Positions 1-64,000 of a DNA stretch of 64,000 nucleotides are shown here, in pieces. Source of the DNA: Schaalia sp. ORNL0103 (GTDB taxonomy: Bacteria; Actinomycetota; Actinomycetes; Actinomycetales; Actinomycetaceae); NCBI RefSeq assembly GCF_019429565.1, contig NZ_JAHXSA010000002.1, forward strand, positions 1-64,000, in the 5' to 3' direction. The notes beneath the pieces are model-generated. The model did no database searches. It was not told the DNA's origin and was given only the letters and a program-made list of their open reading frames with translations. The position numbers were made by a program, and so were the translations under genes. The number at the start of each line of letters is the position of its first letter. Positions within the stretch are counted from its first letter, which is position 1.

Positions 1-79
1 GAACACCAGCGGCGCCACAAGCAACGCAAACGCGCGGCAGCCCGCCAGGGCCGCCGCGCGTTCACGCGACTAGATCAGA

Positions 80-2642
<2,563 letters not shown>

Positions 2643-2864
2643 TAGAGCCTCATTTCTATCTGTACGTGCCGATTCGCACGCCTTCGGGTGGCGCACGCCA
2701 CCACAACAATCCTACGGCCCGCTAGGCATCGCGCCGCGAAAGACCGGCATGTGGGCGCAGGTGACATGGGACGCGCCGGGGCGACCCAGGCCACACATCC
2801 CTTTTTTGCCCGGAATTGCAACGATCCTGATCAGCGTGCGAAATCGCCGTCCGTGCGGGTGCGC

Positions 2865-4424
2865 TCAGGCGGCGGGCAATGTCACGTCGATGACGGTCCC
2901 CTTCTCGGAGTCGACCAGCCGCACGGACCCACCCATCGCGCGGGCAAGCGACTCGACGATCGACATTCCCAGGCCCGAGGAGCCGCGGCCGTCGCGCGTG
3001 CGCGAGGAGTCGCCACGCACGAAACGGTCGAACACGCGGTCGCGGATCTCGGCCGGGATACCGGGACCGTCGTCCGCGACGCGCAGGGTCACCATCGACG
3101 AGGCCGGGGCACCCTTGTCGGTTTCCGCCCCCTGGGTGGCGCGGGTCAGGGAGACGGTCACGCGGGTGCCGGCGGGCGTGTGCACGCGGGCGTTCGCGAG
3201 GAGGTTCGTGAGGATCTGGCGCAGTGCAGCCTCGTCGCCGAGGACTTGCACGTCGGCTGCCTCGCCGAGCTCCCACGCATGGTCGGGAGCGACCACGTGG
3301 GCATCTGACAGGGCGTCCAGTATTAGCGGAATAACGTCGACATTCTCCCGTTTGAGGGAGCGATCTCCGTCCAGGCGCGCCAGCGTCAGCATCTCCTCCA
3401 CGAGGGATGCCATCCGCGCCCCCTCCGAGGAAATGCGCTCGAGCGCCTGGGTCCGGAACGCCTCGTCAATGTCGCGTCGCGCGAGCTGCGCGTAGCCCTG
3501 CACGGAGGCCAGCGGCGTGCGCAACTCGTGCGAGGCATCGGCGACGAACTGGCGCAGCTTCGCCTCGCTGCGGGCGCGGCGCTCCATGCCGTCTTCGACC
3601 GCGTCGATCATCGAGTTCAGGGCCCCCGCGACGTCCGCGACCTCTACGGGGCCGGAGGTGGCCTCCTCGCCGACGCGGGTCAGCTCCTCGGCGTCGTCGG
3701 CCAGGTCGCGGCTCGCGATGTCAGCGGCTGCCGCGCGCACGACACCGAGGGGACGCAGCTCGCGGCGCACCCATGCTCGGCCGGCGAAACCCGCCGCGAT
3801 AGCGACAACAAGGGACAGGCCGACCTCGACCGCGACAAGCATCAGGACCACGTCATCGACTCTGTCCATCTGCACGCCGACGAGGACCGTCTTGCCATCG
3901 ACGACCTGGGAGGTCGCGCGGAACGTGCCTAAACCTTTGAGTCGCACGGTATGCGGGGCACCATCCGTGGGCACCGCTGCCAGGATCGCCAGTGCAGGCT
4001 CATTCAAGTAGGTCACCGAGAAGTTCGAGACGACCGCGCCTGCAGCCTGCCCATCCTCGCTCACATACTGGAGTGTGCCCTCGGCGATGCCGGAACCGCC
4101 AAACCCCGGCCCCTTGGGACCGCCGGGGACAACAGGCCCACCGGGACGAGGCACCCGCCCGCCCGACTGCGGGACCGCGCGGGCGCCCTCGTCGGAATCG
4201 TCGTCGGAGTCGTCGTCCGCGTCCACCTCATCGTCCGGCGCATCCTCGACATCCAGATGCTCACCCGCACGTTGGGAGAGACGGTGCAGCTCGGAGTCCA
4301 TGTTGCCGAGCATCCAGGAGCGCATCACCAGGGTGGACGCTGCGACCATGACGATGAGCGCGAGGGCGACGCACGCGGCCAGCGCGCGCGAGAGGCGCCC
4401 GGCGAGGGAACGCCGCCGCGTCAC
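2865..4424 (-). CDS. Sensor histidine kinase of a two-component system
   Basis: A 519-residue membrane kinase with a GTG start that overlaps the response regulator stop as GTGA. A first membrane helix lies at about residues 10-35. An acidic Asp/Glu-rich then Gly/Pro-rich extracytoplasmic region follows, with a second helix near 190-220 and then a HAMP linker. The H-box is FVADASHELRTPLASVQGY, the N-box is ILTNLLANARVHTP, and the glycine boxes are VADDGPGIP and GSSGLGMSIV, so all catalytic elements are present. It should autophosphorylate and pass phosphate to the adjacent OmpR-type regulator. The architecture resembles the actinobacterial TcrY/TrcS/CseC class, but the signal sensed cannot be told. 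The acidic sensor segment could bind cations, which is speculation. Confidence 0.93.
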   Translation of the reverse strand: MTRRRSLAGRLSRALAACVALALIVMVAASTLVMRSWMLGNMDSELHRLSQRAGEHLDVEDAPDDEVDADDDSDDDSDEGARAVPQSGGRVPRPGGPVVPGGPKGPGFGGSGIAEGTLQYVSEDGQAAGAVVSNFSVTYLNEPALAILAAVPTDGAPHTVRLKGLGTFRATSQVVDGKTVLVGVQMDRVDDVVLMLVAVEVGLSLVVAIAAGFAGRAWVRRELRPLGVVRAAAADIASRDLADDAEELTRVGEEATSGPVEVADVAGALNSMIDAVEDGMERRARSEAKLRQFVADASHELRTPLASVQGYAQLARRDIDEAFRTQALERISSEGARMASLVEEMLTLARLDGDRSLKRENVDVIPLILDALSDAHVVAPDHAWELGEAADVQVLGDEAALRQILTNLLANARVHTPAGTRVTVSLTRATQGAETDKGAPASSMVTLRVADDGPGIPAEIRDRVFDRFVRGDSSRTRDGRGSSGLGMSIVESLARAMGGSVRLVDSEKGTVIDVTLPAA

Positions 4425-5128
4425 TGCGGCTCCCGCATGATGTAGCCGGCGCCGCGCACCGTGCGGATGAGTGCCGGGCGATCCGCGTCGATCTTCTTAC
4501 GAAGGTACGAAATGTACAGCTCGACGACGTTCACCTGGCCGCCGAAGTCGTAGCTCCACACGGCGTCAAGAATCTTCTGCTTGGACAGCACGATTCCAAC
4601 GTTTTCCATGAGATACCGGAGCAATTCGAACTCAGTGTTCGTTAACGTGATTTCTTCCCCGCCACGGCGCACATCGTGTGAGTCCACATCGAGGATCAGA
4701 TCGGCAACCTGAAGGACCGTCGAGGCCGCCTGCTGGGTGCGCCCCGCCCGGCGCAGCAGCGCCTCCACACGGGCCGCCACCTCGTCCAGGTCGAAGGGCT
4801 TCGTCACGTAGTCGTCCGCGCCAGCGCGCAAGCCCTGCACACGATCCGCGACCGCGTCGCGGGCGGTGAGGAAGAGGACCGGCAGCTCCGGGTCGCGAGC
4901 GTGCAGGCGCTCCAGCGTCTCCAGTCCGTCCATGCGCGGCATCTGCACGTCGAGGATCACGACGTCCGGGTGGAAGCTCGACGCCTTCGCCAGCGCGTCC
5001 AGCCCATCCTTCGCTGTGGCCGTCTCCCAGCCCTCGTGGCGCAAGGCCTGCGAGAGCAGGTCCGCCAGCATCGCCTCGTCGTCAACAACCAGCACTCGGG
5101 GCGCGCCTGAGCTCGCCTGGGTCGCCAT
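4421..5128 (-). CDS. OmpR-family response regulator
   Basis: A 235-residue DNA-binding regulator that pairs with the kinase translated from its stop codon. The receiver domain (residues 10-125) has the acidic pair VVDDE, the phospho-acceptor Asp60 in LDVQMP, Thr88 in FLTAR and Lys110 in VTKPF. The C-terminal winged helix holds EFELLRYL and the recognition stretch VNVVELYISYLRKKID, followed by RTVRGAGY. Two adjacent ATGs exist. The second (5128) is chosen because GAGGAGG lies five bases upstream of it but only two from the first. Closest in feel to TcrX/TrcR-type regulators; target genes cannot be read here. Confidence 0.93.
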   Translation of the reverse strand: MATQASSGAPRVLVVDDEAMLADLLSQALRHEGWETATAKDGLDALAKASSFHPDVVILDVQMPRMDGLETLERLHARDPELPVLFLTARDAVADRVQGLRAGADDYVTKPFDLDEVAARVEALLRRAGRTQQAASTVLQVADLILDVDSHDVRRGGEEITLTNTEFELLRYLMENVGIVLSKQKILDAVWSYDFGGQVNVVELYISYLRKKIDADRPALIRTVRGAGYIMREPQ

Positions 5129-5250
5129 CATGGCCTCCTCGTCTGTCGCAGCGTGGTCCCTACGATTGTGTCACACGTGCGTCACCGACAGGGGGACGCG
5201 CGGCCCGCAGCGCGACAAACACCGCAGGTCGCGGCCTCGTCGATAAGAAC

Positions 5251-5844
5251 CTAGAGGCGGCGGCGTCCCTCGAGCGCGCGGCCCAGCGTCACCGAGTCCG
5301 CGTACTCCAGGTCACCGCCCATGGGCAGGCCCATCGCCAGGCGCGAGGTCTCGACACCCATCGTGGAGAGCATGCGCGCGAGGTAGGCGGCCGTCGCCTC
5401 GCCTTCGACGTTCGGGTTGGTCGCCAGGATGACCTCGGTGACCGAGCCGTCCGCGAGGCGACTCATCAGCGAGGCGATGTTCAGCTGGTCGGGCCCCACC
5501 CCATGGATCGGGTCGATGACACCGCCAAGGACGTGGTAGCGACCGCGGAAGACGCGCGCGCCCTCGATCGCCTGGATGTCCTTGGGTTCCTGGACGACGC
5601 AGATCGCGCTGGGGTCACGGCGCACGTCGCGGCAGATGGAGCACTCGTCCTCTTCCGTGAGGTTGCCGCAAATATCGCAGTGACGCACGCGCCCGCGCAC
5701 GGCGTTGATCGCGTCGACGAGGCGCGCGACGTCCTCAGGCTCCGCGTCCAGGACGTGCATGGCCATGCGCTGCGCGGACTTCGGGCCGATGCCCGGCAGC
5801 TGCCCGAACTGGTCGATGAGGTCGGCCAGGGCGCCGTCGTACAT
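5251..5844 (-). CDS. recR: Recombination mediator RecR
   Basis: Loads RecA with RecF/RecO at single-strand gaps during recombinational repair. 197 residues, the normal length. The N-terminal helix-hairpin-helix [16 protein letters not shown] lies at about residues 14-29. Next come the four-cysteine zinc finger [16 protein letters not shown] and a TOPRIM domain ([13 protein letters not shown], then [18 protein letters not shown]). It begins one base after the dnaX stop, and its GGAGG lies inside the dnaX 3' end, so it should be translationally linked to dnaX. Downstream (5132-5250) is a short gap with one GGCCTCGTC motif copy at 5233-5241. Confidence 0.97.
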
Positions 5845-5845
5845 G

Positions 5846-8758
5846 TCAGTATCCTCCCTCGGTCATCTTTTCTTCGATGACGCGTCCGCCGAGGATCTCC
5901 AGGACCGCTGCCAGGCCGATCGTCTGCGAGTTTTCGATATTTTCGTCGTCGATGCTGGCGCTGTCGTCGTCGGCCGCGTGAGTGCGGGTCGAGACGACGG
6001 CGGCCTCGCGCTGGGCCTTCTCGCGCAGGGCGGCCTCGGCGGCGGCGCGTCCGGTCGGCGGGCCGTCGGACGCGCCTGTGGCGTCGCTCTGGGGTTCCGG
6101 GGCGCCGAATCCGGGCGCGGAGTCCTGGGCTGGCTCGGGGGCCGCGGCCAGCCAGGCCGGGGCCTGCGCCGGGGCGCTTGGCGCAGCGCTGATCGGGGTC
6201 ACGTCGGCGGGGGCCGAGGACTCGGGCGGGGTCCACGAGTCCGCGCCGTCGTCAAAGTTAACGGACGCGCCGCCCGAGATCACGACCGGGTCGCCCCAGC
6301 CGGTCGGGGTCGACGGGGTGTGCGCGGCGGGCACGATGGGAGCGTCGTCGAAGACGGGGGACGAGGCCGGCTCGGCCTGCGCAGGTGTGCCCGCCGGCTC
6401 GTCGGTGGGCTCCGGGTCGCCGGGGTAGCGGAACACCGTGAAGGAACGCTTGCGCGGGGCTGCGTCACCCTTCGGGGACGAGGCATGGGTGGCCTCGGGC
6501 GTATCGGCGGAAGCCTGGGCGAGCGCGCGGGCGGCGCGTTCGGGCAGCGCGGGACGCTCGGCGGGCCGGGGATCCTCAACCTGCGCGATCGGTGCCGGTG
6601 CGGGCGCGACGGGTTCGTCACGTCGGATCGGCGTCACCGTCGCGGGGGCGGGCCACCCGGATTCCACCGGCTCGGGAGCGGGTTCGGGGGCGCGCACGGG
6701 CTCGGGCCACCCTGCATCCTCGGGTTCGGGCGTGGGCTGCAGCTCGGGTTCCGGCGCACGGGCTGGCTGCGGCCAGCCGGTGTCGACCGGCTCGGGGTCG
6801 CCCTGGGGTGCCGCCTGCGCGGCGGCCTCATCAAAAGGGGGCGGCTCCGAGACCCAGCCGCCGGGCTGAGAGTGTTGCGCGGCAGGGCCGGGGTGCGAGG
6901 CCTGCGCGGACGGACCGGTCGTCGCGGGGCCGCCCGAGGCCTGCCCGACCTGCGCGGATACGCTCACGGTCAGGCCGGTGACCTCGTTGATGGCCTTTTC
7001 GACGTCGGCGGCGCGGGGGCCGCGCGAGAAGGCGTTGACCATGGCCTCGACGGGGAAGAGGAGGACCACCTGGGAGCCGTCGACGGCACCAAGCTGGGCG
7101 TTGCCGCCGACCATCGACCACGTGACGCGGCTGATGGAGGACAGGCGCTCGATGACCTCGTTCCAGCGACCACGCAGCATGTCGGCGTCGCGGCCCGAAG
7201 CCGGGGCCTCTGCGCGTGCTGGTGCCTCCGAGCGCTGCGGCGCGGCGAATTCGCTGCTCTGCTGCGGAGGCGCGGCGGGGCGCGGCTCGGCCTGCACGGG
7301 CATGGCCTTGCGGGCGGGGGCCGTTTCGTGGGCGACCTCCCGGCGCGGAGCCTCCTGCGGCTTGGACTGCGCCGGAGCGGAGCTCGGCTCCGGGGCCGCG
7401 GGCTTCTGAGCGGACCAGTCAGGGTCACTCCCCCACGCGGGCATGCCCTGGGGGGCAGGCGCGGCAGACGACGCCGGCGCCTGAGGGGCGGGGGCCGAGG
7501 CCTCGGCACGCTCCTGCTTCTTGCGGGCCAGGGCCTCGCGGGCCTCGCGGGCACCGAAACGACCCGAGGAGGCCTCGGACGACGGCGCGGAAGCCTCGCG
7601 CGGCGCTCCCCCACCGGTCATGCCGACCGTGCCCTGCACGGGTGCCTGGGCGGGGCCGGGGGCGGGCACGAGGATGCGCCCGACGAGGAGCTCGAGCTGC
7701 AGGCGGGGCGAGGTCGCGCCCGTCATGGCTCGTAGGGCCTCGTCGGTCAGGTCGGCGGCGCGGGACAGTCCGTGCGGCCCCCAGTTCTGTGCCTGGCGCT
7801 GCATGCGCTCGAACTGGTCGTGCGGGGTGTCCGCCAAGACATCGCGCGCGCCATCACCGGCGACCGCGATGATGAGGAGGTCGCGCAGACGTTGCAGGAG
7901 GTCCTCGACGAAGCGGCGCGGGTCGTGGCCGGACTCGACCATGCGCTCGACGACGCGGAAGGCCGCGGCACCGTCGCCACCCGCGAGAGCGTCGACGGAT
8001 TCGTCCAGCAGTGCGGAGTCCGTGTAGCCGAGCAGTGCGACGGCCGTCTGATACGTGACCTGACCGTCGATCGCGCCGGCCATCAGCTGGTCGAGCACCG
8101 ACAGGGTGTCACGCACCGAGCCGCCGCCCGCTCGCATGACGAGGGTCAGGACGCCCTCACCCACTCCGATGTGCTCCTCGGCGCACAGGCCCGTCAGGTA
8201 GGGGCCGAGGATGTCCGGCGGCACCAGGCGGAACGGGTAGTGGTGGGTACGCGAACGGATCGTGCCGATGACGCGCTCGGGTTCCGTCGTCGCAAAGACG
8301 AACTTGACGTGCTCGGGCGGCTCCTCGACGAGCTTGAGCAGCGCGTTGAAGCCCTGGTTCGTGACCATGTGGGCCTCGTCGATGATGAAGATCTTGTAGC
8401 GGTCGCGCACCGGTGCGAAGGTGGCGCGCTCGCGCAGGTCGCGGGCGTCGTCGACGCCGCCGTGTGAGGCCGCGTCGATCTCGACGACGTCGAGCGAGCC
8501 GGGGCCTCCGGTGGCCAGCTCACGGCACGATTCGCACTGGCCGCACGGGGTGTCCGTGGGGCCCTGCGCGCAGTTCAAGCAGCGCGCGAGGATGCGCGCC
8601 GAGGTGGTCTTACCGCATCCACGCGGCCCGGAGAACAGGTACGCGTGCGTCACGCGATTCGCGCGCAGCGCCGCCTTGAGCGGCTCCGTCACGTGTTCCT
8701 GGCCGATCACCTGATCAAAGGTGTCGGGGCGATACCGGCGATACAGAGCTGTGGTCAC
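5846..8758 (-). CDS. dnaX: DNA polymerase III subunit gamma/tau
   Basis: Clamp-loader ATPase that also bridges core polymerases in the replisome. 970 residues. The AAA+ domain carries Walker [10 protein letters not shown] (44-52), a zinc module with Cys63, Cys72, Cys75 and Cys78, Walker B with IFIIDEAHM, and sensor 1 FATTEPERV. Domain III is followed by a very long Ala/Pro/Glu-rich tail (about residues 380-930) containing repeated [21 protein letters not shown] blocks. The extreme C terminus, [12 protein letters not shown], is conserved-looking. The GTG start has no spaced RBS: GGAGG abuts it. A TAGGCT -10 element lies six bases upstream, so a leaderless mRNA is likely. I saw no A-rich slippery site for a gamma form. 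Confidence 0.95.
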
Positions 8759-8764
8759 CCTCCA

Positions 8765-8770
8765 AGCCTA
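8765..8770 (-). promoter_or_regulatory. -10 element for leaderless dnaX transcript
   Basis: TAGGCT (read on the minus strand) ends six bases before the GTG of dnaX, placing the predicted first transcribed base on the start codon. Upstream lies one dispersed motif copy (8837-8845). No clear -35 hexamer. Confidence 0.5.
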
Positions 8771-8884
8771 GTTGTTCCCACCCTCATCTGCGCCCCGCGC
8801 CGCGCGTTCCACACGCTCTGGGAATCCTTTGTCATTGACGAGGCCGGGGCGGGGTCGTGGGGTCGGGGCGGGGTGGGTATGCGG

Positions 8885-8922
8885 GAGGGGGCGCGGGACC
8901 TGTGTTGGTCTCGCGCCCCCTC
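8885..8922 (-). terminator. Strong hairpin downstream of the adhesin gene
   Basis: GAGGGGGCGCGGGACC (8885-8900) pairs with GGTCTCGCGCCCCCTC (8907-8922) in 15 of 16 positions around a six-base loop. It lies 47 bp beyond the adhesin stop. No T run follows, so it is either a factor-assisted terminator or a 3' stabiliser. Confidence 0.55.
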
Positions 8923-8968
8923 ACCTAGGTGGGCTTACCCCGTGTGGGTGGGGTGTGCACCCGTGGGG

Positions 8969-11900
8969 TTAGGCATCCTCACGCTCGCGGCGGCGCTTGC
9001 CCGCCAGGGCCGCGATGCCAGCGATAGCTGCCATGGCTGCCATACCACCCAGGACGGATGCGTCCGAGCCGGTACGAGCCAGGACCTTGGCGACCGTGGT
9101 AGCCGGGGTCGGGGTGGGGATCACCGTGAGCGGGAAGTCCACATTCAGGTTCTCCTCACCCTCACCAACCGTCACCGTCATCGAGGTCGTCGCCGCGTTA
9201 AACCCGGCAGGAACCTCAATATCGACCGTGTACGTACCCGGAACCAGGCCAGTGAAACGGTAGTTACCGTTCGCGTCAGTGGTGGTACGACCCACCTCCA
9301 CGCCGTTGGCGTCCTTGAGGATCACGGTCACACCAGGCACACCCGGCTCACCGTTATCCGCACCGTTACCGTCCTTGTCATTCCACACACGATCACCGAT
9401 CGTGGCGGGGGCAACCAGACCAAAGTCCACGCCCTGCACCGACGCATCCGTAATCGTCACGGCCGCTTCGGTCGCACCCTTGCCCGTGTAGGCCTGGGTC
9501 GGGATCAGACCAGCCAGATCACCCTTATCGGGATCCACGATCACGACGCGGTACGAGGCCGGAGCCAGACCCACAAACTGGTAGGCACCCTTCTCATCCG
9601 TGGTCGCAGTCATCGGCTTGCCCTCAGAGTCAAGCACCGGAGTGCCGTCCTCGTTCAGCAGAGCAACCGTCACGCCCTTAAAGCGCTGCTCAGAATCACT
9701 CTTGGAGTACGACGCATCCGAATCACGGTAGATCGTGCCACCCAGGTTGTATCCGCCCTTGAACGAGGCCGAGGACTCGTTGTTGGTCGGATCATCGCCC
9801 ACCTGATCCTGGTGCGTGATCGTTGCGACGTTCGTGATCAGCGAGCCAACGCCCTCACCAGTGATACGCACGGTGATGGTGATGGTCTTGACCTCGTCCT
9901 TCGCAATGGTCAGGTTCGACAGATCCCACTTACCGGTCTCTGCGTTGTAAGAGCCATCGCCTTCAGCGGACACGAAGGTGACGCCTGCGGGCAGCTTATC
10001 GGAAGCGGTTACACCGGTTGCCACGCTCGGACCATTGTTGGTCAGAGTGAGGGAGTAGGTGATTTCCTTTCCGGGTGCGAAATCGAAGGTGCCCTGCTCC
10101 TCTGCTGAGGGAGTGGTGATCGCCTTCTTGATGGCGGTGTCAGCCGAACCGGTGAACGCCCAGTCCTGGTCGTTGTTCGTCATCGCGCCGGGGCTCAGCG
10201 TCACCTTGGAGGTGAGGGAGAGCTCCTGGCCCTCAGAGGCCGTCAGGTCGCCCGACGGGGCGTGGGTCTGAGCGGTGCACTCGGGGCACACGGTGGCAAG
10301 GGAGGCCTTGTCAACGGTCACGACGTAATCGCCGGGAGCCAGGTCCTTGAACGAGTACTTGCCGTTCTCGTCCGTGACCGTGGTCAGCGTCTTCTCCACG
10401 CCGGCGGGGGTCGTGTAGGTCAGCTTGACGGTCACGCCGGCCAGCGGCTTGTCCGCACCCGAGGGCTCGGAACCACCGTTGTTGTCGACGTCCCAGAAGA
10501 GGGTGTCACCAATCGTGCCATCGGCGATCAGGCCGAAGTCGACGGTCTCATCGTTCTGGCCCTCGGTGAGCGTCACGCTGCTCTCGGTGCCGTTGGAGTC
10601 CTTCTCATCATCCAAAGCCGCGTAGGACTTGGTCGCAGAGTAGCCGGCGGGGACCGTGAAGGTGACCTTGTAGTTCTCCTCGCCCGCGCTCGCGACGATC
10701 CGATCGACGTTCGGCATCAGGTTCGTGAACTCGTACTTGCCGTTGGCGTCCGTGGTCACCGGCTTGACCGGGTTGCCGCCCAGGTCGATGACCGGGTTGC
10801 CGGCGCCGTCGGTCAGGGTGACGGTGACGCCGGCAACGCCGACCTCATCCGCATCCTGGACGCCGTCCTTGTTGGCGTCGAACCACACGAAGTTACCCAC
10901 CGAAGCGGGCTTGACGAATCCGAAATCAACCTTCGAAACATTGGCGTTCGAGGTAGTTAGAGAAATCGTCGGGGTTGTGAGATTCCCCTTGCCTGCCTCG
11001 CTGCGCTTGGTCGAGGTTTGGTAGCCGTAGGTCTGCGTGTAGTCAGACAGTGACACGTTCTCTCCGTCAACGGTGGCATGGTCGGGAACGACCTCAACCT
11101 TGTAGTCGCCCAAAGGCAGGCGGTTAAAGGTGTAGTTTCCGTTGGCGTCGGTAGTCGCGGTGATGTCAGCGCCAGAGGAATCCTTAACGGGGTTGCCGTT
11201 AGCATCCAGCAGACGGACAGTCACGCCTTCGAAAGGCTTGTCGATTCCGCGATCATTGATCCAAGTGGCATCCGTGTCGTTGTAGATGGTTCCCGAAATG
11301 GAGCCGCCCACCTTGAAGGTCGCGCTGTCCGTGTTGTTATCCGGGTTGGAGTCGACCTGATCGAACTCACCCAGCGTCGCCGTGTTCGTGATGGTCTTAC
11401 CTTCGGAGCCCTCGGAGACCTTGACCAGAACGTAGAGTGTCTGGGTTCCGTTCACCGCAAGGTTTGTATTCAACTGGCCGGAGGGCATGGCCTCCCAGTC
11501 GGTGTCCAAATTCGCGAGATCTGGAGCCGAATTGTGCTGCACGCCGACGCAGGGAGTGGTTGCATCAGTCTGGCACAGGCGGACCTGCGTGGAGATGGCT
11601 TCGATTCCCTGCGGAAGGACATCCTTAATCTTCATGCCAGAGGCGACAGCCGGTCCCTTGTTATTCAAGGTGATCGAGTACAGCATGTAATCGCCGGGCA
11701 TAACCGGGTCAGTCGACTCGATGGTCTCCGGGATTCCATTTGCATCCATGACCGGTTGATCGCCGTTCACCTTAACGCGAGCAACCTTCTTGGTGACCGA
11801 CACGTCAGTGGAGACGTTGATGCCAACCTTGGGTGCTTCGTTCGGCTGCAGGTAGGAAACCTTGCCGTTTTCGGTGACGCCACCGGACATTGCAACGGAG

Positions 11901-14890
11901 TTCCATGCAATGAGGTTGGCGTTAACCGGAGAGGTCATGGTTGCCACGAACTGGATCTTTTCGCCGACCTCAATATCGCGGTTCATGACGAGGCGGAAGC
12001 CCTTAACGGTCTTCAGGTCTGCAGGTGCTGCTCCCCACGCGTCGGGGGTACAACCGGCAGGGCCGTCGTTCATCGCGCCACCGACGCTCATAACCTCGCC
12101 GCGGCAGGGATTCTCAACCGTCGTGTACTGGATCGTGATATCCGAGGCGGGAATTTCGCTGGTTTCGGGGTCCTGGCCCGACTTTTCCTTGATCGACTGG
12201 AAGGTCCAGTTGGTCGAGTTCAAGAAAGGCTGCCAAGAGGAGCCGCGTGCCTGAGAAGAGGCGGGACCCACACCCGTGTCGCCCGGGTGAGGAAGAATGT
12301 CATAGGCGACAACCTTCGTCAGGGGAGCGTTGCCAGCGTTTGCAATGGTGAAGCGGTATGCGCCATCCGAACCCGGATCGATCTTTGCGACGTCTCCGGC
12401 AGGAACAAAGTCGGCGTCCTTATTGCCCTTGACTTCCTTCGCGATGCTCATTGCGGGGGTGGTCGCAACGTTGAAGTTGGCAGTGGCGTAACAGACGTAG
12501 TCCTCAGTTGAACCGTTGCCGTTGACGTCGAAGGTGTCCTGCACGCGGCCGGTGAGGCAGTAGTTCGTGTTGCGCAGGCTCTTATCCTCGGTGGTCGCCT
12601 TCGCGCCGTCGCCGGGCATGTAGGCGTTTGCATCGTTCGTGGTCTGACCAGCAGGCGCTGTATTCTTCACAGTCGTGTTGAAGGCCGTGTAAAGATTTCC
12701 TTCGACGGGATCAGGAACAATCATACGGAGCAGGGTTCGGCCCGATCCGTTGTAATTCTTCGTGATCTCAATCTGGACCTTGCTGACGTCGTACTTGCTT
12801 CCATCAGGATTCGTCAGAGGTGAACTAGAAAAGATGCTGACCTGAGATGCATCGTCGATATCGAAGCCTTCGGGCAGCAGATCCGCAAGGGTAAATGGGG
12901 TGGGCTTACCGCCTTCGGACTTCTTGCGAACAATACCGTTAACGCCGAAAGAGGCTGTCTTTCCAACGGTCACGGGGTTCGTGCGAGCAACCTTCACAAC
13001 TCCCACGCTGGGGAAGTCCTGGCGCACGCGCATCCAGGTGCACAGATCATCGGCAGAGGCAACGACCTGGCCGCTGTCCTTATCCGTCAAGGTGCCGGAT
13101 GCACAGTTCTGGAAACGGACGTAGTCAGGAGAAGCGACATAGTTGTAGTACTTCTCAGGCGGGGCAACCGTGTTGTAGTGGCTGGCGAAATCCGCAGGCT
13201 CTTCGGTGGGAAGAGTCGAGGGGATCGTGCCGTAGAACCACACGGATGGATTGGTTTGTGGTGCAACATCCGAATCGATGGTGAAACGGGTGATCCACTC
13301 GCCATCGGGAAGGTTCAAAGTGCTTGTCTCGGTGTAGTTGACGACCTCGTGGTTGCCCTTGTTGGTCCAGTACTCAAGAGTCCAGCCGCCCTTATCTTCG
13401 TAGCCAGACTTGCCAAAAATACTGAAACGGTAAGGGGCAACCATGGTCGGTTGATCACACGAGCCGCCTGCTGCCTTGGCATCCTGAGAGGACCAGGTAC
13501 AGGGCATGGTGTCATCAAAGTGAGCGTGAGTCGTTGTGTTACCGGTGTTCGACACACCGAAACGCCACGCGCTCATGCCCTCACGGAAGGCATACGTGTT
13601 GTCGTTACCGGCCTTGGCGAGTCGACCGCCCGGCTTGCGCAGGGAGAAACCATGGGTGATTTCAGAGCTCTTCGTCAAGGTCGTTGAAGGATCATTCATC
13701 ACCTTGGCGGTGATGGTGGCCTTGTTTGTAACCGTGTCGGCCGTCGTTACCGAACCTTCGGGGTATTTCACGGTAACCAAGGACTCGATGGGGTTTTGCC
13801 AAGCCCACTTGTCATAGGACCAAGTAACAGTGTGCGTCGCTGCATCGTAAACGCCGCCATTGGTAGCGGAAACGAATACTGCCTGTGCGGGAAGCGGATC
13901 GACGACCTTAATGTCCTGGACCTGCACGAAGTTGGTGCCGTTGACGCCACCCTTCAGTGAGGAACCATTCCAGCGGATACCAACCTTATTGGGGTCGGTT
14001 TGGTCGATCTGCTGGTAGCCGTAGCGCAGCTTGTACGTCGTTTCACCGCCGACAGCAGGGTAGCTGTTCGGGTTTGTCGAACCGCTCTTCTCAATGGCGA
14101 TATCGGTGTCCGCGGTCCACGTGGTGGTTTTCGAATCCTCGACGGGATCTGCGTTCCACGCCGTAAATTCGACACGTTGAGTGGTTGTCGAGTTAGTCGG
14201 TGCATCGTTTCCGTCGTAGTGCCAGGTGATCTGGATACGGTCGGAGGTGCCTGCCGGGATGGTGCGGTTCAGAGAGTAAATGAACTGCTTCATACGGGGA
14301 GGCCCGGGGAGAATACTCTGGCTGGTAAGGGCGACGGTAGAGCCGGTAACAGCAGTGGCCGTGTAGAGATTGTCCTTCAGCTGAACTCCGGCGGGAGTGA
14401 CTGCTTCGGGGAGCAAGAACTTGATGGAGGCACCTTCACAGGGGGTGGTTACCGACGAACAGGAGTAGTTGATCGTCGTCACCTGGTTTTCGCGCACCGA
14501 AAGGGTGTCGCTGTCGTTCGTGACAGTCATTGCCAAGGTCGCCGGCTTCTCAGAGGTTGAGCGTGCGCGGCGCGTGCGGGGCTGATCCTCGGGGGCTTCC
14601 TCGGCGGCGGGAGCCTCAGCACCAGCCTCGGCGTCGGGAGCCTCAGCACCAGCCTCGGCGGCGGGAGCCTCAGCACCAGCCTCGGCAGCGGGCGCGTCTG
14701 CGGCCTCAGAGTTGGACGAGGCCGTGGCAGCTTCCTGAGAGGAAGCTACGTCAGGCGATTGCGTGCTTTCATCAGCGGCGCTGGCTCGCATAGCGAGGGG
14801 TGTCAGCGACGTGACGAGAAGCGAGAGAGCGGCCAGACTGGCAGCACCCGCAACGCCCACACGGGCGCGGAACGGACGCAGTCGAGACAT
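8969..14890 (-). CDS. Giant wall-anchored SdrD_B/DUF11 repeat adhesin
   Basis: A 1973-residue surface protein. The chosen ATG (14890) has GAAGGAG eight bases upstream. A signal peptide ends near ASAAD (about residue 38). Then comes an Ala/Glu/Pro spacer with 9-residue repeats (AEAGAEAPA-like). DUF11-type domains fill much of 100-1150; one begins near DVSVTKKVARV at about 1030. SdrD_B/Cna_B-like domains start near residues 1192, 1328, 1458, 1713 and 1830, recognised by TTDANGNYTF, GVTVTLTD and DVDNNG motifs. Another DUF11 domain lies near 1583. The end is a sorting signal: LARTG (1937-1941), a hydrophobic stretch and KRRRERE. LAxTG is the class-E-like sortase variant; no sortase gene is in this window. 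Probable role is adhesion or coaggregation, by inference only. Confidence 0.92.
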   Translation of the reverse strand: MSRLRPFRARVGVAGAASLAALSLLVTSLTPLAMRASAADESTQSPDVASSQEAATASSNSEAADAPAAEAGAEAPAAEAGAEAPDAEAGAEAPAAEEAPEDQPRTRRARSTSEKPATLAMTVTNDSDTLSVRENQVTTINYSCSSVTTPCEGASIKFLLPEAVTPAGVQLKDNLYTATAVTGSTVALTSQSILPGPPRMKQFIYSLNRTIPAGTSDRIQITWHYDGNDAPTNSTTTQRVEFTAWNADPVEDSKTTTWTADTDIAIEKSGSTNPNSYPAVGGETTYKLRYGYQQIDQTDPNKVGIRWNGSSLKGGVNGTNFVQVQDIKVVDPLPAQAVFVSATNGGVYDAATHTVTWSYDKWAWQNPIESLVTVKYPEGSVTTADTVTNKATITAKVMNDPSTTLTKSSEITHGFSLRKPGGRLAKAGNDNTYAFREGMSAWRFGVSNTGNTTTHAHFDDTMPCTWSSQDAKAAGGSCDQPTMVAPYRFSIFGKSGYEDKGGWTLEYWTNKGNHEVVNYTETSTLNLPDGEWITRFTIDSDVAPQTNPSVWFYGTIPSTLPTEEPADFASHYNTVAPPEKYYNYVASPDYVRFQNCASGTLTDKDSGQVVASADDLCTWMRVRQDFPSVGVVKVARTNPVTVGKTASFGVNGIVRKKSEGGKPTPFTLADLLPEGFDIDDASQVSIFSSSPLTNPDGSKYDVSKVQIEITKNYNGSGRTLLRMIVPDPVEGNLYTAFNTTVKNTAPAGQTTNDANAYMPGDGAKATTEDKSLRNTNYCLTGRVQDTFDVNGNGSTEDYVCYATANFNVATTPAMSIAKEVKGNKDADFVPAGDVAKIDPGSDGAYRFTIANAGNAPLTKVVAYDILPHPGDTGVGPASSQARGSSWQPFLNSTNWTFQSIKEKSGQDPETSEIPASDITIQYTTVENPCRGEVMSVGGAMNDGPAGCTPDAWGAAPADLKTVKGFRLVMNRDIEVGEKIQFVATMTSPVNANLIAWNSVAMSGGVTENGKVSYLQPNEAPKVGINVSTDVSVTKKVARVKVNGDQPVMDANGIPETIESTDPVMPGDYMLYSITLNNKGPAVASGMKIKDVLPQGIEAISTQVRLCQTDATTPCVGVQHNSAPDLANLDTDWEAMPSGQLNTNLAVNGTQTLYVLVKVSEGSEGKTITNTATLGEFDQVDSNPDNNTDSATFKVGGSISGTIYNDTDATWINDRGIDKPFEGVTVRLLDANGNPVKDSSGADITATTDANGNYTFNRLPLGDYKVEVVPDHATVDGENVSLSDYTQTYGYQTSTKRSEAGKGNLTTPTISLTTSNANVSKVDFGFVKPASVGNFVWFDANKDGVQDADEVGVAGVTVTLTDGAGNPVIDLGGNPVKPVTTDANGKYEFTNLMPNVDRIVASAGEENYKVTFTVPAGYSATKSYAALDDEKDSNGTESSVTLTEGQNDETVDFGLIADGTIGDTLFWDVDNNGGSEPSGADKPLAGVTVKLTYTTPAGVEKTLTTVTDENGKYSFKDLAPGDYVVTVDKASLATVCPECTAQTHAPSGDLTASEGQELSLTSKVTLSPGAMTNNDQDWAFTGSADTAIKKAITTPSAEEQGTFDFAPGKEITYSLTLTNNGPSVATGVTASDKLPAGVTFVSAEGDGSYNAETGKWDLSNLTIAKDEVKTITITVRITGEGVGSLITNVATITHQDQVGDDPTNNESSASFKGGYNLGGTIYRDSDASYSKSDSEQRFKGVTVALLNEDGTPVLDSEGKPMTATTDEKGAYQFVGLAPASYRVVIVDPDKGDLAGLIPTQAYTGKGATEAAVTITDASVQGVDFGLVAPATIGDRVWNDKDGNGADNGEPGVPGVTVILKDANGVEVGRTTTDANGNYRFTGLVPGTYTVDIEVPAGFNAATTSMTVTVGEGEENLNVDFPLTVIPTPTPATTVAKVLARTGSDASVLGGMAAMAAIAGIAALAGKRRREREDA
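14611..14691. repeat. Three in-frame 27-bp repeats in the adhesin
   Basis: Nearly identical 27-bp units begin with GAGCCTCAGCACCAGCCTCG at 14611, 14638 and 14665. They encode the 9-residue Ala/Glu/Pro repeat after the signal peptide. Being in frame and almost identical, they can expand or contract by slippage without breaking the gene. Confidence 0.85.
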
Positions 14891-14932
14891 CGTCTTCTCC
14901 TTCTTTTGTTGAAATGTGGACAGGACTTGCAT

Positions 14933-15334
14933 CCCAGCCTAGTGAAGGAGCAGAGTGAACCACCATGCCTAACAACTATCGCCTAAGCCACAACTACAAC
15001 GATGTATTTCGTTGAAATTTCGGGCATAACGGCAATGTAACAACTTCTCTGAACCCTTGGTCAGCACTCAGTTTCGAGCATCAGCAATAGATTTTTCAAT
15101 AATTATCAGCGTGCCATTGTTTGCATCATCAAATTATGACCACTGCAATATGGATTGGGCGACAATCAACCTCGGGTTTTAGTGACGCATTACACTTAGA
15201 TACTGCCGTTTGTATAATTACTCCGTATTCCCAGGGCGCGCGTGCGGTCCACGCACGACACACTTTCCAAACCAACTAGCAAATAAACTGCGCAACGCCG
15301 GATAGCTCCCCGCCCACTGGGCCAGAGAATACGA
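14933..15334. other. AT-rich non-coding leader upstream of the adhesin
   Basis: About 400 bp with far lower GC than its surroundings and no credible ORF. It holds the adhesin promoter; the left part becomes the mRNA leader. A possible minus-strand promoter has GATAAT (15102-15107 as ATTATC on plus) and TTGATG (15127-15132 as CATCAA), with a long 19-bp spacer. The size and AT content suggest nucleoid-protein or regulator binding. Confidence 0.5.
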
Positions 15335-15366
15335 AACCCCCGCGCTTCGAGGGAAGCGCGGGGGTT
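15335..15366 (-). terminator. Hairpin terminator after tRNA-Ser(GCT)
   Basis: AACCCCCGCGCTTC (15335-15348) pairs perfectly with GAAGCGCGGGGGTT (15353-15366) around a four-base loop, immediately downstream of the minus-strand tRNA. Only a weak T-rich tail follows. Confidence 0.7.
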
Positions 15367-15371
15367 ATGCG

Positions 15372-15461
15372 CGGAGACGGCGGGATTTGAACCCGCGAGG
15401 GGCTATGCACCCCTACCTCCTTAGCAGGGAGGCGCACTCGACCGGACTATGCGACGTCTCC
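15372..15461 (-). tRNA. tRNA-Ser(GCT)
   Basis: A 90-nt class II tRNA with a long variable arm. The acceptor GGAGACG pairs with CGTCTCC, the anticodon loop is CTGCTAA (anticodon GCT, codons AGC/AGU), and the T arm contains GGTTCAAATCC. No CCA is encoded. Confidence 0.95.
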
Positions 15462-15539
15462 AGTGCCGACTACTTTAAGGCATTTTCGCCGCGAGCGCGA
15501 ACGTGCACCCGCTGCGACGCCCGTGGGCGGCCGGCTCGG

Positions 15540-15626
15540 CGGAGGGCGAGGGATTCGAACCCCCGGTGCCATTGCTGACACAACGGTTTTCAAGACCGTC
15601 TCTTTCGGCCACTCAGACAGCCCTCC
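15540..15626 (-). tRNA. tRNA-Ser(TGA)
   Basis: An 87-nt class II tRNA. The acceptor GGAGGGC pairs with GCCCTCC, the anticodon loop is CTTGAAA (anticodon TGA, UCN codons), a variable arm is present, and the T loop is GGTTCGAATCC. No encoded CCA. It lies just upstream of the other serine tRNA and probably shares its transcript. Confidence 0.95.
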
Positions 15627-15708
15627 AGACGCGGATCATCCTACAGGACCAGGCCCGGGGATGCGACCCTCGCATCCCCGGGCCCGAGCCCATCAGACAT
15701 CTGGCGCG

Positions 15709-17049
15709 TCAGCCGCGCAGCCCGAAGAAGTTCCAGGACTTCTTGTCGGGGGCCGGCTCCTCGGGGTGATCGAGGAGGCCGCGCGACAGCGCGGGGGCCG
15801 TCGGCGGCCACAGCGGCAGGCGGATCGCGAGCGTCGCCTGGACGGCATGGTAGACATCCCAGCGCGACGACTTGGCGGGCTGCACGTTCTCGTTGCGGGG
15901 ACCGAGGCGACGCACCCACCGGCCGGGCTGGCTGATGAGGTAGTCGTGGATGTAGTCGACGAAAGAGCGGTAGCAGTGCTCGAAGTGCTCGACGTCGGGG
16001 ACACCGGAACCGTCGTCCAGCATCGCGCGGCGCACGGCGACGGTGGCGCACACACCCTCGCAGACGACCCACTGCTGGTGCTCGTCCTCGCCGGGCACGG
16101 GGTCGCCCTCGTCGTTGACGCCCGTGGAGAAGCCGGGGTTGCCGTCGGTGCGACGCCAGCCGTCGACGCGCGCGCGCTCGAAGAGCTCAGTGCCCATCTC
16201 GAGGAGGTAGTCGGGCACGGTCCAGCCCATCGAGCGCAGGCCCGCCCGCACCTGCAGCGCGAAGCGCCCGAGCTGCATGGAGTGGCCGGTCACGTAGCCC
16301 ACGTAGTAGCGGCGTCCGTCGTTGAGGAGCTTGCCCGCCTCGGGGCTGGGCTCCCAGTTTTCGTCGAAATACTCCGGAATGCGCCATCCGTTCTTGGAGG
16401 CGACCTTGTAGGCGAAGGCCGTCATCTTCTCGGCGCGGTCGAGCCATTCGGGCTCGGTTGTCGCCTCGGCCGCGGCCATGTAGGCCTCGATCGTGTGGAT
16501 GAGCGTGCCGAGGGTGTGGACGGGGACGGGCTCGTTGAAGGCCTCGTCGTACTGATCCCACACGAGGCCGTAGTCGTCGGTCCACAGCTCCTTCTGTTCC
16601 TCGAGCATGCGGTTGAGCAACTCGTGGGCTCCGGGGCGGTCCGCGACCGTCGCGGCGGCGACGCCCAGCAGCGCATACACCGTGTGGTACTGCGACTTGA
16701 CGCGCGCGTCCTCGTCCCACGGCACGCCGCGACCATCCGCGTCAGGCTCGGGCTTGATGGCGAACCACATGCCGCCGTTGACGGGGTCCGTGAAGTAGTT
16801 GGTGAGCGCCTTGACGGCATGATCGGCGTAGCGGCGCGTGCCGGGCAGACCCATGAGCGCGCCAAGCGAGAACACGTAGGCCATGCGACCAGTGACGGCC
16901 AGGTCGATCGATCGGGTCGGGTCGGGCTTTCCATCGGCGTCGAGATGCGCGAAACCAGTCGCGACGATCGCGCCTTCTGCCTCTTCAATGAGTGCCTGCA
17001 TGTGGCCGCTCAGCCAACGGTTATGTTCGATGGAATCAAACCATCCCAC
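15709..17049 (-). CDS. AGE-family sugar epimerase/isomerase
   Basis: A 446-residue protein of the N-acylglucosamine 2-epimerase / YihS-like family, which interconverts aldoses and ketoses or 2-epimers with active-site histidines in an (alpha/alpha)6 barrel. The start is a GTG (GWFDSIEHNRW) because AGGAGG lies six bases upstream; a longer reading frame exists but has no such signal. Recognisable barrel helices include DLAVTGRMAYVFSLGALMG, GGMWFAIKPEPDADG, KSQYHTVYALLGVAAAT and GHSMQLGRFALQVRAGL. Length fits the mannose or sulfoquinovose isomerase branch. It is divergent from phosphoglucomutase, which fits a role in hexose metabolism, but the substrate cannot be told. Confidence 0.85.
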   Translation of the reverse strand: MGWFDSIEHNRWLSGHMQALIEEAEGAIVATGFAHLDADGKPDPTRSIDLAVTGRMAYVFSLGALMGLPGTRRYADHAVKALTNYFTDPVNGGMWFAIKPEPDADGRGVPWDEDARVKSQYHTVYALLGVAAATVADRPGAHELLNRMLEEQKELWTDDYGLVWDQYDEAFNEPVPVHTLGTLIHTIEAYMAAAEATTEPEWLDRAEKMTAFAYKVASKNGWRIPEYFDENWEPSPEAGKLLNDGRRYYVGYVTGHSMQLGRFALQVRAGLRSMGWTVPDYLLEMGTELFERARVDGWRRTDGNPGFSTGVNDEGDPVPGEDEHQQWVVCEGVCATVAVRRAMLDDGSGVPDVEHFEHCYRSFVDYIHDYLISQPGRWVRRLGPRNENVQPAKSSRWDVYHAVQATLAIRLPLWPPTAPALSRGLLDHPEEPAPDKKSWNFFGLRG

Positions 17050-17297
17050 GATGTTCCTCCTGACAACACAGTCACGGTCTGCGGTGACCGACATCTCATA
17101 GGATAGTCGCTCGGCGCCGTTTTTGGGAATACGTGCATACACCCCTCTGCCCACACGGACGAGGCCGGGGCGCGGCGCGCTCTCACCTGGCCTTTTCCAG
17201 ACGGCCAGCCACGACCTCGAACAAGAGAAAACAAGGAAAAGTCCACGCCGTGGGACAGTATTACCCACAAGCGGGCGTAACGTGCAACACTGTCCCT

Positions 17298-18974
17298 ATG
17301 CATGAACGAGCTGGCACACGTGCCCTACCTGAAGACCTCATCAACGTCGACGATGTCATCTCCGCTTACTACGACATCACGCCCGACCCGACCGACGTGG
17401 GACAGCGCGTCGCATTCGGCACCTCGGGTCACCGCGGATCCTCGCTGGACGCCAAGTTCAACGAGGCGCACATCATCGCCATCACCGCTGCGATCATCGA
17501 GTACCGCGCCTCCCAGGGCTTCAACGGTCCTCTGTTTATCGGCCGCGACACCCACGCCCTGAGCGAGCCCGCGTGGCGCACCGCCCTGGAGGTCCTCGCG
17601 GCCGCCGGCATCGACACGCGCATCGACTCGCGCGGCTCCTACACGCCCACCCCCGCCGTGTCCGTCGCCATCCTCGGCGCGAACGGCGCCCCGGGTAACC
17701 TGCGCACCGAGGGCGACGGCCTGGCCGACGGCATCGTCGTCACCCCCAGCCACAACCCCCCGCGCGACGGCGGCTTCAAGTACAACCCGCCTCACGGCGG
17801 CCCCGCCGACACCGACGCGACCGGCTGGATCGCGGCGCGCGCCAACGAGCTCCTCGACTCGGGTGAATGGAAGAACGTTCCCCGCGTCACCGGCTCTGAC
17901 CTGCTGCACGACCCGAACATCAAGCCCTTCGACTACCTGGACTACTACGTCTCGCAGCTGGACCAGGTCATCGACATCGAGGCCATCCGCAAGGCGGGTG
18001 TGCGCATCGGCGCCGACCCGCTCGGCGGCGCGTCCATCGACTACTGGGCGGCCATCGGCGAGCACTACGGCCTCGACCTGACCGTCGTCAACCCCGAGGT
18101 CGACCCGGCCTGGCCGTTCATGACCCTGGACTGGGACGGCAAGATCCGCATGGACTGCTCCTCGCCCTACGCGATGGCGTCCCTGCGCGAGGCCATGACC
18201 CCCGACGCCGAGGGCAACACCCCCTACGACATCGCGACCGGCAACGACGCAGATTCGGACCGCCACGGCATCGTCACCCCCGACGGCCTGATGAACCCGA
18301 ACCACTTCCTGGCCGTCGCCATCGAGTACCTGTTCACGCACCGTCCCGGCTGGGGTGCGGACGCGGCCGTGGGCAAGACCCTCGTGTCCTCCGCGCTCAT
18401 CGACCGCGTCGTGGCCTCCATGGGCCGCGACCTCATCGAGGTGCCCGTGGGCTTCAAGTACTTCGTGCCCGGCCTGCTGTCCGGCACCGTCGGTTTCGGC
18501 GGCGAGGAGAGCGCGGGAGCCTCGTTCCTGCGCAAGGACGGCACCGTGTGGTCGACCGATAAGGACGGCATCATCCTGGCGCTGCTCGCATCGGAGATCC
18601 TGGCCGTGACCGGCAAGACCCCCTCCCAGCTGCACGAGGAGCAGGTTGAGCGTTTCGGCGCCTCCGCCTACGCCCGCATCGACGCGGCTGCCTCCCGCGA
18701 GGAGAAGGCGAAGCTCGCAGCCCTGTCTGCGGACGACGTGACCGCGACCGAGCTGGCCGGCGACCCGATCGTCGCCAAGCTGGTGCGCGCGCCCGGCAAC
18801 GACGCACCCATCGGCGGCCTGAAGGTGACGACCGAGTCCGCGTGGTTCGCCGCACGCCCGTCGGGCACCGAGGACGTTTACAAGATCTACGGCGAGTCCT
18901 TCAAGGGTGCCGAGCACCTGGCCCAGGTCCAGGAGGCCGCCAAGCAGGTCGTGTCCGATGCCCTGAACAGCTGA
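17298..18974 (+). CDS. pgm: Phosphoglucomutase (alpha-D-glucose phosphate-specific)
   Basis: Interconverts glucose 1- and 6-phosphate, linking glycolysis to glycogen and cell-wall sugar nucleotides. 558 residues from ATG 17298, the usual length; the frame stays open upstream, but conservation begins here. The phosphoserine loop is GTSGHRGSS, the metal loop NDADSDRHG, the sugar-binding loop GGEESAGAS, and the phosphate-binding loop ARPSGTED. No Shine-Dalgarno precedes the start, so it may be leaderless, although the nearest hexamer (AACACT) is a poor -10. A GC-rich hairpin terminator follows the stop. A dispersed motif copy lies upstream at 17158-17166. Confidence 0.96.
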
Positions 18975-19011
18975 CGCTCTGACGCTGCCCGCTCACGCGG
19001 GTTGCGTGAAG

Positions 19012-19041
19012 GGGGGCGGCGCTCGATTGAGCGCCGCCCCC
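19012..19041. terminator. Bidirectional terminator between pgm and the lipoprotein gene
   Basis: GGGGGCGGCGCTC (19012-19024) pairs perfectly with GAGCGCCGCCCCC (19029-19041) around GATT. It lies between convergent genes, with a short TT on the plus side. Confidence 0.8.
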
Positions 19042-19075
19042 TTCGTCGTCTAGCAGGTTGCTGAGTTGGATCCCG

Positions 19076-19678
19076 TCACGACTGCGTACCGGCGGCCGCG
19101 TCGGCGAACCAGTCCGGCACGCGCCCGGGGATATCCGCCAGTTCCTGGGGATTAGCGGACGTTCCGTCGCTGCGCAGATCACCCGTGTAATAGTCCATCA
19201 TTGTCAACCCAATACCCGACACCATGATGTGTACGGTCGCTCCGTATCGTTCACTCGTCCAGGCGAGAACCGTGTCACTGCCACGGCCGTCATCCTCATA
19301 GACGTGTTCACGGAAATCGAAACCGAGGGGCTTCAGCTCGGCGTCAAATGCTGCGCGCACCCGGGCAGGATCACGTTCTTCGAAATTGTACGTACGCGAC
19401 ACCATCGAGAACAGAACCTGGTCACCGACATCGACACGATAGATGTAATCGTTGCGGCTGTAGCTGCGGTAGTTCTCACGCGTCATCAGCGTATCGCGCG
19501 CACGAATGATCGCCGGCTCCACGTCTCGCTTGAACGCCTCAATAGACTCAAGAGATGAGGCCCGCTCCAGGCTTTCCTTCTGTTCCGGATTCATTCCTTT
19601 TCCTCCTCCGAACGGTACGCACGAGGCGCACACCACTGCTAGAACAACCGCGAGCGCTCCGACGAGCGGGCGCCTCAC
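19076..19678 (-). CDS. Lipoprotein of the DUF1023 module
   Basis: A 200-residue predicted lipoprotein. A short signal sequence ends in VCASC, so Cys20 would be lipidated. The mature part contains RENYRSYSRNDYIYRVDVGDQV and a later TSERYGATVHIMVS; I do not recognise a named domain. The start is a GTG overlapping the upstream gene's stop (GTGA), so it is translationally coupled as the last gene of a three-gene operon with a DUF1023-type hydrolase and a WXG-like protein. Its product would sit on the outer face of the membrane, probably serving the same surface system. Function unknown. Confidence 0.8.
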   Translation of the reverse strand: MRRPLVGALAVVLAVVCASCVPFGGGKGMNPEQKESLERASSLESIEAFKRDVEPAIIRARDTLMTRENYRSYSRNDYIYRVDVGDQVLFSMVSRTYNFEERDPARVRAAFDAELKPLGFDFREHVYEDDGRGSDTVLAWTSERYGATVHIMVSGIGLTMMDYYTGDLRSDGTSANPQELADIPGRVPDWFADAAAGTQS

Positions 19679-21282
19679 TTCTTACCTCGGCCCGCGATGA
19701 CCCGAGAGATATCGTCGAGTGCCTTACTGTCCTTGTTGAAATATCCGCCGTGCTTCTGGAACGGATAGGGCTGCGACTTGTCGATTTCGTCGCCAACATC
19801 GCCGGACAGGTGGTTATAGCCCGGCATCTTGGCGGGATTCTTTCCGAATCGACCGTCGTCTCCTATGCCCTGGACCATGTCCTGCTTGTAGTCCGTGGCG
19901 CTCACCCAGGCATGCCCCTTCTCCAGCTTGAACTCGGAGACATCCTGGACACCCGAGCCCGGAGAGCCAAACTGGATGAGGTCGTCCACGACACCGGGAT
20001 TGACCTTGGTAAGCGCGATACCGGCGGTCGTCGACCCGAAGGAGTGACCGGCGACGCTGATGTGCGCGTCGCCCGCCGGGCCGGCTTCGCGCGACGCGTC
20101 CAGGCCGTTGAGGAATCCGGACAGCTTATCCGCGCCCCTCCGGGCGTAGCCAATGTCCGCTACCTCTGCGAGGTTCTGGGGCGCCTCGTAGCCAAGGTAG
20201 GAAACGATCGCAACCCCCTCACCCGGAGCGTGTTTCTGAACATTCTCTCGCATGATACCCGCACGCTTGTCATAGTCATCCAAGTTCTCGGCGACATTGG
20301 AGTACAGGCCGGGAACGACCACACCGACGTGAGCGGCCGTGTCAACATTGCCCTGCGCGACAGCTGCGGTGACGTGCTTGCCCGAGGTCTCCAGGCTCAG
20401 GAGCTGGCGGGGCACACCGTCCTGATCTTCCCTCTTGATCGTGTCCTTGACGTTATGGAGCGCCTTCACACGCTCTTCGACGAGCTCCAGCTCCTGGCGC
20501 TCGCGGCGCGAGGGATGTGGGCCGTAGCGCTGCTTGAGACGCTCGAGCTTCTTCTCTTCGCGCTCGGTGGCGTCCTCCAGGTAAATGCGGTTCGCCTTGT
20601 TACGCGACGTTCCGTCGATGCCGTTGAGGTTGCCGATCTCCTGGGGGTGAGCCTTGATCATCTGCTCTTTTTCGGCGTCGCTGAGCGACGACCACCACTT
20701 GGCCACTTCCTTTTCGGAGGCTCCCTTGGGCGGCAGCTTCAGGTTCTTCTTCGGGACTCGTGTTCCCTTGGTTGACCCATTCGCGTAGGAGCTTGCTCCA
20801 CCACCCAGGGCCGCGAGCTTGCTCTGCGTGTTCTGGACGACGCTCGTCGCTTTTTCCATGATCGCGGCAACCTGCTGGGACACGATCTTCATGTTCTTCT
20901 TGATCGTCACCGCATCGGCCGGAGACACGTTGTGCGGCCCCACGTACTGAACGGATCCATCCGCCCCGATATGGAGGGAGTGGTTCGCGGCGGTGCCGTC
21001 GAGTTTCCTGGCGGCCGTTCCAACCGTTTCAGCACCCTCCGAGGCCTCGCTGAGGACGCTCGCGAGAGCCGTGAGCTTTTCTTCCTGCCGCTCAACCTCC
21101 GCACAGAGCTTCAACATCGCGCGACGGGCAGCATCGACCGTGTTCCCCTGACCGGTCAGGGAGCTCACGTTGGATTGAAGACTCTCAGACGCACTCCTGA
21201 GCGACTGTGCGCTCTTTTCGTATGCCTGCGCTTGCTGGCTGAGGGACGAGCCCTCCCATTGCAGGAGATCAGACCACTTCAT
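19675..21282 (-). CDS. DUF1023 alpha/beta-hydrolase with WXG-like N terminus
   Basis: 535 residues. The N-terminal 140 residues are a helical WXG100-like region starting MKWSDLLQWEG, with heptad-like helices and VERQEEKLTALASVLSEA. A charged linker follows. The C-terminal domain is a DUF1023/alpha-beta hydrolase with nucleophile elbow VAGHSFGSTTAG (Ser in GHSFG), a QFGSPGSGVQ strand, and a conserved GYNHLSGDVGDEID near the end. This layout is common in actinobacterial proteins linked to type VII secretion, as surface or secreted hydrolases. It is the middle gene of a three-gene operon. No ESX secretion ATPase occurs in the window, so export would depend on genes elsewhere. Confidence 0.85.
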   Translation of the reverse strand: MKWSDLLQWEGSSLSQQAQAYEKSAQSLRSASESLQSNVSSLTGQGNTVDAARRAMLKLCAEVERQEEKLTALASVLSEASEGAETVGTAARKLDGTAANHSLHIGADGSVQYVGPHNVSPADAVTIKKNMKIVSQQVAAIMEKATSVVQNTQSKLAALGGGASSYANGSTKGTRVPKKNLKLPPKGASEKEVAKWWSSLSDAEKEQMIKAHPQEIGNLNGIDGTSRNKANRIYLEDATEREEKKLERLKQRYGPHPSRRERQELELVEERVKALHNVKDTIKREDQDGVPRQLLSLETSGKHVTAAVAQGNVDTAAHVGVVVPGLYSNVAENLDDYDKRAGIMRENVQKHAPGEGVAIVSYLGYEAPQNLAEVADIGYARRGADKLSGFLNGLDASREAGPAGDAHISVAGHSFGSTTAGIALTKVNPGVVDDLIQFGSPGSGVQDVSEFKLEKGHAWVSATDYKQDMVQGIGDDGRFGKNPAKMPGYNHLSGDVGDEIDKSQPYPFQKHGGYFNKDSKALDDISRVIAGRGKK

Positions 21283-21284
21283 TG

Positions 21285-22004
21285 TTACGACTGCCCTCCG
21301 AGTTCTGCGCTAAAGCGATTGAATCCCGGGATCGGATCCACTCCCGGGGTCGGATTTCCCATCTTGGGCAGCTTCACGGGAGGCACCTCAGGAAGCTCGA
21401 TGGCAGGCTTCGGAAAGGGGCGGGGACCGGTCGGCCCTGTGATGATCGGATCCAAGGGCTTGAGCGGACCGACGGGGTTATAGGGCATGGGCTCAACCTT
21501 CGGCCGACCTGTGCCGGGGTTCGGTCGGCGGTGGCCGCGAGTCCCCTCGCCCCCGTGGTGGCCTCCCCTCTGCTTGCCCGGGTCACCGGGAAGACGCGGG
21601 CCTCGCGTAGGCGGATTGCCGCCGCTGATCGGCGAGGGAAGAGGAACCAGTCGCGGGTTCTTACGACCACCTCCGCCGCCACCCGGACCCGAGTGACCGC
21701 AGTCGTCGCCGTTAACGATCGAGCCGATGAGCTGGCCGTTCTCTTCCTCCGCGGCGATGAAGTCTCGTTCGGCGGCCTCAAGCGAGTCGGCACATTCCTC
21801 AAGCCTCGCGCTGGTCTTCATGCACTGATCGGCGAGCTTCTCTTCGGCTGCCTGCATCGGCGACGCCAGGTCAGCGCCGGGCATCGCGGAGGCGAACGCA
21901 CTCGCCCCTCCTTCCGGGCGTGCAGACCGGACGGCGTCTGCGGTTTCACGCGAGGTCGCGGCGAGCTTCGGGAACTCACCCGCAACAAAGGACAGATCGC
22001 TCAT
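21285..22004 (-). CDS. WXG-like helical protein with Pro/Gly-rich tail
   Basis: 239 residues. Residues 1-110 are predicted helical (FPKLAATSRETADAV, ECADSLEAAERDFIAAEEE) like ESX-secreted helical-hairpin proteins. The remainder is Gly/Pro/Arg-rich (GGGGGRKNPR, then KPLDPIITGPTGPRPFPKP). Of two adjacent ATGs, the second (22004) has the better spacing to GGAG. It is the first gene of the module, two bases before the hydrolase gene. It is probably secreted or a partner for the hydrolase; I could not name a family beyond this resemblance. Confidence 0.75.
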   Translation of the reverse strand: MSDLSFVAGEFPKLAATSRETADAVRSARPEGGASAFASAMPGADLASPMQAAEEKLADQCMKTSARLEECADSLEAAERDFIAAEEENGQLIGSIVNGDDCGHSGPGGGGGGRKNPRLVPLPSPISGGNPPTRGPRLPGDPGKQRGGHHGGEGTRGHRRPNPGTGRPKVEPMPYNPVGPLKPLDPIITGPTGPRPFPKPAIELPEVPPVKLPKMGNPTPGVDPIPGFNRFSAELGGQS

Positions 22005-22220
22005 CATTTACTCCATTGAATACTGACCAGTGACACACACAATATTACCGGATGGATATCGGCGGCGCACCGCTTCACCATAGCTGCGCCTCGAATTGTT
22101 CTTGTAGCCCATCATCCAATTTCACCGTTTTTATCCCTGGAAAAGTGCGAGCAAGGCCGCTACCTTGGCACTGTCCCCACATGGGAATACCGGCAACGCC
22201 CACCGACTCCAGGAGCCCAC

Positions 22221-23495
22221 ATGAGCGAGGCATCCCGCCCACCCGCACGCGACGCGGGACCGGATGCGCCAGCCCAGGCCTCGTCGATAGCGACGACGAG
22301 GCCTCCCATCCCCCGGCTGCCCGTCGGCCGCCTCGCGTTCCTGCTCCTCGCGGGCATCGCGCTCCTGGCGGGACTGGACGCCTCCCTCGTGCGTCTGGGA
22401 GCCATCGCGCCCGTGGCCTCGACAAGCCTGGGGACCGTGCACGGCCTCCTCATGATCTACGGGTTCCTGGGCACCGCGATCTGCCTCGAGCGCGCGGTCG
22501 CCCTACAATCCGACGGGCGTCGCGCGTGGGCGTACGCCGCTCCCCTGCTCACCGGAGCCGGCGGCATCAGCGCGGTCGTCATCTCCCTGAACGAGGGCGT
22601 ACGCGCGACACTCGCGAACCTGCCGATTCCGCGTTACCTGGCCGCCCACCTGCCCGGATTCGCGCCCGAGCGGATGATGCCCGGCTTCCTCATCACCCTC
22701 GGTATGGCCCTGCTGACGGCCATCTACTGCTACGTATGGACCCGTCGGCAGGCCACCCACGCGGTCCTCATCCAGCTGATGGGCGCGCTCATTGGCTTGG
22801 GCGGCATCCTCCTATGGTGGCGAGGCCTCGAGACGCCGCGCGCGGTGCCCTGGTGGCTCGCTTTCCTGATCGTCACAATCGTCGGTGAACGCGTCGAGCT
22901 CGCGCGCCTTGCCTTCGCGTCCGGCTCCACCGAGCGGCGCATCACCGCCGAGAGCGCCGCACTCATGGTGGGTCTGACCGTCGCGCTCTACTCCCCCGCG
23001 ATCGGATACCCACTGATCGGGCTCTCGCTCGGCGTTCTCATGGCGGACACCGCGTGGCACGACGTCGCGCGCGGCACCGTGCGCATGAGCGGCCTGCCTC
23101 GCCTGGCGGCCGTGTGCATGCTGAGCGGATACGCGTGGGCGCTTGTACCGGCGCTGATGTGGGTCATCGCTCCGCCCGCCTTCGACGGATACGGCTATGA
23201 CGCCGGCGTCCACGCGATCACGATCGGCTTCGTCGTCTCGATGCTGCTGTCCCACGCGCCCGTCATCATCCCGGCGGTCGCCCGGCGCGAGGTCCCCTAC
23301 CACGTCGCCATGTGGGTGCCCTTCGCGTTCCTGCAGGTCTCGCTCCTGTTGCGTCTCCTCGCGGGCGCGCGCGAGGCCGCCTACCCGTGGCGCCTGGGCG
23401 GCACCCTCGGGGTCGTCGGCATGCTCCTGTTTGTTGCCACGACGCTGACGGTGACGATTCGCCGGGCGCGCGCGGCCTCTCGGGAGGCCCGATGA
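22221..23495 (+). CDS. Polytopic membrane protein of the nirK operon, NnrS-like
   Basis: 424 residues with about eleven to twelve hydrophobic helices after a Pro/Ala-rich cytoplasmic N terminus. Helix-embedded histidines (LGTVHGLLMIYGFLGTA, AGVHAITIGFVVSMLLSHA) resemble NnrS/heme-copper-related proteins encoded near nitrite and NO reductases. AGGAG lies five bases before the ATG. It overlaps the next gene as ATGA, so it belongs to one operon ending in nirK. The N-terminal extension carries an inverted pair of the dispersed motif (22277-22285 / 22295-22303). Likely role is copper or heme handling, or nitrogen-oxide stress, in support of nitrite reductase. That role is inferred. Confidence 0.7.
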   Translation: MSEASRPPARDAGPDAPAQASSIATTRPPIPRLPVGRLAFLLLAGIALLAGLDASLVRLGAIAPVASTSLGTVHGLLMIYGFLGTAICLERAVALQSDGRRAWAYAAPLLTGAGGISAVVISLNEGVRATLANLPIPRYLAAHLPGFAPERMMPGFLITLGMALLTAIYCYVWTRRQATHAVLIQLMGALIGLGGILLWWRGLETPRAVPWWLAFLIVTIVGERVELARLAFASGSTERRITAESAALMVGLTVALYSPAIGYPLIGLSLGVLMADTAWHDVARGTVRMSGLPRLAAVCMLSGYAWALVPALMWVIAPPAFDGYGYDAGVHAITIGFVVSMLLSHAPVIIPAVARREVPYHVAMWVPFAFLQVSLLLRLLAGAREAAYPWRLGGTLGVVGMLLFVATTLTVTIRRARAASREAR

Positions 23496-24790
23496 GTAAG
23501 CCCCGCGTTCCCCGCACCGACCGCGCAACCTCCGTCTGGATGTGCGCGGCAGCCGTCGCCGCGGCGGTCACGATCGTCGCCCGAGGCCGCATCCCGCAGA
23601 ACCTGTGGACGATGATCCACCTGGTGACCCTCGGCGTCCTGTCGAACGGTATCTTCCAGTGGTCCTGGTACTTCACGCGCGCGCTCGCCCACCTGGCGCC
23701 AGACGACCGACGCGCGGGGCGCGACAACACCGTGCGTATCACGGCTTTCAACCTCTCCCTGCTGCTCCTCATCGGCGGCATGTGGTCGGGCTTGTGGCAC
23801 GCGACCGTCACGGGCGCGACCGTTGTCGGGTTGATCGCGGCCTGGCACGGGTGGGCGCTGCTCACCGCGTCCCGCGAGCGCCTGGCCTCGCGTTTCGCGG
23901 TGATCATCCGGTACTACATCGCGGCGGCGTTCTTCCTGGTGGTCGGCGCGACGCTGGCCGGTTTCGTCACGGCGGCCATGTTCGACGCGAACGCTCCCGC
24001 GTGGCTGGCCGAGGCACGGGACCGCCTGACGGTCGCCCACGCGCTGGCGGGTGTCGCCGGTTGGGTGGGCCTGACGATGGGCGGGACCCTGGTGACGCTG
24101 GGGCCGACCGCAATGCGTACGCGTATGGATCCGCGAGCCGTGTCCTTCGCGACGAGCGCCCTGCCCATGTGGGTGGCCGCGCTTCTCGTCGCCGGCACGG
24201 GCGCTGTGGCCGGGTCGATGCGCGTTGCCTCCGTGGGTCTCCTCGTCGTCGTGGGCGCGGCCGCCCTGGGCGTGGGCGTTCCGCTGGTCCGCGTGGCGCT
24301 GACAAAGGGGCCGGCGGAGTACGGCGCGTGGTCCCTCATGCTGGGCGCCGCCTGGATTCTCGTCGCCGGCGCGGGAGCGTCCCTGCGCGCCTTCGAAGCG
24401 GCGGACGCGACCGGTCTGCGTGCAGCATTCCTCGCGTGGATGCCGATCCTGGGCGCGGCCGGGCTGGGCCAGCTCTTCGTCGGCGCGCTCACCTACCTGA
24501 TGCCCGTCGTCATCGGCGGCGGCCCGTCCGCGGTGCGCGTCGGCGTCGGCGTGCTCGAAGCCGCAGCCCCCATCCGGGAGGCCGCTCGCAACGTTGCCGC
24601 GCTCTTCGCACTTGCCGTCGCATCCCTGGGCGGAGCATCCGCCGAACGCCTCACCATCGCCGCGTGGGTGGTCCTGCTGGCCACCTACGTCGTCGACATC
24701 GTCCTCATGGCCCGCTGCGGCGTGGCCCAGGCGCGCGCCAAGCGCGCCGCCGCTTCATCCCCCACCACACAAGGAGGCCGCCGTGGCTGA
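23492..24790 (+). CDS. Second polytopic membrane protein of the nirK operon
   Basis: 432 residues with about twelve membrane helices. Notable helices are NLWTMIHLVTLGVLSNGIF and PILGAAGLGQLFVGALTYLM. The histidine in TMIHLVTLG, and another in LWHATVTG, suggest cofactor or metal contacts similar to NnrS-like and 'copper oxidase membrane region' proteins often encoded beside actinobacterial nirK. It starts within the stop of the upstream gene and ends eight bases into nirK, indicating tight translational coupling. Its exact biochemical role is unknown. The shared operon argues for assembly or electron supply to the nitrite reductase. Confidence 0.7.
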   Translation: MSKPRVPRTDRATSVWMCAAAVAAAVTIVARGRIPQNLWTMIHLVTLGVLSNGIFQWSWYFTRALAHLAPDDRRAGRDNTVRITAFNLSLLLLIGGMWSGLWHATVTGATVVGLIAAWHGWALLTASRERLASRFAVIIRYYIAAAFFLVVGATLAGFVTAAMFDANAPAWLAEARDRLTVAHALAGVAGWVGLTMGGTLVTLGPTAMRTRMDPRAVSFATSALPMWVAALLVAGTGAVAGSMRVASVGLLVVVGAAALGVGVPLVRVALTKGPAEYGAWSLMLGAAWILVAGAGASLRAFEAADATGLRAAFLAWMPILGAAGLGQLFVGALTYLMPVVIGGGPSAVRVGVGVLEAAAPIREAARNVAALFALAVASLGGASAERLTIAAWVVLLATYVVDIVLMARCGVAQARAKRAAASSPTTQGGRRG

Positions 24791-26282
24791 CCTGAACCTG
24801 TCTGCTTCGCCGTCGTCGGGAGGCAAGAACCCGAAGGCGTCCACGTCGAAAGAAACGCCGAAGCTGCGCATGAGCCCGACGGGCGACCACTCGCCGGTGA
24901 GCCGCACGGCCGGAGCGATCGTCGGCGTCGTCTCCGTCGTCGCACTCGCGCTGGCGATCTTCCTCTCCAACCCGTCCGCACCCACGACGCAGGGCACGGG
25001 CACGGGGACCGGGACCACGGCCTCGTCCGTGACGCCGACCGGGCACACGACCCACGTGTCCGTGGGCGTCGACGGTATGGCCTTCACGCCGAACCACATC
25101 GAGGTGCCGGTCGGTGACCGTCTCATCATCGACTTCACGAACTCGGGTGACCAGCGCCACGACCTGGTGTTCGAGACGGGCGTATCCTCCGGATCGCTCG
25201 CCGCGGGTGAAACAAAGGAGCTGGACCTTGGCGTCATCTCCGGGGACGTCGAGGGCTGGTGTTCCCTGCCCGGACACCGCGAGATGGGCATGACCCTGCA
25301 CGTGCAGGCCACGGGCGCGCCCTCGTCCTCCTCGGGGACCTCGGCCTCGGGTAGCCACGCCCACCACGGGCACGACCACGGCCAGGACGCCGCCGCGGGA
25401 CCGGCCACCCCGACCGCGCTGACGGACTACGCGGCGACGATCGACGCGCGCGACCCTGTGCTGCCGCCGGCCACGAACGAGACCGAGCGTCACTACACCT
25501 TCACGGTCACCGAGCAGACCGTGAACGTCACGAGCTCGCTCACGCGCGAGTCGTGGACCTTCAACGGGGACGCTCCCGGCCCGATCCTGCGCGGACACAT
25601 CGGCGACACCTTCCACATCACGCTCGTCAACAACGGGACGATGAGCCACTCGCTGGACTTCCACGCGGGCCTCGTCGCCCCCGATAACGTCATGCACTCC
25701 ATCGAGCCCGGGCAGACCCTCGAGTACACCTTCGTCGCCAAGAACGCGGGCATCTGGCTCTACCACTGCTCGACCGCACCCATGTCGATGCACATTGCAA
25801 ACGGCATGTTCGGAGCCGTCATCATCGACCCGACCGACCTGGACAAGGTCGACCGCGAGTACGTCATGGTCGCCTCCGAGCTCTACCTGGGCGCGGACGG
25901 TCAGAGCGCAGACGCCTCGCTCCTGTCGGCCCTGCAGCCCAACGCGATGGCCTTCAACGGCGTGCCCTTCCAGTACAAAGCGCACCCGATCCAGATCAAG
26001 ACCAACGAGCGCGTGCGCGTGTGGGTCATGGACGCGGGCCCGAACCTGGCGACCACCTTCCACGTCGTGGGCACCCAATTCGACACCGTGTGGCGCGAGG
26101 GCGCCTACGTGATCCGAGGCGGAGGGTCCGGCGGCGGCTGGGGCCAGGTCCTGACCCTGGGCGCCGCCGAGGGCGGATTCGTCGAGTTCACGCCGCTCGA
26201 GGCCGGCCACTACGCATTCGTCAACCACGCGCTCTCCCTGGCGGAAAAGGGACAGCTCGGCGTCTTCGAGGTGACCGACTGA
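24783..26282 (+). CDS. nirK: Copper nitrite reductase with fused N-terminal cupredoxin
   Basis: Reduces nitrite to NO outside the membrane. 499 residues from a GTG with AAGGAGG upstream. One membrane anchor (42-63) is followed by a cupredoxin domain (85-178) with type-1 copper ligands His126, Cys160, His165 and Met170. A His-rich linker (about 185-200) precedes the two-domain NirK core. The core ligands match the Alcaligenes enzyme: His289, Cys329, His337 and Met342 for type-1 copper; His294, His328 and His482 for type-2; and catalytic Asp292 and His427. The fused cupredoxin probably feeds electrons to the core. Last gene of a three-gene operon with a strong terminator. Confidence 0.93.
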   Translation: MADLNLSASPSSGGKNPKASTSKETPKLRMSPTGDHSPVSRTAGAIVGVVSVVALALAIFLSNPSAPTTQGTGTGTGTTASSVTPTGHTTHVSVGVDGMAFTPNHIEVPVGDRLIIDFTNSGDQRHDLVFETGVSSGSLAAGETKELDLGVISGDVEGWCSLPGHREMGMTLHVQATGAPSSSSGTSASGSHAHHGHDHGQDAAAGPATPTALTDYAATIDARDPVLPPATNETERHYTFTVTEQTVNVTSSLTRESWTFNGDAPGPILRGHIGDTFHITLVNNGTMSHSLDFHAGLVAPDNVMHSIEPGQTLEYTFVAKNAGIWLYHCSTAPMSMHIANGMFGAVIIDPTDLDKVDREYVMVASELYLGADGQSADASLLSALQPNAMAFNGVPFQYKAHPIQIKTNERVRVWVMDAGPNLATTFHVVGTQFDTVWREGAYVIRGGGSGGGWGQVLTLGAAEGGFVEFTPLEAGHYAFVNHALSLAEKGQLGVFEVTD

Positions 26283-26300
26283 GCCCACGCTGCCGACGCA

Positions 26301-26340
26301 CCACGGCCTCGTCCCCCACGGACGAGGCCGTGGCTTTTTT
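26301..26340 (+). terminator. Intrinsic terminator of the nirK operon built from the GGCCTCGTC motif
   Basis: CCACGGCCTCGTCC (26301-26314) pairs perfectly with GGACGAGGCCGTGG (26320-26333), followed by TTTTTT (26335-26340). Both arms are members of the dispersed motif family. Confidence 0.93.
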
Positions 26341-26424
26341 CGCGGCGTACCCTCGGCAGCGCGGAAGGTCCGAATGGTTACGTACGCCACATTTCGCTTG
26401 CCTTTCGGGACACTGCCCCGGTGA

Positions 26425-26430
26425 TACAGT
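26425..26430 (+). promoter_or_regulatory. -10 element of a leaderless MFS gene
   Basis: TACAGT ends six bases before ATG 26437. No RBS is present, so the mRNA probably begins at the start codon. A TTGCCT 21 bases upstream is too far to be a good -35. Confidence 0.55.
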
Positions 26431-26436
26431 GAATGG

Positions 26437-27657
26437 ATGCTAGGCACCTATCTCAACATTCTGCGTTACCGCCAGTCCTGGAAATTCTCCGCGGCCGCCC
26501 TTATTCTGCGCATGCCCATGTCGATGGTGGGACTGTCAACGATCCTCATGGTGCGCGCCGAGTACGGCAACTACACGCTCGCGGGCGCGGTCTCTGCCGT
26601 GAGCATCATCGTCATGGCGCTCTGCGCGCCCATCCTCGCGCGCCGCGTCGACCGCCACGGGCAGCTGCGCGTCATGGGCCCAGCCTGGACTATTTCAGTC
26701 CTGTCAATGTCTGCTCTGGTCGCGGCCGTCATCATGCACGCCCCCGCGTGGACGCTCTTCATCCCGGCCGCCCTCGCGGGTGCCACGTGGGGAGCTCCCG
26801 GCGCGCTCGTACGCTCGCGCTGGTCGACGATCCTGCACAAGCCGGGCCAGCTGCAGACCGCCTACGCTCTCGAATCCGCCGTCGACGAGTTCGTGTTCAT
26901 CGTGGGCCCCGTGCTGGCCACCGTCCTGGGCACCGCCCTGCACCCCGCGACCGGCCTCATCATCTCGATCGCGAGCCTGGCAGTGGGCGGCTTCCTGTTC
27001 CTGTCGCGCCGCGACTCCGAACCCGCGATCATCCCCCACGATCCGAGTGCCCCGCGCGAGTCCGTCATCCGCAAGCCCGTCGTCCTCGTCATGGCGGCGA
27101 CCTACATCGGCATGGGCATCACGTTTGGTGCGATGGAAGTGTCGATGGTCAGCTTCACCGAGGAGCTGGGTACCCCCGCGCTCGGCGGCATCCTCCTCGC
27201 CCTCTTCTCCATCGGCTCGCTGACGGCCGCCCTCGTGTACGGCGCACGCACGTGGAGGCGACCCACCTGGCAGCTCTTCGTGATCGGCGTGATCGCGATG
27301 GCGATCGGCATGAGCCTGTTCCCCGTGGCCTTCAACGTCTGGACGATGGCCATCGTCATCCTCATCACGGGCCTTACCTGCGCCCCCACGATGACGAACG
27401 TCAACGTCATCATCCAGAAGTCCGTCTCCCCCGCGAAGCTCACCGAGGGCCTGACCTGGATGTCCACCTCGATCGGCCTGGGCACCTCGCTGGGCACGGC
27501 GATCGCCGGATCCGCGATCGACGCGATCGGCGCGCGCGGCGGCCTGTTCACCATGGCCGGGGCAGGGTGGGCGATGGTCGTGCTCATGCTGATCGGCCTA
27601 CCCGCGCTACGTAAGGGCACCACGGCCGCCCCGACGCCCGAGCTCCCCCTCGACTGA
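26437..27657 (+). CDS. Major facilitator superfamily transporter
   Basis: 406 residues with twelve predicted helices. The loop after helix 2 reads [14 protein letters not shown], a variant of the MFS motif A. The second half is [23 protein letters not shown], followed by [18 protein letters not shown]. This resembles small-molecule efflux carriers of the Actinomycetales. The substrate is unknown. Its ATG has no Shine-Dalgarno but a TACAGT -10 six bases upstream, so it is likely leaderless. It stands alone between two terminator-flanked units; the DUF2183 gene begins 58 bp downstream from its own promoter. Confidence 0.88.
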
Positions 27658-27702
27658 GGACCGGGCTTCGCCGATTCTTGCGCCCTCCCGGGCGCGAAGA
27701 CC

Positions 27703-27708
27703 TATGAT
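27703..27708 (+). promoter_or_regulatory. -10 element of a leaderless DUF2183 gene
   Basis: TATGAT, a near-consensus -10, ends seven bases before ATG 27716. TTGCGC at 27678-27683 is a possible -35 with a 19-bp spacer. This decides the start in favour of 27716 over an in-frame ATG at 27704, which would overlap the -10. Confidence 0.6.
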
Positions 27709-27715
27709 TGCCATC

Positions 27716-28951
27716 ATGCGCCTCCGACCGCCCCTCATCGACGACGAATCACCGTCGCTCGCGCTCGCCCTGACGGCAGGCGTGGGTGAATTTGCCTCGT
27801 CTCTGCTGGTCGCCGCCATGTCGCAGGGCCGGTACTACCCGGGCGTGGTCGGATTCGGCGGCATCGGCTCTGAGCGCAGCGCCCGCATCCTCGGTCGCGT
27901 CCTCATGGCGCGCGGCGACGACGGTCGTTCCTGGCTGCAGACCCGGCGCGGGTGGCGTCAGTTCTTCAACGCGCAGGTCCCCCGCCAGCCCGTGCTCATC
28001 ACGGTCGGCAACGCGCGCCGACTCGCATTCGCGGACCGCGGCGGATTCGTCGACATGACGGTGCTCGGCCACGGCCTCGAGCCCGGCTGGCACAACGCGA
28101 CCATCCAGGTCCTGCACGCGGGCGACGTGCGCGCACTCGGTCTGTCCGAGGACACCGCCGCCAAGCTCGCGACCACCCTGCGCACGGCGACCCCGTTGCC
28201 CGCCCCGGCCTCGGCGATGTACGAGCGGCCCCGCAAGGGCCGCATCCGCGCCGGCCGCCCCACCTCCGTGCGACTGCGCATCGTGTCGGATCATGAGCAT
28301 TTCGGCGTGGTCTCCGACATCGACGACACCGTCATGGTGTCAATGCTGCCGCGCCTGATCACGGCCGCGAAACATGCCTTCCTGGACCGCGTATCCTCGC
28401 GCGAGGCCGTCCCCGGCATGGCGCACCTGCTGACGACGCTGACGACGTCATCGGCCTCGTCGGAGGGCGTGCCCGAGGGCACCCACTCCCCCATCATGTA
28501 CCTGTCCACCGGCGCGTGGAACGTCGTGCCGACGGTGCGTTCCTTCCTGGAGCGCTCCGGCTACCCGGCCGGCGGCTTCCTCATGACGGACTTCGGCCCC
28601 TCAAATACGGGATGGTTCCGCTCGGGACCGGAGCACAAGCGCCGCGAGCTGCGCCGCCTGGCCCGCATGTTCCCGCACATGCGCTGGCTCCTCGTCGGCG
28701 ACAACGGGCAGCACGACCCGGAAATCTACGCGGAGTTCGCCCGCGAGTTCCCGCAGTGCGTCGCGGGCATCGCGATCCGTTCCCTGTCCGAGATCGAGCA
28801 GTTCATGGCGCACGGCAGCTTCGAGGCCATGGTGCCCGACGCCCTGTGGACCGTCCCCGAGTCCGTTCCCGTCTGGTACGGCTCGGACGGCGAGGCACTC
28901 CTGGAGAACATCCGAGGCCGTGGCACGGCCGGGCCGCTGAGCGACCGCTGA
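27716..28951 (+). CDS. DUF2183 (App1-like phosphatidate phosphatase) protein
   Basis: 411 residues. The C-terminal half is a HAD-like DUF2183/App1 domain with the nucleophile motif [12 protein letters not shown], the later YLSTGAWN and LMTDFG segments, and the acidic [16 protein letters not shown]. Yeast App1 is a phosphatidate phosphatase; bacterial members are mostly uncharacterised. The N-terminal 190 residues are a beta-rich region typical of this actinobacterial family, without a signal peptide. Single-gene unit from a leaderless promoter, ending at a terminator shared with the convergent LytR_C gene. Domain call is firm, substrate is not. Confidence 0.88.
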
Positions 28952-29009
28952 CAGCGACGTCCCCATCACCCGCGGCTCTTCGCGCTCAACGAGCGCCGCA
29001 GAGAAGCGA

Positions 29010-29036
29010 AAAGGCCGCCCACTCGGGGCGGCCTTT
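29010..29036. terminator. Bidirectional terminator, DUF2183 / LytR_C
   Basis: AAAGGCCGCCC (29010-29020) pairs perfectly with GGGCGGCCTTT (29026-29036) around a five-base loop, with A/T-rich flanks on both sides and convergent genes. Confidence 0.88.
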
Positions 29037-29045
29037 CCTTCTGCC

Positions 29046-29660
29046 TCAGTCCTGCTTCGTGCCCGGCATCGGGCGGCACTTCGCGGGCTGCTCGATCGAG
29101 TCGTTGGACTTGAGGACACGCTGCACGTCCTCGGCGCTCATCGCGTCATCGTAGAAAGTGCCGAGTTCAACCTTGACGGTGGCGTCCTGCGCATCGCTCA
29201 GGCGCACGTGGGAACCGGGGAAGAATCGGGCCACCGAATAGGCGGCGTCCACCGAGTCCGCGCCTGCCGTGATGCGCACCCTACCGGTGTACTCCACGTC
29301 CGAGTTGGAGGGCTCCTCGGTCTGGAAGCCCGCGGTCTGGAGCATATCCGTGGCCTTCGAGGCCAGGCCCTGGTGCTGAGTCGTATTGATAACCGTGACG
29401 GTGACCTGTGAGGGCGCCACAGGTTTCGCGTCCGCCGTCGGACACGGGATATCGCCGGTCTCGGCGTACTTGACCTTCACGGAGAAGTCGTTGCCGAAGG
29501 GGACGGGAACGATTCCGGTGAACACGAGGGCGGCCGCCACCGCGGCCACTATCATCGCGATGCCGATGACAGCGAACGTCATGTTCTGGCGCTGCTGACG
29601 CTCGCGCAGGAAACGCTGACGCGGAGTGAGGGCAGGGCGGGGCGCGTTCGGAGTACTCAC
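29046..29660 (-). CDS. LytR_C-domain membrane protein
   Basis: 204 residues: a basic cytoplasmic N terminus (RQRFLRERQQRQN), one membrane helix (about residues 28-50) and an extracellular LytR_C domain (VTVTVINTTQHQGLASKATDMLQTAGFQ). Such domains occur at the C terminus of LytR-CpsA-Psr wall-polymer transferases; here the domain stands alone. Two cysteines, in IPCPTAD and AKCRPM, may form a disulfide outside the cell. The GTG start (29660) has GGTGG upstream, and also TAGGGT seven bases before it, so it could be translated either way. Monocistronic. Probable role in envelope assembly, by domain only. Confidence 0.85.
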   Translation of the reverse strand: MSTPNAPRPALTPRQRFLRERQQRQNMTFAVIGIAMIVAAVAAALVFTGIVPVPFGNDFSVKVKYAETGDIPCPTADAKPVAPSQVTVTVINTTQHQGLASKATDMLQTAGFQTEEPSNSDVEYTGRVRITAGADSVDAAYSVARFFPGSHVRLSDAQDATVKVELGTFYDDAMSAEDVQRVLKSNDSIEQPAKCRPMPGTKQD

Positions 29661-29863
29661 AGTATCCACCCTAGCTAATACGGACGGCCCGAGGCCAGAC
29701 AACGCCCCGTCAGGCACATTACATCTCGCCCCCGCCCCACCTCAGCGATACAGTAAGGTCACCCTGAGTAACGGGGAGATTCCACGCGCTACCACCCCTC
29801 GACGGGCACCAATGTGCGCAGAGCACCCCGGCCTCGTTCACCCCCACCGAAAAGAGGACCGCG

Positions 29864-31012
29864 ATGAGCTTCCTGGATTCCGACCTGCTCGCCCGCATCC
29901 ACGAGCGCGCCGCCGACGCGGACGCCACCAACACCTACCCCGAGAAGGATCTGGAAGAGCTGCGCGAGGCCGGATACCTATCGGCGTTCGTTCCCACCGA
30001 GTTCGGTGGCGCGGGCCTGAGCCTGACCGAGATCGCCGCCGAGCAGACGGCGCTGGCCAAGGCGGCTCCCGGCACGGCGCTGGGCATCAACATGCACCAG
30101 ATCATCGTCGGGCTCGGCCGCTACCTTGTCGCCCACGGCAACGCGCGCGGCGAGCAGATCCTGCGCGACGCCGTCGCCGGCGAGGTCTTTGGCTTCGGCA
30201 TCTCCGAGCCGGGCAACGACCTCGTGCTCTTCGGCTCGACGACGCGCGCGACCGCGACGGCAGAAGGCGGATATTCCTTCGAGGGCACCAAGATCTTCAC
30301 CTCCCTGTCCCCCGTGTGGACGCGCCTGCTCATCTTCGGGCGCGCAGAGAGCGAGGAGGGCCCCAAGTCCGTATTCGGCGTCGTCCACCGCGACGACGAA
30401 GGCTACTCGATCAAGGACGACTGGAACACGCTGGGCATGCGCGCCACCCAGTCAATGACGACCCTGCTCGAGGGCGTCACCGTGCCCGAGGAGCGCATCC
30501 TCACGATCACGGATCCGGGACCGAGCGCTGACCCGGTCATCTTCGGCATCTTCTCCCACTTCGAGATCCTGCTCGCCGCCACCTACCAGGGCGTCGGCGA
30601 GCGCGCGGTCGAAGTCGCCGCCGAGCACGTGGCGAAACGCCGCTCGGTGAAGAACCAGACGACCTACTCCAACGACCCCGACATTCGCTGGCGCATCGCC
30701 GAGGCCGCCCTCATCATGAACGCGGTCGGCCCGCAGATCCGCGAGCTTGCGCGCGACATCGACGAGGGCGTGGACCGCGGCCGCTCCTGGATGCCGCAGC
30801 TGTCCGCCGCGAAGAACGCGGCCGCCGAGGCCACGCTGCGAGCCGTCGAGCAGGCCATGCGCGCGTGCGGCGGCAGCGCCTACTACAACACGCACGAGCT
30901 CTCGCGCCTGTACCGCGACGCGCTCGCCGGCCTCTTCCAGCCCTCCGATCAGGAGTCCCTGCACGCCGCGTGGGCGAACCTGATCCTGGGGCCCATCGAG
31001 AAGGCACAGTAG
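29864..31012 (+). CDS. Acyl-CoA dehydrogenase family flavoprotein
   Basis: 382 residues with the three-part ACAD fold. The N-terminal helical domain has LREAGYLSAFVPTEFGGAGLS. A beta domain contains GFGISEPGNDLVLFGSTTRA and YSFEGTKIFTSLSPV. The C-terminal helices end with ACGGSAYYNTHELSRLYRDA. It oxidises an acyl-CoA or related substrate with FAD. The base is not identifiable by eye, and a monooxygenase-like (DszC) relative cannot be excluded. GAGG lies before the ATG. A TACAGT at 29749-29754 may be its -10, giving a leader of about 105 bases that contains one GGCCTCGTT motif (29830-29838). Confidence 0.88.
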   Translation: MSFLDSDLLARIHERAADADATNTYPEKDLEELREAGYLSAFVPTEFGGAGLSLTEIAAEQTALAKAAPGTALGINMHQIIVGLGRYLVAHGNARGEQILRDAVAGEVFGFGISEPGNDLVLFGSTTRATATAEGGYSFEGTKIFTSLSPVWTRLLIFGRAESEEGPKSVFGVVHRDDEGYSIKDDWNTLGMRATQSMTTLLEGVTVPEERILTITDPGPSADPVIFGIFSHFEILLAATYQGVGERAVEVAAEHVAKRRSVKNQTTYSNDPDIRWRIAEAALIMNAVGPQIRELARDIDEGVDRGRSWMPQLSAAKNAAAEATLRAVEQAMRACGGSAYYNTHELSRLYRDALAGLFQPSDQESLHAAWANLILGPIEKAQ

Positions 31013-31027
31013 GCTTGCGCCAAGACA

Positions 31028-31061
31028 GGGGCGGGCCCGAGGAAATCCTCGGGCCCGCCCC
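31028..31061 (+). terminator. Intrinsic terminator of the acyl-CoA dehydrogenase gene
   Basis: GGGGCGGGCCCGAGG (31028-31042) pairs perfectly with CCTCGGGCCCGCCCC (31047-31061) around AAAT, followed by TTTTA. Confidence 0.93.
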
Positions 31062-31077
31062 TTTTATGTGCGTGAGT

Positions 31078-32319
31078 TCAGTCGTTCCAGCTGAACTTCT
31101 GGGGGCCAATCTCGCCGGCCGTGCCGGTCATCCAGCCGCCGCGCGCCAGCGCGAAGGACTGGCCGGTCTTCGTGTTCCAGCAGCTGATGCCATCCTGCGT
31201 GGAGTGGCAAGCGTAGTCGCCCTTGGTCGCTGCGGCGCCGTACGCGAGGGCGTTGCCACCACCCGGCACCGCGGCCTCGCAGGACTGGCCCGCCTTGTCC
31301 TTCGAGGCGCTCAGGACGCCGACCTGGCTGCCGGAGCAGGAGGCGTATCCGTCCTCGGCCCAGTCGGATTCCTTGATGCCGCAGCTAACGCCGTCAGCGG
31401 TGAACGAACAGGTGATGTTGCCGGACGGGGACGAGAAGGAGTCCACGGTGATCGCGCCGGCGGGTGCCGGGTACTTGACGGGCTCCTCCGTGGTCGCGCT
31501 CGGCGAGGGCGTCGCGTGTGCGGGTGCCGAGGAGGACGTCGAGGGGGTCGCGTCCGAGCCCGTGGCCGGGCCCTCATATCCGCGCGTGAAGACGTAGATG
31601 ACGAAGCCGAGGAGGATGACCGCGATCAGACCCAGAATTCCCAGAACGAGGCCCATCATCGGGAAGCCACGGCGTTCCTTTTCTTCCTGCGGCGCAACTT
31701 CCTGCGAGGCGCTGGGCTGCACCTGGTAGGAGGCACCGGCACCCCGGTAGGCCTGCGGCGTGGACTGGGGGCGCGCGGGAGTGCCCGACGCGCTGGGGTA
31801 GGACGAGCCGGAGGACGCGCTCGGGTAGACGGCGGTCGCCTCGGGGTCCTGAGTCCCCTTGCTGCCCATGATGGAATGACGCTGCACCTGGGCGACGACC
31901 TGCTCGCGAGCACCCACCTGCGGGACGGGAGCATTCGTGCCGACGACAGCCGAGTAGGGGGTGGTGCGCTCGACCTGCGAGTACGAGTTCACGCCACCCT
32001 GGCCGAGCACGTACATGCCGGATTCGGAGGTGCGGATCGAGGAACCGGCGACCGCGCCGGACACATCTCCGTGCATGACAAGGTAGCCGTTGGAGTCGAT
32101 GTAGCCGTCATAGTCGTCGCGGGCCTCGAGGGCCGCGTTGACCTGCGGGTCGTTGAACTGGTGCAACCAGTCGAGCAGCCCGCGATAGGCGTGCGGATGC
32201 GCGGCCACAGCCGGGCGCAGCTCGGGGTAGCGGTACGCCAGCTGGCGCAGCGCTTCAGCGTCGGTCGACGGGTCCTGGGCAGCCGCCGCAGGGTCGTCGA
32301 AATGCAGCTCTTCAGCCAT
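31078..32319 (-). CDS. vLRR-type single-pass membrane protein
   Basis: 413 residues from ATG 32319, with CTGGAG upstream. The N-terminal 60 residues (DPSTDAEALRQLAYRYPELR, HPHAYRGLLDWL) match the variant leucine-rich repeat domain seen in many Actinomyces proteins. A Ser/Tyr/Pro-rich region follows. One membrane helix (MMGLVLGILGLIAVILLGFV) leads to an extracellular Ser/Thr-rich stalk and a C-terminal domain with six cysteines (NITCSF, VSCGI, YASCSG, QSCEAA, YACHST, ISCWNT), probably disulfide-bonded. Likely a surface or sensor protein. Function unknown. A terminator of the convergent dehydrogenase gene precedes its stop. Confidence 0.8.
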   Translation of the reverse strand: MAEELHFDDPAAAAQDPSTDAEALRQLAYRYPELRPAVAAHPHAYRGLLDWLHQFNDPQVNAALEARDDYDGYIDSNGYLVMHGDVSGAVAGSSIRTSESGMYVLGQGGVNSYSQVERTTPYSAVVGTNAPVPQVGAREQVVAQVQRHSIMGSKGTQDPEATAVYPSASSGSSYPSASGTPARPQSTPQAYRGAGASYQVQPSASQEVAPQEEKERRGFPMMGLVLGILGLIAVILLGFVIYVFTRGYEGPATGSDATPSTSSSAPAHATPSPSATTEEPVKYPAPAGAITVDSFSSPSGNITCSFTADGVSCGIKESDWAEDGYASCSGSQVGVLSASKDKAGQSCEAAVPGGGNALAYGAAATKGDYACHSTQDGISCWNTKTGQSFALARGGWMTGTAGEIGPQKFSWND

Positions 32320-32435
32320 CGAAACTCCAGACTTCACGGTCACGAGGTTGTTACACAATACCGCGATCAGGGGTCACAAGTGAAACCTTCCCCATATTTT
32401 TTCCCAACATGCGGCGCTGTCACTTGACAAAAGCT

Positions 32436-33248
32436 CTACGAGTCCCCACGGAAGATAAACCTGTCAAAGTCCAGCGTTTCGATGTCCCGCGCGAGGGAAC
32501 GAACCTGGTCGTCCCACCCCGGCCTCGTCGCGGAAAAACCAGCGGGCGCGCCAAGGTCGCGGGCCTGCTGGAGGGCGAAGGTCCTCGCCCCCATCTCACG
32601 CGCCCGCGCCGCGACCTCAAACCCGTCGCCGGGACCGTCCGGGTAGACGGTCAGGCGCACCTCGTGGTCCACCTCGGGGTGGGCCAGGACGATGCCCAGC
32701 GACTCCCACGCCCGCTCGCCCGCGCCGCTGCGGCCGGCCACGGCCTCGTAATTGCCAGGGGTCGCCTTCACGTCGATGCCCACCCAGTCGACGAGGCCCG
32801 CGCCGAGCAACTCCTCGAGGCGCCGCGGATAGGGGCCCGCGGTGTGCAGGCCAACGCCAAAACCCAGCTCGCGCACGCGCGCCATCGCCGCCCCGAGCGC
32901 AATCTGGCGGGTGGCCTCACCGCCGGAGAACACGACCCCGTCCAGGAGGCCACGCCTGCGCGCCAGCAGATCCTCCAGCGCGCTCCACGCGACCACGCCC
33001 GGGATGCGCGGATCGATGATGGCACTGTTATGGCAGTACGGGCACGCCCACGGGCACCCCTGCAAGAACAGGGACGCCACGAACTTCCCCGGCCAGTCCA
33101 CGGTCGACATCGGCACGAGGCCCGCGATCTGCAGGTCGTCCGGCGTCCACTCGCGCGCATCCCGCCCCCCGACGAGGCCGGGGCCGCCCAGGCTCAGCGT
33201 GCCCTCCCGGGTCACCCCGGCCTCGTCGAAGCGGGGACGGGTGCCCAC
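32436..33248 (-). CDS. nrdG: Anaerobic ribonucleotide reductase activating enzyme
   Basis: A radical-SAM enzyme that installs the glycyl radical in NrdD. 270 residues from GTG 33248, which lies one base after the nrdD stop and has GGGGAG eight bases upstream inside nrdD. The [4Fe-4S] cluster motif CPWACPYC has Cys65, Cys69 and Cys72. The SAM-binding GGEAT follows. The roughly 40 residues before IAGLVPMSTVDWPG are an extension absent from typical NrdG. They carry two dispersed motif copies (33171-33179, 33219-33227), and a third lies near the C terminus (32521-32529). Operonic with nrdD. Confidence 0.93.
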   Translation of the reverse strand: MGTRPRFDEAGVTREGTLSLGGPGLVGGRDAREWTPDDLQIAGLVPMSTVDWPGKFVASLFLQGCPWACPYCHNSAIIDPRIPGVVAWSALEDLLARRRGLLDGVVFSGGEATRQIALGAAMARVRELGFGVGLHTAGPYPRRLEELLGAGLVDWVGIDVKATPGNYEAVAGRSGAGERAWESLGIVLAHPEVDHEVRLTVYPDGPGDGFEVAARAREMGARTFALQQARDLGAPAGFSATRPGWDDQVRSLARDIETLDFDRFIFRGDS

Positions 33249-33249
33249 G

Positions 33250-35112
33250 TCAGCGGCTCCCCGCGGGAGGGAAGGCACTGACGAGCTCACCGTGCGCATC
33301 CGCAGCACTCTCGGAGAACATCTGACGCTCGTGGTACTCGCCCTTCTTACCGATGTTGAAGGACTGGACCGGGCGGAAGTAGCCCATGACGCGCGTCCAC
33401 ACCTCGCAAGCCTGCGGCTCCGCGTGGGGGTGGGCGGCCGCGCACTTCTCGCAGGTGAAGTGCTCGCCGGCCAGGTAGCCGTGGACCGGGCAGATCGAGA
33501 AGGTCGGCGTGATCGTGATGTAGGGGACCTTGAAGGCCGTCAGCGAGCGGCGCACCATCTCCTTGCAAGCCTCGCCCGAGGACACGCGCTCGCCCATGTA
33601 CAGGTGCAGGACCGTGCCGCCCGTGTACTTGCCCTGCAGCACCTCCTGGTCCTCGAGGGCCTGGAACGGATCATCCGTATAGCCCACGGGAAGCTGCGAG
33701 GAGTTCGTGTAGTAGGGCTCGTCCGGCGTGCCCGCCTGGATGATGTCCGCGAAGCGCTTGCGATCCTCCTTCGCGAAGCGGTAGGTCGCACCCTCCGCGG
33801 GGGTCGCCTCCAGGTTGTACATGTGGCCGGTAGCCTCCTGAAGCTGGACCATGCGCTCGCGCACGCGATCCAGGATGCGCACGCACATGTCGAAGCCGCG
33901 CGGGTCCGTCAGGTCGTAGGCATCGTCGCTGAAGTTGCGCACCATCTCGTTCATGCCATTGACGCCGATCGTCGAGAAGTGGTTATCGAGCGTGCCCAGG
34001 TAGCGATGCGAATACGGGAAGAGGCCGTGGTCCATGTGGTACTGGATGGTCTCGCGCTTGATCTCGAGAGACTTCGAGGCCAGGTCGATGAGCTCATCCA
34101 TGCGCGCTACCAGGCCCTCCTCGTCACCCTTGTACAGGTAGCCGAGGCGCGCCATATTCAGCGTGACCACGCCGATCGAGCCGGTCAGCTCCGCCGATCC
34201 GAAGAGGCCGTTGCCGCGCTTGAGGAGCTCGCGCAGGTCCAGCTGCAGGCGGCAGCACATGGAGCGGATCATGTGCGGGTCCAGGTCGGAGTTGATGAAG
34301 TTCTGGAAGTAGGGCAGGCCGTACTTCGCGGTCATGTCGAAGAGGGCGTCGACGTTCTCGCCCTCCCAGTCGAAGTCGGGCGTGATGTTGTAGGTTGGGA
34401 TCGGGAACGTGAAGACGCGGCCGTCCGCGTCGCCGCCCGTCATAACCTCGATGAAGGCGCGGTTGATGAGGTTCATTTCCCGCTGCAGCTCACCGTAGGT
34501 GAAGTCGACGACCTCGTCGCCGATGAGGGGGTGCTCGTCCGCGAGGTCGTCCGGGCACGTCCAGTCGAAGGTCAGGTTCGTGAACGGGCACTGGCTGCCC
34601 CAGCGCGAGGGCACGTTCAGGTTGTAGATGAGCTCCTGCATGCACTGCACGACGTCCTCGTACTCCATGTCGTCCAGGCGCACGAAGGGGGCCATGTAGG
34701 TGTCGAAAGAGGAGAAGGCCTGGGCACCCGCCCACTCGTTCTGGAGGGTGCCAAGGAAGTTGACGATCTGGCCGCAGGCCGAGGAGAAGTGCTTGGGCGG
34801 GGCCGAGGCGATCGCGCCACCCACGCCGTTGAAGCCCTCCTGGATGAGTCGCTTGAGAGACCAGCCGGCGCAGTATCCGGCGAACATGTCGAGGTCGTGG
34901 ATGTGGTAGTCGCCCTCGCGGTGCGGCGCGCCGATCTCGGGGGTGTAGACGTGTTCGAGCCAGTAGTTGGCGACGATCTTGCCCGCCGAGTTCAAGATCA
35001 GGCCACCGAGCGAATACCCCTGGTTCGCGTTGGCGTTCACCCGCCAGTCTGAGCGGTCGAGGTACTCCTGCACGGTTGCGATGGCGTCGACGTCGTAGCG
35101 GGGTGCGGTCAT
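33250..35112 (-). CDS. nrdD: Anaerobic ribonucleoside-triphosphate reductase (class III)
   Basis: Makes deoxynucleotides without oxygen using a glycyl radical. 620 residues from ATG 35112, shorter than the Escherichia coli enzyme because no N-terminal ATP-cone is visible. The radical glycine is expected at Gly577 in RVMGYF. The four zinc cysteines are in CPVHGYLAGEHFTCEKC and QACEVW. FSSACGQIVNFLGTLQNEW and the SNSSQL-like TNSSQLPVGYT segment belong to the catalytic barrel. AAGGA lies close before the ATG. Upstream are phased NrdR-type boxes. The missing ATP-cone implies that activity is not controlled by ATP/dATP at that site. Confidence 0.95.
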   Translation of the reverse strand: MTAPRYDVDAIATVQEYLDRSDWRVNANANQGYSLGGLILNSAGKIVANYWLEHVYTPEIGAPHREGDYHIHDLDMFAGYCAGWSLKRLIQEGFNGVGGAIASAPPKHFSSACGQIVNFLGTLQNEWAGAQAFSSFDTYMAPFVRLDDMEYEDVVQCMQELIYNLNVPSRWGSQCPFTNLTFDWTCPDDLADEHPLIGDEVVDFTYGELQREMNLINRAFIEVMTGGDADGRVFTFPIPTYNITPDFDWEGENVDALFDMTAKYGLPYFQNFINSDLDPHMIRSMCCRLQLDLRELLKRGNGLFGSAELTGSIGVVTLNMARLGYLYKGDEEGLVARMDELIDLASKSLEIKRETIQYHMDHGLFPYSHRYLGTLDNHFSTIGVNGMNEMVRNFSDDAYDLTDPRGFDMCVRILDRVRERMVQLQEATGHMYNLEATPAEGATYRFAKEDRKRFADIIQAGTPDEPYYTNSSQLPVGYTDDPFQALEDQEVLQGKYTGGTVLHLYMGERVSSGEACKEMVRRSLTAFKVPYITITPTFSICPVHGYLAGEHFTCEKCAAAHPHAEPQACEVWTRVMGYFRPVQSFNIGKKGEYHERQMFSESAADAHGELVSAFPPAGSR

Positions 35113-35334
35113 GGTCCTTGTCCTGTCTTGATTCCGTTGTGTGCTGCGGGCTGCTGGGCACTGGGTTGTGGAGATGCGTGGGGCGGCATGCGCCTCTGGC
35201 CCTGCGCTTCGGTGGGCGGCGGGCCGGTACTGCTGTTCGGTCGCGTGATCGACACGGCGCGGACGCTCCGCCCTCGTGGGACGAGGCCGTGGCACTGTGG
35301 GTGGTGGTGCTTCCCTCCGCCCGGCGTGAGGTTC

Positions 35335-35411
35335 CCCTAGATCTAGGGTCGCGCGACCATCAATCACTAGATGTAGTGCTTGATGCGAACGGTGACCACA
35401 ATATCTAGTGT
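35335..35411 (-). promoter_or_regulatory. Three phased NrdR-like boxes upstream of nrdD
   Basis: TCACTAGATGTAGTGC (35364-35379) and CCACAATATCTAGTGT (35396-35411) fit the NrdR box pattern, with centres 32 bp apart, the usual three-turn spacing. A third palindrome, CCCTAGATCTAGGG (35335-35348), is centred 30 bp on the other side. NrdR represses ribonucleotide reductase genes when dATP is high. The nrdR gene is not in this window. Confidence 0.85.
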
Positions 35412-35568
35412 CATACGTGCGTCAGAAGCGCGACGCGCGCGGCGAGCAGTTCCGCTCATCACGCGCGCGCTTTTTCGACATCTACCGAGGACCAACGTCC
35501 CGTCACGGAACTGCGCGGATCGACCGGACAACACTCCCACACACCGGCATCACCCCGGCCTCGCCCCG

Positions 35569-35683
35569 GAAATTTCGCACGTAATTCACTTTCTTGACAA
35601 TTCAACAACCGCCACAAACGTTGCAATACCAATGACTGGATTTCAATGTTTGAAAGATGTGCGAGGGAATTACGTGCGAGATT
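35569..35683 (+). repeat. 115-bp MITE-like element, copy 1
   Basis: The left end AAATTTCGCACGTAATTC and the right end GAATTACGTGCGAGATT are inverted repeats. The interior holds AACGTTGCAATACCAATGA, shared with the other copies. No ORF. No clear target duplication. Confidence 0.8.
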
Positions 35684-35773
35684 GTTGGGAAACTACGACA
35701 CAAATGCCGACGTCAACACAGCGAGGCCGCGACCGGAAACCCGGCCACGGCCTCGTCGAGACTGTCGAACGAA

Positions 35774-36298
35774 TCAGATGAGGAAGGGCAGCTTCTTGAC
35801 GAGCCCCAGGCCCTTCCACCACGAGCCCAGGCCGAGCGTGTCACCCGCACTGGTCAGCGGAATCAGGATGAGAACGAGAGCGTAGACCAGGTGCTCGTTG
35901 ACGACCGGATTGAGGGAACCCCACACCCACGGGGCGACCGCCGCATACATGAAGCCCAGCATGACGACACCCGCGACAGCCGCGAGGCGCGTGCCGATCC
36001 CCAGCAGGAATGCCAGGCCGATACCCAGCAGGCCGAGCATGAACAGCCAATCCATGGCGGGCATGGCCAGCGACTCGAAGAAGGAGGCCAGGGGCTTGCC
36101 GGTCGTCGCGCCCGTCAGGTAGCTCTGCGCTGGCGTGCCGCCGTTGATCCACGCGCGCGACGGGCCCGTCGAGTAGTGCAGGCCGAACGTCTTATCCAGG
36201 AACGACCACAGGAAAATGAAGCCGACCGCGATGCGCAGCAGGGCCAGGACGAAGCGCGCGGGCTTGGAGGTGACGACGGCTGATGCGGGACGAGGCAT
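35774..36298 (-). CDS. DoxX-family membrane protein
   Basis: 174 residues with four membrane helices: LLRIAVGFIFLWSFLDKTFG, WLFMLGLLGIGLAFLLGIG, LAAVAGVVMLGFMYAAVAP and LVYALVLILIPLTSAG. DoxX-family proteins are small quinone-linked or redox-stress membrane proteins, and many are uncharacterised. ATG 36298 is preceded by AAAGGA at good spacing. The gene is isolated between two repeat-bearing non-coding stretches, with a dispersed motif copy just beyond its stop. Confidence 0.88.
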   Translation of the reverse strand: MPRPASAVVTSKPARFVLALLRIAVGFIFLWSFLDKTFGLHYSTGPSRAWINGGTPAQSYLTGATTGKPLASFFESLAMPAMDWLFMLGLLGIGLAFLLGIGTRLAAVAGVVMLGFMYAAVAPWVWGSLNPVVNEHLVYALVLILIPLTSAGDTLGLGSWWKGLGLVKKLPFLI

Positions 36299-36485
36299 GT
36301 CAGTCCTTTCGGGACGGAACTGCAGGTGAGCGTTGTGAGGGCGTCGACAGCGTGCCGCCCTTCTCCCATTATCCACTGGCCAAACCCCGCAACGCTAGGG
36401 GCGGTGCACTGTGCGAGCCCAACCGGAAGATTGCACGAGGTTGAAGAGACCTTCGAGCAAACAACTGCGCCATGCCGGGCCCATT

Positions 36486-36642
36486 CCGCGAAAAAAATCG
36501 CCCAGCACGGCCCCTTCAGAGGCCTTTCCGCGAAAAACTCGCCCAGCAAGCACAAAAACGCCGAATTTGGGGTGTTTTAAGCGCGCAGGGCGAACTTTTT
36601 CGTACTTCCGCATTGACACAGCGCGCAGGGCGAACTTTTTCG
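36486..36642. repeat. Inverted repeat array with 40-42-bp phasing
   Basis: CCGCGAAAAA(AA)(T/C)TCGCCCAGCA occurs at about 36486 and 36528. Two copies in the opposite orientation, GCGCGCAGGGCGAACTTTTT, start at 36581 and 36621. Two direct units thus face two inverted units around an AT-rich centre. Confidence 0.75.
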
Positions 36643-36710
36643 CGCCCAAATGAAACCGCCACCACGAAAACCGGGCCGCAAAGGTATCACCGGTCTCAGC
36701 CTGGCAACGC

Positions 36711-36820
36711 GTAGCACCGGATATGCAAGCGATGCACTAGATACAGGACCAATGCACCAGATAGCACAGCATTGCACTGGCAACTAAGCAGTGCAATGCC
36801 TGTCCAAGCAGTGCAATGCC
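36711..36820. repeat. 20-bp-phased repeat array with orientation switch
   Basis: Four direct units start at 36711, 36731, 36751 and 36771 (cores GTAGCACCGG, GATGCACTAG, AATGCACCAG, ATTGCACTGG). Two inverted identical 15-mers, AAGCAGTGCAATGCC, lie at 36786 and 36806. All spacing is exactly 20 bp within each orientation. Confidence 0.8.
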
Positions 36821-36863
36821 CCTGAGGGACAAGCGCCATCGCGGAGACGAGGACCCATCCCAT

Positions 36864-36977
36864 AATTCCGCATGCAATTCCAACTCAGCCCAACCCCGCA
36901 CCAATGTAGATTCCGCAGAATTCCAACGATCAGATTTCAAACCATGAAACACATTCAAGGGAATTGCATGCGAAATT
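36864..36977 (+). repeat. MITE-like element, copy 2 (diverged)
   Basis: Ends AATTCCGCATGCAATTCC and GGAATTGCATGCGAAATT are inverted. The interior AATTCCAACGATCAGATTTC aligns with the other copies. The ACGT in the ends of the other copies is ATGC here on both sides, a compensated change. Confidence 0.72.
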
Positions 36978-37002
36978 GCTGGGCGACAGGAACAGCTCCC
37001 CC

Positions 37003-37117
37003 GAAATCTCGCACGTAATTCGATTGGACGAAGTTTCAACAAAGTCTGAAAACGTTGCAATTCCAACGATCGGAATTCAGAATTTGAAAGAGTCGCAGGG
37101 GAATTACGTGCGAAATT
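37003..37117 (+). repeat. 115-bp MITE-like element, copy 3
   Basis: Left end GAAATCTCGCACGTAATTC, right end GAATTACGTGCGAAATT, interior AACGTTGCAATTCCAACGAT. Begins 26 bp after copy 2 in the same orientation. Confidence 0.82.
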
Positions 37118-37320
37118 GGGTGTGGACTCAGCAGCTATGTGCGCGAGAGCTGGACACGAGGCCTGCGGGGCCTGGCCGGGCTTCGAGGCGCGGCGCCGAA
37201 CGAAGTGAGGACGCCTAACCTCGCGGGCGGCCGGGCCCTCTGGCGCCCGGAACACCCGTGGGACCACAAGCACCGCCGGAACACCAGCGACGCCACAAAT
37301 CAGGCGGCGCTCAGCAGGAA

Positions 37321-38412
37321 TTACTCGCCCGCGAGGCGATCAACCTCATGCATGATGAGGCCGCACACGGCGCTCACCCACGCGACGGCTGCGACGCCGA
37401 GGACGCGGGAACGCCAGGGCCTTACCTGCAGGAAGTCCTCAAAACCGTAGCCGGATCCTGGGGACGCGGCGGACATGCTGAAGCCCCACATGGCGGCGCC
37501 GGTGGCCAGCAGCGCGATGACGATGAGTCCGAGGCTCACCCACACCATGACGCGTTGGACTTTCGCGCCGTGTCGGGGCCGCCGCTCGATGGGCGACAGG
37601 GCGAGGGCCCACGCCCCAGCGATCAGGGCGGCGGTGACGACGTCGGAGGGGCGGTGCCAGCCTTCCATCATGACGGACACACCCATGAGGGATGTCCACG
37701 CCCAGCCGATCCACGCAGACGGGCTGCGGAACCACTGCGGGGCGACGACGATGAGGGCCAGTGACAGGGTGACGGCGACGGTGGTGTGCCCGGAGGGCAG
37801 GGAGTTGCCGGCACCCGTCGTGACGCCCAGGTTCGGGCGGGTGAGGATGTAGTCCTTGAGGATCTGCGTCGTAATGTTGGCGCCGATGACCGCCCCGAGG
37901 GCGCGCCCTGCGAGCGTGGGCCTCCGTCGCGCGGCGGCGACGAGGGCGACGACGATGCCGGCCGCGACCATGACGGGCACGGACACGATGCCGGTGATGA
38001 GGGTGGAGAAGGCCTCGTAGCGCCTCGCGGAGCGCATGGTGCCCTCCATGAGGATCGTGTCGAGGACCTGCCCGGGCGCGGTCGAGAGCGCCACGTGGCT
38101 GATGAGCATCGTCAGCAGCAGGCAGATCGTCACGCCGCCGAGTCGTCGGGCGAGCTTGCGCCGGTACCAGGAGTCGGAGGTCAGGCGACGAGGCTGGGGC
38201 CCGCTCACCGGGGCCTCGCCGTTGGCCTGGGGCCCGGAAGCACGCCCTCGGGTGGGCCGCTGGGTGGCGGGGGCGCGCTCCGCTCGGGAGGAGCGGCCGG
38301 TGGTGTCGGCGGATGCCGACGAGCGCGCGCGGGGGCGCACGGGGCGTGAGCCTTTGGTGTAGGACTCGTCGACGGTGGGGTCGGAGGGCAGGGCGGCGTT
38401 GGGGTCGTCCAT
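37321..38412 (-). CDS. PAP2-family membrane phosphatase
   Basis: 363 residues from ATG 38412, with GGAGGAG upstream. A disordered cytoplasmic N terminus rich in Arg/Ser/Pro (about 95 residues) precedes six helices. PAP2 signatures are present: KDYILTRP, LPSGHTTVA and GWHRPSDVV, supplying the catalytic histidines. It should dephosphorylate a lipid or isoprenoid phosphate such as undecaprenyl pyrophosphate at the outer face of the membrane. Monocistronic, with its stop 9 bp from the repeat-rich region. A dispersed motif copy lies just upstream of its leader (38548-38556). Confidence 0.9.
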   Translation of the reverse strand: MDDPNAALPSDPTVDESYTKGSRPVRPRARSSASADTTGRSSRAERAPATQRPTRGRASGPQANGEAPVSGPQPRRLTSDSWYRRKLARRLGGVTICLLLTMLISHVALSTAPGQVLDTILMEGTMRSARRYEAFSTLITGIVSVPVMVAAGIVVALVAAARRRPTLAGRALGAVIGANITTQILKDYILTRPNLGVTTGAGNSLPSGHTTVAVTLSLALIVVAPQWFRSPSAWIGWAWTSLMGVSVMMEGWHRPSDVVTAALIAGAWALALSPIERRPRHGAKVQRVMVWVSLGLIVIALLATGAAMWGFSMSAASPGSGYGFEDFLQVRPWRSRVLGVAAVAWVSAVCGLIMHEVDRLAGE

Positions 38413-38673
38413 GGTCTCCTCCGTTCGTGTCGATGCCGTATTCCGTGTCCACTGTAGTGGAGCGGGGCGCGGCCGCGTGTATTGGTTCGGCTTTCTTGCA
38501 AATCGAAGGCAAGCACACAGCGGGTGGGGGTGCCGCATACCTGCCCTGGCCTCGTCGAAGAGTGACGGGAGGCCCCATGTCAAGACTTGTCGGACAACGT
38601 GGGCGCGCGCGGGGCAGAGGCCTCGGTTACAGTGGAGGTGTCCGATTCTGTATGTCTCACGCGGGAGTTGTCA

Positions 38674-39132
38674 GTGGCTGCATCTTCACCTGTCAGCACC
38701 GATCGTATTCGGGATTTGCTGCGTTCCCGGGACGTGCGTTTCGGCGACTACAACGAGGGCGAGCTGGCGTATCTGACGCCGAACGCTGCTTTTTTCTGGA
38801 ATGCGACGAACCCTCAGATTTTGCAGTTGCGCGCTCAGTGGCGCGGGATTGCGCGCACGCCGGAGCAGTTCGGTGAGCTTGCCCGCGAGATCGCGGCCTG
38901 CAATTCGACGCGCACTGGCCCGAAGGCGTACTTGGCGCCCCTGGAGGATGGCACGCAGTACGGCCTGATCGCGGAGTGCAACGTCGTGGTCATGTCGGGG
39001 CTTACGCAGGCTCAGTTGGATAATTTCTTTGAGACGTCCATGTCGATGATCATGGGTTTCTTCGCGGATCTTGAGGTGACGTTGCCCGGGTTCGTGGATT
39101 GGGATTCCCAGGGTCGGGAGGTGTCGCTGTGA
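38674..39132 (+). CDS. YbjN-domain protein 1
   Basis: 152 residues. The GTG at 38674 is chosen because GGGAG lies six bases upstream and a TACAGT -10 is at 38628-38633; a longer frame from 38587 would overlap that promoter. The protein is a single YbjN-like domain (FGDYNEGELAYLTPNAAFF, then MIMGFFADLEVTLPGF), a fold related to type III secretion chaperones. Start of a three-gene unit: its stop overlaps the next YbjN gene (GTGA), which overlaps the helicase gene (ATGA). Role unknown. Confidence 0.82.
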   Translation: MAASSPVSTDRIRDLLRSRDVRFGDYNEGELAYLTPNAAFFWNATNPQILQLRAQWRGIARTPEQFGELAREIAACNSTRTGPKAYLAPLEDGTQYGLIAECNVVVMSGLTQAQLDNFFETSMSMIMGFFADLEVTLPGFVDWDSQGREVSL

Positions 39133-39611
39133 ACGTTCCGTACGTGGTGCCCGAGGATGAGGTGACCCCCTACCCGGCCGATTTTGAGCGGGTCGTTCAG
39201 GCCGTGCGCGAGATGGGTTACGCGCTGGACGTGATCGAGAAGGGTCACGCGGCGGGCGCAATTTTTGACGAGATTCCGTTCCTCGTGTCTTTCGATGCGG
39301 CGGGTCGTTTCCTGTCGATTCGTGCGCTGTGGGAGTCGGACCTGCCGGCCGAGAGCGCGGAGCCCGCGCTGTTTGCGACGGCCGACAATTGGAATCGCGA
39401 GAAGTATTTCCCGACGGTGTACACGGCGACCTCGCCGGAGGGGACGCTGGGCGTGTACGCGGATTTCGTGGTGGACACGGAGGCCGGCCTGTCGGACGTG
39501 CAGCTGCGTGACGCGATTTCGTCGGGTATTTCGACGGGTATTGCGGCGATCCAGTACGTGAAGGAGTCCGCCTCCGAGGCGCTGGGGCTCGGTGAATCCG
39601 GGCGCGAATGA
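39129..39611 (+). CDS. YbjN-domain protein 2
   Basis: 160 residues from a GTG overlapping the previous stop, with GGGAGG upstream. YbjN-like domain: FERVVQAVREMGYALDVIE, FLVSFDAAGRFLSIRALWE and GIAAIQYVKESASEAL. It is a partner paralogue of the preceding gene, and adjacent YbjN pairs are common in actinobacteria. Its translation is coupled to the helicase gene that begins inside its stop. Confidence 0.82.
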   Translation: MNVPYVVPEDEVTPYPADFERVVQAVREMGYALDVIEKGHAAGAIFDEIPFLVSFDAAGRFLSIRALWESDLPAESAEPALFATADNWNREKYFPTVYTATSPEGTLGVYADFVVDTEAGLSDVQLRDAISSGISTGIAAIQYVKESASEALGLGESGRE

Positions 39612-42319
39612 GCGCTGACCTCTCACCTTCTTCACAGACGTCTTCGTCGAACGAGGCCGGGGCTTCCTCGCCCGATCGGGCACGCGATGGCCTGTCGTCT
39701 CCTTCTCCCGCGCGCCTGCTCGATGTTCTGGAGCGCATGAGCGCCGGGGATGACCGGCTGCTCGGCCACGTGACGCTGCCGGGCCGATCGGGAAAGATCG
39801 CGGATTGGCCGCAGTGGGTGTCGCCCGCGGTCGTGGACGCGTGGGCGCGGCGCGGCGTGGAGCGCCCGTGGATTCATCAGCGCGAGGCCTTGGACGCTGT
39901 GCGCGAGGGCCTCGACGTCGTGCTCGCGACGGGCACGGGGTCAGGCAAGTCGCTGGCCGCGTGGACGCCGATCCTCTCCGACCTGGTGGAGGCCGAGGAT
40001 TCGTCGCGCATTTCCGCGATTCATCGCCGCCCGACGGCCCTGTACCTGGCTCCGACGAAGGCTCTGGCGGCGGACCAGCTGGCTTCGCTCATGGCGCTGC
40101 TCGGCCAGGACGACAAGCCCACCGACGCACAGGCGAGCGCAGACGCGGAAGGGCGCCCCGGCCTCGTCGATGAGCGTCTGCGCCGCGTGCGCGCGACAAC
40201 CGTGGACGGGGATACGCCGCGCGAGGCGAAGGAGTGGGCGCGCGCGGGGGCTGACCTGATCCTGTCGAACCCTGATTTCCTGCACTACGTGATGCTGCCG
40301 TCGCACCAGCGGTGGTCGCGTTTCTTGGCGTCGCTGCGCCTCATCGTCATCGACGAGGCCCACCATTGGCGCGGCGTGACCGGCTCGCACATTGCGCTGG
40401 TCGTGCGCCGACTGCTGCGCGTCGCCCACCACCTGGGCGCGGATCCGCGGGTCGTCATGCTGAGCGCGACCGTGCGCGATGCGGCGGCTGTGGGCCGCGC
40501 GCTCACGGGACGCGACGCGATCGCCATCACCGAGGACGGATCGCCGGCGGGCGCCCACGAGCTGGTCCTGTGGCAGGGCGCGATCATGGCCGACGAGTCC
40601 GAGGTCGACATCTCTTCTTTCCTGGAGGCCCTCGACGCACCGCCCGGCACTGCCACCCTCAAGGTCCCGATCGTGCGGCGCAGCGCCGGGGTCGAGGCAG
40701 CCAACCTGGCCACCGCCTTCGTCGAGGAGGGCGCGCGCCTCCTCGCCTTCGTGCGTTCGCGCGCGGGGGCCGAGGCCGTGGCCGCTCAGGTGCGCGACCG
40801 CCTCTCGGCGCGCGGTTCCGCGAACGCGGGCCAGGTGGGCGCATATCGCGGCGGATACCTGCCCGAGGAGCGCCGAGCGCTCGAGGAGGCGATCCGCACG
40901 GGAGGAGTGCGGGCGCTCGCCACGACGTCCGCGCTCGAAATGGGCCTGGACATCTCGGGCCTGGACGCGACGATCACGGTCGGTTGGCCTGGCACGCGCG
41001 CGTCCCTGCGCCAGCAGATCGGCCGCGCGGGTCGCGCGGGCGCGCCGGGCACATCCGTGCTCATCGCCTCCGACAACCCGTTGGACGCGTACCTGGTGCG
41101 CCACCCGGAGCACATTCTCGGCGAGGTCGAGGCCTCCGTCATCGACCCCTCCAACCCGTGGGTGTTGGCTCCGCACGTCGCCGCCGCGGCCGCCGAAATA
41201 CCGATCACGCCGTCCGATATCACCTACTTTGGCCAGGAACTGCGAGGCGTGACCGAACGCCTCGTCGCCGACGGGTACCTCAAGCGACGGCCCGCAGGGT
41301 ACTTCTGGGACGCCACCAGGCCCAAGCGCCCCAGCGACCTCACCGACCTGCGCGGAGCCGCCGGCGACGTCCAGATCGTCGACGCCGCCACCGGCACCGT
41401 CATCGGCACCATCGACCAGGCCTCCGCCGACGCCCACGTCTTCCCCGGTGCCATCTACATCCACCAAGGGCGCACCTTCCACGTGCTCTCCCTCAGCTCC
41501 CTCACCACGCCCACCGCTCCCGCCGCCCAGGGGTGGCCGCGCGCACTCCTGCCCGAGGCGCCGGGCGGCACCCGGGGAACCGAGCACCTCGGGGGCGGGG
41601 AGCGGGAGGGGGCCCAGGCCTCGTCGATCATCATCCCGCCCGCGCGGGCCGACGACGCGCGCGTCGCCCTGGTCGAGGAGGTGCGCACTCCCCTGCGCAC
41701 GCGCTCGGCGACCCACACGAGCGTCGAGGTGTGCGCCATCGAGGAGACGTACGTGTGCAGGGACGGCACGGTCACCTGGCATCACGGGCCGACGAACGTG
41801 TCGACGCGTGTCACCGACTACGACCTGCTGCGCCTGCCCGGGCTCGAATTCATCCGCAACATCGAGCTGTTCCTGCCCACCCACACGCTGCCCACGAAGT
41901 CGACGTGGTTCACCCTCACTCCGGCGGCGCTGGCCACGATGGGGATCGAGGCCGCCGATCTGGCGGGCACGCTGCACGCGACCGAGCACGCGATGATCGG
42001 GATCCTGCCCATCGTCGCCACCTGCGACCGCTGGGACCTGGGCGGCCTATCCACCGAGCTGCACGACGACACGGGCGCACCCACCGTCTTTATTCACGAC
42101 GCGTTCCGAGGCGGCGCGGGGCACGTGCTCGCCGGCTTCCACAGCGCGCGGTCGTGGGTCGCGGCCACCCTCGAGGCCGTCTCCTCCTGCGACTGCGAGT
42201 CCGGGTGCCCGCGCTGCGTCCAGTCCCCCAAGTGCGGCAACGGCAACGAACCCCTGTCGAAGCAGGGAGCGATCACGCTGCTGACCTACCTCCTGGAGCG
42301 AGCACCCGGGGCGTTATGA
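39608..42319 (+). CDS. MrfA/YprA-like DEAH helicase with DUF1998 domain
   Basis: A 903-residue superfamily 2 helicase. Motif I is ATGTGSGKSLAAW, motif II IDEAHHW, motif III LSAT and motif VI QQIGRAGRAG. The C-terminal DUF1998 metal site is CDCESGCPRCVQSPKCGNGN. This matches the MrfA family, which acts in mitomycin-type crosslink repair, and the 'helicase/secretion neighbourhood' helicase (Rv3649-like) that in mycobacteria lies near the Tad locus, which is also nearby here. Dispersed motif copies fall in its N-terminal extension (39650-39658) and in two variable loops (40160-40168, 41617-41625). Confidence 0.93.
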   Translation: MSADLSPSSQTSSSNEAGASSPDRARDGLSSPSPARLLDVLERMSAGDDRLLGHVTLPGRSGKIADWPQWVSPAVVDAWARRGVERPWIHQREALDAVREGLDVVLATGTGSGKSLAAWTPILSDLVEAEDSSRISAIHRRPTALYLAPTKALAADQLASLMALLGQDDKPTDAQASADAEGRPGLVDERLRRVRATTVDGDTPREAKEWARAGADLILSNPDFLHYVMLPSHQRWSRFLASLRLIVIDEAHHWRGVTGSHIALVVRRLLRVAHHLGADPRVVMLSATVRDAAAVGRALTGRDAIAITEDGSPAGAHELVLWQGAIMADESEVDISSFLEALDAPPGTATLKVPIVRRSAGVEAANLATAFVEEGARLLAFVRSRAGAEAVAAQVRDRLSARGSANAGQVGAYRGGYLPEERRALEEAIRTGGVRALATTSALEMGLDISGLDATITVGWPGTRASLRQQIGRAGRAGAPGTSVLIASDNPLDAYLVRHPEHILGEVEASVIDPSNPWVLAPHVAAAAAEIPITPSDITYFGQELRGVTERLVADGYLKRRPAGYFWDATRPKRPSDLTDLRGAAGDVQIVDAATGTVIGTIDQASADAHVFPGAIYIHQGRTFHVLSLSSLTTPTAPAAQGWPRALLPEAPGGTRGTEHLGGGEREGAQASSIIIPPARADDARVALVEEVRTPLRTRSATHTSVEVCAIEETYVCRDGTVTWHHGPTNVSTRVTDYDLLRLPGLEFIRNIELFLPTHTLPTKSTWFTLTPAALATMGIEAADLAGTLHATEHAMIGILPIVATCDRWDLGGLSTELHDDTGAPTVFIHDAFRGGAGHVLAGFHSARSWVAATLEAVSSCDCESGCPRCVQSPKCGNGNEPLSKQGAITLLTYLLERAPGAL

Positions 42320-42332
42320 GTCCCCTTTTAAC

Positions 42333-42361
42333 TTGTATTTAGCAGTTAACCAACATATCCT
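42333..42361 (+). promoter_or_regulatory. Promoter of the second type-VII-associated operon
   Basis: TTGTAT (42333-42338) and TATCCT (42356-42361) are separated by exactly 17 bp, in a locally AT-rich gap upstream of the WXG-like gene at 42428. Confidence 0.65.
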
Positions 42362-42427
42362 GAGCAAAATCCCATCTTTGTTTCGCCGGACACACGCTCG
42401 ACGGTTTCTTCAGACAGGAGGTAAGCC

Positions 42428-42970
42428 ATGGCTGACGTCGCTTTCAACTCCTCAGATCACAAGCTCACGGAGTCTGACGTTCCTCAGGGCGAGGAAGGCT
42501 TGCAGAAGAGCTCTCAAGCGGTCGGGGACCTAGCCAAAGGACAGACCGCGCAAGACTGGACGCCCGAACCTGCGGCGCAGCTTCTTGGCACGGCCGTCGC
42601 CAACTTCTTCTCTGCCTGCAACGAAGCCTTCCGTCAGGAGAAAGACGCTCTGGACGAGTTCGGCACGAACGTCGACCTCGCCATCGCAGAATTCGCTCGC
42701 GTCAACGAATCCACAGGCGATGAACTGAAACGTATCCAGGACAGCATTACCAACCCTGAGATCAGAGAGAAGCTCAGAAAGGGACTGCCACAGGCGGGTG
42801 CCTCCGCCGCTCAGGAGGCCGATGAAAGCGGTGCTCCCATCCAGACTGACGGATCCGACACGTTGGCAACCGAGGCAACCGGAGCATCCGCGGCCGCGGA
42901 CGCCACGCATTCGGGTCCGTCCCACTTCGGCCAATCCGCGCCCGGCGGCCCCACGATCACCGGCCAGTAA
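42428..42970 (+). CDS. WXG-like helical protein of the mycosin module
   Basis: 180 residues. A helical N-terminal 110 residues (GLQKSSQAVGDLAKGQ, LLGTAVANFFSACNEAFRQE, LAIAEFARVNESTGDELKRI) is followed by a disordered Ala/Ser/Gly tail. This is the profile of ESX-type secretion substrates or their partners, though the WxG is not plain. AGGAGGT lies five bases before the ATG. It is first in an operon with a larger helical protein and a mycosin-like protease, 36 bp upstream of the second gene. Confidence 0.72.
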   Translation: MADVAFNSSDHKLTESDVPQGEEGLQKSSQAVGDLAKGQTAQDWTPEPAAQLLGTAVANFFSACNEAFRQEKDALDEFGTNVDLAIAEFARVNESTGDELKRIQDSITNPEIREKLRKGLPQAGASAAQEADESGAPIQTDGSDTLATEATGASAAADATHSGPSHFGQSAPGGPTITGQ

Positions 42971-43006
42971 TATTCCCCTGCGGTTCCAGGCACAAGGAGA
43001 GGTTTC

Positions 43007-44446
43007 ATGGTTGCCAGCCCGAAATACGAGCAGCTGATGCGGTTCGCCCAAGCAGCCGAAGCAGGCTTGAGCCAGCTCGAAAAACACGACCCCCTTCATA
43101 GGCAGACCATTGAAGGGCTCGCAGACATGATCGAGCGAGTGACGCATTTCCGCCAGCATCAGGGGTTTCAAGGCCTGACCGGTGAGGCCATCAACAAGTG
43201 GCTTGAGGCCTCACTGTCCCGATATGACGCTGAATTCACGGGGTACGTCAGCGGCTTCTCGCACTACGTGGAAGCGCGCCGCATGCTGAAGCACGCCGCC
43301 GAGGACGCGCGGCTCCTCCCAACCGCCCTCCTCGACTCAAAGACCGCGGCGATGCGCGACCTCGCGCAGGTCGTCATCCCGTATACGAAGAACATGGGCT
43401 TTTTCGGTCTTCCAATTAACTCCCTCGCGACAACGGGCGAGGCCTACGTTAATGCCGTCGAAGCGCAGGCGAACGAGGCGCGCGAGAAGAAATCCGCAGA
43501 GATTCTCGCCCAAATGAGAAGGGCCTCGTTCTCGCTTGCCTCTTCTCTGCGTGAGTGCACAGAAGCAATGAAGAAGATCCCCAGCTCTAAGGACGGCACG
43601 CAGTTCCCCGTTCCTCCCCCGTCACCCACCCCCGTCGTTAAAGAAATCAAGCGGGGCAACGTGCCGGTGTCTCCCCACGATCCAAGCGTTTACGGTGGGG
43701 ACCGCGACACTGATTTTGGCCGCTCCGACCAACGCGACCCGAAGTCTGGCGTGTATCCGGATGGTTACGACGAAGGCGGCCGAATCAGCGATCGCATCAT
43801 GTCGTCGAAGCGCATCCCGAACACGTTTGTGCCCGAAGGCGAACTCGGCTCTCGTCTCAACCCCGTGACAGACCCGAACGATCTTATGAATATCGATCTG
43901 CTGCATTCTCGAGTGAACGGAGACCGGCACGCAAACGGCGTGATCGGCGGACACACCCCCGCCTCACCCATCGACCGCGATCATCCGCTGTGGCGTCTGA
44001 ACGGCGGCCCGGCAAAGGGTTCCGGCCTCGGTGCCGGTGCCCTTGCCGCGGGTGCTCTCGGCGCCGGCGCACTCGGCGCGGGCGCACTCGGCGCGGGCGC
44101 TCTGGGGATGCGCGGCAGCTTGTCTCTCAACAGCGCCACCACAGGAGCAGCTGGAGCCGGAGTGGGAGGCACGGGCGTTGCGGGCGGCGCGGGCGCAGCT
44201 GGTGCTGGCGGCGCGGCCGGGCGCCCCGGCACGGGTGGCTTCATGGGTGCCGGTGCCGGTGCGGGTGGCAAGGGCAAGGAAGACCGCAAGGCTCGTCGGC
44301 ACAGGTACACCGCGTTCCGCTTTGAGGACGATGAGGACGAGCTGCCCGAGGGCTACGTGAACCCCCTGTCACAGACCTACGGGTCCGACAAGGACCTTTC
44401 ACCCGCACCACGCAAAGACGACGGATGGGATCCCCGCCAATGGTGA
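43007..44446 (+). CDS. Large helical ESX-like protein with Gly/Ala-rich tail
   Basis: 479 residues. Residues 1-200 are almost all helical (LMRFAQAAEAGLSQLEKH, LEASLSRYDAEFTGYVSGF, NAVEAQANEAREKKSAEIL), like PPE or LXG-type substrates. A Pro/Asp-rich middle follows, then a Gly/Ala tract (GAGALGAGALG repeats, about 345-420) and a charged end (DDEDELPEGYVNPL). AAGGAGAGG lies upstream. The 3' end overlaps the protease gene by seven bases. Probably secreted or wall-spanning. I do not recognise a precise family. Confidence 0.72.
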   Translation: MVASPKYEQLMRFAQAAEAGLSQLEKHDPLHRQTIEGLADMIERVTHFRQHQGFQGLTGEAINKWLEASLSRYDAEFTGYVSGFSHYVEARRMLKHAAEDARLLPTALLDSKTAAMRDLAQVVIPYTKNMGFFGLPINSLATTGEAYVNAVEAQANEAREKKSAEILAQMRRASFSLASSLRECTEAMKKIPSSKDGTQFPVPPPSPTPVVKEIKRGNVPVSPHDPSVYGGDRDTDFGRSDQRDPKSGVYPDGYDEGGRISDRIMSSKRIPNTFVPEGELGSRLNPVTDPNDLMNIDLLHSRVNGDRHANGVIGGHTPASPIDRDHPLWRLNGGPAKGSGLGAGALAAGALGAGALGAGALGAGALGMRGSLSLNSATTGAAGAGVGGTGVAGGAGAAGAGGAAGRPGTGGFMGAGAGAGGKGKEDRKARRHRYTAFRFEDDEDELPEGYVNPLSQTYGSDKDLSPAPRKDDGWDPRQW

Positions 44447-45633
44447 CACGCAACATCAGCACGGCGCGCCTGCTCGGCGTCACGGCCTCGACCCTGGCGC
44501 TCGCCACGGGAGCCACCGCGCTGCCGACCGGCCCCGCGCACGCCGCCGACCCGATCACGGCAGCTGACCAGCCGTATTTTGCCTACTACTACCTGAGCGA
44601 AGCCCGCAACATGGGCTTGAGGGGTAAAGGGGTCACGATCGCGCTCATCGACGGCGAGGTCGACACGACAGCCCCCGAGCTGGCGAAAACGAATATCACC
44701 GACAAGACTCCCTGCACCGTCACCTCCAGCACGCAGAGCAAGACGCACGGCACCGCGATGGCCTCGATCATTGCCTCGGATGCCTACGGCGTTGCCCCCG
44801 ACGCGACGATCCTGTCGTATCGCATGTCGTTTACCACCCAGGGTGACACGTCCGGGGAGGACTGCAACGACGACTCCGTTGTTGGCGTCACCAAGGACAC
44901 TTACGCCTCCCTCATGAACCACGCCATGAACGACGGGGCGACGATCATCAACATGTCCGTATCCAGCGACGAAAGCCTAGACGCCCTGAAGTGGGCGGTG
45001 GCCCGCTCCATCTCCCAGGGCGTCGTTGTCATTGCCGCAGCCGGTAACACAGGCAGGTACTCCGACCAATTTGCACTGTCCTGGTGGTCGGGCGTCGCCG
45101 GCGTCGGAGCGATCGACACCCAAGGAAAGGTGGTCGATTCTTCTTCCAGCGGCAAAGGCCTCGTATCGGCGGCCGTGGGCACCGCGACCGTGCGCGACTA
45201 TTCGACGGGAGCAAACACGACGGTGACGGGCACCTCGGTGTCCACTGCGCTGGTCTCGGGCTTCGTGGCTCTGGCCCACGAGAAGTGGCCCGAGGCGACC
45301 CCGAACCAGCTGCTCCAGCTCCTCGTCCACACCGGGACGAACCCTAATCATGCGTGGAACGATCGCACGGGCTACGGCCCCGCTGACCCCGGCGCCATGG
45401 TCAATACGGACCCCAGCCAGTACCCGGACGAGAACCCCCTGATGACTAAACGCCCGGATGTAGAACCCACGCCCGAGGAGATCCAGCAGTACGTGGACGG
45501 GGTCGTCTCCCCCCGTGAGATCGCCTACGACAACTCCTACACGTACCGCGGCTTCGACGAGGGCGTGGTCGGCGACCATCTTAACCACTACCCCACCCAC
45601 CTGGGGACCAGCCCGCGCTACCACGGCAAGTAA
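44440..45633 (+). CDS. Mycosin-like secreted subtilase
   Basis: 397 residues from ATG 44440; an ATG five codons earlier lacks any RBS. The signal peptide ends near AHAAD (residue 37). The S8 peptidase triad is intact: Asp71 in ALIDGEVD, His103 in KTHGTAMAS and Ser266 in GTSVSTALVSG, with oxyanion Asn203 in AAAGNTG. Mycosins are wall-side proteases of type VII secretion systems. This one lacks the usual C-terminal membrane anchor, ending instead in a hydrophilic tail (VEPTPEEIQQYVDG ... PRYHGK). It is coupled to the two upstream ESX-like genes. No EccB/C/D core is in the window. Confidence 0.88.
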   Translation: MVTRNISTARLLGVTASTLALATGATALPTGPAHAADPITAADQPYFAYYYLSEARNMGLRGKGVTIALIDGEVDTTAPELAKTNITDKTPCTVTSSTQSKTHGTAMASIIASDAYGVAPDATILSYRMSFTTQGDTSGEDCNDDSVVGVTKDTYASLMNHAMNDGATIINMSVSSDESLDALKWAVARSISQGVVVIAAAGNTGRYSDQFALSWWSGVAGVGAIDTQGKVVDSSSSGKGLVSAAVGTATVRDYSTGANTTVTGTSVSTALVSGFVALAHEKWPEATPNQLLQLLVHTGTNPNHAWNDRTGYGPADPGAMVNTDPSQYPDENPLMTKRPDVEPTPEEIQQYVDGVVSPREIAYDNSYTYRGFDEGVVGDHLNHYPTHLGTSPRYHGK

Positions 45634-45811
45634 GCCAACGGGGACGCGGGGCGCCTGCGCACATCGAAGGGTGCCGGGCACCGCACATCCGGGGTTATAG
45701 AACACTACGTGTTGCTGTGTGGCGCTGGTTGTTGTTTGTGGACCCGCAGATTTTCTGGGCACCGGGCCCGGCCATGGGGCCGGGCTGCTTGGTGTGCCCG
45801 TGGGCGGCGGC

Positions 45812-46108
45812 CAGGCCCTGCGGTCCCTCCGGTGTCCTCCACGCCGGTGGGGCCTTCGCGGCTGATGTTGCTCGGTGCGTTGCCCTGATGCCCAGCTATG
45901 GCTGTCAACCAGCAATTCCGCACGTAATTCCTCGATGACTCATTCAAACTTCGAATTTGCGTCGTTGGAATTGCAACGTTTTTGAGGCACCTCGAAAAAT
46001 GACCACGATAAATTACGTGCGAAATTTATCTGGCGGTGGTGTCGGTGCCGCCCACGAGTGCCGCAGTCAGGCCCTGCGGTCCCTCCGGCGCCCTCCATGC
46101 CGGCGGTG
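45812..46108. repeat. Duplicated GC-rich segment flanking MITE copy 4
   Basis: CAGGCCCTGCGGTCCCTCCG begins both copies (45812-45850 and 46069-46108), and similarity continues through CCTCCA(C/T)GCCGG. The two lie in direct orientation, one on each side of the MITE-like element. Confidence 0.8.
45913..46027 (-). repeat. 115-bp MITE-like element, copy 4 (inverted)
   Basis: Plus-strand ends are CAATTCCGCACGTAATTCC and AATTACGTGCGAAATTT. The reverse complement contains AACGTTGCAATTCCAACGA, aligning with copies 1 and 3 over the whole length. Confidence 0.82.
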
Positions 46109-46112
46109 GGGG

Positions 46113-46178
46113 TTTTGCACCATTAGGAGCTACCCTTCGGCGTGTCGCCGGCGTGTCGCGCCCCTCATGGTGCAAATT
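46113..46178. repeat. Inverted repeat TTTGCACCAT / ATGGTGCAAA
   Basis: TTTTGCACCAT (46113-46123) and ATGGTGCAAATT (46167-46178) are inverted around about 43 bp containing a CGTGTCGCCGGCGTGTCG direct repeat. Too far apart for a simple terminator. Confidence 0.55.
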
Positions 46179-46222
46179 CCCCCGTCTGGTGGCGGCGAGG
46201 TCACAGTTCGGGGCGGTAAGGC

Positions 46223-46297
46223 GCCCAAATCGCAGACCACCTCGGTGAAAAACATTGAAACTAGGGTGTTGTGGCTGAAGTGGTCTGCGTTTTGGGC
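46223..46297. repeat. 75-bp inverted-repeat element
   Basis: GCCCAAATCGCAGACCACCT (46223-46242) is nearly the inverse of AGTGGTCTGCGTTTTGGGC (46279-46297). It resembles a second kind of small palindromic element, different in sequence from the 115-bp family. Confidence 0.6.
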
Positions 46298-46320
46298 ACA
46301 ACGGTGCCTGACCTGGTGTG

Positions 46321-46500
46321 TTGGTCGCACGCAAACCGCTGAATATGCGCGTCAACCCCTTAATACGCACGTAAACCTCTAGATGTGCGCGTGGGTGGCG
46401 CTGCCCACGCGCATATCATCGGGTTCACGTGCGAGGTGTCGCACCCACGCACATGTCATCGGGCCCACGTGCGCATTAGCGGGCCCACGTCCATGGCGAC
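46321..46500. repeat. Nine-unit 20-bp-phased array with orientation switch
   Basis: Units start every 20 bp. Four (46321-46400) read like GAATATGCGCGTCAACCCCT. Five (46401-46500) are the inverse, like GGGTTCACGTGCGAGGTGTC. The shared core is CACGYGCGCAT or its complement. At the switch point, ATGTGCGCGTGGG faces CCCACGCGCATAT, making a perfect-looking stem. No spacers, no ORF. Confidence 0.85.
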
Positions 46501-46546
46501 AAGCACAGGCAGCTAGCAGGCCTCGGCACACGGAACGCATCAGCAC

Positions 46547-46588
46547 ATACTCGAAGGGGCCGGCCATAAGGCCGACCCCTTCGAGTAT
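46547..46588. repeat. 19-bp-stem hairpin
   Basis: ATACTCGAAGGGGCCGGCC (46547-46565) is almost perfectly inverted at 46570-46588 with an ATAA loop; one position mismatches. No T run on either side, so a structural element rather than an obvious intrinsic terminator. Confidence 0.7.
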
Positions 46589-46732
46589 CCCATCAACACA
46601 GTGCAAGTCTTCCGATGCGCTCCCTTTCTTGGCTCACCCTTTGTGGGTGTCGCCCTTGGCTTGATGACTATTAATGTACGGACCCCGCCTGTGGGAACCA
46701 TTGAACAAACCTGGCAATTTCCTGAGAATTTT

Positions 46733-47167
46733 TCACCGCTCCGGTCCGGCGCGCGCCCGGGCGCTCACATTCGTTGAAATACCAGCGATTCTGACTGGCT
46801 GCGTGAGGACCACCAGGCAGTCGAGATCGCGCACCTCGCAGGACTGGACGCCCACGCCATTCGCCACAGCGACGGCGGAGGCCGCCCCGCATGGCCGCTC
46901 CCCCACGTCCTCCCAGCCAGCCGTCGCTGACTGCTCTGCCCCCGCCAGGGCCGCCAGGTCGGCGACGGCCTGCAGGCGCACCCGCTCACGGTGAGCAACG
47001 CCAACCCCGCCAAGGACAACCGCAAGCACGAGGGCCAAGACAATGAGCCCCACGGAATTGATGGTCCCGGATCCTTCCTCGCCGCAACGGTCGCCGGTAC
47101 ACCACCTATCCGCGACAGCCCCGCGTCCATGCACAGCTGCACGCGGGGCTGTCGGTTCAAGCGTCAC
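46733..47167 (-). CDS. TadE/TadG-like pseudopilin-neighbourhood protein
   Basis: 144 residues from a GTG overlapping the upstream tadE-like stop (GTGA). After an N-terminal segment of about 30 residues comes the typical GSGTINSVGLIVLALVLAVVL membrane helix with HRERVRLQAVADLAALAGAEQ. This is the hallmark of the 'helicase/secretion neighbourhood TadE-like' family (Rv3654c-like). Cysteines in RPCGAAS, QSCEV and LDCLVV may be bonded outside. It is the last gene of the Tad operon, probably a minor pilin or assembly component. Confidence 0.8.
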   Translation of the reverse strand: MTLEPTAPRAAVHGRGAVADRWCTGDRCGEEGSGTINSVGLIVLALVLAVVLGGVGVAHRERVRLQAVADLAALAGAEQSATAGWEDVGERPCGAASAVAVANGVGVQSCEVRDLDCLVVLTQPVRIAGISTNVSARARAGPER

Positions 47168-47502
47168 GGCAGGTCCCCCTCGTCGATGGTGGTCACCGAG
47201 CATCGGGCGATGCCCCCGACCCAGCCGGCCGCCCCGCGGTAGGGGGCGGTGCCGGTGACGCTCACCCACCCGCCGGAGCGCGCAACCGCGTAGGATCCGG
47301 GCGGGTAGGCGGCCGAGGCCGCTCCCTGCGGGTCGGTCTGTCCGATGGAGGCGGCCCGGGCACCCTCGCGCACCGCCTGGCACAGGGAGGCTCCGGTCAT
47401 CCCGGCCTGCGCGGCGGCGACGATGACGCCGACGACGAGGGTGACGGCGACGAAGCCGATGGCGTGTTCGACGGTGACGTATCCGTTCTCGTCGCTGTTC
47501 AT
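47164..47502 (-). CDS. TadE-like minor pseudopilin
   Basis: 112 residues from ATG 47502, which overlaps the upstream pilin-like stop (ATGA). NSDENGYVTVEHAIGFVAVT is a TadE-type N-terminal processing region and helix. The rest (LCQAVREGARAASIGQTDPQ, GGWVSVTGTAPY) is extracellular, with two cysteines (LCQAV, ARCSV). The glutamate in TVEHAIG matches the +5 Glu of prepilin-like helices. Coupled on both sides within the Tad operon. Confidence 0.85.
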   Translation of the reverse strand: MNSDENGYVTVEHAIGFVAVTLVVGVIVAAAQAGMTGASLCQAVREGARAASIGQTDPQGAASAAYPPGSYAVARSGGWVSVTGTAPYRGAAGWVGGIARCSVTTIDEGDLP

Positions 47503-47771
47503 CGGGTGTTGAGCGCCTCCTGGATGATGGATTCGAGGGCGGCGCGCACGGTGTCCGATTTGAGGATCACGATGAGCAGGCCCGCGAATCCGGCGGCGGC
47601 AATGGTGCCGATCGCGTACTCGACGGTGGTCGCACCCTCCTCGGGGTCTCGCCCCTCGGTGGGCTCGGCCGTGGTCCGGGGCCGCAGGGCCCGAGCTCCC
47701 TCCTGCACGGCCGCCATCGCGATGAGCTGGGCGCGCGTGGCGGCGCAGTCGATTCTGTCGATGATCGTCAT
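47499..47771 (-). CDS. DUF4244 Flp-pilin-like protein
   Basis: 90 residues from ATG 47771, with AAAGGA upstream. A basic cytoplasmic N-terminal half is followed by DPEEGATTVEYAIGTIAAAG and FAGLLIVILKS, the conserved DUF4244 prepilin signature with Glu in TVEYAIG. It is probably the structural Flp-type pilin, or a close relative, of this locus (Rv3656c-like). It heads a three-gene coupled block and is separated from tadBC by 133 bp containing two DnaA-like boxes. Confidence 0.87.
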   Translation of the reverse strand: MTIIDRIDCAATRAQLIAMAAVQEGARALRPRTTAEPTEGRDPEEGATTVEYAIGTIAAAGFAGLLIVILKSDTVRAALESIIQEALNTR

Positions 47772-47860
47772 TGATCTGTCCTTTCTTTCGTCGCGCGCGG
47801 TCGCGCGCAGGGCCAGTGTGCGCGGGGATCGCCTCGCAACTCCACGCGGATTCGCACCCC

Positions 47861-47899
47861 TGTGGATAAGTAAGGGGGCCCCGCAACCCCTGTGGATAA
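47861..47899. promoter_or_regulatory. Two DnaA-box-like sites in the Tad operon
   Basis: TGTGGATAA at 47861-47869 and 47891-47899 (TTATCCACA on the other strand) are both perfect classical DnaA boxes spaced 30 bp, each inside CCCCTGTGGATAA. They may regulate the downstream pilin genes or titrate DnaA. No origin genes are nearby. Confidence 0.5.
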
Positions 47900-47904
47900 C
47901 ACGC

Positions 47905-49152
47905 CTACACACCGATTCCTCCCACGAGATGCGCGAGCAGGGGCGCAATGCCCAGGGCCAGGAAGGCCGGCAGGAAGAACACGCCGAGCGGGCCAACGAG
48001 GCGGACGCTCAGCTCCTCGGCCTGCGCCTTCGCATCGACGAGACGAGATCGGCGCTCCCACGCGGCACTGCGGGCGAGCAGCGTTTCCGGGGCGGTTCCG
48101 CTGGTCCACGAGGCTTCAAGCGCATCGCGCAGGGGATGGCTCCACTCGGGCGCATCCTCCCAGGCGTCCGCCCAGGTCGCCCCGAGCCGCAGCGATGCGG
48201 CGGCCCACGACAGCGCCTCGTCGACGCAGGCGTCGGCCAACGCGTCGAGAGCGCGGGGGATCGCCGCGCCGCAGGCCAAGGCGGAGGAAACAAGGTCGCA
48301 GGCGAGCGCGCCGTCTATCCCCTCCTCGACGCGCCTGCACCGGGCGAGGATCCGTCGGCACGAGGCGACACCCGCCCCCCACGCGGCCACACCCACGAAG
48401 GCGCACATCCGCCCCGCCCCACCTCCCGTGTAGAACTGCCAGGGCGAGGCACCCAGCGCGAGCGCACACGCGATCCCCACGAGGGGAAGGGCCGCGAGGA
48501 CACGCGCGGACATGAGCGGGCCCGCGGCGGCAACGCGACGAGCTTCCTCGAGCGCCTGTGCATCGTCTATCGCGCTGCCGATCGCGTCGAGCACGTCGGC
48601 GAGGGGCGCGCCGAGGTCGTGGCTGAATCGGCAGGCGAGGGCGACGGATGCGGCGCTCACACGGGATGCGGCCGCGCCCGGTGCCCTTTCTGCTCTGCAC
48701 AGGGAGCGCCAGCGCGTCGGCGCGCGCGCCCACTCGTCGAGGACGGCCGGGTAGGAATCCTCCGCGCCGACACTCCCTCCCGCATCGATGCGCGCCAATG
48801 CGAGACCCCAGGCAAGGGAGGTGGGGGCTCCCGCGCGCAGACGGGTCGCGACCTCGGCGACGAGGAGGGAGAGCTCTCGCGGGGTGGGCGGGCCCTGAGC
48901 GCGGCCTCGGTGACGCGCGGATCGTCCCGGCCCGGGGATGAGCCGACCCCACCGCCCCCGGGCCTCGCGCCGCGGGCTACACACACGCGTCGGCCGCGCC
49001 CATGCGCGCGCGATGTGCTTCTCGCGCGCTCCCCGATACACTGCCCCAAAACACTGACAACACAATGCAACCACGCATATAACGAACACACTGACCGCCA
49101 CCACCTCGCCAAGGCCAAGGCAGTCCATGAACGCATCCCAACCAGCCCTCAT
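47905..49152 (-). CDS. Fused TadB/TadC-like inner-membrane platform protein
   Basis: 415 residues. An N-terminal helix (GEVVAVSVFVICVVALCCQC) leads to a T2SF-like cytoplasmic domain (LSLLVAEVATRLRAGAPTSLA). A pair of helices follows (LAALPLVGIACALALG, MCAFVGVAAWGAGVASC). A second T2SF-like domain comes next (CDLVSSALACGAAIPRALDALA), and then a final helix (LVGPLGVFFLPAFLALG). In mycobacteria these two halves are separate genes (Rv3658c and Rv3657c), so this looks like a fusion. It begins inside the tadA stop (ATGA). It anchors the ATPase and drives pilin polymerisation. Confidence 0.85.
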   Translation of the reverse strand: MRAGWDAFMDCLGLGEVVAVSVFVICVVALCCQCFGAVYRGAREKHIARAWARPTRVCSPRREARGRWGRLIPGPGRSARHRGRAQGPPTPRELSLLVAEVATRLRAGAPTSLAWGLALARIDAGGSVGAEDSYPAVLDEWARAPTRWRSLCRAERAPGAAASRVSAASVALACRFSHDLGAPLADVLDAIGSAIDDAQALEEARRVAAAGPLMSARVLAALPLVGIACALALGASPWQFYTGGGAGRMCAFVGVAAWGAGVASCRRILARCRRVEEGIDGALACDLVSSALACGAAIPRALDALADACVDEALSWAAASLRLGATWADAWEDAPEWSHPLRDALEASWTSGTAPETLLARSAAWERRSRLVDAKAQAEELSVRLVGPLGVFFLPAFLALGIAPLLAHLVGGIGV

Positions 49153-50261
49153 AGCCCGACCCTTCGGGCGAGGGAGGCCCAGGCCTCGTGCGTGGTGACA
49201 CAGCCATCGGCGGTGGCGCTGAGCGCGAGCACGCACTCGAGTGACCCACGAGCGCGCGTGAGGACCCCGACCTCGGACACCCAGCGGCGCCCGGAGGGGG
49301 CTCGGCGCAGGTGGAGGACGGCGTCGATGGCGCTGGCGGCCTGGGCGGCGACGGCGCTTTCGCTCATGGCGGCCAGCGCTCCAAGGGCAGCGAGCCTTGC
49401 GGGCACATCGCGCGTCCCGTTGGCGTGGATCGTCGCCCATCCGCCGTCGTGCCCGGTGTTGAGGGCGGTGAGGACGTCGCGCACTTCGGGGCCTCGACAC
49501 TCGCCGAGGACGAGGCGGTCGGGGCGCATGCGCATGGCCGCGCGCACGAGGTCGGCGAGGGTGACCGCGCCCCTCCCCTCGACATTGGGTGCGCGCTCGA
49601 TGAGGTGCACGCAGTGCGGGTGAGCGGGCGCGATTTCGGCGACCTCTTCGACGCAGACGATCCTCTCACCGGCGGGGACGAGGGCGAGCGCGGCGCTCAG
49701 GAGCGTCGTTTTCCCACTTCCTGTCGCCCCACTGACGAGGACGTTGGCGCGCGAGGCGACGAGGGAGCGCAGGAGCGTCCCCACCGCGCCGGGCAGAGTC
49801 CCGCAGGCCTCGAGATCCGCGACCCCCAGCCGACGGGTGCCGAGGACGCGCAGGGAGATGAGTGTGCCCGATCCCGACACGGGGGCGAGGACCGCGTGTA
49901 GGCGCACGCCCCCGGGCAGGGTTCCGTCCGCGATGGGGCGCGCATCGTCGAGGCGCACGCCGCACGCGCTGGCGAGGCGTATGGCGGTGCGGCGGGCGTC
50001 CACCTCGTCTCTGATACCGGCGTCCACGCGCACGAGGCCGCCTCCTCGGTCGACCCACGCCTGGGTGCCGTTGATGAGAACGTCGGTGACGGCTGGGTCG
50101 TCGAGGAGGCGCGCGAGGGGCGGGTCCATGCCGCGTTGCCGGGCGCGCAGCGTCTCCAGCGTGGAGGTGACCGCGGCGGCTCCGCTGCCGGGCGGAGAGC
50201 ACGCGGCGGCCGCACGAGCGGGGTCCTCACCGCGGGCGAGCAGGCGTAGCGCGTCACGCAT
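49149..50261 (-). CDS. tadA: TadA-family secretion ATPase
   Basis: Hexameric ATPase that powers Flp/Tad pilus assembly. 370 residues from ATG 50261, overlapping the ssd-like gene by eight bases. The N-terminal domain contains PLARLLDDPAVTDVLINGTQ. Walker A is GATGSGKTTLL; Walker B and the Asp/Glu box are in RPDRLVLGECRGPEV, and the His box in TGHDGGWATIHANG. All catalytic elements are intact. It is central to a Tad operon that also includes a CpaE/Ssd-like ATPase and a TadBC fusion. Confidence 0.93.
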   Translation of the reverse strand: MRDALRLLARGEDPARAAAACSPPGSGAAAVTSTLETLRARQRGMDPPLARLLDDPAVTDVLINGTQAWVDRGGGLVRVDAGIRDEVDARRTAIRLASACGVRLDDARPIADGTLPGGVRLHAVLAPVSGSGTLISLRVLGTRRLGVADLEACGTLPGAVGTLLRSLVASRANVLVSGATGSGKTTLLSAALALVPAGERIVCVEEVAEIAPAHPHCVHLIERAPNVEGRGAVTLADLVRAAMRMRPDRLVLGECRGPEVRDVLTALNTGHDGGWATIHANGTRDVPARLAALGALAAMSESAVAAQAASAIDAVLHLRRAPSGRRWVSEVGVLTRARGSLECVLALSATADGCVTTHEAWASLARRVGL

Positions 50262-51267
50262 GGCGCGCCTCGATCTCGAGTAGCCCGCCCGTTGATGGAG
50301 CAGCCCCACCTGCACTCGAGGAGGAAACGGAATCGAGGGCGCGCATGAGGCCGCGCAGTTTCCGCCCGGGGCGAGTGGGGGCGCGCAGGATGGGCCCGGG
50401 GGTACACTCCCGCAAGCCGGGGCCCCATCGCTCGCCAGCGCACACAAGCGTGATCGCGGGGCATGGAGGGGGAACCGCCGCGCATGTCGCTGACAGTGCG
50501 GCTGCTCCCTCCAGGTCCCCATGGGTGACCAAGACGAGCGCGTCGGTATGGATCGCGGACACGCATCTCGCGGCTCGCTCATCCCATCGGCCCGCGTCCA
50601 CGACGAGGGGCGCGTCAAGGGATCGACAGGCGGCCACCACCCGCGGGTCGTCCGCGCCGGCCCCGCCGCGCGCATCCCCGACGAGGGCCCGCACGCCCCC
50701 GACGATGGGCAAGTGCTCGCGCAGCGAGGGCAGATACGAGTCTTCGGAAGCGTCGAGATCCGCCCACCGCACGCCGGGAATGTCGTGGTCACCCGCGAGC
50801 GCGACACCGGGCACGGACCCGGACGCGTCGACAACGACCGCCTCGCCCGACCTCGCTCGGCGGGCACCGCGTGCCCCGCGCCGCATACCCCCTCGGACAC
50901 CCCGACGACGCCCGCACTCGCCTGCCAACAGCCGCACAACGCCGGTGACCCCAACCCCTCCGGCGATCCCGGCGACCACCCATACTGCGCCCGAGCGGCA
51001 AGTTCGCGCACAGGACTCGGCGATGAGGGACACGAGGAGAGCACTATCCCCGGGCAGCCTCACCTGACCGCCCTGCCCGACGCGCACGCAGGGTGCTCCC
51101 TCGGGCACGGGAGCCGACGCAGATGCCAGGATCAACGAGGCCTGGCCAGGGTTCGAGCACACGCGCGCCCCCGCGAGCACCGCGGCATCGCGCGCGCCGT
51201 CGAGGTCGGGCGGGGCGAGGCCGACGAGTGCAACGGTTCCTCGAGGTGGGGTGACGTGGGCGTTCAT
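50254..51267 (-). CDS. CpaE/Ssd-like protein of the Tad locus
   Basis: 337 residues, corresponding to the mycobacterial Rv3660c (Ssd) position and the 'helicase/secretion neighbourhood CpaE-like' family. The MinD-like region has a degenerate P-loop, GIAGGVGVTGVVRLL, without the usual lysine, and later VVVDAS and LVVDAGRWDERAA. It is probably a non-canonical localisation or regulatory ATPase for pilus assembly. The start at ATG 51267 has no clear RBS or -10, so the exact N terminus is uncertain. Divergent from the HAD phosphatase gene across 143 bp. Confidence 0.82.
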   Translation of the reverse strand: MNAHVTPPRGTVALVGLAPPDLDGARDAAVLAGARVCSNPGQASLILASASAPVPEGAPCVRVGQGGQVRLPGDSALLVSLIAESCARTCRSGAVWVVAGIAGGVGVTGVVRLLAGECGRRRGVRGGMRRGARGARRARSGEAVVVDASGSVPGVALAGDHDIPGVRWADLDASEDSYLPSLREHLPIVGGVRALVGDARGGAGADDPRVVAACRSLDAPLVVDAGRWDERAARCVSAIHTDALVLVTHGDLEGAAALSATCAAVPPPCPAITLVCAGERWGPGLRECTPGPILRAPTRPGRKLRGLMRALDSVSSSSAGGAAPSTGGLLEIEARHA

Positions 51268-51410
51268 AAGACGACGATGCGCCCGCACCGTTTGTCCCGT
51301 CCACCCGCGTGCGCGCCCCTGTGGACAACGCGCACCCGAGGTGCCACGCTGTGCATAGAGGGATCCGATGGAGGACCCCTGTGGATTGAGCCAACGCTGG
51401 AGTAAACGCA

Positions 51411-52181
51411 ATGGTACGCGCGGCCTTTTTCGACCTGGATAAGACGATTCTGGACACGTCCTCGAACGTGGCGCTCTCTGGCCCCTTCATCGAGGCCGGC
51501 CTCATGAACCGTCGTACCGCGCTAACCTCCGTCCTGGTTCAGCTGCCCTACCTGCTCACGGGCGCGGACGAGTCCCGCATGGAGCAGATGGCGCAGGCGC
51601 TGGGGCGCATGGGGCGCGGCTGGAACGCCGCATTCCTCGAGGCGACGGTCGAGGACGCGCTCGAGCGCACGATCCAGCCCGTCTGCTACGCTCAGGCGCT
51701 CGCGCGCATTGAGGCGCACAAGCGCGCGGGCGACATCGTCGTCATCGCGTCAGCGTCGGTCGAGCAGGTAGTGCGCCCCATCGCGCAGATGCTGGGGGCT
51801 GATGAGGTCCTCGCCTCGCGCGCAGCGGTCGACGACGACGGGTGTTTCACGGGCGAGATCACGCACTTCAACCAGGCGCAGGGCAAGGCGGATGCCTGCG
51901 AGGCCCTGGCTCGCTCGCGCGGCTGGGACCTGTCGGAGTGTTCGGCCTACTCAGATTCGGTGTCGGACGCGCCGCTCCTACGCCTCGTCGGCCACCCCTA
52001 CGCGGTCAACCCGGACCGCGGCCTGCGCGAGATGGCGCAGCGCGAAGGCTGGCCCACCCTCACGTTCTCGTCCACGGTGCGTGTCCTGCCGCGCGAGGTT
52101 CTCACGCCCGCGAAGGTCGCGGTGCCTTTCATCGCCGGCGTCGCCGTGGGCGCGGCGGCCTGCGCGCTCCTGCGCCGCTGA
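51411..52181 (+). CDS. HAD-superfamily SerB-like phosphatase
   Basis: 256 residues with GGAG upstream of the ATG. Motif I is FFDLDKTILD (nucleophile Asp8, acid Asp10). Then come VIASASVEQVVRPIAQ, the ITHFNQAQGKADA segment with Lys, and motif III AYSDSVSDAPLL. The C terminus (VPFIAGVAVGAAACALL) is hydrophobic and may sit on the membrane. An orthologue (Rv3661) lies in the same place, divergent from ssd, in mycobacteria. HAD-IB members dephosphorylate phosphoserine or lipid phosphates; the substrate here is unknown. Confidence 0.9.
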   Translation: MVRAAFFDLDKTILDTSSNVALSGPFIEAGLMNRRTALTSVLVQLPYLLTGADESRMEQMAQALGRMGRGWNAAFLEATVEDALERTIQPVCYAQALARIEAHKRAGDIVVIASASVEQVVRPIAQMLGADEVLASRAAVDDDGCFTGEITHFNQAQGKADACEALARSRGWDLSECSAYSDSVSDAPLLRLVGHPYAVNPDRGLREMAQREGWPTLTFSSTVRVLPREVLTPAKVAVPFIAGVAVGAAACALLRR

Positions 52182-52190
52182 GAAACAGCC

Positions 52191-53027
52191 CTAGGAGAGG
52201 CGGCCTGCCTGCACGTGGCGGGCGACGTCGCGCCCCACCTGGGCGCCGTAGACGACTCCCGCGCAGTAGTGGATGATCCACCGGGCCAGGCCGGCCTCGT
52301 CGGCGCTCACCCACCCGGCGAGTTCACGTCCCGCGCGCGCCGGGTCGAGCGCGTCGTAGGCACTGGGCACGCACACACCGGTCGGGTCGACGCCTCGGGT
52401 GACGAGGATCCAGCGCGCGAGTCCGCCTCCCACGACGGACGAGGCCGGGTCAAAGACGCGCCGGAAACGGAAGTGGGCGGTCAGGGCGGCAGCGACTGCG
52501 AGGCCGGGCGCATCGGCGCGCGTGTAGGCGAGGGCCGGTGCGAGCAGGGACGGGTCGGCGGGCACGGCGACGGACCGCGACTCGACGAGGCCGGCGGCAA
52601 CGAGCCCCGAGCAGGCATCCCTATGCAGTCCCGCGATCAGCGCGGGAAGGGGCGTAGGGGCGACGCGCGCGCCGCCCTGGGATCGCGTGTTGAGCGCGGG
52701 GAAGCGCGAGGCCAGGTTCCACTGCGAGCGCCAGATCCCCAGCGCGAGGGCGGCCCCCGGATCCGAGGCCGCTCCCCCTTCGTCAGCCATGGACAGGGCA
52801 CGCACGTCGTCGACGCTCGTGCGGGCGCCCTCGATGATGGACAGGGCGGCGGCTTCGCGCACGGCGGCCTCCGCGCGCGCTTCCTCCCAGCCTCGGCGCA
52901 GTCCCTCGCTAAAGCGCAGGTCGGCGAGGGCCGCGTGGGCCTCGTTCATGGCGGAGGCGACGTCGGGGCGGGCTGCCGACGCGCACAACACGGCGGGTGC
53001 GGGGTCGACGAGGGCTTCGATACTCAC
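52191..53027 (-). CDS. Fic-like N-terminal-domain protein without a Fic motif
   Basis: 278 residues from a GTG that has TAGTGT six bases upstream, so it is probably leaderless. VREAAALSIIEGARTSVDDV resembles the 'EALASSRIEGT' helix of the Fic N-terminal domain, but I find no HPFxxGNGR catalytic loop. The rest is Ala/Arg-rich and helical (GIWRSQWNLASRFPALN, ACSGLVAAGLVESRSVAV). Either an inactive relative or an unrelated helical protein. Convergent with the HAD gene and divergent from the gene at 53045 through one shared promoter. Two dispersed motif copies (52293-52301, 52438-52446) lie in the coding region. Confidence 0.6.
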   Translation of the reverse strand: MSIEALVDPAPAVLCASAARPDVASAMNEAHAALADLRFSEGLRRGWEEARAEAAVREAAALSIIEGARTSVDDVRALSMADEGGAASDPGAALALGIWRSQWNLASRFPALNTRSQGGARVAPTPLPALIAGLHRDACSGLVAAGLVESRSVAVPADPSLLAPALAYTRADAPGLAVAAALTAHFRFRRVFDPASSVVGGGLARWILVTRGVDPTGVCVPSAYDALDPARAGRELAGWVSADEAGLARWIIHYCAGVVYGAQVGRDVARHVQAGRLS

Positions 53028-53032
53028 CCCTC

Positions 53033-53039
53033 TACACTA
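53033..53039. promoter_or_regulatory. Overlapping divergent -10 elements
   Basis: The plus strand reads TACACT at 53033-53038; the minus strand reads TAGTGT at 53039-53034. Each ends six bases before its gene's start codon (ATG 53045 plus, GTG 53027 minus), so two leaderless genes share essentially one symmetric -10 site, CTACACTAG. Confidence 0.6.
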
Positions 53040-53044
53040 GGGGC

Positions 53045-53974
53045 ATGACGCTTTTGCAGCATCGAAACCTCTCCGCGCGCCTGCGCTCGGGGTTGTTCGC
53101 GTTCGTTTTCGCCCCGATCGCCCTGGTGTTCCTGGGGTCCTCGATGGTTGACGTACAGGCGTTGGCCTCGGTCGGCCAGCCCCTGGCCTCGGTCGAAGGG
53201 CTCATCGGCATGGCGCTCGCGTCACTGCTGCTGGCCCTCATCGCCCTCAATTGCGAGGAGTCGAGCGCGGGCATGGTCGTGACCTTCGTGTGGTCGATCG
53301 TCGTGGGGGCGGCCCAGTTCTTCGGCGTGGCGCGCCTTCCTTTTCTCATGAAGTCATCCGTGGGCGCCGAGGATGTCATCGCGGGTGTGTCCTGGTGCCT
53401 GTACCCGGTGTGCATGTCGCTCATGCTCGGCGCGTGCGCGCTGACGATCAAGTCGGTGCGAGTGCGCGCCGGTAAGAGCACGCGCGTGCCTCTGGCCCGC
53501 GTGCACCGCCACGGATTCGGCACGACGGTGGCACTTCCCGCGGCGGTCGCGGCGGGCACGCTGATGGTCGCGGCGGCCCCCTCGGACACGACGAACGTGG
53601 CGGCCATGGGCCTGGAGGGGGTCACCGAGGGCTTCGAGCCGATGCACTGGCTCGCGCTCGGAGCGGGCGTCGCGTTCGCGGTGCTCGTCGTGAGCGCCCG
53701 CTGGTCGATAACGGGCACGCAGATCGCGAGCTGGTTCATTTTGGTGCTCCCCACGTACGTGGTCCTGCCCGTGTGGGCGTCGCTGACGGGCAACGTGATC
53801 GTCCCCGGCCCGTCCCTGCTGACGAAGATGGCGCTCGCGAGCCCACCGCTGGCGGCCCTCGGAATGGCGACCGGCTGCGCCTCGATGGGCGTCCTGTGGG
53901 CACGCGTGCGGGCGCTCAAGAAGCTCGAGGCGGATGAGGATTCGACGGCAAAAGAGGGGCCTGCCGAGGGCTAA
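53045..53974 (+). CDS. Multi-pass membrane protein of unknown function
   Basis: 309 residues with about eight helices, including LFAFVFAPIALVFLGSSMV, GMALASLLLALIALNC, AGVSWCLYPVCMSLMLGAC, VALPAAVAAGTLMVAAAP and IASWFILVLPTYVVLPVWA. No recognised motif. Likely leaderless from the shared divergent -10. The acidic C terminus (KLEADEDSTAKEG) is cytoplasmic. It stands upstream of another membrane protein gene, which has its own RBS and possible promoter. Function unknown. Confidence 0.75.
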   Translation: MTLLQHRNLSARLRSGLFAFVFAPIALVFLGSSMVDVQALASVGQPLASVEGLIGMALASLLLALIALNCEESSAGMVVTFVWSIVVGAAQFFGVARLPFLMKSSVGAEDVIAGVSWCLYPVCMSLMLGACALTIKSVRVRAGKSTRVPLARVHRHGFGTTVALPAAVAAGTLMVAAAPSDTTNVAAMGLEGVTEGFEPMHWLALGAGVAFAVLVVSARWSITGTQIASWFILVLPTYVVLPVWASLTGNVIVPGPSLLTKMALASPPLAALGMATGCASMGVLWARVRALKKLEADEDSTAKEGPAEG

Positions 53975-54028
53975 TGCGCGCAAGCGCTCACCCTGACCGT
54001 AATATGTGGGCAGATATAAGGAGGAAGC

Positions 54029-55846
54029 ATGTCTGATAACGAGTTTGACGCCCAGCGCGACCGCGCCGAGGAAGCACCTGACAACCTGGTGCTGACCGGT
54101 GAGGAAATCGAGCTGCCCGGTGAGGATTCCGACGCGTCGGCGATCATCGGCGAGTCCAGCGATCCCATCCACACGGGCGAAATCGAGGCCGTCGCGATCG
54201 GCGGCCTGACGGGCCGCGTGCCGGCTGCAGCACCGCTCAAGCCGACGATCGAGGACAAGATCTCCACGGGCGAGCTGCCCGTCGTGTCCGCCCCCGAGGG
54301 CGATCTCCCGGTCGTTTCTTCCTCCGACGAGGCCGACTCCGCCCCCGAGCAGGAGCAGGCTGAGCAGGAGTCTCCCGCCGACGCTCCGGTCGCCGACCGG
54401 GGCGCCGATGAGCCTGCCGAGGCCGACGCGCCGTCCGCAGAGGCGACCGATGAGCCCGAGACCACCGACGAGGCCCCCGCAGAGGAGGCCCCCGCTGAGG
54501 AGGCTCCCGCAGAGGACACCGTTTCCGACGAGCCCGCCCCCGCCTCGTCGAATGAGGAGGGCGAGCAGCCCGAGGCGTCCGCGGACCAGGCGGAAGAAGG
54601 CGAGAATTCCTTTGCTTCCCTGCTCTCCTCCGCAGACGAGGACGCGGCAGGCGAGGCGGCCGAGGACGTGACCGAGGATCCGGAGCCCGCACTCGCCCCC
54701 GTCATGACGCCCGCACAGGCGGCCGCCGCCCTGAGCGAGGCCAACGACGAGGCGACCAACGACTCTTCCGACGAGGCCGAGGCCCCCTCGAGCGACGATC
54801 AGCCCTCCGAGGACGAGCCGGCCGAGGACGAGCCGGCCGAGGACGAGGTCGCCGAGGACAAGGTCGCCGCAGTCGGTGGCGCTGCCGCCGAGGCCTCCGC
54901 GCACTCGCCGTCCTCGCGCCGCTCCATGATCTTCGGCGACGAGGAGACCCTGTCCTCCTCGATTCCCGCGGTCGCGGCCGAAGAGGAGAACGCTCCCGCC
55001 GAAACCTCCGCCGAGGAAAAGCCCGAGGCTGAGGAAGAGGCCCCCTTCACCGAGCCGACGACCCAGCTGCCGACGCAGAACACCGAGGCCTCGTACTCCT
55101 TCGAGGATCAGGATGCTGCCGAGGCCGCACGCCCGCGCCGCCGCTCCCTGCTGGGCGAGGGCGACGAGGACAGCGAGGCGGCAACCCTGGCCGCCATCGC
55201 GTCGACCGCCGCGCGCGGCGACAAGTCCGACGCGCCTTCGAGCCTGGACGACGAGCTCTTCTCCGCCGCCCCCGAGATCACGGAGATGCCCTCGCGCACG
55301 GGCGCACACTGGCTATCCTTCCTCCTCTTCCTGCTGCTCGTGCCCGTCGGCTGGTACCTGGCCGCTGACGCGGGTGCACGCATGACTCTGGCGGACGCCG
55401 CTCCCATATACACGGGCGTCGCCTCGATCGTGGCCCTGGGCGAGATCCTCGGCGCGATCGTCATCTCCGCGATCCTTTTCGTGACCGCGCGCCGCTCGTC
55501 ACTGGGCGCCTGGCTGATGGGCATCGTGACTCTCGTCGTGGGTCTGCCGTGGCTCATGGCCCCCGGCATCACCGAGGCGTCGGTGCTGCCTACGCTCACC
55601 GCGCTCACCAACACGGGATCGCTGGGCGCGAACCTCTCGCACCACCTGCAGGCCTCCGGCTACTCCGGCCGCTTCGCCCTGCTGGGCATCGCCCTCATGG
55701 GCCTGGCGTACGTGTCCCACTCGGCACGCCGCACCGGCCGCGCCGAGGAGGCGCTGCGCGTCTCGCTGGAGGCCACCAACCCGGCGGGCGCCTTCTACTC
55801 CAAGCGCGCCCGTAAGAAGGCAGCGAAAGAAGCGGCCCGCAAGTGA
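54029..55846 (+). CDS. Long acidic membrane protein of unknown function
   Basis: 605 residues. The first 425 are Ala/Glu/Asp/Ser-rich and disordered (EDEPAEDEPAEDEVAEDK, EEAPAEEAPAEE repeats) and would be cytoplasmic. Four to five helices follow (WLSFLLFLLLVPVGWYLAAD, ILGAIVISAILFVTA, LGAWLMGIVTLVVGLPWL, LLGIALMGLAYV). The end is basic (RARKKAAKEAARK). GGAGG lies before the ATG. Overlaps the following hydrolase gene as GTGA. Possibly a scaffold or mechanosensory protein, but nothing in the sequence decides it. Confidence 0.75.
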   Translation: MSDNEFDAQRDRAEEAPDNLVLTGEEIELPGEDSDASAIIGESSDPIHTGEIEAVAIGGLTGRVPAAAPLKPTIEDKISTGELPVVSAPEGDLPVVSSSDEADSAPEQEQAEQESPADAPVADRGADEPAEADAPSAEATDEPETTDEAPAEEAPAEEAPAEDTVSDEPAPASSNEEGEQPEASADQAEEGENSFASLLSSADEDAAGEAAEDVTEDPEPALAPVMTPAQAAAALSEANDEATNDSSDEAEAPSSDDQPSEDEPAEDEPAEDEVAEDKVAAVGGAAAEASAHSPSSRRSMIFGDEETLSSSIPAVAAEEENAPAETSAEEKPEAEEEAPFTEPTTQLPTQNTEASYSFEDQDAAEAARPRRRSLLGEGDEDSEAATLAAIASTAARGDKSDAPSSLDDELFSAAPEITEMPSRTGAHWLSFLLFLLLVPVGWYLAADAGARMTLADAAPIYTGVASIVALGEILGAIVISAILFVTARRSSLGAWLMGIVTLVVGLPWLMAPGITEASVLPTLTALTNTGSLGANLSHHLQASGYSGRFALLGIALMGLAYVSHSARRTGRAEEALRVSLEATNPAGAFYSKRARKKAAKEAARK

Positions 55847-56748
55847 AAACTCTGATTCCCGCCAGCGCGATCGAGCTCGAGGGTCCGTGGACCCATCGGC
55901 ACGTGAGCGCTGGCGGCGCCGCATTCCACGTCGCTGACATGGGCGAGGGCATGGACCATGCGCTCGTCCTCCTGCACGGCTTCCCCGAGCACTGGTGGGC
56001 GTGGCGCGACGTCCTGCCCGCACTCGCGGAGTCGACCTCGCGCGTGTTCGCCCTCGATTTGCGAGGCTTCGGCACCTCCGACCTGACGCGCGGAGACTGC
56101 GACCTCCAGCAGATGGCGAACGACGTGATTGGCGTTGTGCGCGCCCTCGGCGTGGCCTCGTTCTCCGTGGCCGGCATGGGGATCGGCGGCACGGTCGCGT
56201 GGATGATCGGCGCCCTGGCGCCCCTCGAGCTGCGATCGGTGGCCGTCCTGTCGGCACCCCACCCCCTCGGCGTCCAGCCCGTGATCGGTCGCGCGCCCTG
56301 GGCGGGTGGCCGCGTCCTGCAGGGCCGCCTCGCGCTGCCCACGGGGCGTGAGCGCGCACTGCGTTCGGGCTCTCTCGTGACGACCGTGTTCCGCGCGTGG
56401 GCCTCGCCCGGGAACGTCGACGCCCTCGTCTCCCAGTCGGGCACGTACCGCGCCGCGCTGCGTCGCCCCTTCGCGGCGCATACCGCGCTGCGCGGCCTGA
56501 GCGCCGCCCGCAAGATCTCGCGCGAAGAGCGCCGACTGCTGTCGGAGCCTGTGCGCGTGCCCGTCCTGTCCCTGGTGGGGCGCGACGACGGGGCATGGTC
56601 GGCCCTGGATCACGCGGCCGACGCCCAATTCGTGGATGCGCCGCTGACGCAGATCGTCATTCGCGAAGCCGGACACTTCCTCCCCGAAGAAGCGCCGCAG
56701 GCTGTGGCCGAGGCTCTGTCAGAGCACGTCGGCACGCACGCTCAGTAA
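55843..56748 (+). CDS. Alpha/beta hydrolase lacking the nucleophile
   Basis: 301 residues, with a start GTG overlapping the upstream stop. Epoxide-hydrolase-like fold: oxyanion segment LLHGFPEHWWAWR (44-55), acid in GRDDGAW and late histidine in EAGHFLPEE. The nucleophile elbow reads AGMGIGG (110-116). Position 113, which is Asp in epoxide hydrolases and Ser in esterases, is Gly, so hydrolysis by the normal route is unlikely. The rest of the elbow glycines are kept. Either a pseudoenzyme with a binding role or a recently inactivated enzyme. The DNA codons (GGC ATG GGG ATC GGC) leave no doubt about the residue. Confidence 0.85.
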   Translation: MKTLIPASAIELEGPWTHRHVSAGGAAFHVADMGEGMDHALVLLHGFPEHWWAWRDVLPALAESTSRVFALDLRGFGTSDLTRGDCDLQQMANDVIGVVRALGVASFSVAGMGIGGTVAWMIGALAPLELRSVAVLSAPHPLGVQPVIGRAPWAGGRVLQGRLALPTGRERALRSGSLVTTVFRAWASPGNVDALVSQSGTYRAALRRPFAAHTALRGLSAARKISREERRLLSEPVRVPVLSLVGRDDGAWSALDHAADAQFVDAPLTQIVIREAGHFLPEEAPQAVAEALSEHVGTHAQ

Positions 56749-56928
56749 CCGGTTTTTCATTAGACAGGTCACACAAAACGCGAAATGAAGCCCATTTCAC
56801 CTGATAGATAGGGCATAATGGTGTGATGCGCGGTACCTCCTCGTGAGTGGTATTACGTATGGGATCCACTGCGCAATCCAAATCGAAACGCCCGAGCAAT
56901 CGGGCACGAGCGGAAGGAGCTCCGCACC

Positions 56929-57612
56929 ATGATCGGTGACGGAAACTTCATCAGCCAGGTGCCGCTGTTCGGTGGCCTTGATGATGCACAGCAGGTGTCC
57001 CTCCAGCAGAAGATGGGTCATACGACCCTGCGTCGCGGAGAGACTCTCTTCGACGAAGGCGATCTCGGCGATCGCCTGTACATCGTGACCGAGGGCAAGG
57101 TGAAGCTCGGCCACACGTCCAGCGACGGCCGCGAGTCTCTGCTCGCAGTCCTGGGCCCCGGAGAGATCATCGGTGAGCTCACGCTCTTCGATCCGGGTCC
57201 GCGCTCGACCACCGCAACCGCCGTTTCCCCGGCGTCCCTCCTCTACCTCGAGCACGAGGATCTCATGCACGTGCTCGACACCAACCCGACCCTGGCCAAG
57301 CACATGCTGCGCGCCCTCGCTCAGCGCCTGCGCCGTACCAACGAGTCCCTCTCGGATCTCGTGTTCTCCGACGTTCCCGGCCGCGTCGCCAAGGCCCTCC
57401 TGGACCTTGCGGATCGCTTCGGCACCGCGACCGACAAGGGCGTCCACGTCCCCCACGACCTCACGCAGGAAGAGCTCGCCCAGCTGGTCGGCGCCTCCCG
57501 TGAGACCGTGAACAAGTCTCTGGCCGACTTCGTGTCGCGCGGCTGGATCCGTCTGGAAGGTCGCGCCGTGACCCTCCTCGACGTCGATCGCCTGGCGCGT
57601 CGCGCTCGCTGA
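56929..57612 (+). CDS. crp: CRP/FNR-family cAMP-type regulator (GlxR-like)
   Basis: 227 residues. The N-terminal cyclic-nucleotide domain includes LRRGETLFDEGDLGDRLYIV and the phosphate-binding cassette GEIIGELTLFDPGPRSTTATA. The C-terminal helix-turn-helix is LTQEELAQLVGASRETVNKS, followed by RGWIRLEG. It matches mycobacterial Crp (Rv3676) and corynebacterial GlxR in length and position upstream of whiB4. The leader (56749-56928) contains a CATAAT (56814-56819) as a possible -10, and TGTGA half-sites, but no full CRP palindrome that I can defend. A terminator follows. Confidence 0.92.
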   Translation: MIGDGNFISQVPLFGGLDDAQQVSLQQKMGHTTLRRGETLFDEGDLGDRLYIVTEGKVKLGHTSSDGRESLLAVLGPGEIIGELTLFDPGPRSTTATAVSPASLLYLEHEDLMHVLDTNPTLAKHMLRALAQRLRRTNESLSDLVFSDVPGRVAKALLDLADRFGTATDKGVHVPHDLTQEELAQLVGASRETVNKSLADFVSRGWIRLEGRAVTLLDVDRLARRAR

Positions 57613-57625
57613 CCGCAGCCTACAC

Positions 57626-57665
57626 AAGGTTGGGCCCGACACCGTGAGGTGCCGGGCCCAACCTT
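57626..57665 (+). terminator. Intrinsic terminator after crp
   Basis: AAGGTTGGGCCCGACAC (57626-57642) pairs with GTGCCGGGCCCAACCTT (57649-57665, one mismatch), followed by TT and TG; the U-rich tail ACCTTTTG supports termination. Confidence 0.88.
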
Positions 57666-57677
57666 TTGCTTGACGAT

Positions 57678-57737
57678 ATGAACGAGGCCGTGGTCCCTCG
57701 TGCGTTTTCCGCACGTGCCGACCACGGCCTCGTTCAT
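57678..57737. repeat. 18-bp perfect inverted repeat of the dispersed motif
   Basis: ATGAACGAGGCCGTGGTC (57678-57695) and GACCACGGCCTCGTTCAT (57720-57737) are perfectly inverted. The loop contains a second hairpin, CGTGCG-TTTTC-CGCACG. It lies just beyond the DUF4177 stop and may end that transcript on the minus strand. Confidence 0.85.
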
Positions 57738-57755
57738 GCGCGGAGCTGGCGCGCG

Positions 57756-57935
57756 TCAGTTCTGAACGACAGGCGCTTCCTCAATCGGACGCTTGAGGTA
57801 GGCCACCAGGTTCTCGGAACCCGTAGGACCGGGGATCACCTGGACGAGTTCCCACCCGTCGGCGCCCCACTGGTCGAGGATTGCTTTCGTCGCGTGCGTG
57901 AGCAGCGGAATCGTGGAGTATTCCCATTTAGTCAT
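57756..57935 (-). CDS. Small DUF4177-family protein
   Basis: 59 residues: begins MTKWEYSTIPLLTHATKAI, then LDQWGADGWELVQVIPGPTG, and ends RPIEEAPVVQN. The W-x3-GADGWELV pattern and size fit DUF4177 proteins, which occur beside crp/whiB4 in many actinobacteria. TAGGAT lies six bases before the ATG, so it may be leaderless; a weak AGGA is also present. It sits between whiB4 (10 bp away) and the inverted motif pair. Function unknown. Confidence 0.88.
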   Translation of the reverse strand: MTKWEYSTIPLLTHATKAILDQWGADGWELVQVIPGPTGSENLVAYLKRPIEEAPVVQN

Positions 57936-57944
57936 GGCTCTATC

Positions 57945-58295
57945 CTACCCGCCCGTCAACTGGGGGCGCACGAAGGACAGAACCTTCGGGACGTGGGGGC
58001 TGCGGAGCTCACGGGCGAGCGGCTCGTCGGAGGTGCGCAGCCACTCCAGCCAATTGTCCGCGTGAGGATAGTGACGCAGAATCGCTCGACGTTCACGTTC
58101 CGTCAGCCCGCCCCACACGCCGTAGTTCGCCTCGGATTCGAGAGCGTCGGCGAGACATTCGAGGCGAACCTCGCATTCGTAGCAGCGCATACGAACCTGA
58201 CGCTGGGAGGCACCCTGCACGAACAGCACGTCCGGTTCGATGGACGCGCAGAGCGCGCGGGCGACCCAACTCTGGTCGTCGCCTTGCGTTGACAT
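57945..58295 (-). CDS. whiB4: WhiB-family iron-sulfur regulator (WhiB4-like)
   Basis: 116 residues from ATG 58295, with GTGGAG upstream. The four cluster cysteines are Cys16, Cys38, Cys41 and Cys47 (C-x21-C-x2-C-x5-C), followed by the GVWGG turn in YGVWGGLTERERRAIL. WhiB proteins carry a redox-sensitive [4Fe-4S] cluster and act as transcription factors, often with sigma factor contacts. The location between crp and ponA2 matches mycobacterial WhiB4 (Rv3681c), an oxidative-stress regulator. Divergent from the PBP gene; DUF4177 follows. Confidence 0.92.
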   Translation of the reverse strand: MSTQGDDQSWVARALCASIEPDVLFVQGASQRQVRMRCYECEVRLECLADALESEANYGVWGGLTERERRAILRHYPHADNWLEWLRTSDEPLARELRSPHVPKVLSFVRPQLTGG

Positions 58296-58452
58296 CGTGG
58301 AACTCCACTTCACTGTATTTCGAGCCCTGCCTGTGACCATACACACATACGTGTGCCGGTGCAAACGCTGCGACCACTGTCGAAGGCACCTCAAGGTGAT
58401 TCATCAGGCAATTCTCACGCGCCGCCAAACGCCAGATGAGCGGGCCGACACG

Positions 58453-58458
58453 TAAGCT
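58453..58458 (+). promoter_or_regulatory. -10 element of ponA2
   Basis: TAAGCT ends six bases before ATG 58465. An AGGA also overlaps this gap, so the gene could be leaderless or carry a very short leader. Confidence 0.4.
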
Positions 58459-58464
58459 AGGAAT

Positions 58465-60585
58465 ATGTCGCACTCTCACTCTCGCGCTGTCCGACCGGCC
58501 CAGCTGCTCGCGCTGCTACTGGCGTTCCTGAGCGTGTCCTCGCTCATGGGCGTCGTCACGGCCGGCATGCTCGTCCCCGTCGCGGGACCCACCGCGCTGG
58601 CAGCAAAGTCGGTCCCCTCCGTCTTCAACGAGCTGCCCGGTGACCTGCAGACCGTGGCCCCGGCCGAGGAGTCGCAGCTCCTCGATTCGTCCGGCGGCGT
58701 GATCGCACACTTCTACGACAAGCAGCGCATCGTGGTGCCCAGCGCCAACATCGCTGACGTTATGAAGAAGGCAATCGTCGCGATCGAAGATAAGCGCTTC
58801 TACGAGCACAACGGTGTCGATGCCACGGGTATCGCTCGTGCGCTCGTGACGAACCTGGGCGATAGCGGCCGCCAGGGCGCTTCGACGATCACCCAGCAGT
58901 ACGTGCGTAACTCGCTGGCAGAGCGCGGCTACCTCGAGGGCGACGCGGACCAGGTGAGCGCAGCGACCGAGCAGACCACTGAGCGCAAGCTGCGCGAAAT
59001 CAAGTACGCGCTGGCATTGGAGAAGACCCAGTCGAAGGACGAAATCCTCACGGGTTACCTCAACATCGCCCCCTTCGGCCCCATCACCTACGGTGTCGAG
59101 GCCGCTTCGCAGCGATACTTCTCCAAGTCCGCGTCGGAGCTGAACTACCTGGAGGCTGCGCTCCTCGCAGGCCTCGTCCAGTCCCCCGTCCAGTATGATC
59201 CGCTGACCCACCCGGAAGCCGCTCAGGAACGCCGCGACACGGTCCTGGCAACGATGCTTGACCAGGGCGTCATCACGCAGGAAGAGTACGACGAGGGCGT
59301 CGCGACGACGGTCGATTCGATGCTGCACCCGACGGTGTCCTCGGAGGGCTGCTCGGGCGCCGAATCCTCGAAGGCGTACTTCTGCGACTACGTCCTCTCT
59401 CAGTTCCTGGAGGACCCGACGTTCGGCGCAACGCGCATCGAGCGCGAGCGCCTGCTCAAGACCCAGGGCATCACGATCCGCACGACGCTGGACCCCGCGA
59501 AGCAGGACGCGGCCTACGCCTCGCTGACGAACGCGATTCCCGTGGGCGACGCCTCCGGCCTGAACGACGCGCTCGTCTCGCTGGACCCGCGCACCGGCAA
59601 GGTGCTTGCGATGGCCCAGAACACGACCTACGGCATCGAGGCCGGCCAGACGATGTCGAACTACTCGGCCGACGGTAACTTCCAGGTGGGCTCGACCTTC
59701 AAGGTGTTCACGCTCCTGCAGTGGTTCAAGGAGGGACACTCGGCCTACGAAACCGTGGGTTCGGCCAACACCTTCTATCCGAACGGCTCCTTCAAGTGCG
59801 ACGGTCGCTCCATCACGACCGAGGGCTACCAGGTCAACGACCTCGCGGGTAAGACCGGCACGATGAACGTCGTGCGCGCCACCGGCCAGTCGGTCAACCA
59901 GGCCTTCGTGAACATGGCGTCGCGCGTGGACTTCTGCTCGATCTTCGAGACCGCCTACAACATGGGCATCACGGAGGACGGCGAGGTTCCGTCTCCCTTC
60001 CCCGCCAACATCCTCGGTTCCGTGTCGGCCTCCCCGCTGCAGATGGCCTCCGTGTTCGCGACGATCGCGAACTCCGGCCAGCAGTGCAAGCCCCAGTCCA
60101 TCGAGTCCGTGACCGACCGCGACGAGAACGTCCTCAAGGAGTTTGCAGCGGACTGCAAGGAGGTCATCTCCCCTGACCTCGCAAACAAGACGGCGGCACT
60201 TCTGACGGCCTCGGCCGGCCAGTACTACACGTCGACTCGTCTGGGCGACGGCCGTCCCTTCGCCGCGAAGTCGGGCACGACCGACGGCCACGCCAACACG
60301 TGGCTGACCGGCTTCACCCCCTCGCTCGCCACTGCCGTATGGGTGGGCCACGGCGACAACTCCTCCCAGGAAGTTTCCGGCGTTGTCATCAACGGCGTGT
60401 ACCACAGCGAGATCTTCGGTGAGACCTACGTCGGCCAGAACATCTGGGCGCCCTACATGACGCAGGCGCTGGCGGGCACACCCGTCGAGGCCGTCTCGAA
60501 CGCGAACATCGGCGCGACGACGCCTCAGCGCGGCGCGACTCCGACTCCCGCGCCGAGCGCGTCCCCCAACAGCAATGACCACTGA
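58465..60585 (+). CDS. ponA2: Bifunctional class A penicillin-binding protein
   Basis: Polymerises and cross-links peptidoglycan outside the membrane. 706 residues: an N-terminal membrane helix (about 12-40), then a glycosyltransferase domain with Glu108 in EDKRFYEHNG and the GASTITQQYVRN motif. The transpeptidase domain has S410-T-F-K413, SVN in TGQSVNQAF, and KSG in AAKSGTTDGHAN. The C-terminal tail is Pro/Thr-rich and has no PASTA domain. Two cysteines in the linker (GCSGAE, AYFCDYV) may pair. Synteny with mycobacterial ponA2 (Rv3682), next to whiB4 and a metallophosphoesterase, supports the name. Confidence 0.93.
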   Translation: MSHSHSRAVRPAQLLALLLAFLSVSSLMGVVTAGMLVPVAGPTALAAKSVPSVFNELPGDLQTVAPAEESQLLDSSGGVIAHFYDKQRIVVPSANIADVMKKAIVAIEDKRFYEHNGVDATGIARALVTNLGDSGRQGASTITQQYVRNSLAERGYLEGDADQVSAATEQTTERKLREIKYALALEKTQSKDEILTGYLNIAPFGPITYGVEAASQRYFSKSASELNYLEAALLAGLVQSPVQYDPLTHPEAAQERRDTVLATMLDQGVITQEEYDEGVATTVDSMLHPTVSSEGCSGAESSKAYFCDYVLSQFLEDPTFGATRIERERLLKTQGITIRTTLDPAKQDAAYASLTNAIPVGDASGLNDALVSLDPRTGKVLAMAQNTTYGIEAGQTMSNYSADGNFQVGSTFKVFTLLQWFKEGHSAYETVGSANTFYPNGSFKCDGRSITTEGYQVNDLAGKTGTMNVVRATGQSVNQAFVNMASRVDFCSIFETAYNMGITEDGEVPSPFPANILGSVSASPLQMASVFATIANSGQQCKPQSIESVTDRDENVLKEFAADCKEVISPDLANKTAALLTASAGQYYTSTRLGDGRPFAAKSGTTDGHANTWLTGFTPSLATAVWVGHGDNSSQEVSGVVINGVYHSEIFGETYVGQNIWAPYMTQALAGTPVEAVSNANIGATTPQRGATPTPAPSASPNSNDH

Positions 60586-61555
60586 CGTCACGTCTGCACT
60601 CGCAGGGGCCACGGCCTCGTCCGCTCGACGAGGCCGTGGCCTCCTGCGCACTGCGGGAGCGGTCGTCGGCGGGCTGGGTCTCGCTGGCCTGGCCGCGGGC
60701 GGCGCGGCGCTCGCGTGGGGTTCGGTCGAGCGTACGATGCCGGTGCTGCGCCGCTACGACGTCCCCGTTGAGGGTGACGTCCCCGAGGTGACGATCCTCC
60801 AGATCGCGGACCTGCACCTGTTTGCCGGACAGAAGTTCCTCCTGCGTTTCCTATCGGATGTCGCAGCCTCGGAGCACTTCGACATGGTCGTAGCGACCGG
60901 CGACAACTTCGGATCTGTGGATGCACTGGACATGGTGATGGACGCGTACCGCCCGTTCCTGTCCTATCCGGGCGCTTTCGTGCTCGGTTCGAACGACTAC
61001 TACTCGCCGATTCCGAAGCGCTGGAGCCGCTACCTGTCACGATCGAAGCCGCACCCCGCGCGGGTTGTTCCCGATCTTCCCTACCTGCCGATGGTGCGTC
61101 ACATGCGTCGGGCCGGCTGGGTCGATCTGTCGAATGCTGCCGGCACGATCAGCCTGCCCACCGGCACGGTGTCCCTGCTTGGCACGGATGACGCTCATAT
61201 CCACCGGGACCGCATGGGAACCCCGGCCTCGTCATGGGCGGCACCGGGCACCCTGCGCCTGGGTCTCACGCACGCCCCCTACACGCGCGTCGTGTCCGCG
61301 CTGACGTCGGCAGGCTCGGCCCTGATCCTCGCCGGGCACACGCACGGCGGCCAGATCGGCATTCCCGGAGTCGGGGCGATCATCACGAACTGCGACATTT
61401 CGCGCCCCTACGCGAAGGGCTTGAAGCGGTGGGAGGCTCCGGACGGCACTGAAGCGTGGCTGCACGTCTCGGCTGGCCTGGGAACCTCCCCTTACGCAAA
61501 GATTCGCATCGCAACGCGTCCCGAGGCGTCTCTGTTGCACGTCCACCCCGCATAG
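60575..61555 (+). CDS. Membrane-anchored metallophosphoesterase
   Basis: 326 residues, overlapping the PBP gene by 11 bases. An N-terminal helix (GAVVGGLGLAGLAAGGAAL) anchors a calcineurin-like domain with metal motifs IADLHLF, TGDNFG, GSNDYY and AGHTHGGQIGIP. The orthologue is Rv3683, next to ponA2. UDP-diacylglucosamine or other phosphoester substrates are possible from the family; the target is not visible. The first 30 codons hold a perfect 15-bp inverted repeat of the dispersed motif (60607-60641). Confidence 0.9.
   Translation: MTTDVTSALAGATASSARRGRGLLRTAGAVVGGLGLAGLAAGGAALAWGSVERTMPVLRRYDVPVEGDVPEVTILQIADLHLFAGQKFLLRFLSDVAASEHFDMVVATGDNFGSVDALDMVMDAYRPFLSYPGAFVLGSNDYYSPIPKRWSRYLSRSKPHPARVVPDLPYLPMVRHMRRAGWVDLSNAAGTISLPTGTVSLLGTDDAHIHRDRMGTPASSWAAPGTLRLGLTHAPYTRVVSALTSAGSALILAGHTHGGQIGIPGVGAIITNCDISRPYAKGLKRWEAPDGTEAWLHVSAGLGTSPYAKIRIATRPEASLLHVHPA
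60607..60641 (+). repeat. 15-bp perfect inverted repeat of the dispersed motif inside a CDS
   Basis: GGCCACGGCCTCGTC (60607-60621) and GACGAGGCCGTGGCC (60627-60641) flank a five-base loop. It lies 22 bases past the PBP stop, where a terminator would be expected, but inside the coding start of the phosphoesterase. No T run. Confidence 0.88.
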
Positions 61556-61652
61556 GAGGGAGTCGCGCCACCGGCTGCCGGGCTTTCTGGAGCCCACGCG
61601 GCCGGACGACATGCGGCGTGGACCACACTTCGAGCGCTCCCTCCATCTCCGT

Positions 61653-61682
61653 TTGGGAATTTCGACGGGGTGAGGCTATACT
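61653..61682 (+). promoter_or_regulatory. Promoter of tRNA-Pro
   Basis: TTGGGA (61653-61658) and TATACT (61677-61682) are separated by 18 bp; the tRNA begins 11 bases after the -10. Confidence 0.75.
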
Positions 61683-61692
61683 CGAACGGCAC

Positions 61693-61766
<74 letters not shown>

Positions 61767-61772
61767 CCGGTA

Positions 61773-61804
61773 GTCGCCGGGACCGTTTGGTCCCGGCGAC
61801 TTTT
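61773..61804 (+). terminator. Terminator of tRNA-Pro
   Basis: GTCGCCGGGACC (61773-61784) pairs perfectly with GGTCCCGGCGAC (61789-61800) around GTTT, followed by TTTT. Confidence 0.95.
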
Positions 61805-61905
61805 GTATAGGCGCTATGCTCAGAATCACTGACCAATGGGTCGAAAGAGCGCGATCGCCCATTAGACTGAGGTCGTACCCATCACTCACTTTGAGGAGAA
61901 TCTCT

Positions 61906-62424
61906 ATGAAGCGTCGTCTTGCAGCAGCTATGCTCATCATCACGCTCCCCCTGGGCATGGCAGCATGCCACGGCACGAAGTCCCGCAAGGCCACCCCGAG
62001 CACCCCGGCGCCCGCGGCGACCGCCAGCGCTGATCCGACACAGAACGCTGCCCCCACGCAGACCCCCGCCCCCACGCAGGCCCCCGGCAACTCCAGCCAG
62101 TCCGTCGATGAGGCCTGCGGCCTTGTGACGAGCCAGCTCAAATCTTTCTCCGAAAGCGCCAGCACGGACGCAACTCCGGAACAGAAGAAAGCCATGGCAG
62201 ACGCCACCATCAAGGCGCTCAACTCGCCTCAGATCACCAATCCCGATGTGAAGGAGGCAGCCGGCAAGGTGGCTGCGGTCCTGACGGATACGGTGAACTT
62301 CGCTAACAAGTACGACTCGAACCCGGGCGCCGCCGATCAGAACGAGGCCAACGAGCTGATCGCACGCCTCACTACCTCGATGTATTCGCTCGGCCAGCTG
62401 TGCCCTGCACTGCTGGAGGACTGA
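61906..62424 (+). CDS. Lipoprotein, paralogue A
   Basis: 172 residues from ATG 61906, with GAGGAG upstream. The signal and lipobox are LPLGMAAC (Cys21 lipidated). A Pro/Thr/Ala spacer with APTQTPAPTQAP repeats leads to a helical domain containing DEACGLVTSQLKSF, QITNPDVKEAAGKVAAVL and SMYSLGQLC. It is clearly related to the convergent gene at 62535, sharing ITN-x2-VK-x-AA and S-M-x-SL-x2-x-C. Probably a small surface or periplasm-side binding protein. Function unknown. Confidence 0.85.
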   Translation: MKRRLAAAMLIITLPLGMAACHGTKSRKATPSTPAPAATASADPTQNAAPTQTPAPTQAPGNSSQSVDEACGLVTSQLKSFSESASTDATPEQKKAMADATIKALNSPQITNPDVKEAAGKVAAVLTDTVNFANKYDSNPGAADQNEANELIARLTTSMYSLGQLCPALLED

Positions 62425-62461
62425 CGAACAGGTAAGTACTCGTTCATCGATACATAGCGTT

Positions 62462-62490
62462 GGAGGGGCGGCCCGTCGGGCCGCCCCTCC
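62462..62490. terminator. Bidirectional terminator between the lipoprotein paralogues
   Basis: GGAGGGGCGGCCC (62462-62474) pairs perfectly with GGGCCGCCCCTCC (62478-62490) around GTC, between convergent genes. Confidence 0.8.
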
Positions 62491-62534
62491 TCACTCAACG
62501 CCCGCACGCGGGCACATACATCTGATGTTGCTCG

Positions 62535-62918
62535 TCAGCGCGCGTTGCACACCGTCTCAAGCGACGACATTGACGTCGCGAGGTTCGTGTACAGATCCAT
62601 AGCCTCAGTCATCTGCTCTTGCGAAGGTTCGTCTCCCACCGTCTTGGCGAAATCAGCGAGAGCCTGAGCACTATCGCCCGCAGCCACCGCAGCAGCCTTC
62701 ACTTCCGAGTTGGTAATCTCGTCAGACTTCAGGACAGTCGCAACGCTGCTCATACCCTGGACCATGTCTTCCGTGTTGCTCGGATCAAGGCCATCAATTG
62801 CCTTGACGGCCTTGTCATTGATGATCTGACAGGCAGCCTGCTTGGACTGCCCACCACAGGCGGCCAGGCTCAGGGGCAGCAGTGCAACGAGGGCGGCCGT
62901 CAGAAGACGCTTTTTCAT
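62535..62918 (-). CDS. Lipoprotein, paralogue B
   Basis: 127 residues. The signal and lipobox are LPLSLAAC (Cys21), and no Pro-rich spacer is present. The helical domain has QAACQIINDKAVKAID, DEITNSEVKAAAVAAG and LATSMSSLETVC, paralogous to the upstream convergent gene. AAGGAGTAACC lies before the ATG (GGAG with seven-base spacing). The leader upstream (62919-63060) is AT-rich. The pair probably arose by duplication with inversion; role unknown. Confidence 0.85.
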   Translation of the reverse strand: MKKRLLTAALVALLPLSLAACGGQSKQAACQIINDKAVKAIDGLDPSNTEDMVQGMSSVATVLKSDEITNSEVKAAAVAAGDSAQALADFAKTVGDEPSQEQMTEAMDLYTNLATSMSSLETVCNAR

Positions 62919-63201
62919 GAGGGTTACTCCTTCGAGTATTTATGATGGGTACCTGCGAATCATATCGCATTTTCACGCTATTAATTTCCTCGCCGTCAAA
63001 GAAGATTCGTGCATTATTGATACATTCCACTGCACGAATTACAAACGAGCGTGATGGCCGCACCACTCGATACGAGGAGGGGGCAACCCCTGAGCACGCG
63101 CGAGGAGGGGGCAACCCCTGCGGGCCACCCCCTCCTCGTCATCTACTCAGTTGAGAACCGGACGCGGGGACCAGTGCTCGTCCCGCCCCGGCCTCGTTCA
63201 T
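62919..63201. other. AT-rich leader and repeat region between lipoprotein B and the symporter
   Basis: No gene seen. Bases 62930-63060 are AT-rich and include the lipoprotein promoter and an inverted repeat ATTCGTGCA/TGCACGAAT (63005-63013, 63031-63039). Two direct copies of CGAGGAGGGGGCAACCCCTG follow (63073, 63101), then a motif copy GGCCTCGTT (63190-63198) just beyond the symporter stop. Confidence 0.6.
63101..63138 (-). terminator. Hairpin downstream of the symporter gene
   Basis: CGAGGAGGGGG (63101-63111) pairs perfectly with CCCCCTCCTCG (63128-63138). The second, upstream copy of the left arm at 63073 could pair instead. No T run. Confidence 0.55.
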
Positions 63202-64000
63202 TTAGGCCTGTCCGCCGTTCTTCCAGCGACGGAAGAACATCGCCAGCAGCGCGCCGGACAGATTGTGCCACACGGAGAAAACGGCTGCAGGGAGCGCGGT
63301 CTCCGGGGTAGAGGCGAAGTGAGTCTTCGCCAGCGTCGCGGCCAGCGCCGAATTCTGCATGCCGACCTCGATTGCGGTCGTGCGCGCCGCCTTGTCGGAG
63401 CCACGGCCGACGCGTCCGGCCAGGTAGCCGAAAAGGTAGCCCAGGAGGTTGTGGCAGATGACAACCGCAATGATGAGAGCGCCAGACGTCAGGATCTTGT
63501 TAACCGAGCCAGACACGACGACCAGCAGCACGTAGCAGATACCGAACACGGAAATCCAGGGGAGAAGCGGCAGGATCTTCTCCACGAACTTGCCAGCGAC
63601 GAAGCGCACGATGAAGCCGCCCAGGACGGGGGCGAGAACCATCAGCAGGATGTTCTTCGCCATCGCCGCGCCATCCACCGGCATGCGATTACCCACCAGC
63701 CAGGCGGTGAGCAGCGGCGTCATGAGGGGTGCGAGCAGCGTCGAGATCGAGGTCATGGTGACCGACAGCGCGACGTCAGCCTTCGCCAGGTAGGAGATCA
63801 CGTTCGAGGCCGTACCACCGGGCGCACAGCCGACGAGGATGACGCCGACCGCGACCGCGTCGGGCAGACCAAACACGTAGCACAGGGCCCAACCAACGAG
63901 GGGCATGATCAGGTACTGGGCGACAACACCCACGAGCACGGGCAGCGGACGCTTGACGATAAGCCCAAAGTCGGGCAGCGTCAGGGTCAGGCCCATGCCG
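63202..64000 (-). CDS. Bile-acid:sodium symporter family protein (5' end outside window)
   Basis: At least 264 residues of a BASS-family carrier. The N terminus runs off the window; the visible GMGLTLTLPDFG segment normally lies about 50 residues into the protein. Helices include LPVLVGVVAQYLIMPLVGWAL, the crossover motif VGVILVGCAPGGTASNVISY, and LVVVICHN-like IAVVICHNLLGYLFGYL, followed by EVGMQNSALAATLAKTHF with the sodium-site glutamate. Substrate may be a bile acid, pantoate or another organic anion. The terminal WKNGGQA is cytoplasmic. Confidence 0.9.
   Translation of the reverse strand, partial: GMGLTLTLPDFGLIVKRPLPVLVGVVAQYLIMPLVGWALCYVFGLPDAVAVGVILVGCAPGGTASNVISYLAKADVALSVTMTSISTLLAPLMTPLLTAWLVGNRMPVDGAAMAKNILLMVLAPVLGGFIVRFVAGKFVEKILPLLPWISVFGICYVLLVVVSGSVNKILTSGALIIAVVICHNLLGYLFGYLAGRVGRGSDKAARTTAIEVGMQNSALAATLAKTHFASTPETALPAAVFSVWHNLSGALLAMFFRRWKNGGQA

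What the first reader, a model, noticed from the sequence alone, without database searches (positions are those of the whole stretch)
46321..46500. Nine 20-bp repeats that flip orientation in the middle
Units fall exactly every 20 bp. Units 1-4 (46321-46400) read like GAATATGCGCGTCAACCCCT, and units 5-9 (46401-46500) read as their inverse, like GGGTTCACGTGCGAGGTGTC, with core CACGYGCGCAT. The switch point forms a long perfect stem. Twenty base pairs is about two helical turns, so all sites would face one side of the DNA. There are no spacers, so this is not a CRISPR. It could be an operator array for a cooperative DNA-binding protein, a replication or partition site, or the template of a long self-pairing RNA.
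Basis: partly seen in the sequence, partly recalled or inferred. Interest (0 to 1): 0.85.

Follow-up and report, generated by a model that had tools for sequence, protein, structure and literature searches.

The report
Dispersed flip repeat linked to nuclease
The head-to-head 20-bp array is one copy of a dispersed repeat family that, in sister species, lies on both sides of a gene for a predicted DNA-cutting enzyme; many related enzymes likewise sit between copies of their own repeat, which suggests a REP/RAYT-like partnership built on an unrelated enzyme.

Summary
The array is real: nine 20-bp units in strict register, flipping at 46400. It is one copy of a dispersed, intergenic family in 10 of 35 genomes of its genus (Schaalia odontolytica group), inside a ~400-bp composite (46108-46509) with two hairpin modules. 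Order is inverted-then-direct; orthologs differ by whole units. Arms do not co-vary, against a hairpin RNA. In four sister species such arrays (in two more, a diverged form) lie on both sides of a gene for a predicted Vsr/DUF559-like (PD-(D/E)XK) nuclease. The gene belongs to a paralog family: 34 of 38 members examined in carriers, 12 of 24 in non-carrier congeners and 14 of 20 outside the genus have matching repeats on both flanks, against 0 of 33 window genes; flank-repeat family follows nuclease phylogeny (34 labelled genes, 6 changes, the minimum). Modules A, B and D beside the array match repeats flanking other paralogs. Best reading: a solo copy of the recognition repeat of a Vsr-like nuclease, REP/RAYT-like in logic but without the RAYT enzyme (0 of 35 genomes). 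Binding, cutting and spreading are inferred. The window's genome lacks the cognate nuclease, so this copy is probably a relic.

The parts
46320..46399 (-). left arm of the array: four 20-bp units in inverse orientation (the outermost weak)
46400..46499 (+). right arm: five 20-bp units; the ortholog in G012 has three (exactly 40 bp less)
46108..46509 (+). composite dispersed element A+B+array; the second copy in the same genome (G000:C1:1247141) is 94% identical over 403 bp and the match covers just this stretch
46108..46182 (+). module A: hairpin with variable stem and conserved loop CGGCGTGTCGCCGGCGTGTCG; the same repeat flanks nuclease clade A
46223..46297 (+). module B: hairpin with variable stem (here GCAGACCACCTC / GAAGTGGTCTGC); the same repeat flanks nuclease clade B
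45914..46026 (+). module D: ~113-bp inverted-repeat element (CGCACGTAATT / AATTACGTGCG); the same repeat flanks one nuclease gene (L208)
35571..35683 (+). further module D copy
36864..36977 (+). further module D copy with the stem changed on both sides (CATGCAATT / AATTGCATG)
37005..37117 (+). further module D copy
36491..36645 (.). small flip array of the ~41-bp-period family (GCGAAAAA-type units); such units lie on one side of nuclease genes L204 (many) and L185 (one); end coordinate approximate
46547..46588 (.). terminator-like stem beside the conserved sequence before the downstream gene; a boundary, not part of the element

Best explanation
The array is a solo (gene-less) copy of the cognate repeat of one lineage of predicted Vsr/DUF559-like PD-(D/E)XK nucleases. 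SHOWN: arrays of this family lie on both sides of one nuclease lineage in sister species and are scattered between genes elsewhere; many other nuclease genes have other repeat families on both sides; repeat family follows nuclease phylogeny; modules A, B and D beside the array match repeats flanking other lineages. INFERRED: the N-terminal part (weakly AbiEi-like in one paralog tested) reads the ~20-bp units, which is why they keep a 20-bp register and one head-to-head order; the C-terminal domain cuts at or near the repeat or its target; copies spread in trans when breaks are repaired, or by an unknown exchange, and come to rest between genes. Unit number then changes by slippage or unequal recombination in whole units. 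The window's genome has no cognate nuclease, so its copies are probably relics kept by decay and gene conversion.
For: Dispersed family: 13 matches at 10 places in the own genome. Strict 20-bp register. Of 94 arrays in fetched loci (one place counted twice), 86 flip the same way, 7 have one orientation, 1 is mixed, none reversed, 0 overlap predicted genes. Direct copies of the array flank the nuclease gene in G180, G023, G181 and G183. Left/right flank repeats: 38 of 44 genes in the first set, a 39th on a longer locus (L154 for L112), v 0 of 33 window genes; with 500-bp flanks 31 of 39 and 9 of 12 v 1 of 52 and 1 of 32 other genes in the same loci. Tree: F 8/8, X 7/7, C 6/6, A 5/5 and B 3/3 each one clade (B with modest support 85/84); G split by two unlabelled genes; 6 changes among 34 labelled genes, the minimum for 7 families. 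Outside the genus 14 of 20, with dispersed copies in both genomes tested (15 and 7 places). Residues E218, D249, E260, D262, K266 invariant in 18 of 18 aligned members. C-lineage dN/dS 0.10-0.27 in the 10 of 15 pairs where it could be computed.
Against: No binding, cutting or movement was observed. Four of ten carriers, the window's genome among them, lack the close nuclease; G185 has it but only 3 pattern hits. In 18 further non-carrier congener genes only 7 have flank repeats, so the layout is not universal: 34 of 38 in carriers, 12 of 24 in non-carriers. Only 26 of 38 flank repeats have an exact stem longer than 95% of their shuffles; of the C-family ones L103, L193 and L200 do not. The C label of the two diverged genes (L200, L210) was read by eye: their repeats match only 8 and 4 of the 94 arrays, against 80 for L103, and did not match the window array. 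All family labels were assigned by eye. No target-site duplication or exact insertion junction was found. Pfam support is weak: both C-lineage proteins are below every cut-off; of eight others four pass DUF559 and one RAP.
Confidence: 0.75

Rival explanations
1. The repeats are operators: an AbiEi-like protein binds the 20-bp units to regulate its own gene, and dispersed copies are by-products or decoys.
For: AbiEi antitoxins bind paired 23-bp inverted repeats (PMC7319586, passages seen); one paralog (L190) has a weak AbiEi_4 hit and weak AbiEi hits in PADLOC.
Against: Repeats lie on both sides of the gene, and solo arrays lie mostly between convergent or tandem genes (27 convergent, 40 tandem, 8 divergent of 75 with both neighbours; crude gene calls). 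The two C-lineage proteins scanned show no AbiEi hit.
Confidence: 0.2
2. They are miniature inverted-repeat elements moved by an ordinary insertion-sequence transposase; nuclease genes are passengers caught between two copies.
For: Intergenic and dispersed; modules A, B and D look like inverted-repeat miniature elements; about half of the non-carrier congener nuclease genes have no flank pair.
Against: Repeat family follows nuclease phylogeny and passengers would not; 14 of 20 nuclease loci outside the genus repeat the layout, mostly with other sequences; no target-site duplication seen at the one locus compared.
Confidence: 0.12
3. Selection keeps the array as a structured RNA or DNA hairpin, such as a bidirectional terminator.
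For: The centre is palindromic; the site lies between convergent genes; modules A and B show more double-change cells than shuffles.
Against: The arms show no covariation; at the L021 locus terminator-like stems already end both genes in species without the array (by eye); no Rfam match covers the array at E up to 1.
Confidence: 0.07
4. Plain minisatellite junk spread by recombination, without an enzyme partner.
For: Whole-unit length changes between orthologs; close similarity of two copies in a genome without the nuclease.
Against: Association with nuclease genes far above controls and congruent with phylogeny.
Confidence: 0.05

Closest known systems
REP/REPIN elements and RAYT transposases (PMC2817692, PMC3116915; abstracts and passages seen)
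   Same: Cognate repeats flank one nuclease gene and are dispersed between genes; repeat and enzyme diversify together; in G180 and G183, where I read all or most members, the lineages differ from one another
   Different: RAYTs are Y1 tyrosine transposases flanked by REPs in inverted orientation; here Y1_Tnp is found in 0 of 35 genomes, the enzyme is a predicted Vsr/DUF559-like nuclease, and the best flank pair is direct in 36 of 38, though only 8 of 14 outside the genus
BOX elements of pneumococcus (PMC3049150, passages seen)
   Same: Composite intergenic element with a tandem part that varies in copy number between strains
   Different: No polarity flip is mentioned in the passages seen; a proposed link is to ISSpn2, not to a nuclease flanked by the repeats
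AbiEi antitoxins binding 23-bp inverted repeats (PMC7319586, passages seen)
   Same: Protein binding to several inverted ~20-bp sites beside its own gene
   Different: Here the sites are arrays on both sides and genome-wide, the protein ends in a nuclease-like domain, and AbiEi similarity is weak
REase_MTES_1575 / DUF559 Vsr-fold nucleases (PMC3710099, passages seen)
   Same: Same predicted C-terminal domain by (mostly sub-threshold) Pfam similarity
   Different: In the passages seen the domain is fused to HEPN, transglutaminase and wHTH domains; no repeats are mentioned there

Membership tests
REP/RAYT | Y1 tyrosine transposase (RAYT) in the genome | tested here: not met
   PF01797 in 0 of 35 genus genomes; the control rings in 5 of 14 named genomes
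[quoted passage not shown]
   best flank pair direct in 36 of 38, 5 of 7 further congener genes, 8 of 14 outside the genus; orientation is blurred where a repeat is itself a foldback
REP/RAYT | dispersed intergenic copies of the repeat that flanks the enzyme gene | tested here: met
   two cases outside the genus
REP/RAYT | GT(A/G)G head tag | not tested
   not searched for
DUF559 / MTES_1575 nuclease (PD-(D/E)XK) | curated profile cut-off reached | tested here: inconclusive
   DUF559 passed by 4 of 8 proteins; neither of the 2 C-lineage proteins passes any cut-off; MTES_1575 passed by none of the 10
DUF559 / MTES_1575 nuclease (PD-(D/E)XK) | conserved candidate active-site residues | tested here: met
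   E218, D249, E260, D262, K266 invariant in 18 of 18; their assignment to the active site is from recall of the superfamily motif
DUF559 / MTES_1575 nuclease (PD-(D/E)XK) | nuclease activity | not testable with these tools
   needs purified protein
CRISPR | direct repeats separated by unique spacers | tested here: not met
   units abut and invert
Iteron or partition site | one or few sites per replicon | tested here: not met
   many dispersed copies per genome
BOX element | boxA/boxB/boxC sequences | not tested
   no sequence comparison made
MITE of an insertion sequence | target-site duplication and matching autonomous element | tested here: inconclusive
   none seen at one locus compared; insertion-sequence ends not surveyed

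The most novel reading that the evidence does not exclude
Actinomycetales carry an independent, widespread counterpart of REP/RAYT: a diversified family of Vsr-like nucleases, many of them kept at a fixed place between copies of their own phased repeat, which copy that repeat into intergenic space in trans. The mosaics of intergenic repeats in these genomes are the combined footprint of several such nuclease-repeat lineages.
Probability: 0.55. Interest if true: 0.92.

Novelty: new variant of a known kind. Interest (0 to 1): 0.85.

Why it matters
It ties a class of unexplained intergenic repeats to a specific, testable enzyme family of unknown function, and suggests that nuclease-repeat partnerships like REP/RAYT arose more than once with unrelated enzymes. 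It offers a natural set of matched enzymes and recognition arrays whose sequences have diverged together, and an explanation for length-variable repeat loci in human oral bacteria of the Schaalia odontolytica group.

Tried and rejected
RAYT/Y1 as the mobiliser: 0 of 35 genomes. Phage or plasmid origin: no DNA match for the intergenic region, no exact pattern in viral contigs, no nuclease relative confirmed in viral contigs or phages, one weak plasmid-collection hit, on an 11.85-Mb record. Rfam: no match over the array. Long hairpin: not supported. A first unit matrix drifted to codon periodicity and was restricted to the neighbourhood of hits. A de novo flip-array scan was killed by the sandbox and rerun with stricter settings. 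A clean empty site at the window locus was not obtained: G023, G183 and G185 lack the element there, but their left neighbours differ. Array number v nuclease presence is suggestive only (pattern hits 43, 40, 35, 43, 32, 3 with; 19, 8, 22, 27 without): draft assemblies and shared ancestry confound it. No significant solved-structure relative (best E 0.19). Structure prediction was not run: the tool admits only window proteins or those of certain loci, and the loci of that kind already held (L081-L092) contain no nuclease match.

It tested 30 loci (12 repeat genes of the first set, 18 are new, all from non-carriers); 7 of the 18 new genes have flank repeats. It also showed that only 26 of 38 flank repeats have a clear exact stem.

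Not-in-print claim: the paper searches were (open-access PMC only; all ten used). Only the listed papers were seen (for example 15 of 5,264, 12 of 111); none of those listed joins DUF559/MTES_1575 nucleases with flanking repeats. Subscription papers and unlisted papers were not seen.

Full report
Observation. The array is as described. Units of 20 bp run from 46320 to 46499 and change orientation at 46400. The chain of eight matrix-scored units has no counterpart in 100 shuffles (longest chain 1; partly circular, because these units helped train the matrix). The centre is a good but not perfect stem. The array lies between convergent genes: an S8-type protease-like ORF ending at 45633 and a minus-strand ORF ending at 46733 (the names are my reading of the translations).

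It is a dispersed family. A 211-bp query found 13 matches at 10 places in the own genome and between 6 and 24 matches in each of five congeners; 10 of 38 genomes had any match. A two-unit pattern with up to 3 mismatches found 10 of 35 genus genomes and 2 of 178 other family genomes with a single hit each; the reversed control gave one hit. Exact matches over the genome collection fell in 12 stretches, in records titled Actinomyces sp. HPA0247, A. bouchesdurhonensis, Schaalia odontolytica, Xylanimonas cellulosilytica and Sanguibacter keddieii; I take the last two to be mislabelled, the Sanguibacter one because its contig length equals that of a congener. None were in viral contigs.

Anatomy. 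Over 63 copies a unit matrix found 446 units; 299 of 314 same-strand neighbours within 70 bp are exactly 20 bp apart. Of 94 arrays in fetched loci (one place counted twice), 86 run inverse-then-direct, 7 are one-sided, 1 is mixed, none run the other way, and none overlaps a predicted gene; among 75 with both neighbours 27 are convergent, 40 tandem, 8 divergent (simple codon-model genes). Units alternate ACGTGCG and ACGCGCA, and each position from the centre has its own consensus (44 clean arrays). At the orthologous site G012 has two units fewer, and G181 and G180 differ by four. The window copy and one paralog are 94% alike over 403 bp, window 46108-46509, which marks out a composite of hairpin A, hairpin B and the array; a profile recovers full-length and partial copies.

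Not a maintained hairpin. In modules A and B double-change cells exceed shuffles (21 v mean 3.8, maximum 9; 48 v 18.1, maximum 30), though the number of distinct double-changed pair types does not (4 v 2.3, maximum 5; 9 v 7.6, maximum 11), and relatedness can inflate cell counts. In the array's arms even the cells do not (3+3 units: 38 v 56.6; the central 1+1 units: 22 v 19.5, maximum 29).

Insertion. Next to an HU-like gene (read by eye), six congeners have 18-135 bp between the matched flanks, while G000, G022, G180 and G181 have 654-754 bp of mosaic there; terminator-like stems stand on either side. G180 and G181 have modules A and B at this place but no array. No target duplication was evident.

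The key lead. In G180 and G023 two arrays lie about 1.5 kb apart around one gene; G181 and G183 show the same direct flank copies. The protein has weak similarity to DUF559 and RAP. Its family is in 33 of 35 genus genomes, 126 matches in all; sequences at least 60% identical occur in six genomes, all array carriers (6 of 10 carriers, 0 of 25 others). Shared ancestry confounds this count. The gene stands at one syntenic place in those six. In G000, G012 and G011 both flanks persist (in G022 only the right flank was found), and in all four no nuclease match or array was found in the ~1.5 kb beside the right flank, where another gene lies (250-360 bp of the interval in G000, G012 and G011 were not read).

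The flanks of the nuclease genes. The first set was 44 genes in 43 loci, from the ten carriers (38 genes) and from G006 and G017 (6). Of these 38 have repeats on both sides; the six without are L112 (locus cut), L185, L191, L202, L204, L222. A longer locus of the L112 gene (L154) does have them. One search also read 18 further genes, all from non-carriers: 7 have flank repeats, 11 do not (one of these, L178, with a short left flank). Distinct genes in the genus: 34 of 38 in carriers, 12 of 24 in non-carriers; 62 of the 126 matches were examined. Controls: 0 of 33 window genes; with 500-bp flanks 31 of 39 and 9 of 12 nuclease genes v 1 of 52 and 1 of 32 other genes in the same loci (genes with short flanks dropped).

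Repeat families. The flank repeats sort, by eye, into families: C (this array), F (19-bp units GGATAGGTTATT), X, A, B, D, G, and others in G006 and G017. Twenty-six of 38 have an exact stem longer than 95% of their shuffles; 12 do not, among them three C-family ones whose arms pair imperfectly, and L221, whose pair reflects a duplication. A de novo scan had found flip arrays of several unrelated sequences with main periods 19/38, 20/40, 41-42 and 52, besides single cases of 44, 57 and 60. Three genes without a flank pair have such units on one side: L204 many E/E2, L191 three H2, L185 a single E2.

Phylogeny. In an IQ-TREE of 44 proteins, F 8/8, X 7/7, C 6/6, A 5/5 (each 100/98 or better) and B 3/3 (85/84) each form one clade, D is next to B, and G (4 genes) is split by two unlabelled genes. 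Thirty-four labelled genes need 6 changes, the minimum; all eight groups including the unlabelled need 8 against a shuffled mean of 29.5, as low in 0 of 200. Near-copies help any label to cluster. The two diverged C-lineage genes (L200, L210; 60-64% identical) carry arrays that I read as a C variant with a changed half-unit; they match 8 and 4 of the 94 arrays, against 80 for L103 and 0 for F and X repeats. If they are not counted as C, the other four C genes still form one clade.

Beyond the genus. The family is in 31 of 59 genomes drawn from the order, the own genome included. I read 20 of the 62 matches outside the genus, mostly the strongest; 14 have left/right repeats, 8 direct and 6 inverted as the best pair, mostly of different sequence (L231 and L237, from one genus, are alike). 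Two such repeats were traced and are dispersed: 15 places in G119 and 7 in G030, two of each flanking the gene.

The enzyme. Eighteen aligned members share invariant E218, D249, E260, D262 and K266. Pfam points to MTES_1575 (a Vsr-fold REase, PMC3710099, passages), DUF559 and RAP, mostly below cut-off; NCBIfam gives at most weak DUF559 hits. The C lineage is under purifying selection (dN/dS 0.10-0.27 in 10 of 15 pairs; synonymous sites saturated in the other five). Nuclease activity is a prediction.

Mechanism. I infer that the N-terminal part reads the units and the nuclease domain cuts; AbiEi proteins bind paired 23-bp inverted repeats (PMC7319586, passages), but the AbiEi similarity here is weak and not seen in the C lineage. 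How copies spread is unknown. The organisation resembles REP/RAYT (PMC2817692, PMC3116915; passages), but two defining features fail: no Y1 enzyme in 35 genomes, and the flank pairs are mostly direct. I therefore call it REP/RAYT-like, not REP/RAYT.

For this array. G000 lacks the C-lineage gene (its best family matches are 36-37% identical), so the window copy is most likely a relic. Its neighbours A and B belong to lineages of which G000 still has a gene (L186, L187).

Noticed in passing
window 46589-46732: Non-coding sequence (CCCATCAACACAGTGCAAGTC...) before the minus-strand gene is conserved in all 12 loci printed, carriers and non-carriers, next to a terminator-like stem; no Rfam match there. 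Possibly an unnamed RNA or leader.
   Followed up: no
window 35571-37117: Three module D copies and a small 41-bp-period flip array surround a DoxX-like gene; one D copy has its stem changed on both sides.
   Followed up: partly
L221 1941-5233: Two identical nuclease genes in tandem in G017, each with a 73-bp flank repeat.
   Followed up: no
L100, L101 about 2840-3100: Non-carriers G006 and G021 have a different 52-bp-period flip array (TTCCAAAATGCGTCTGAGT) in the intergenic place where carriers have the 20-bp array.
   Followed up: partly
L081, L088: Records titled Xylanimonas cellulosilytica 352_XCEL and Sanguibacter keddieii 250_SKED carry the array and look mislabelled; the contig length of L088 equals that of G012:C7.
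   Followed up: partly
L067 about 3100-3800: Transposase-like ORF remnant inside the intergenic mosaic of G010 at the window's orthologous site (read by eye).
   Followed up: no
window 46108-46509 and G000:C1:1247141: The two copies are closer to each other (94%) than the second is to its own ortholog in G022 (91% over the matching 535-bp stretch), which suggests gene conversion in a genome without the cognate nuclease.
   Followed up: no
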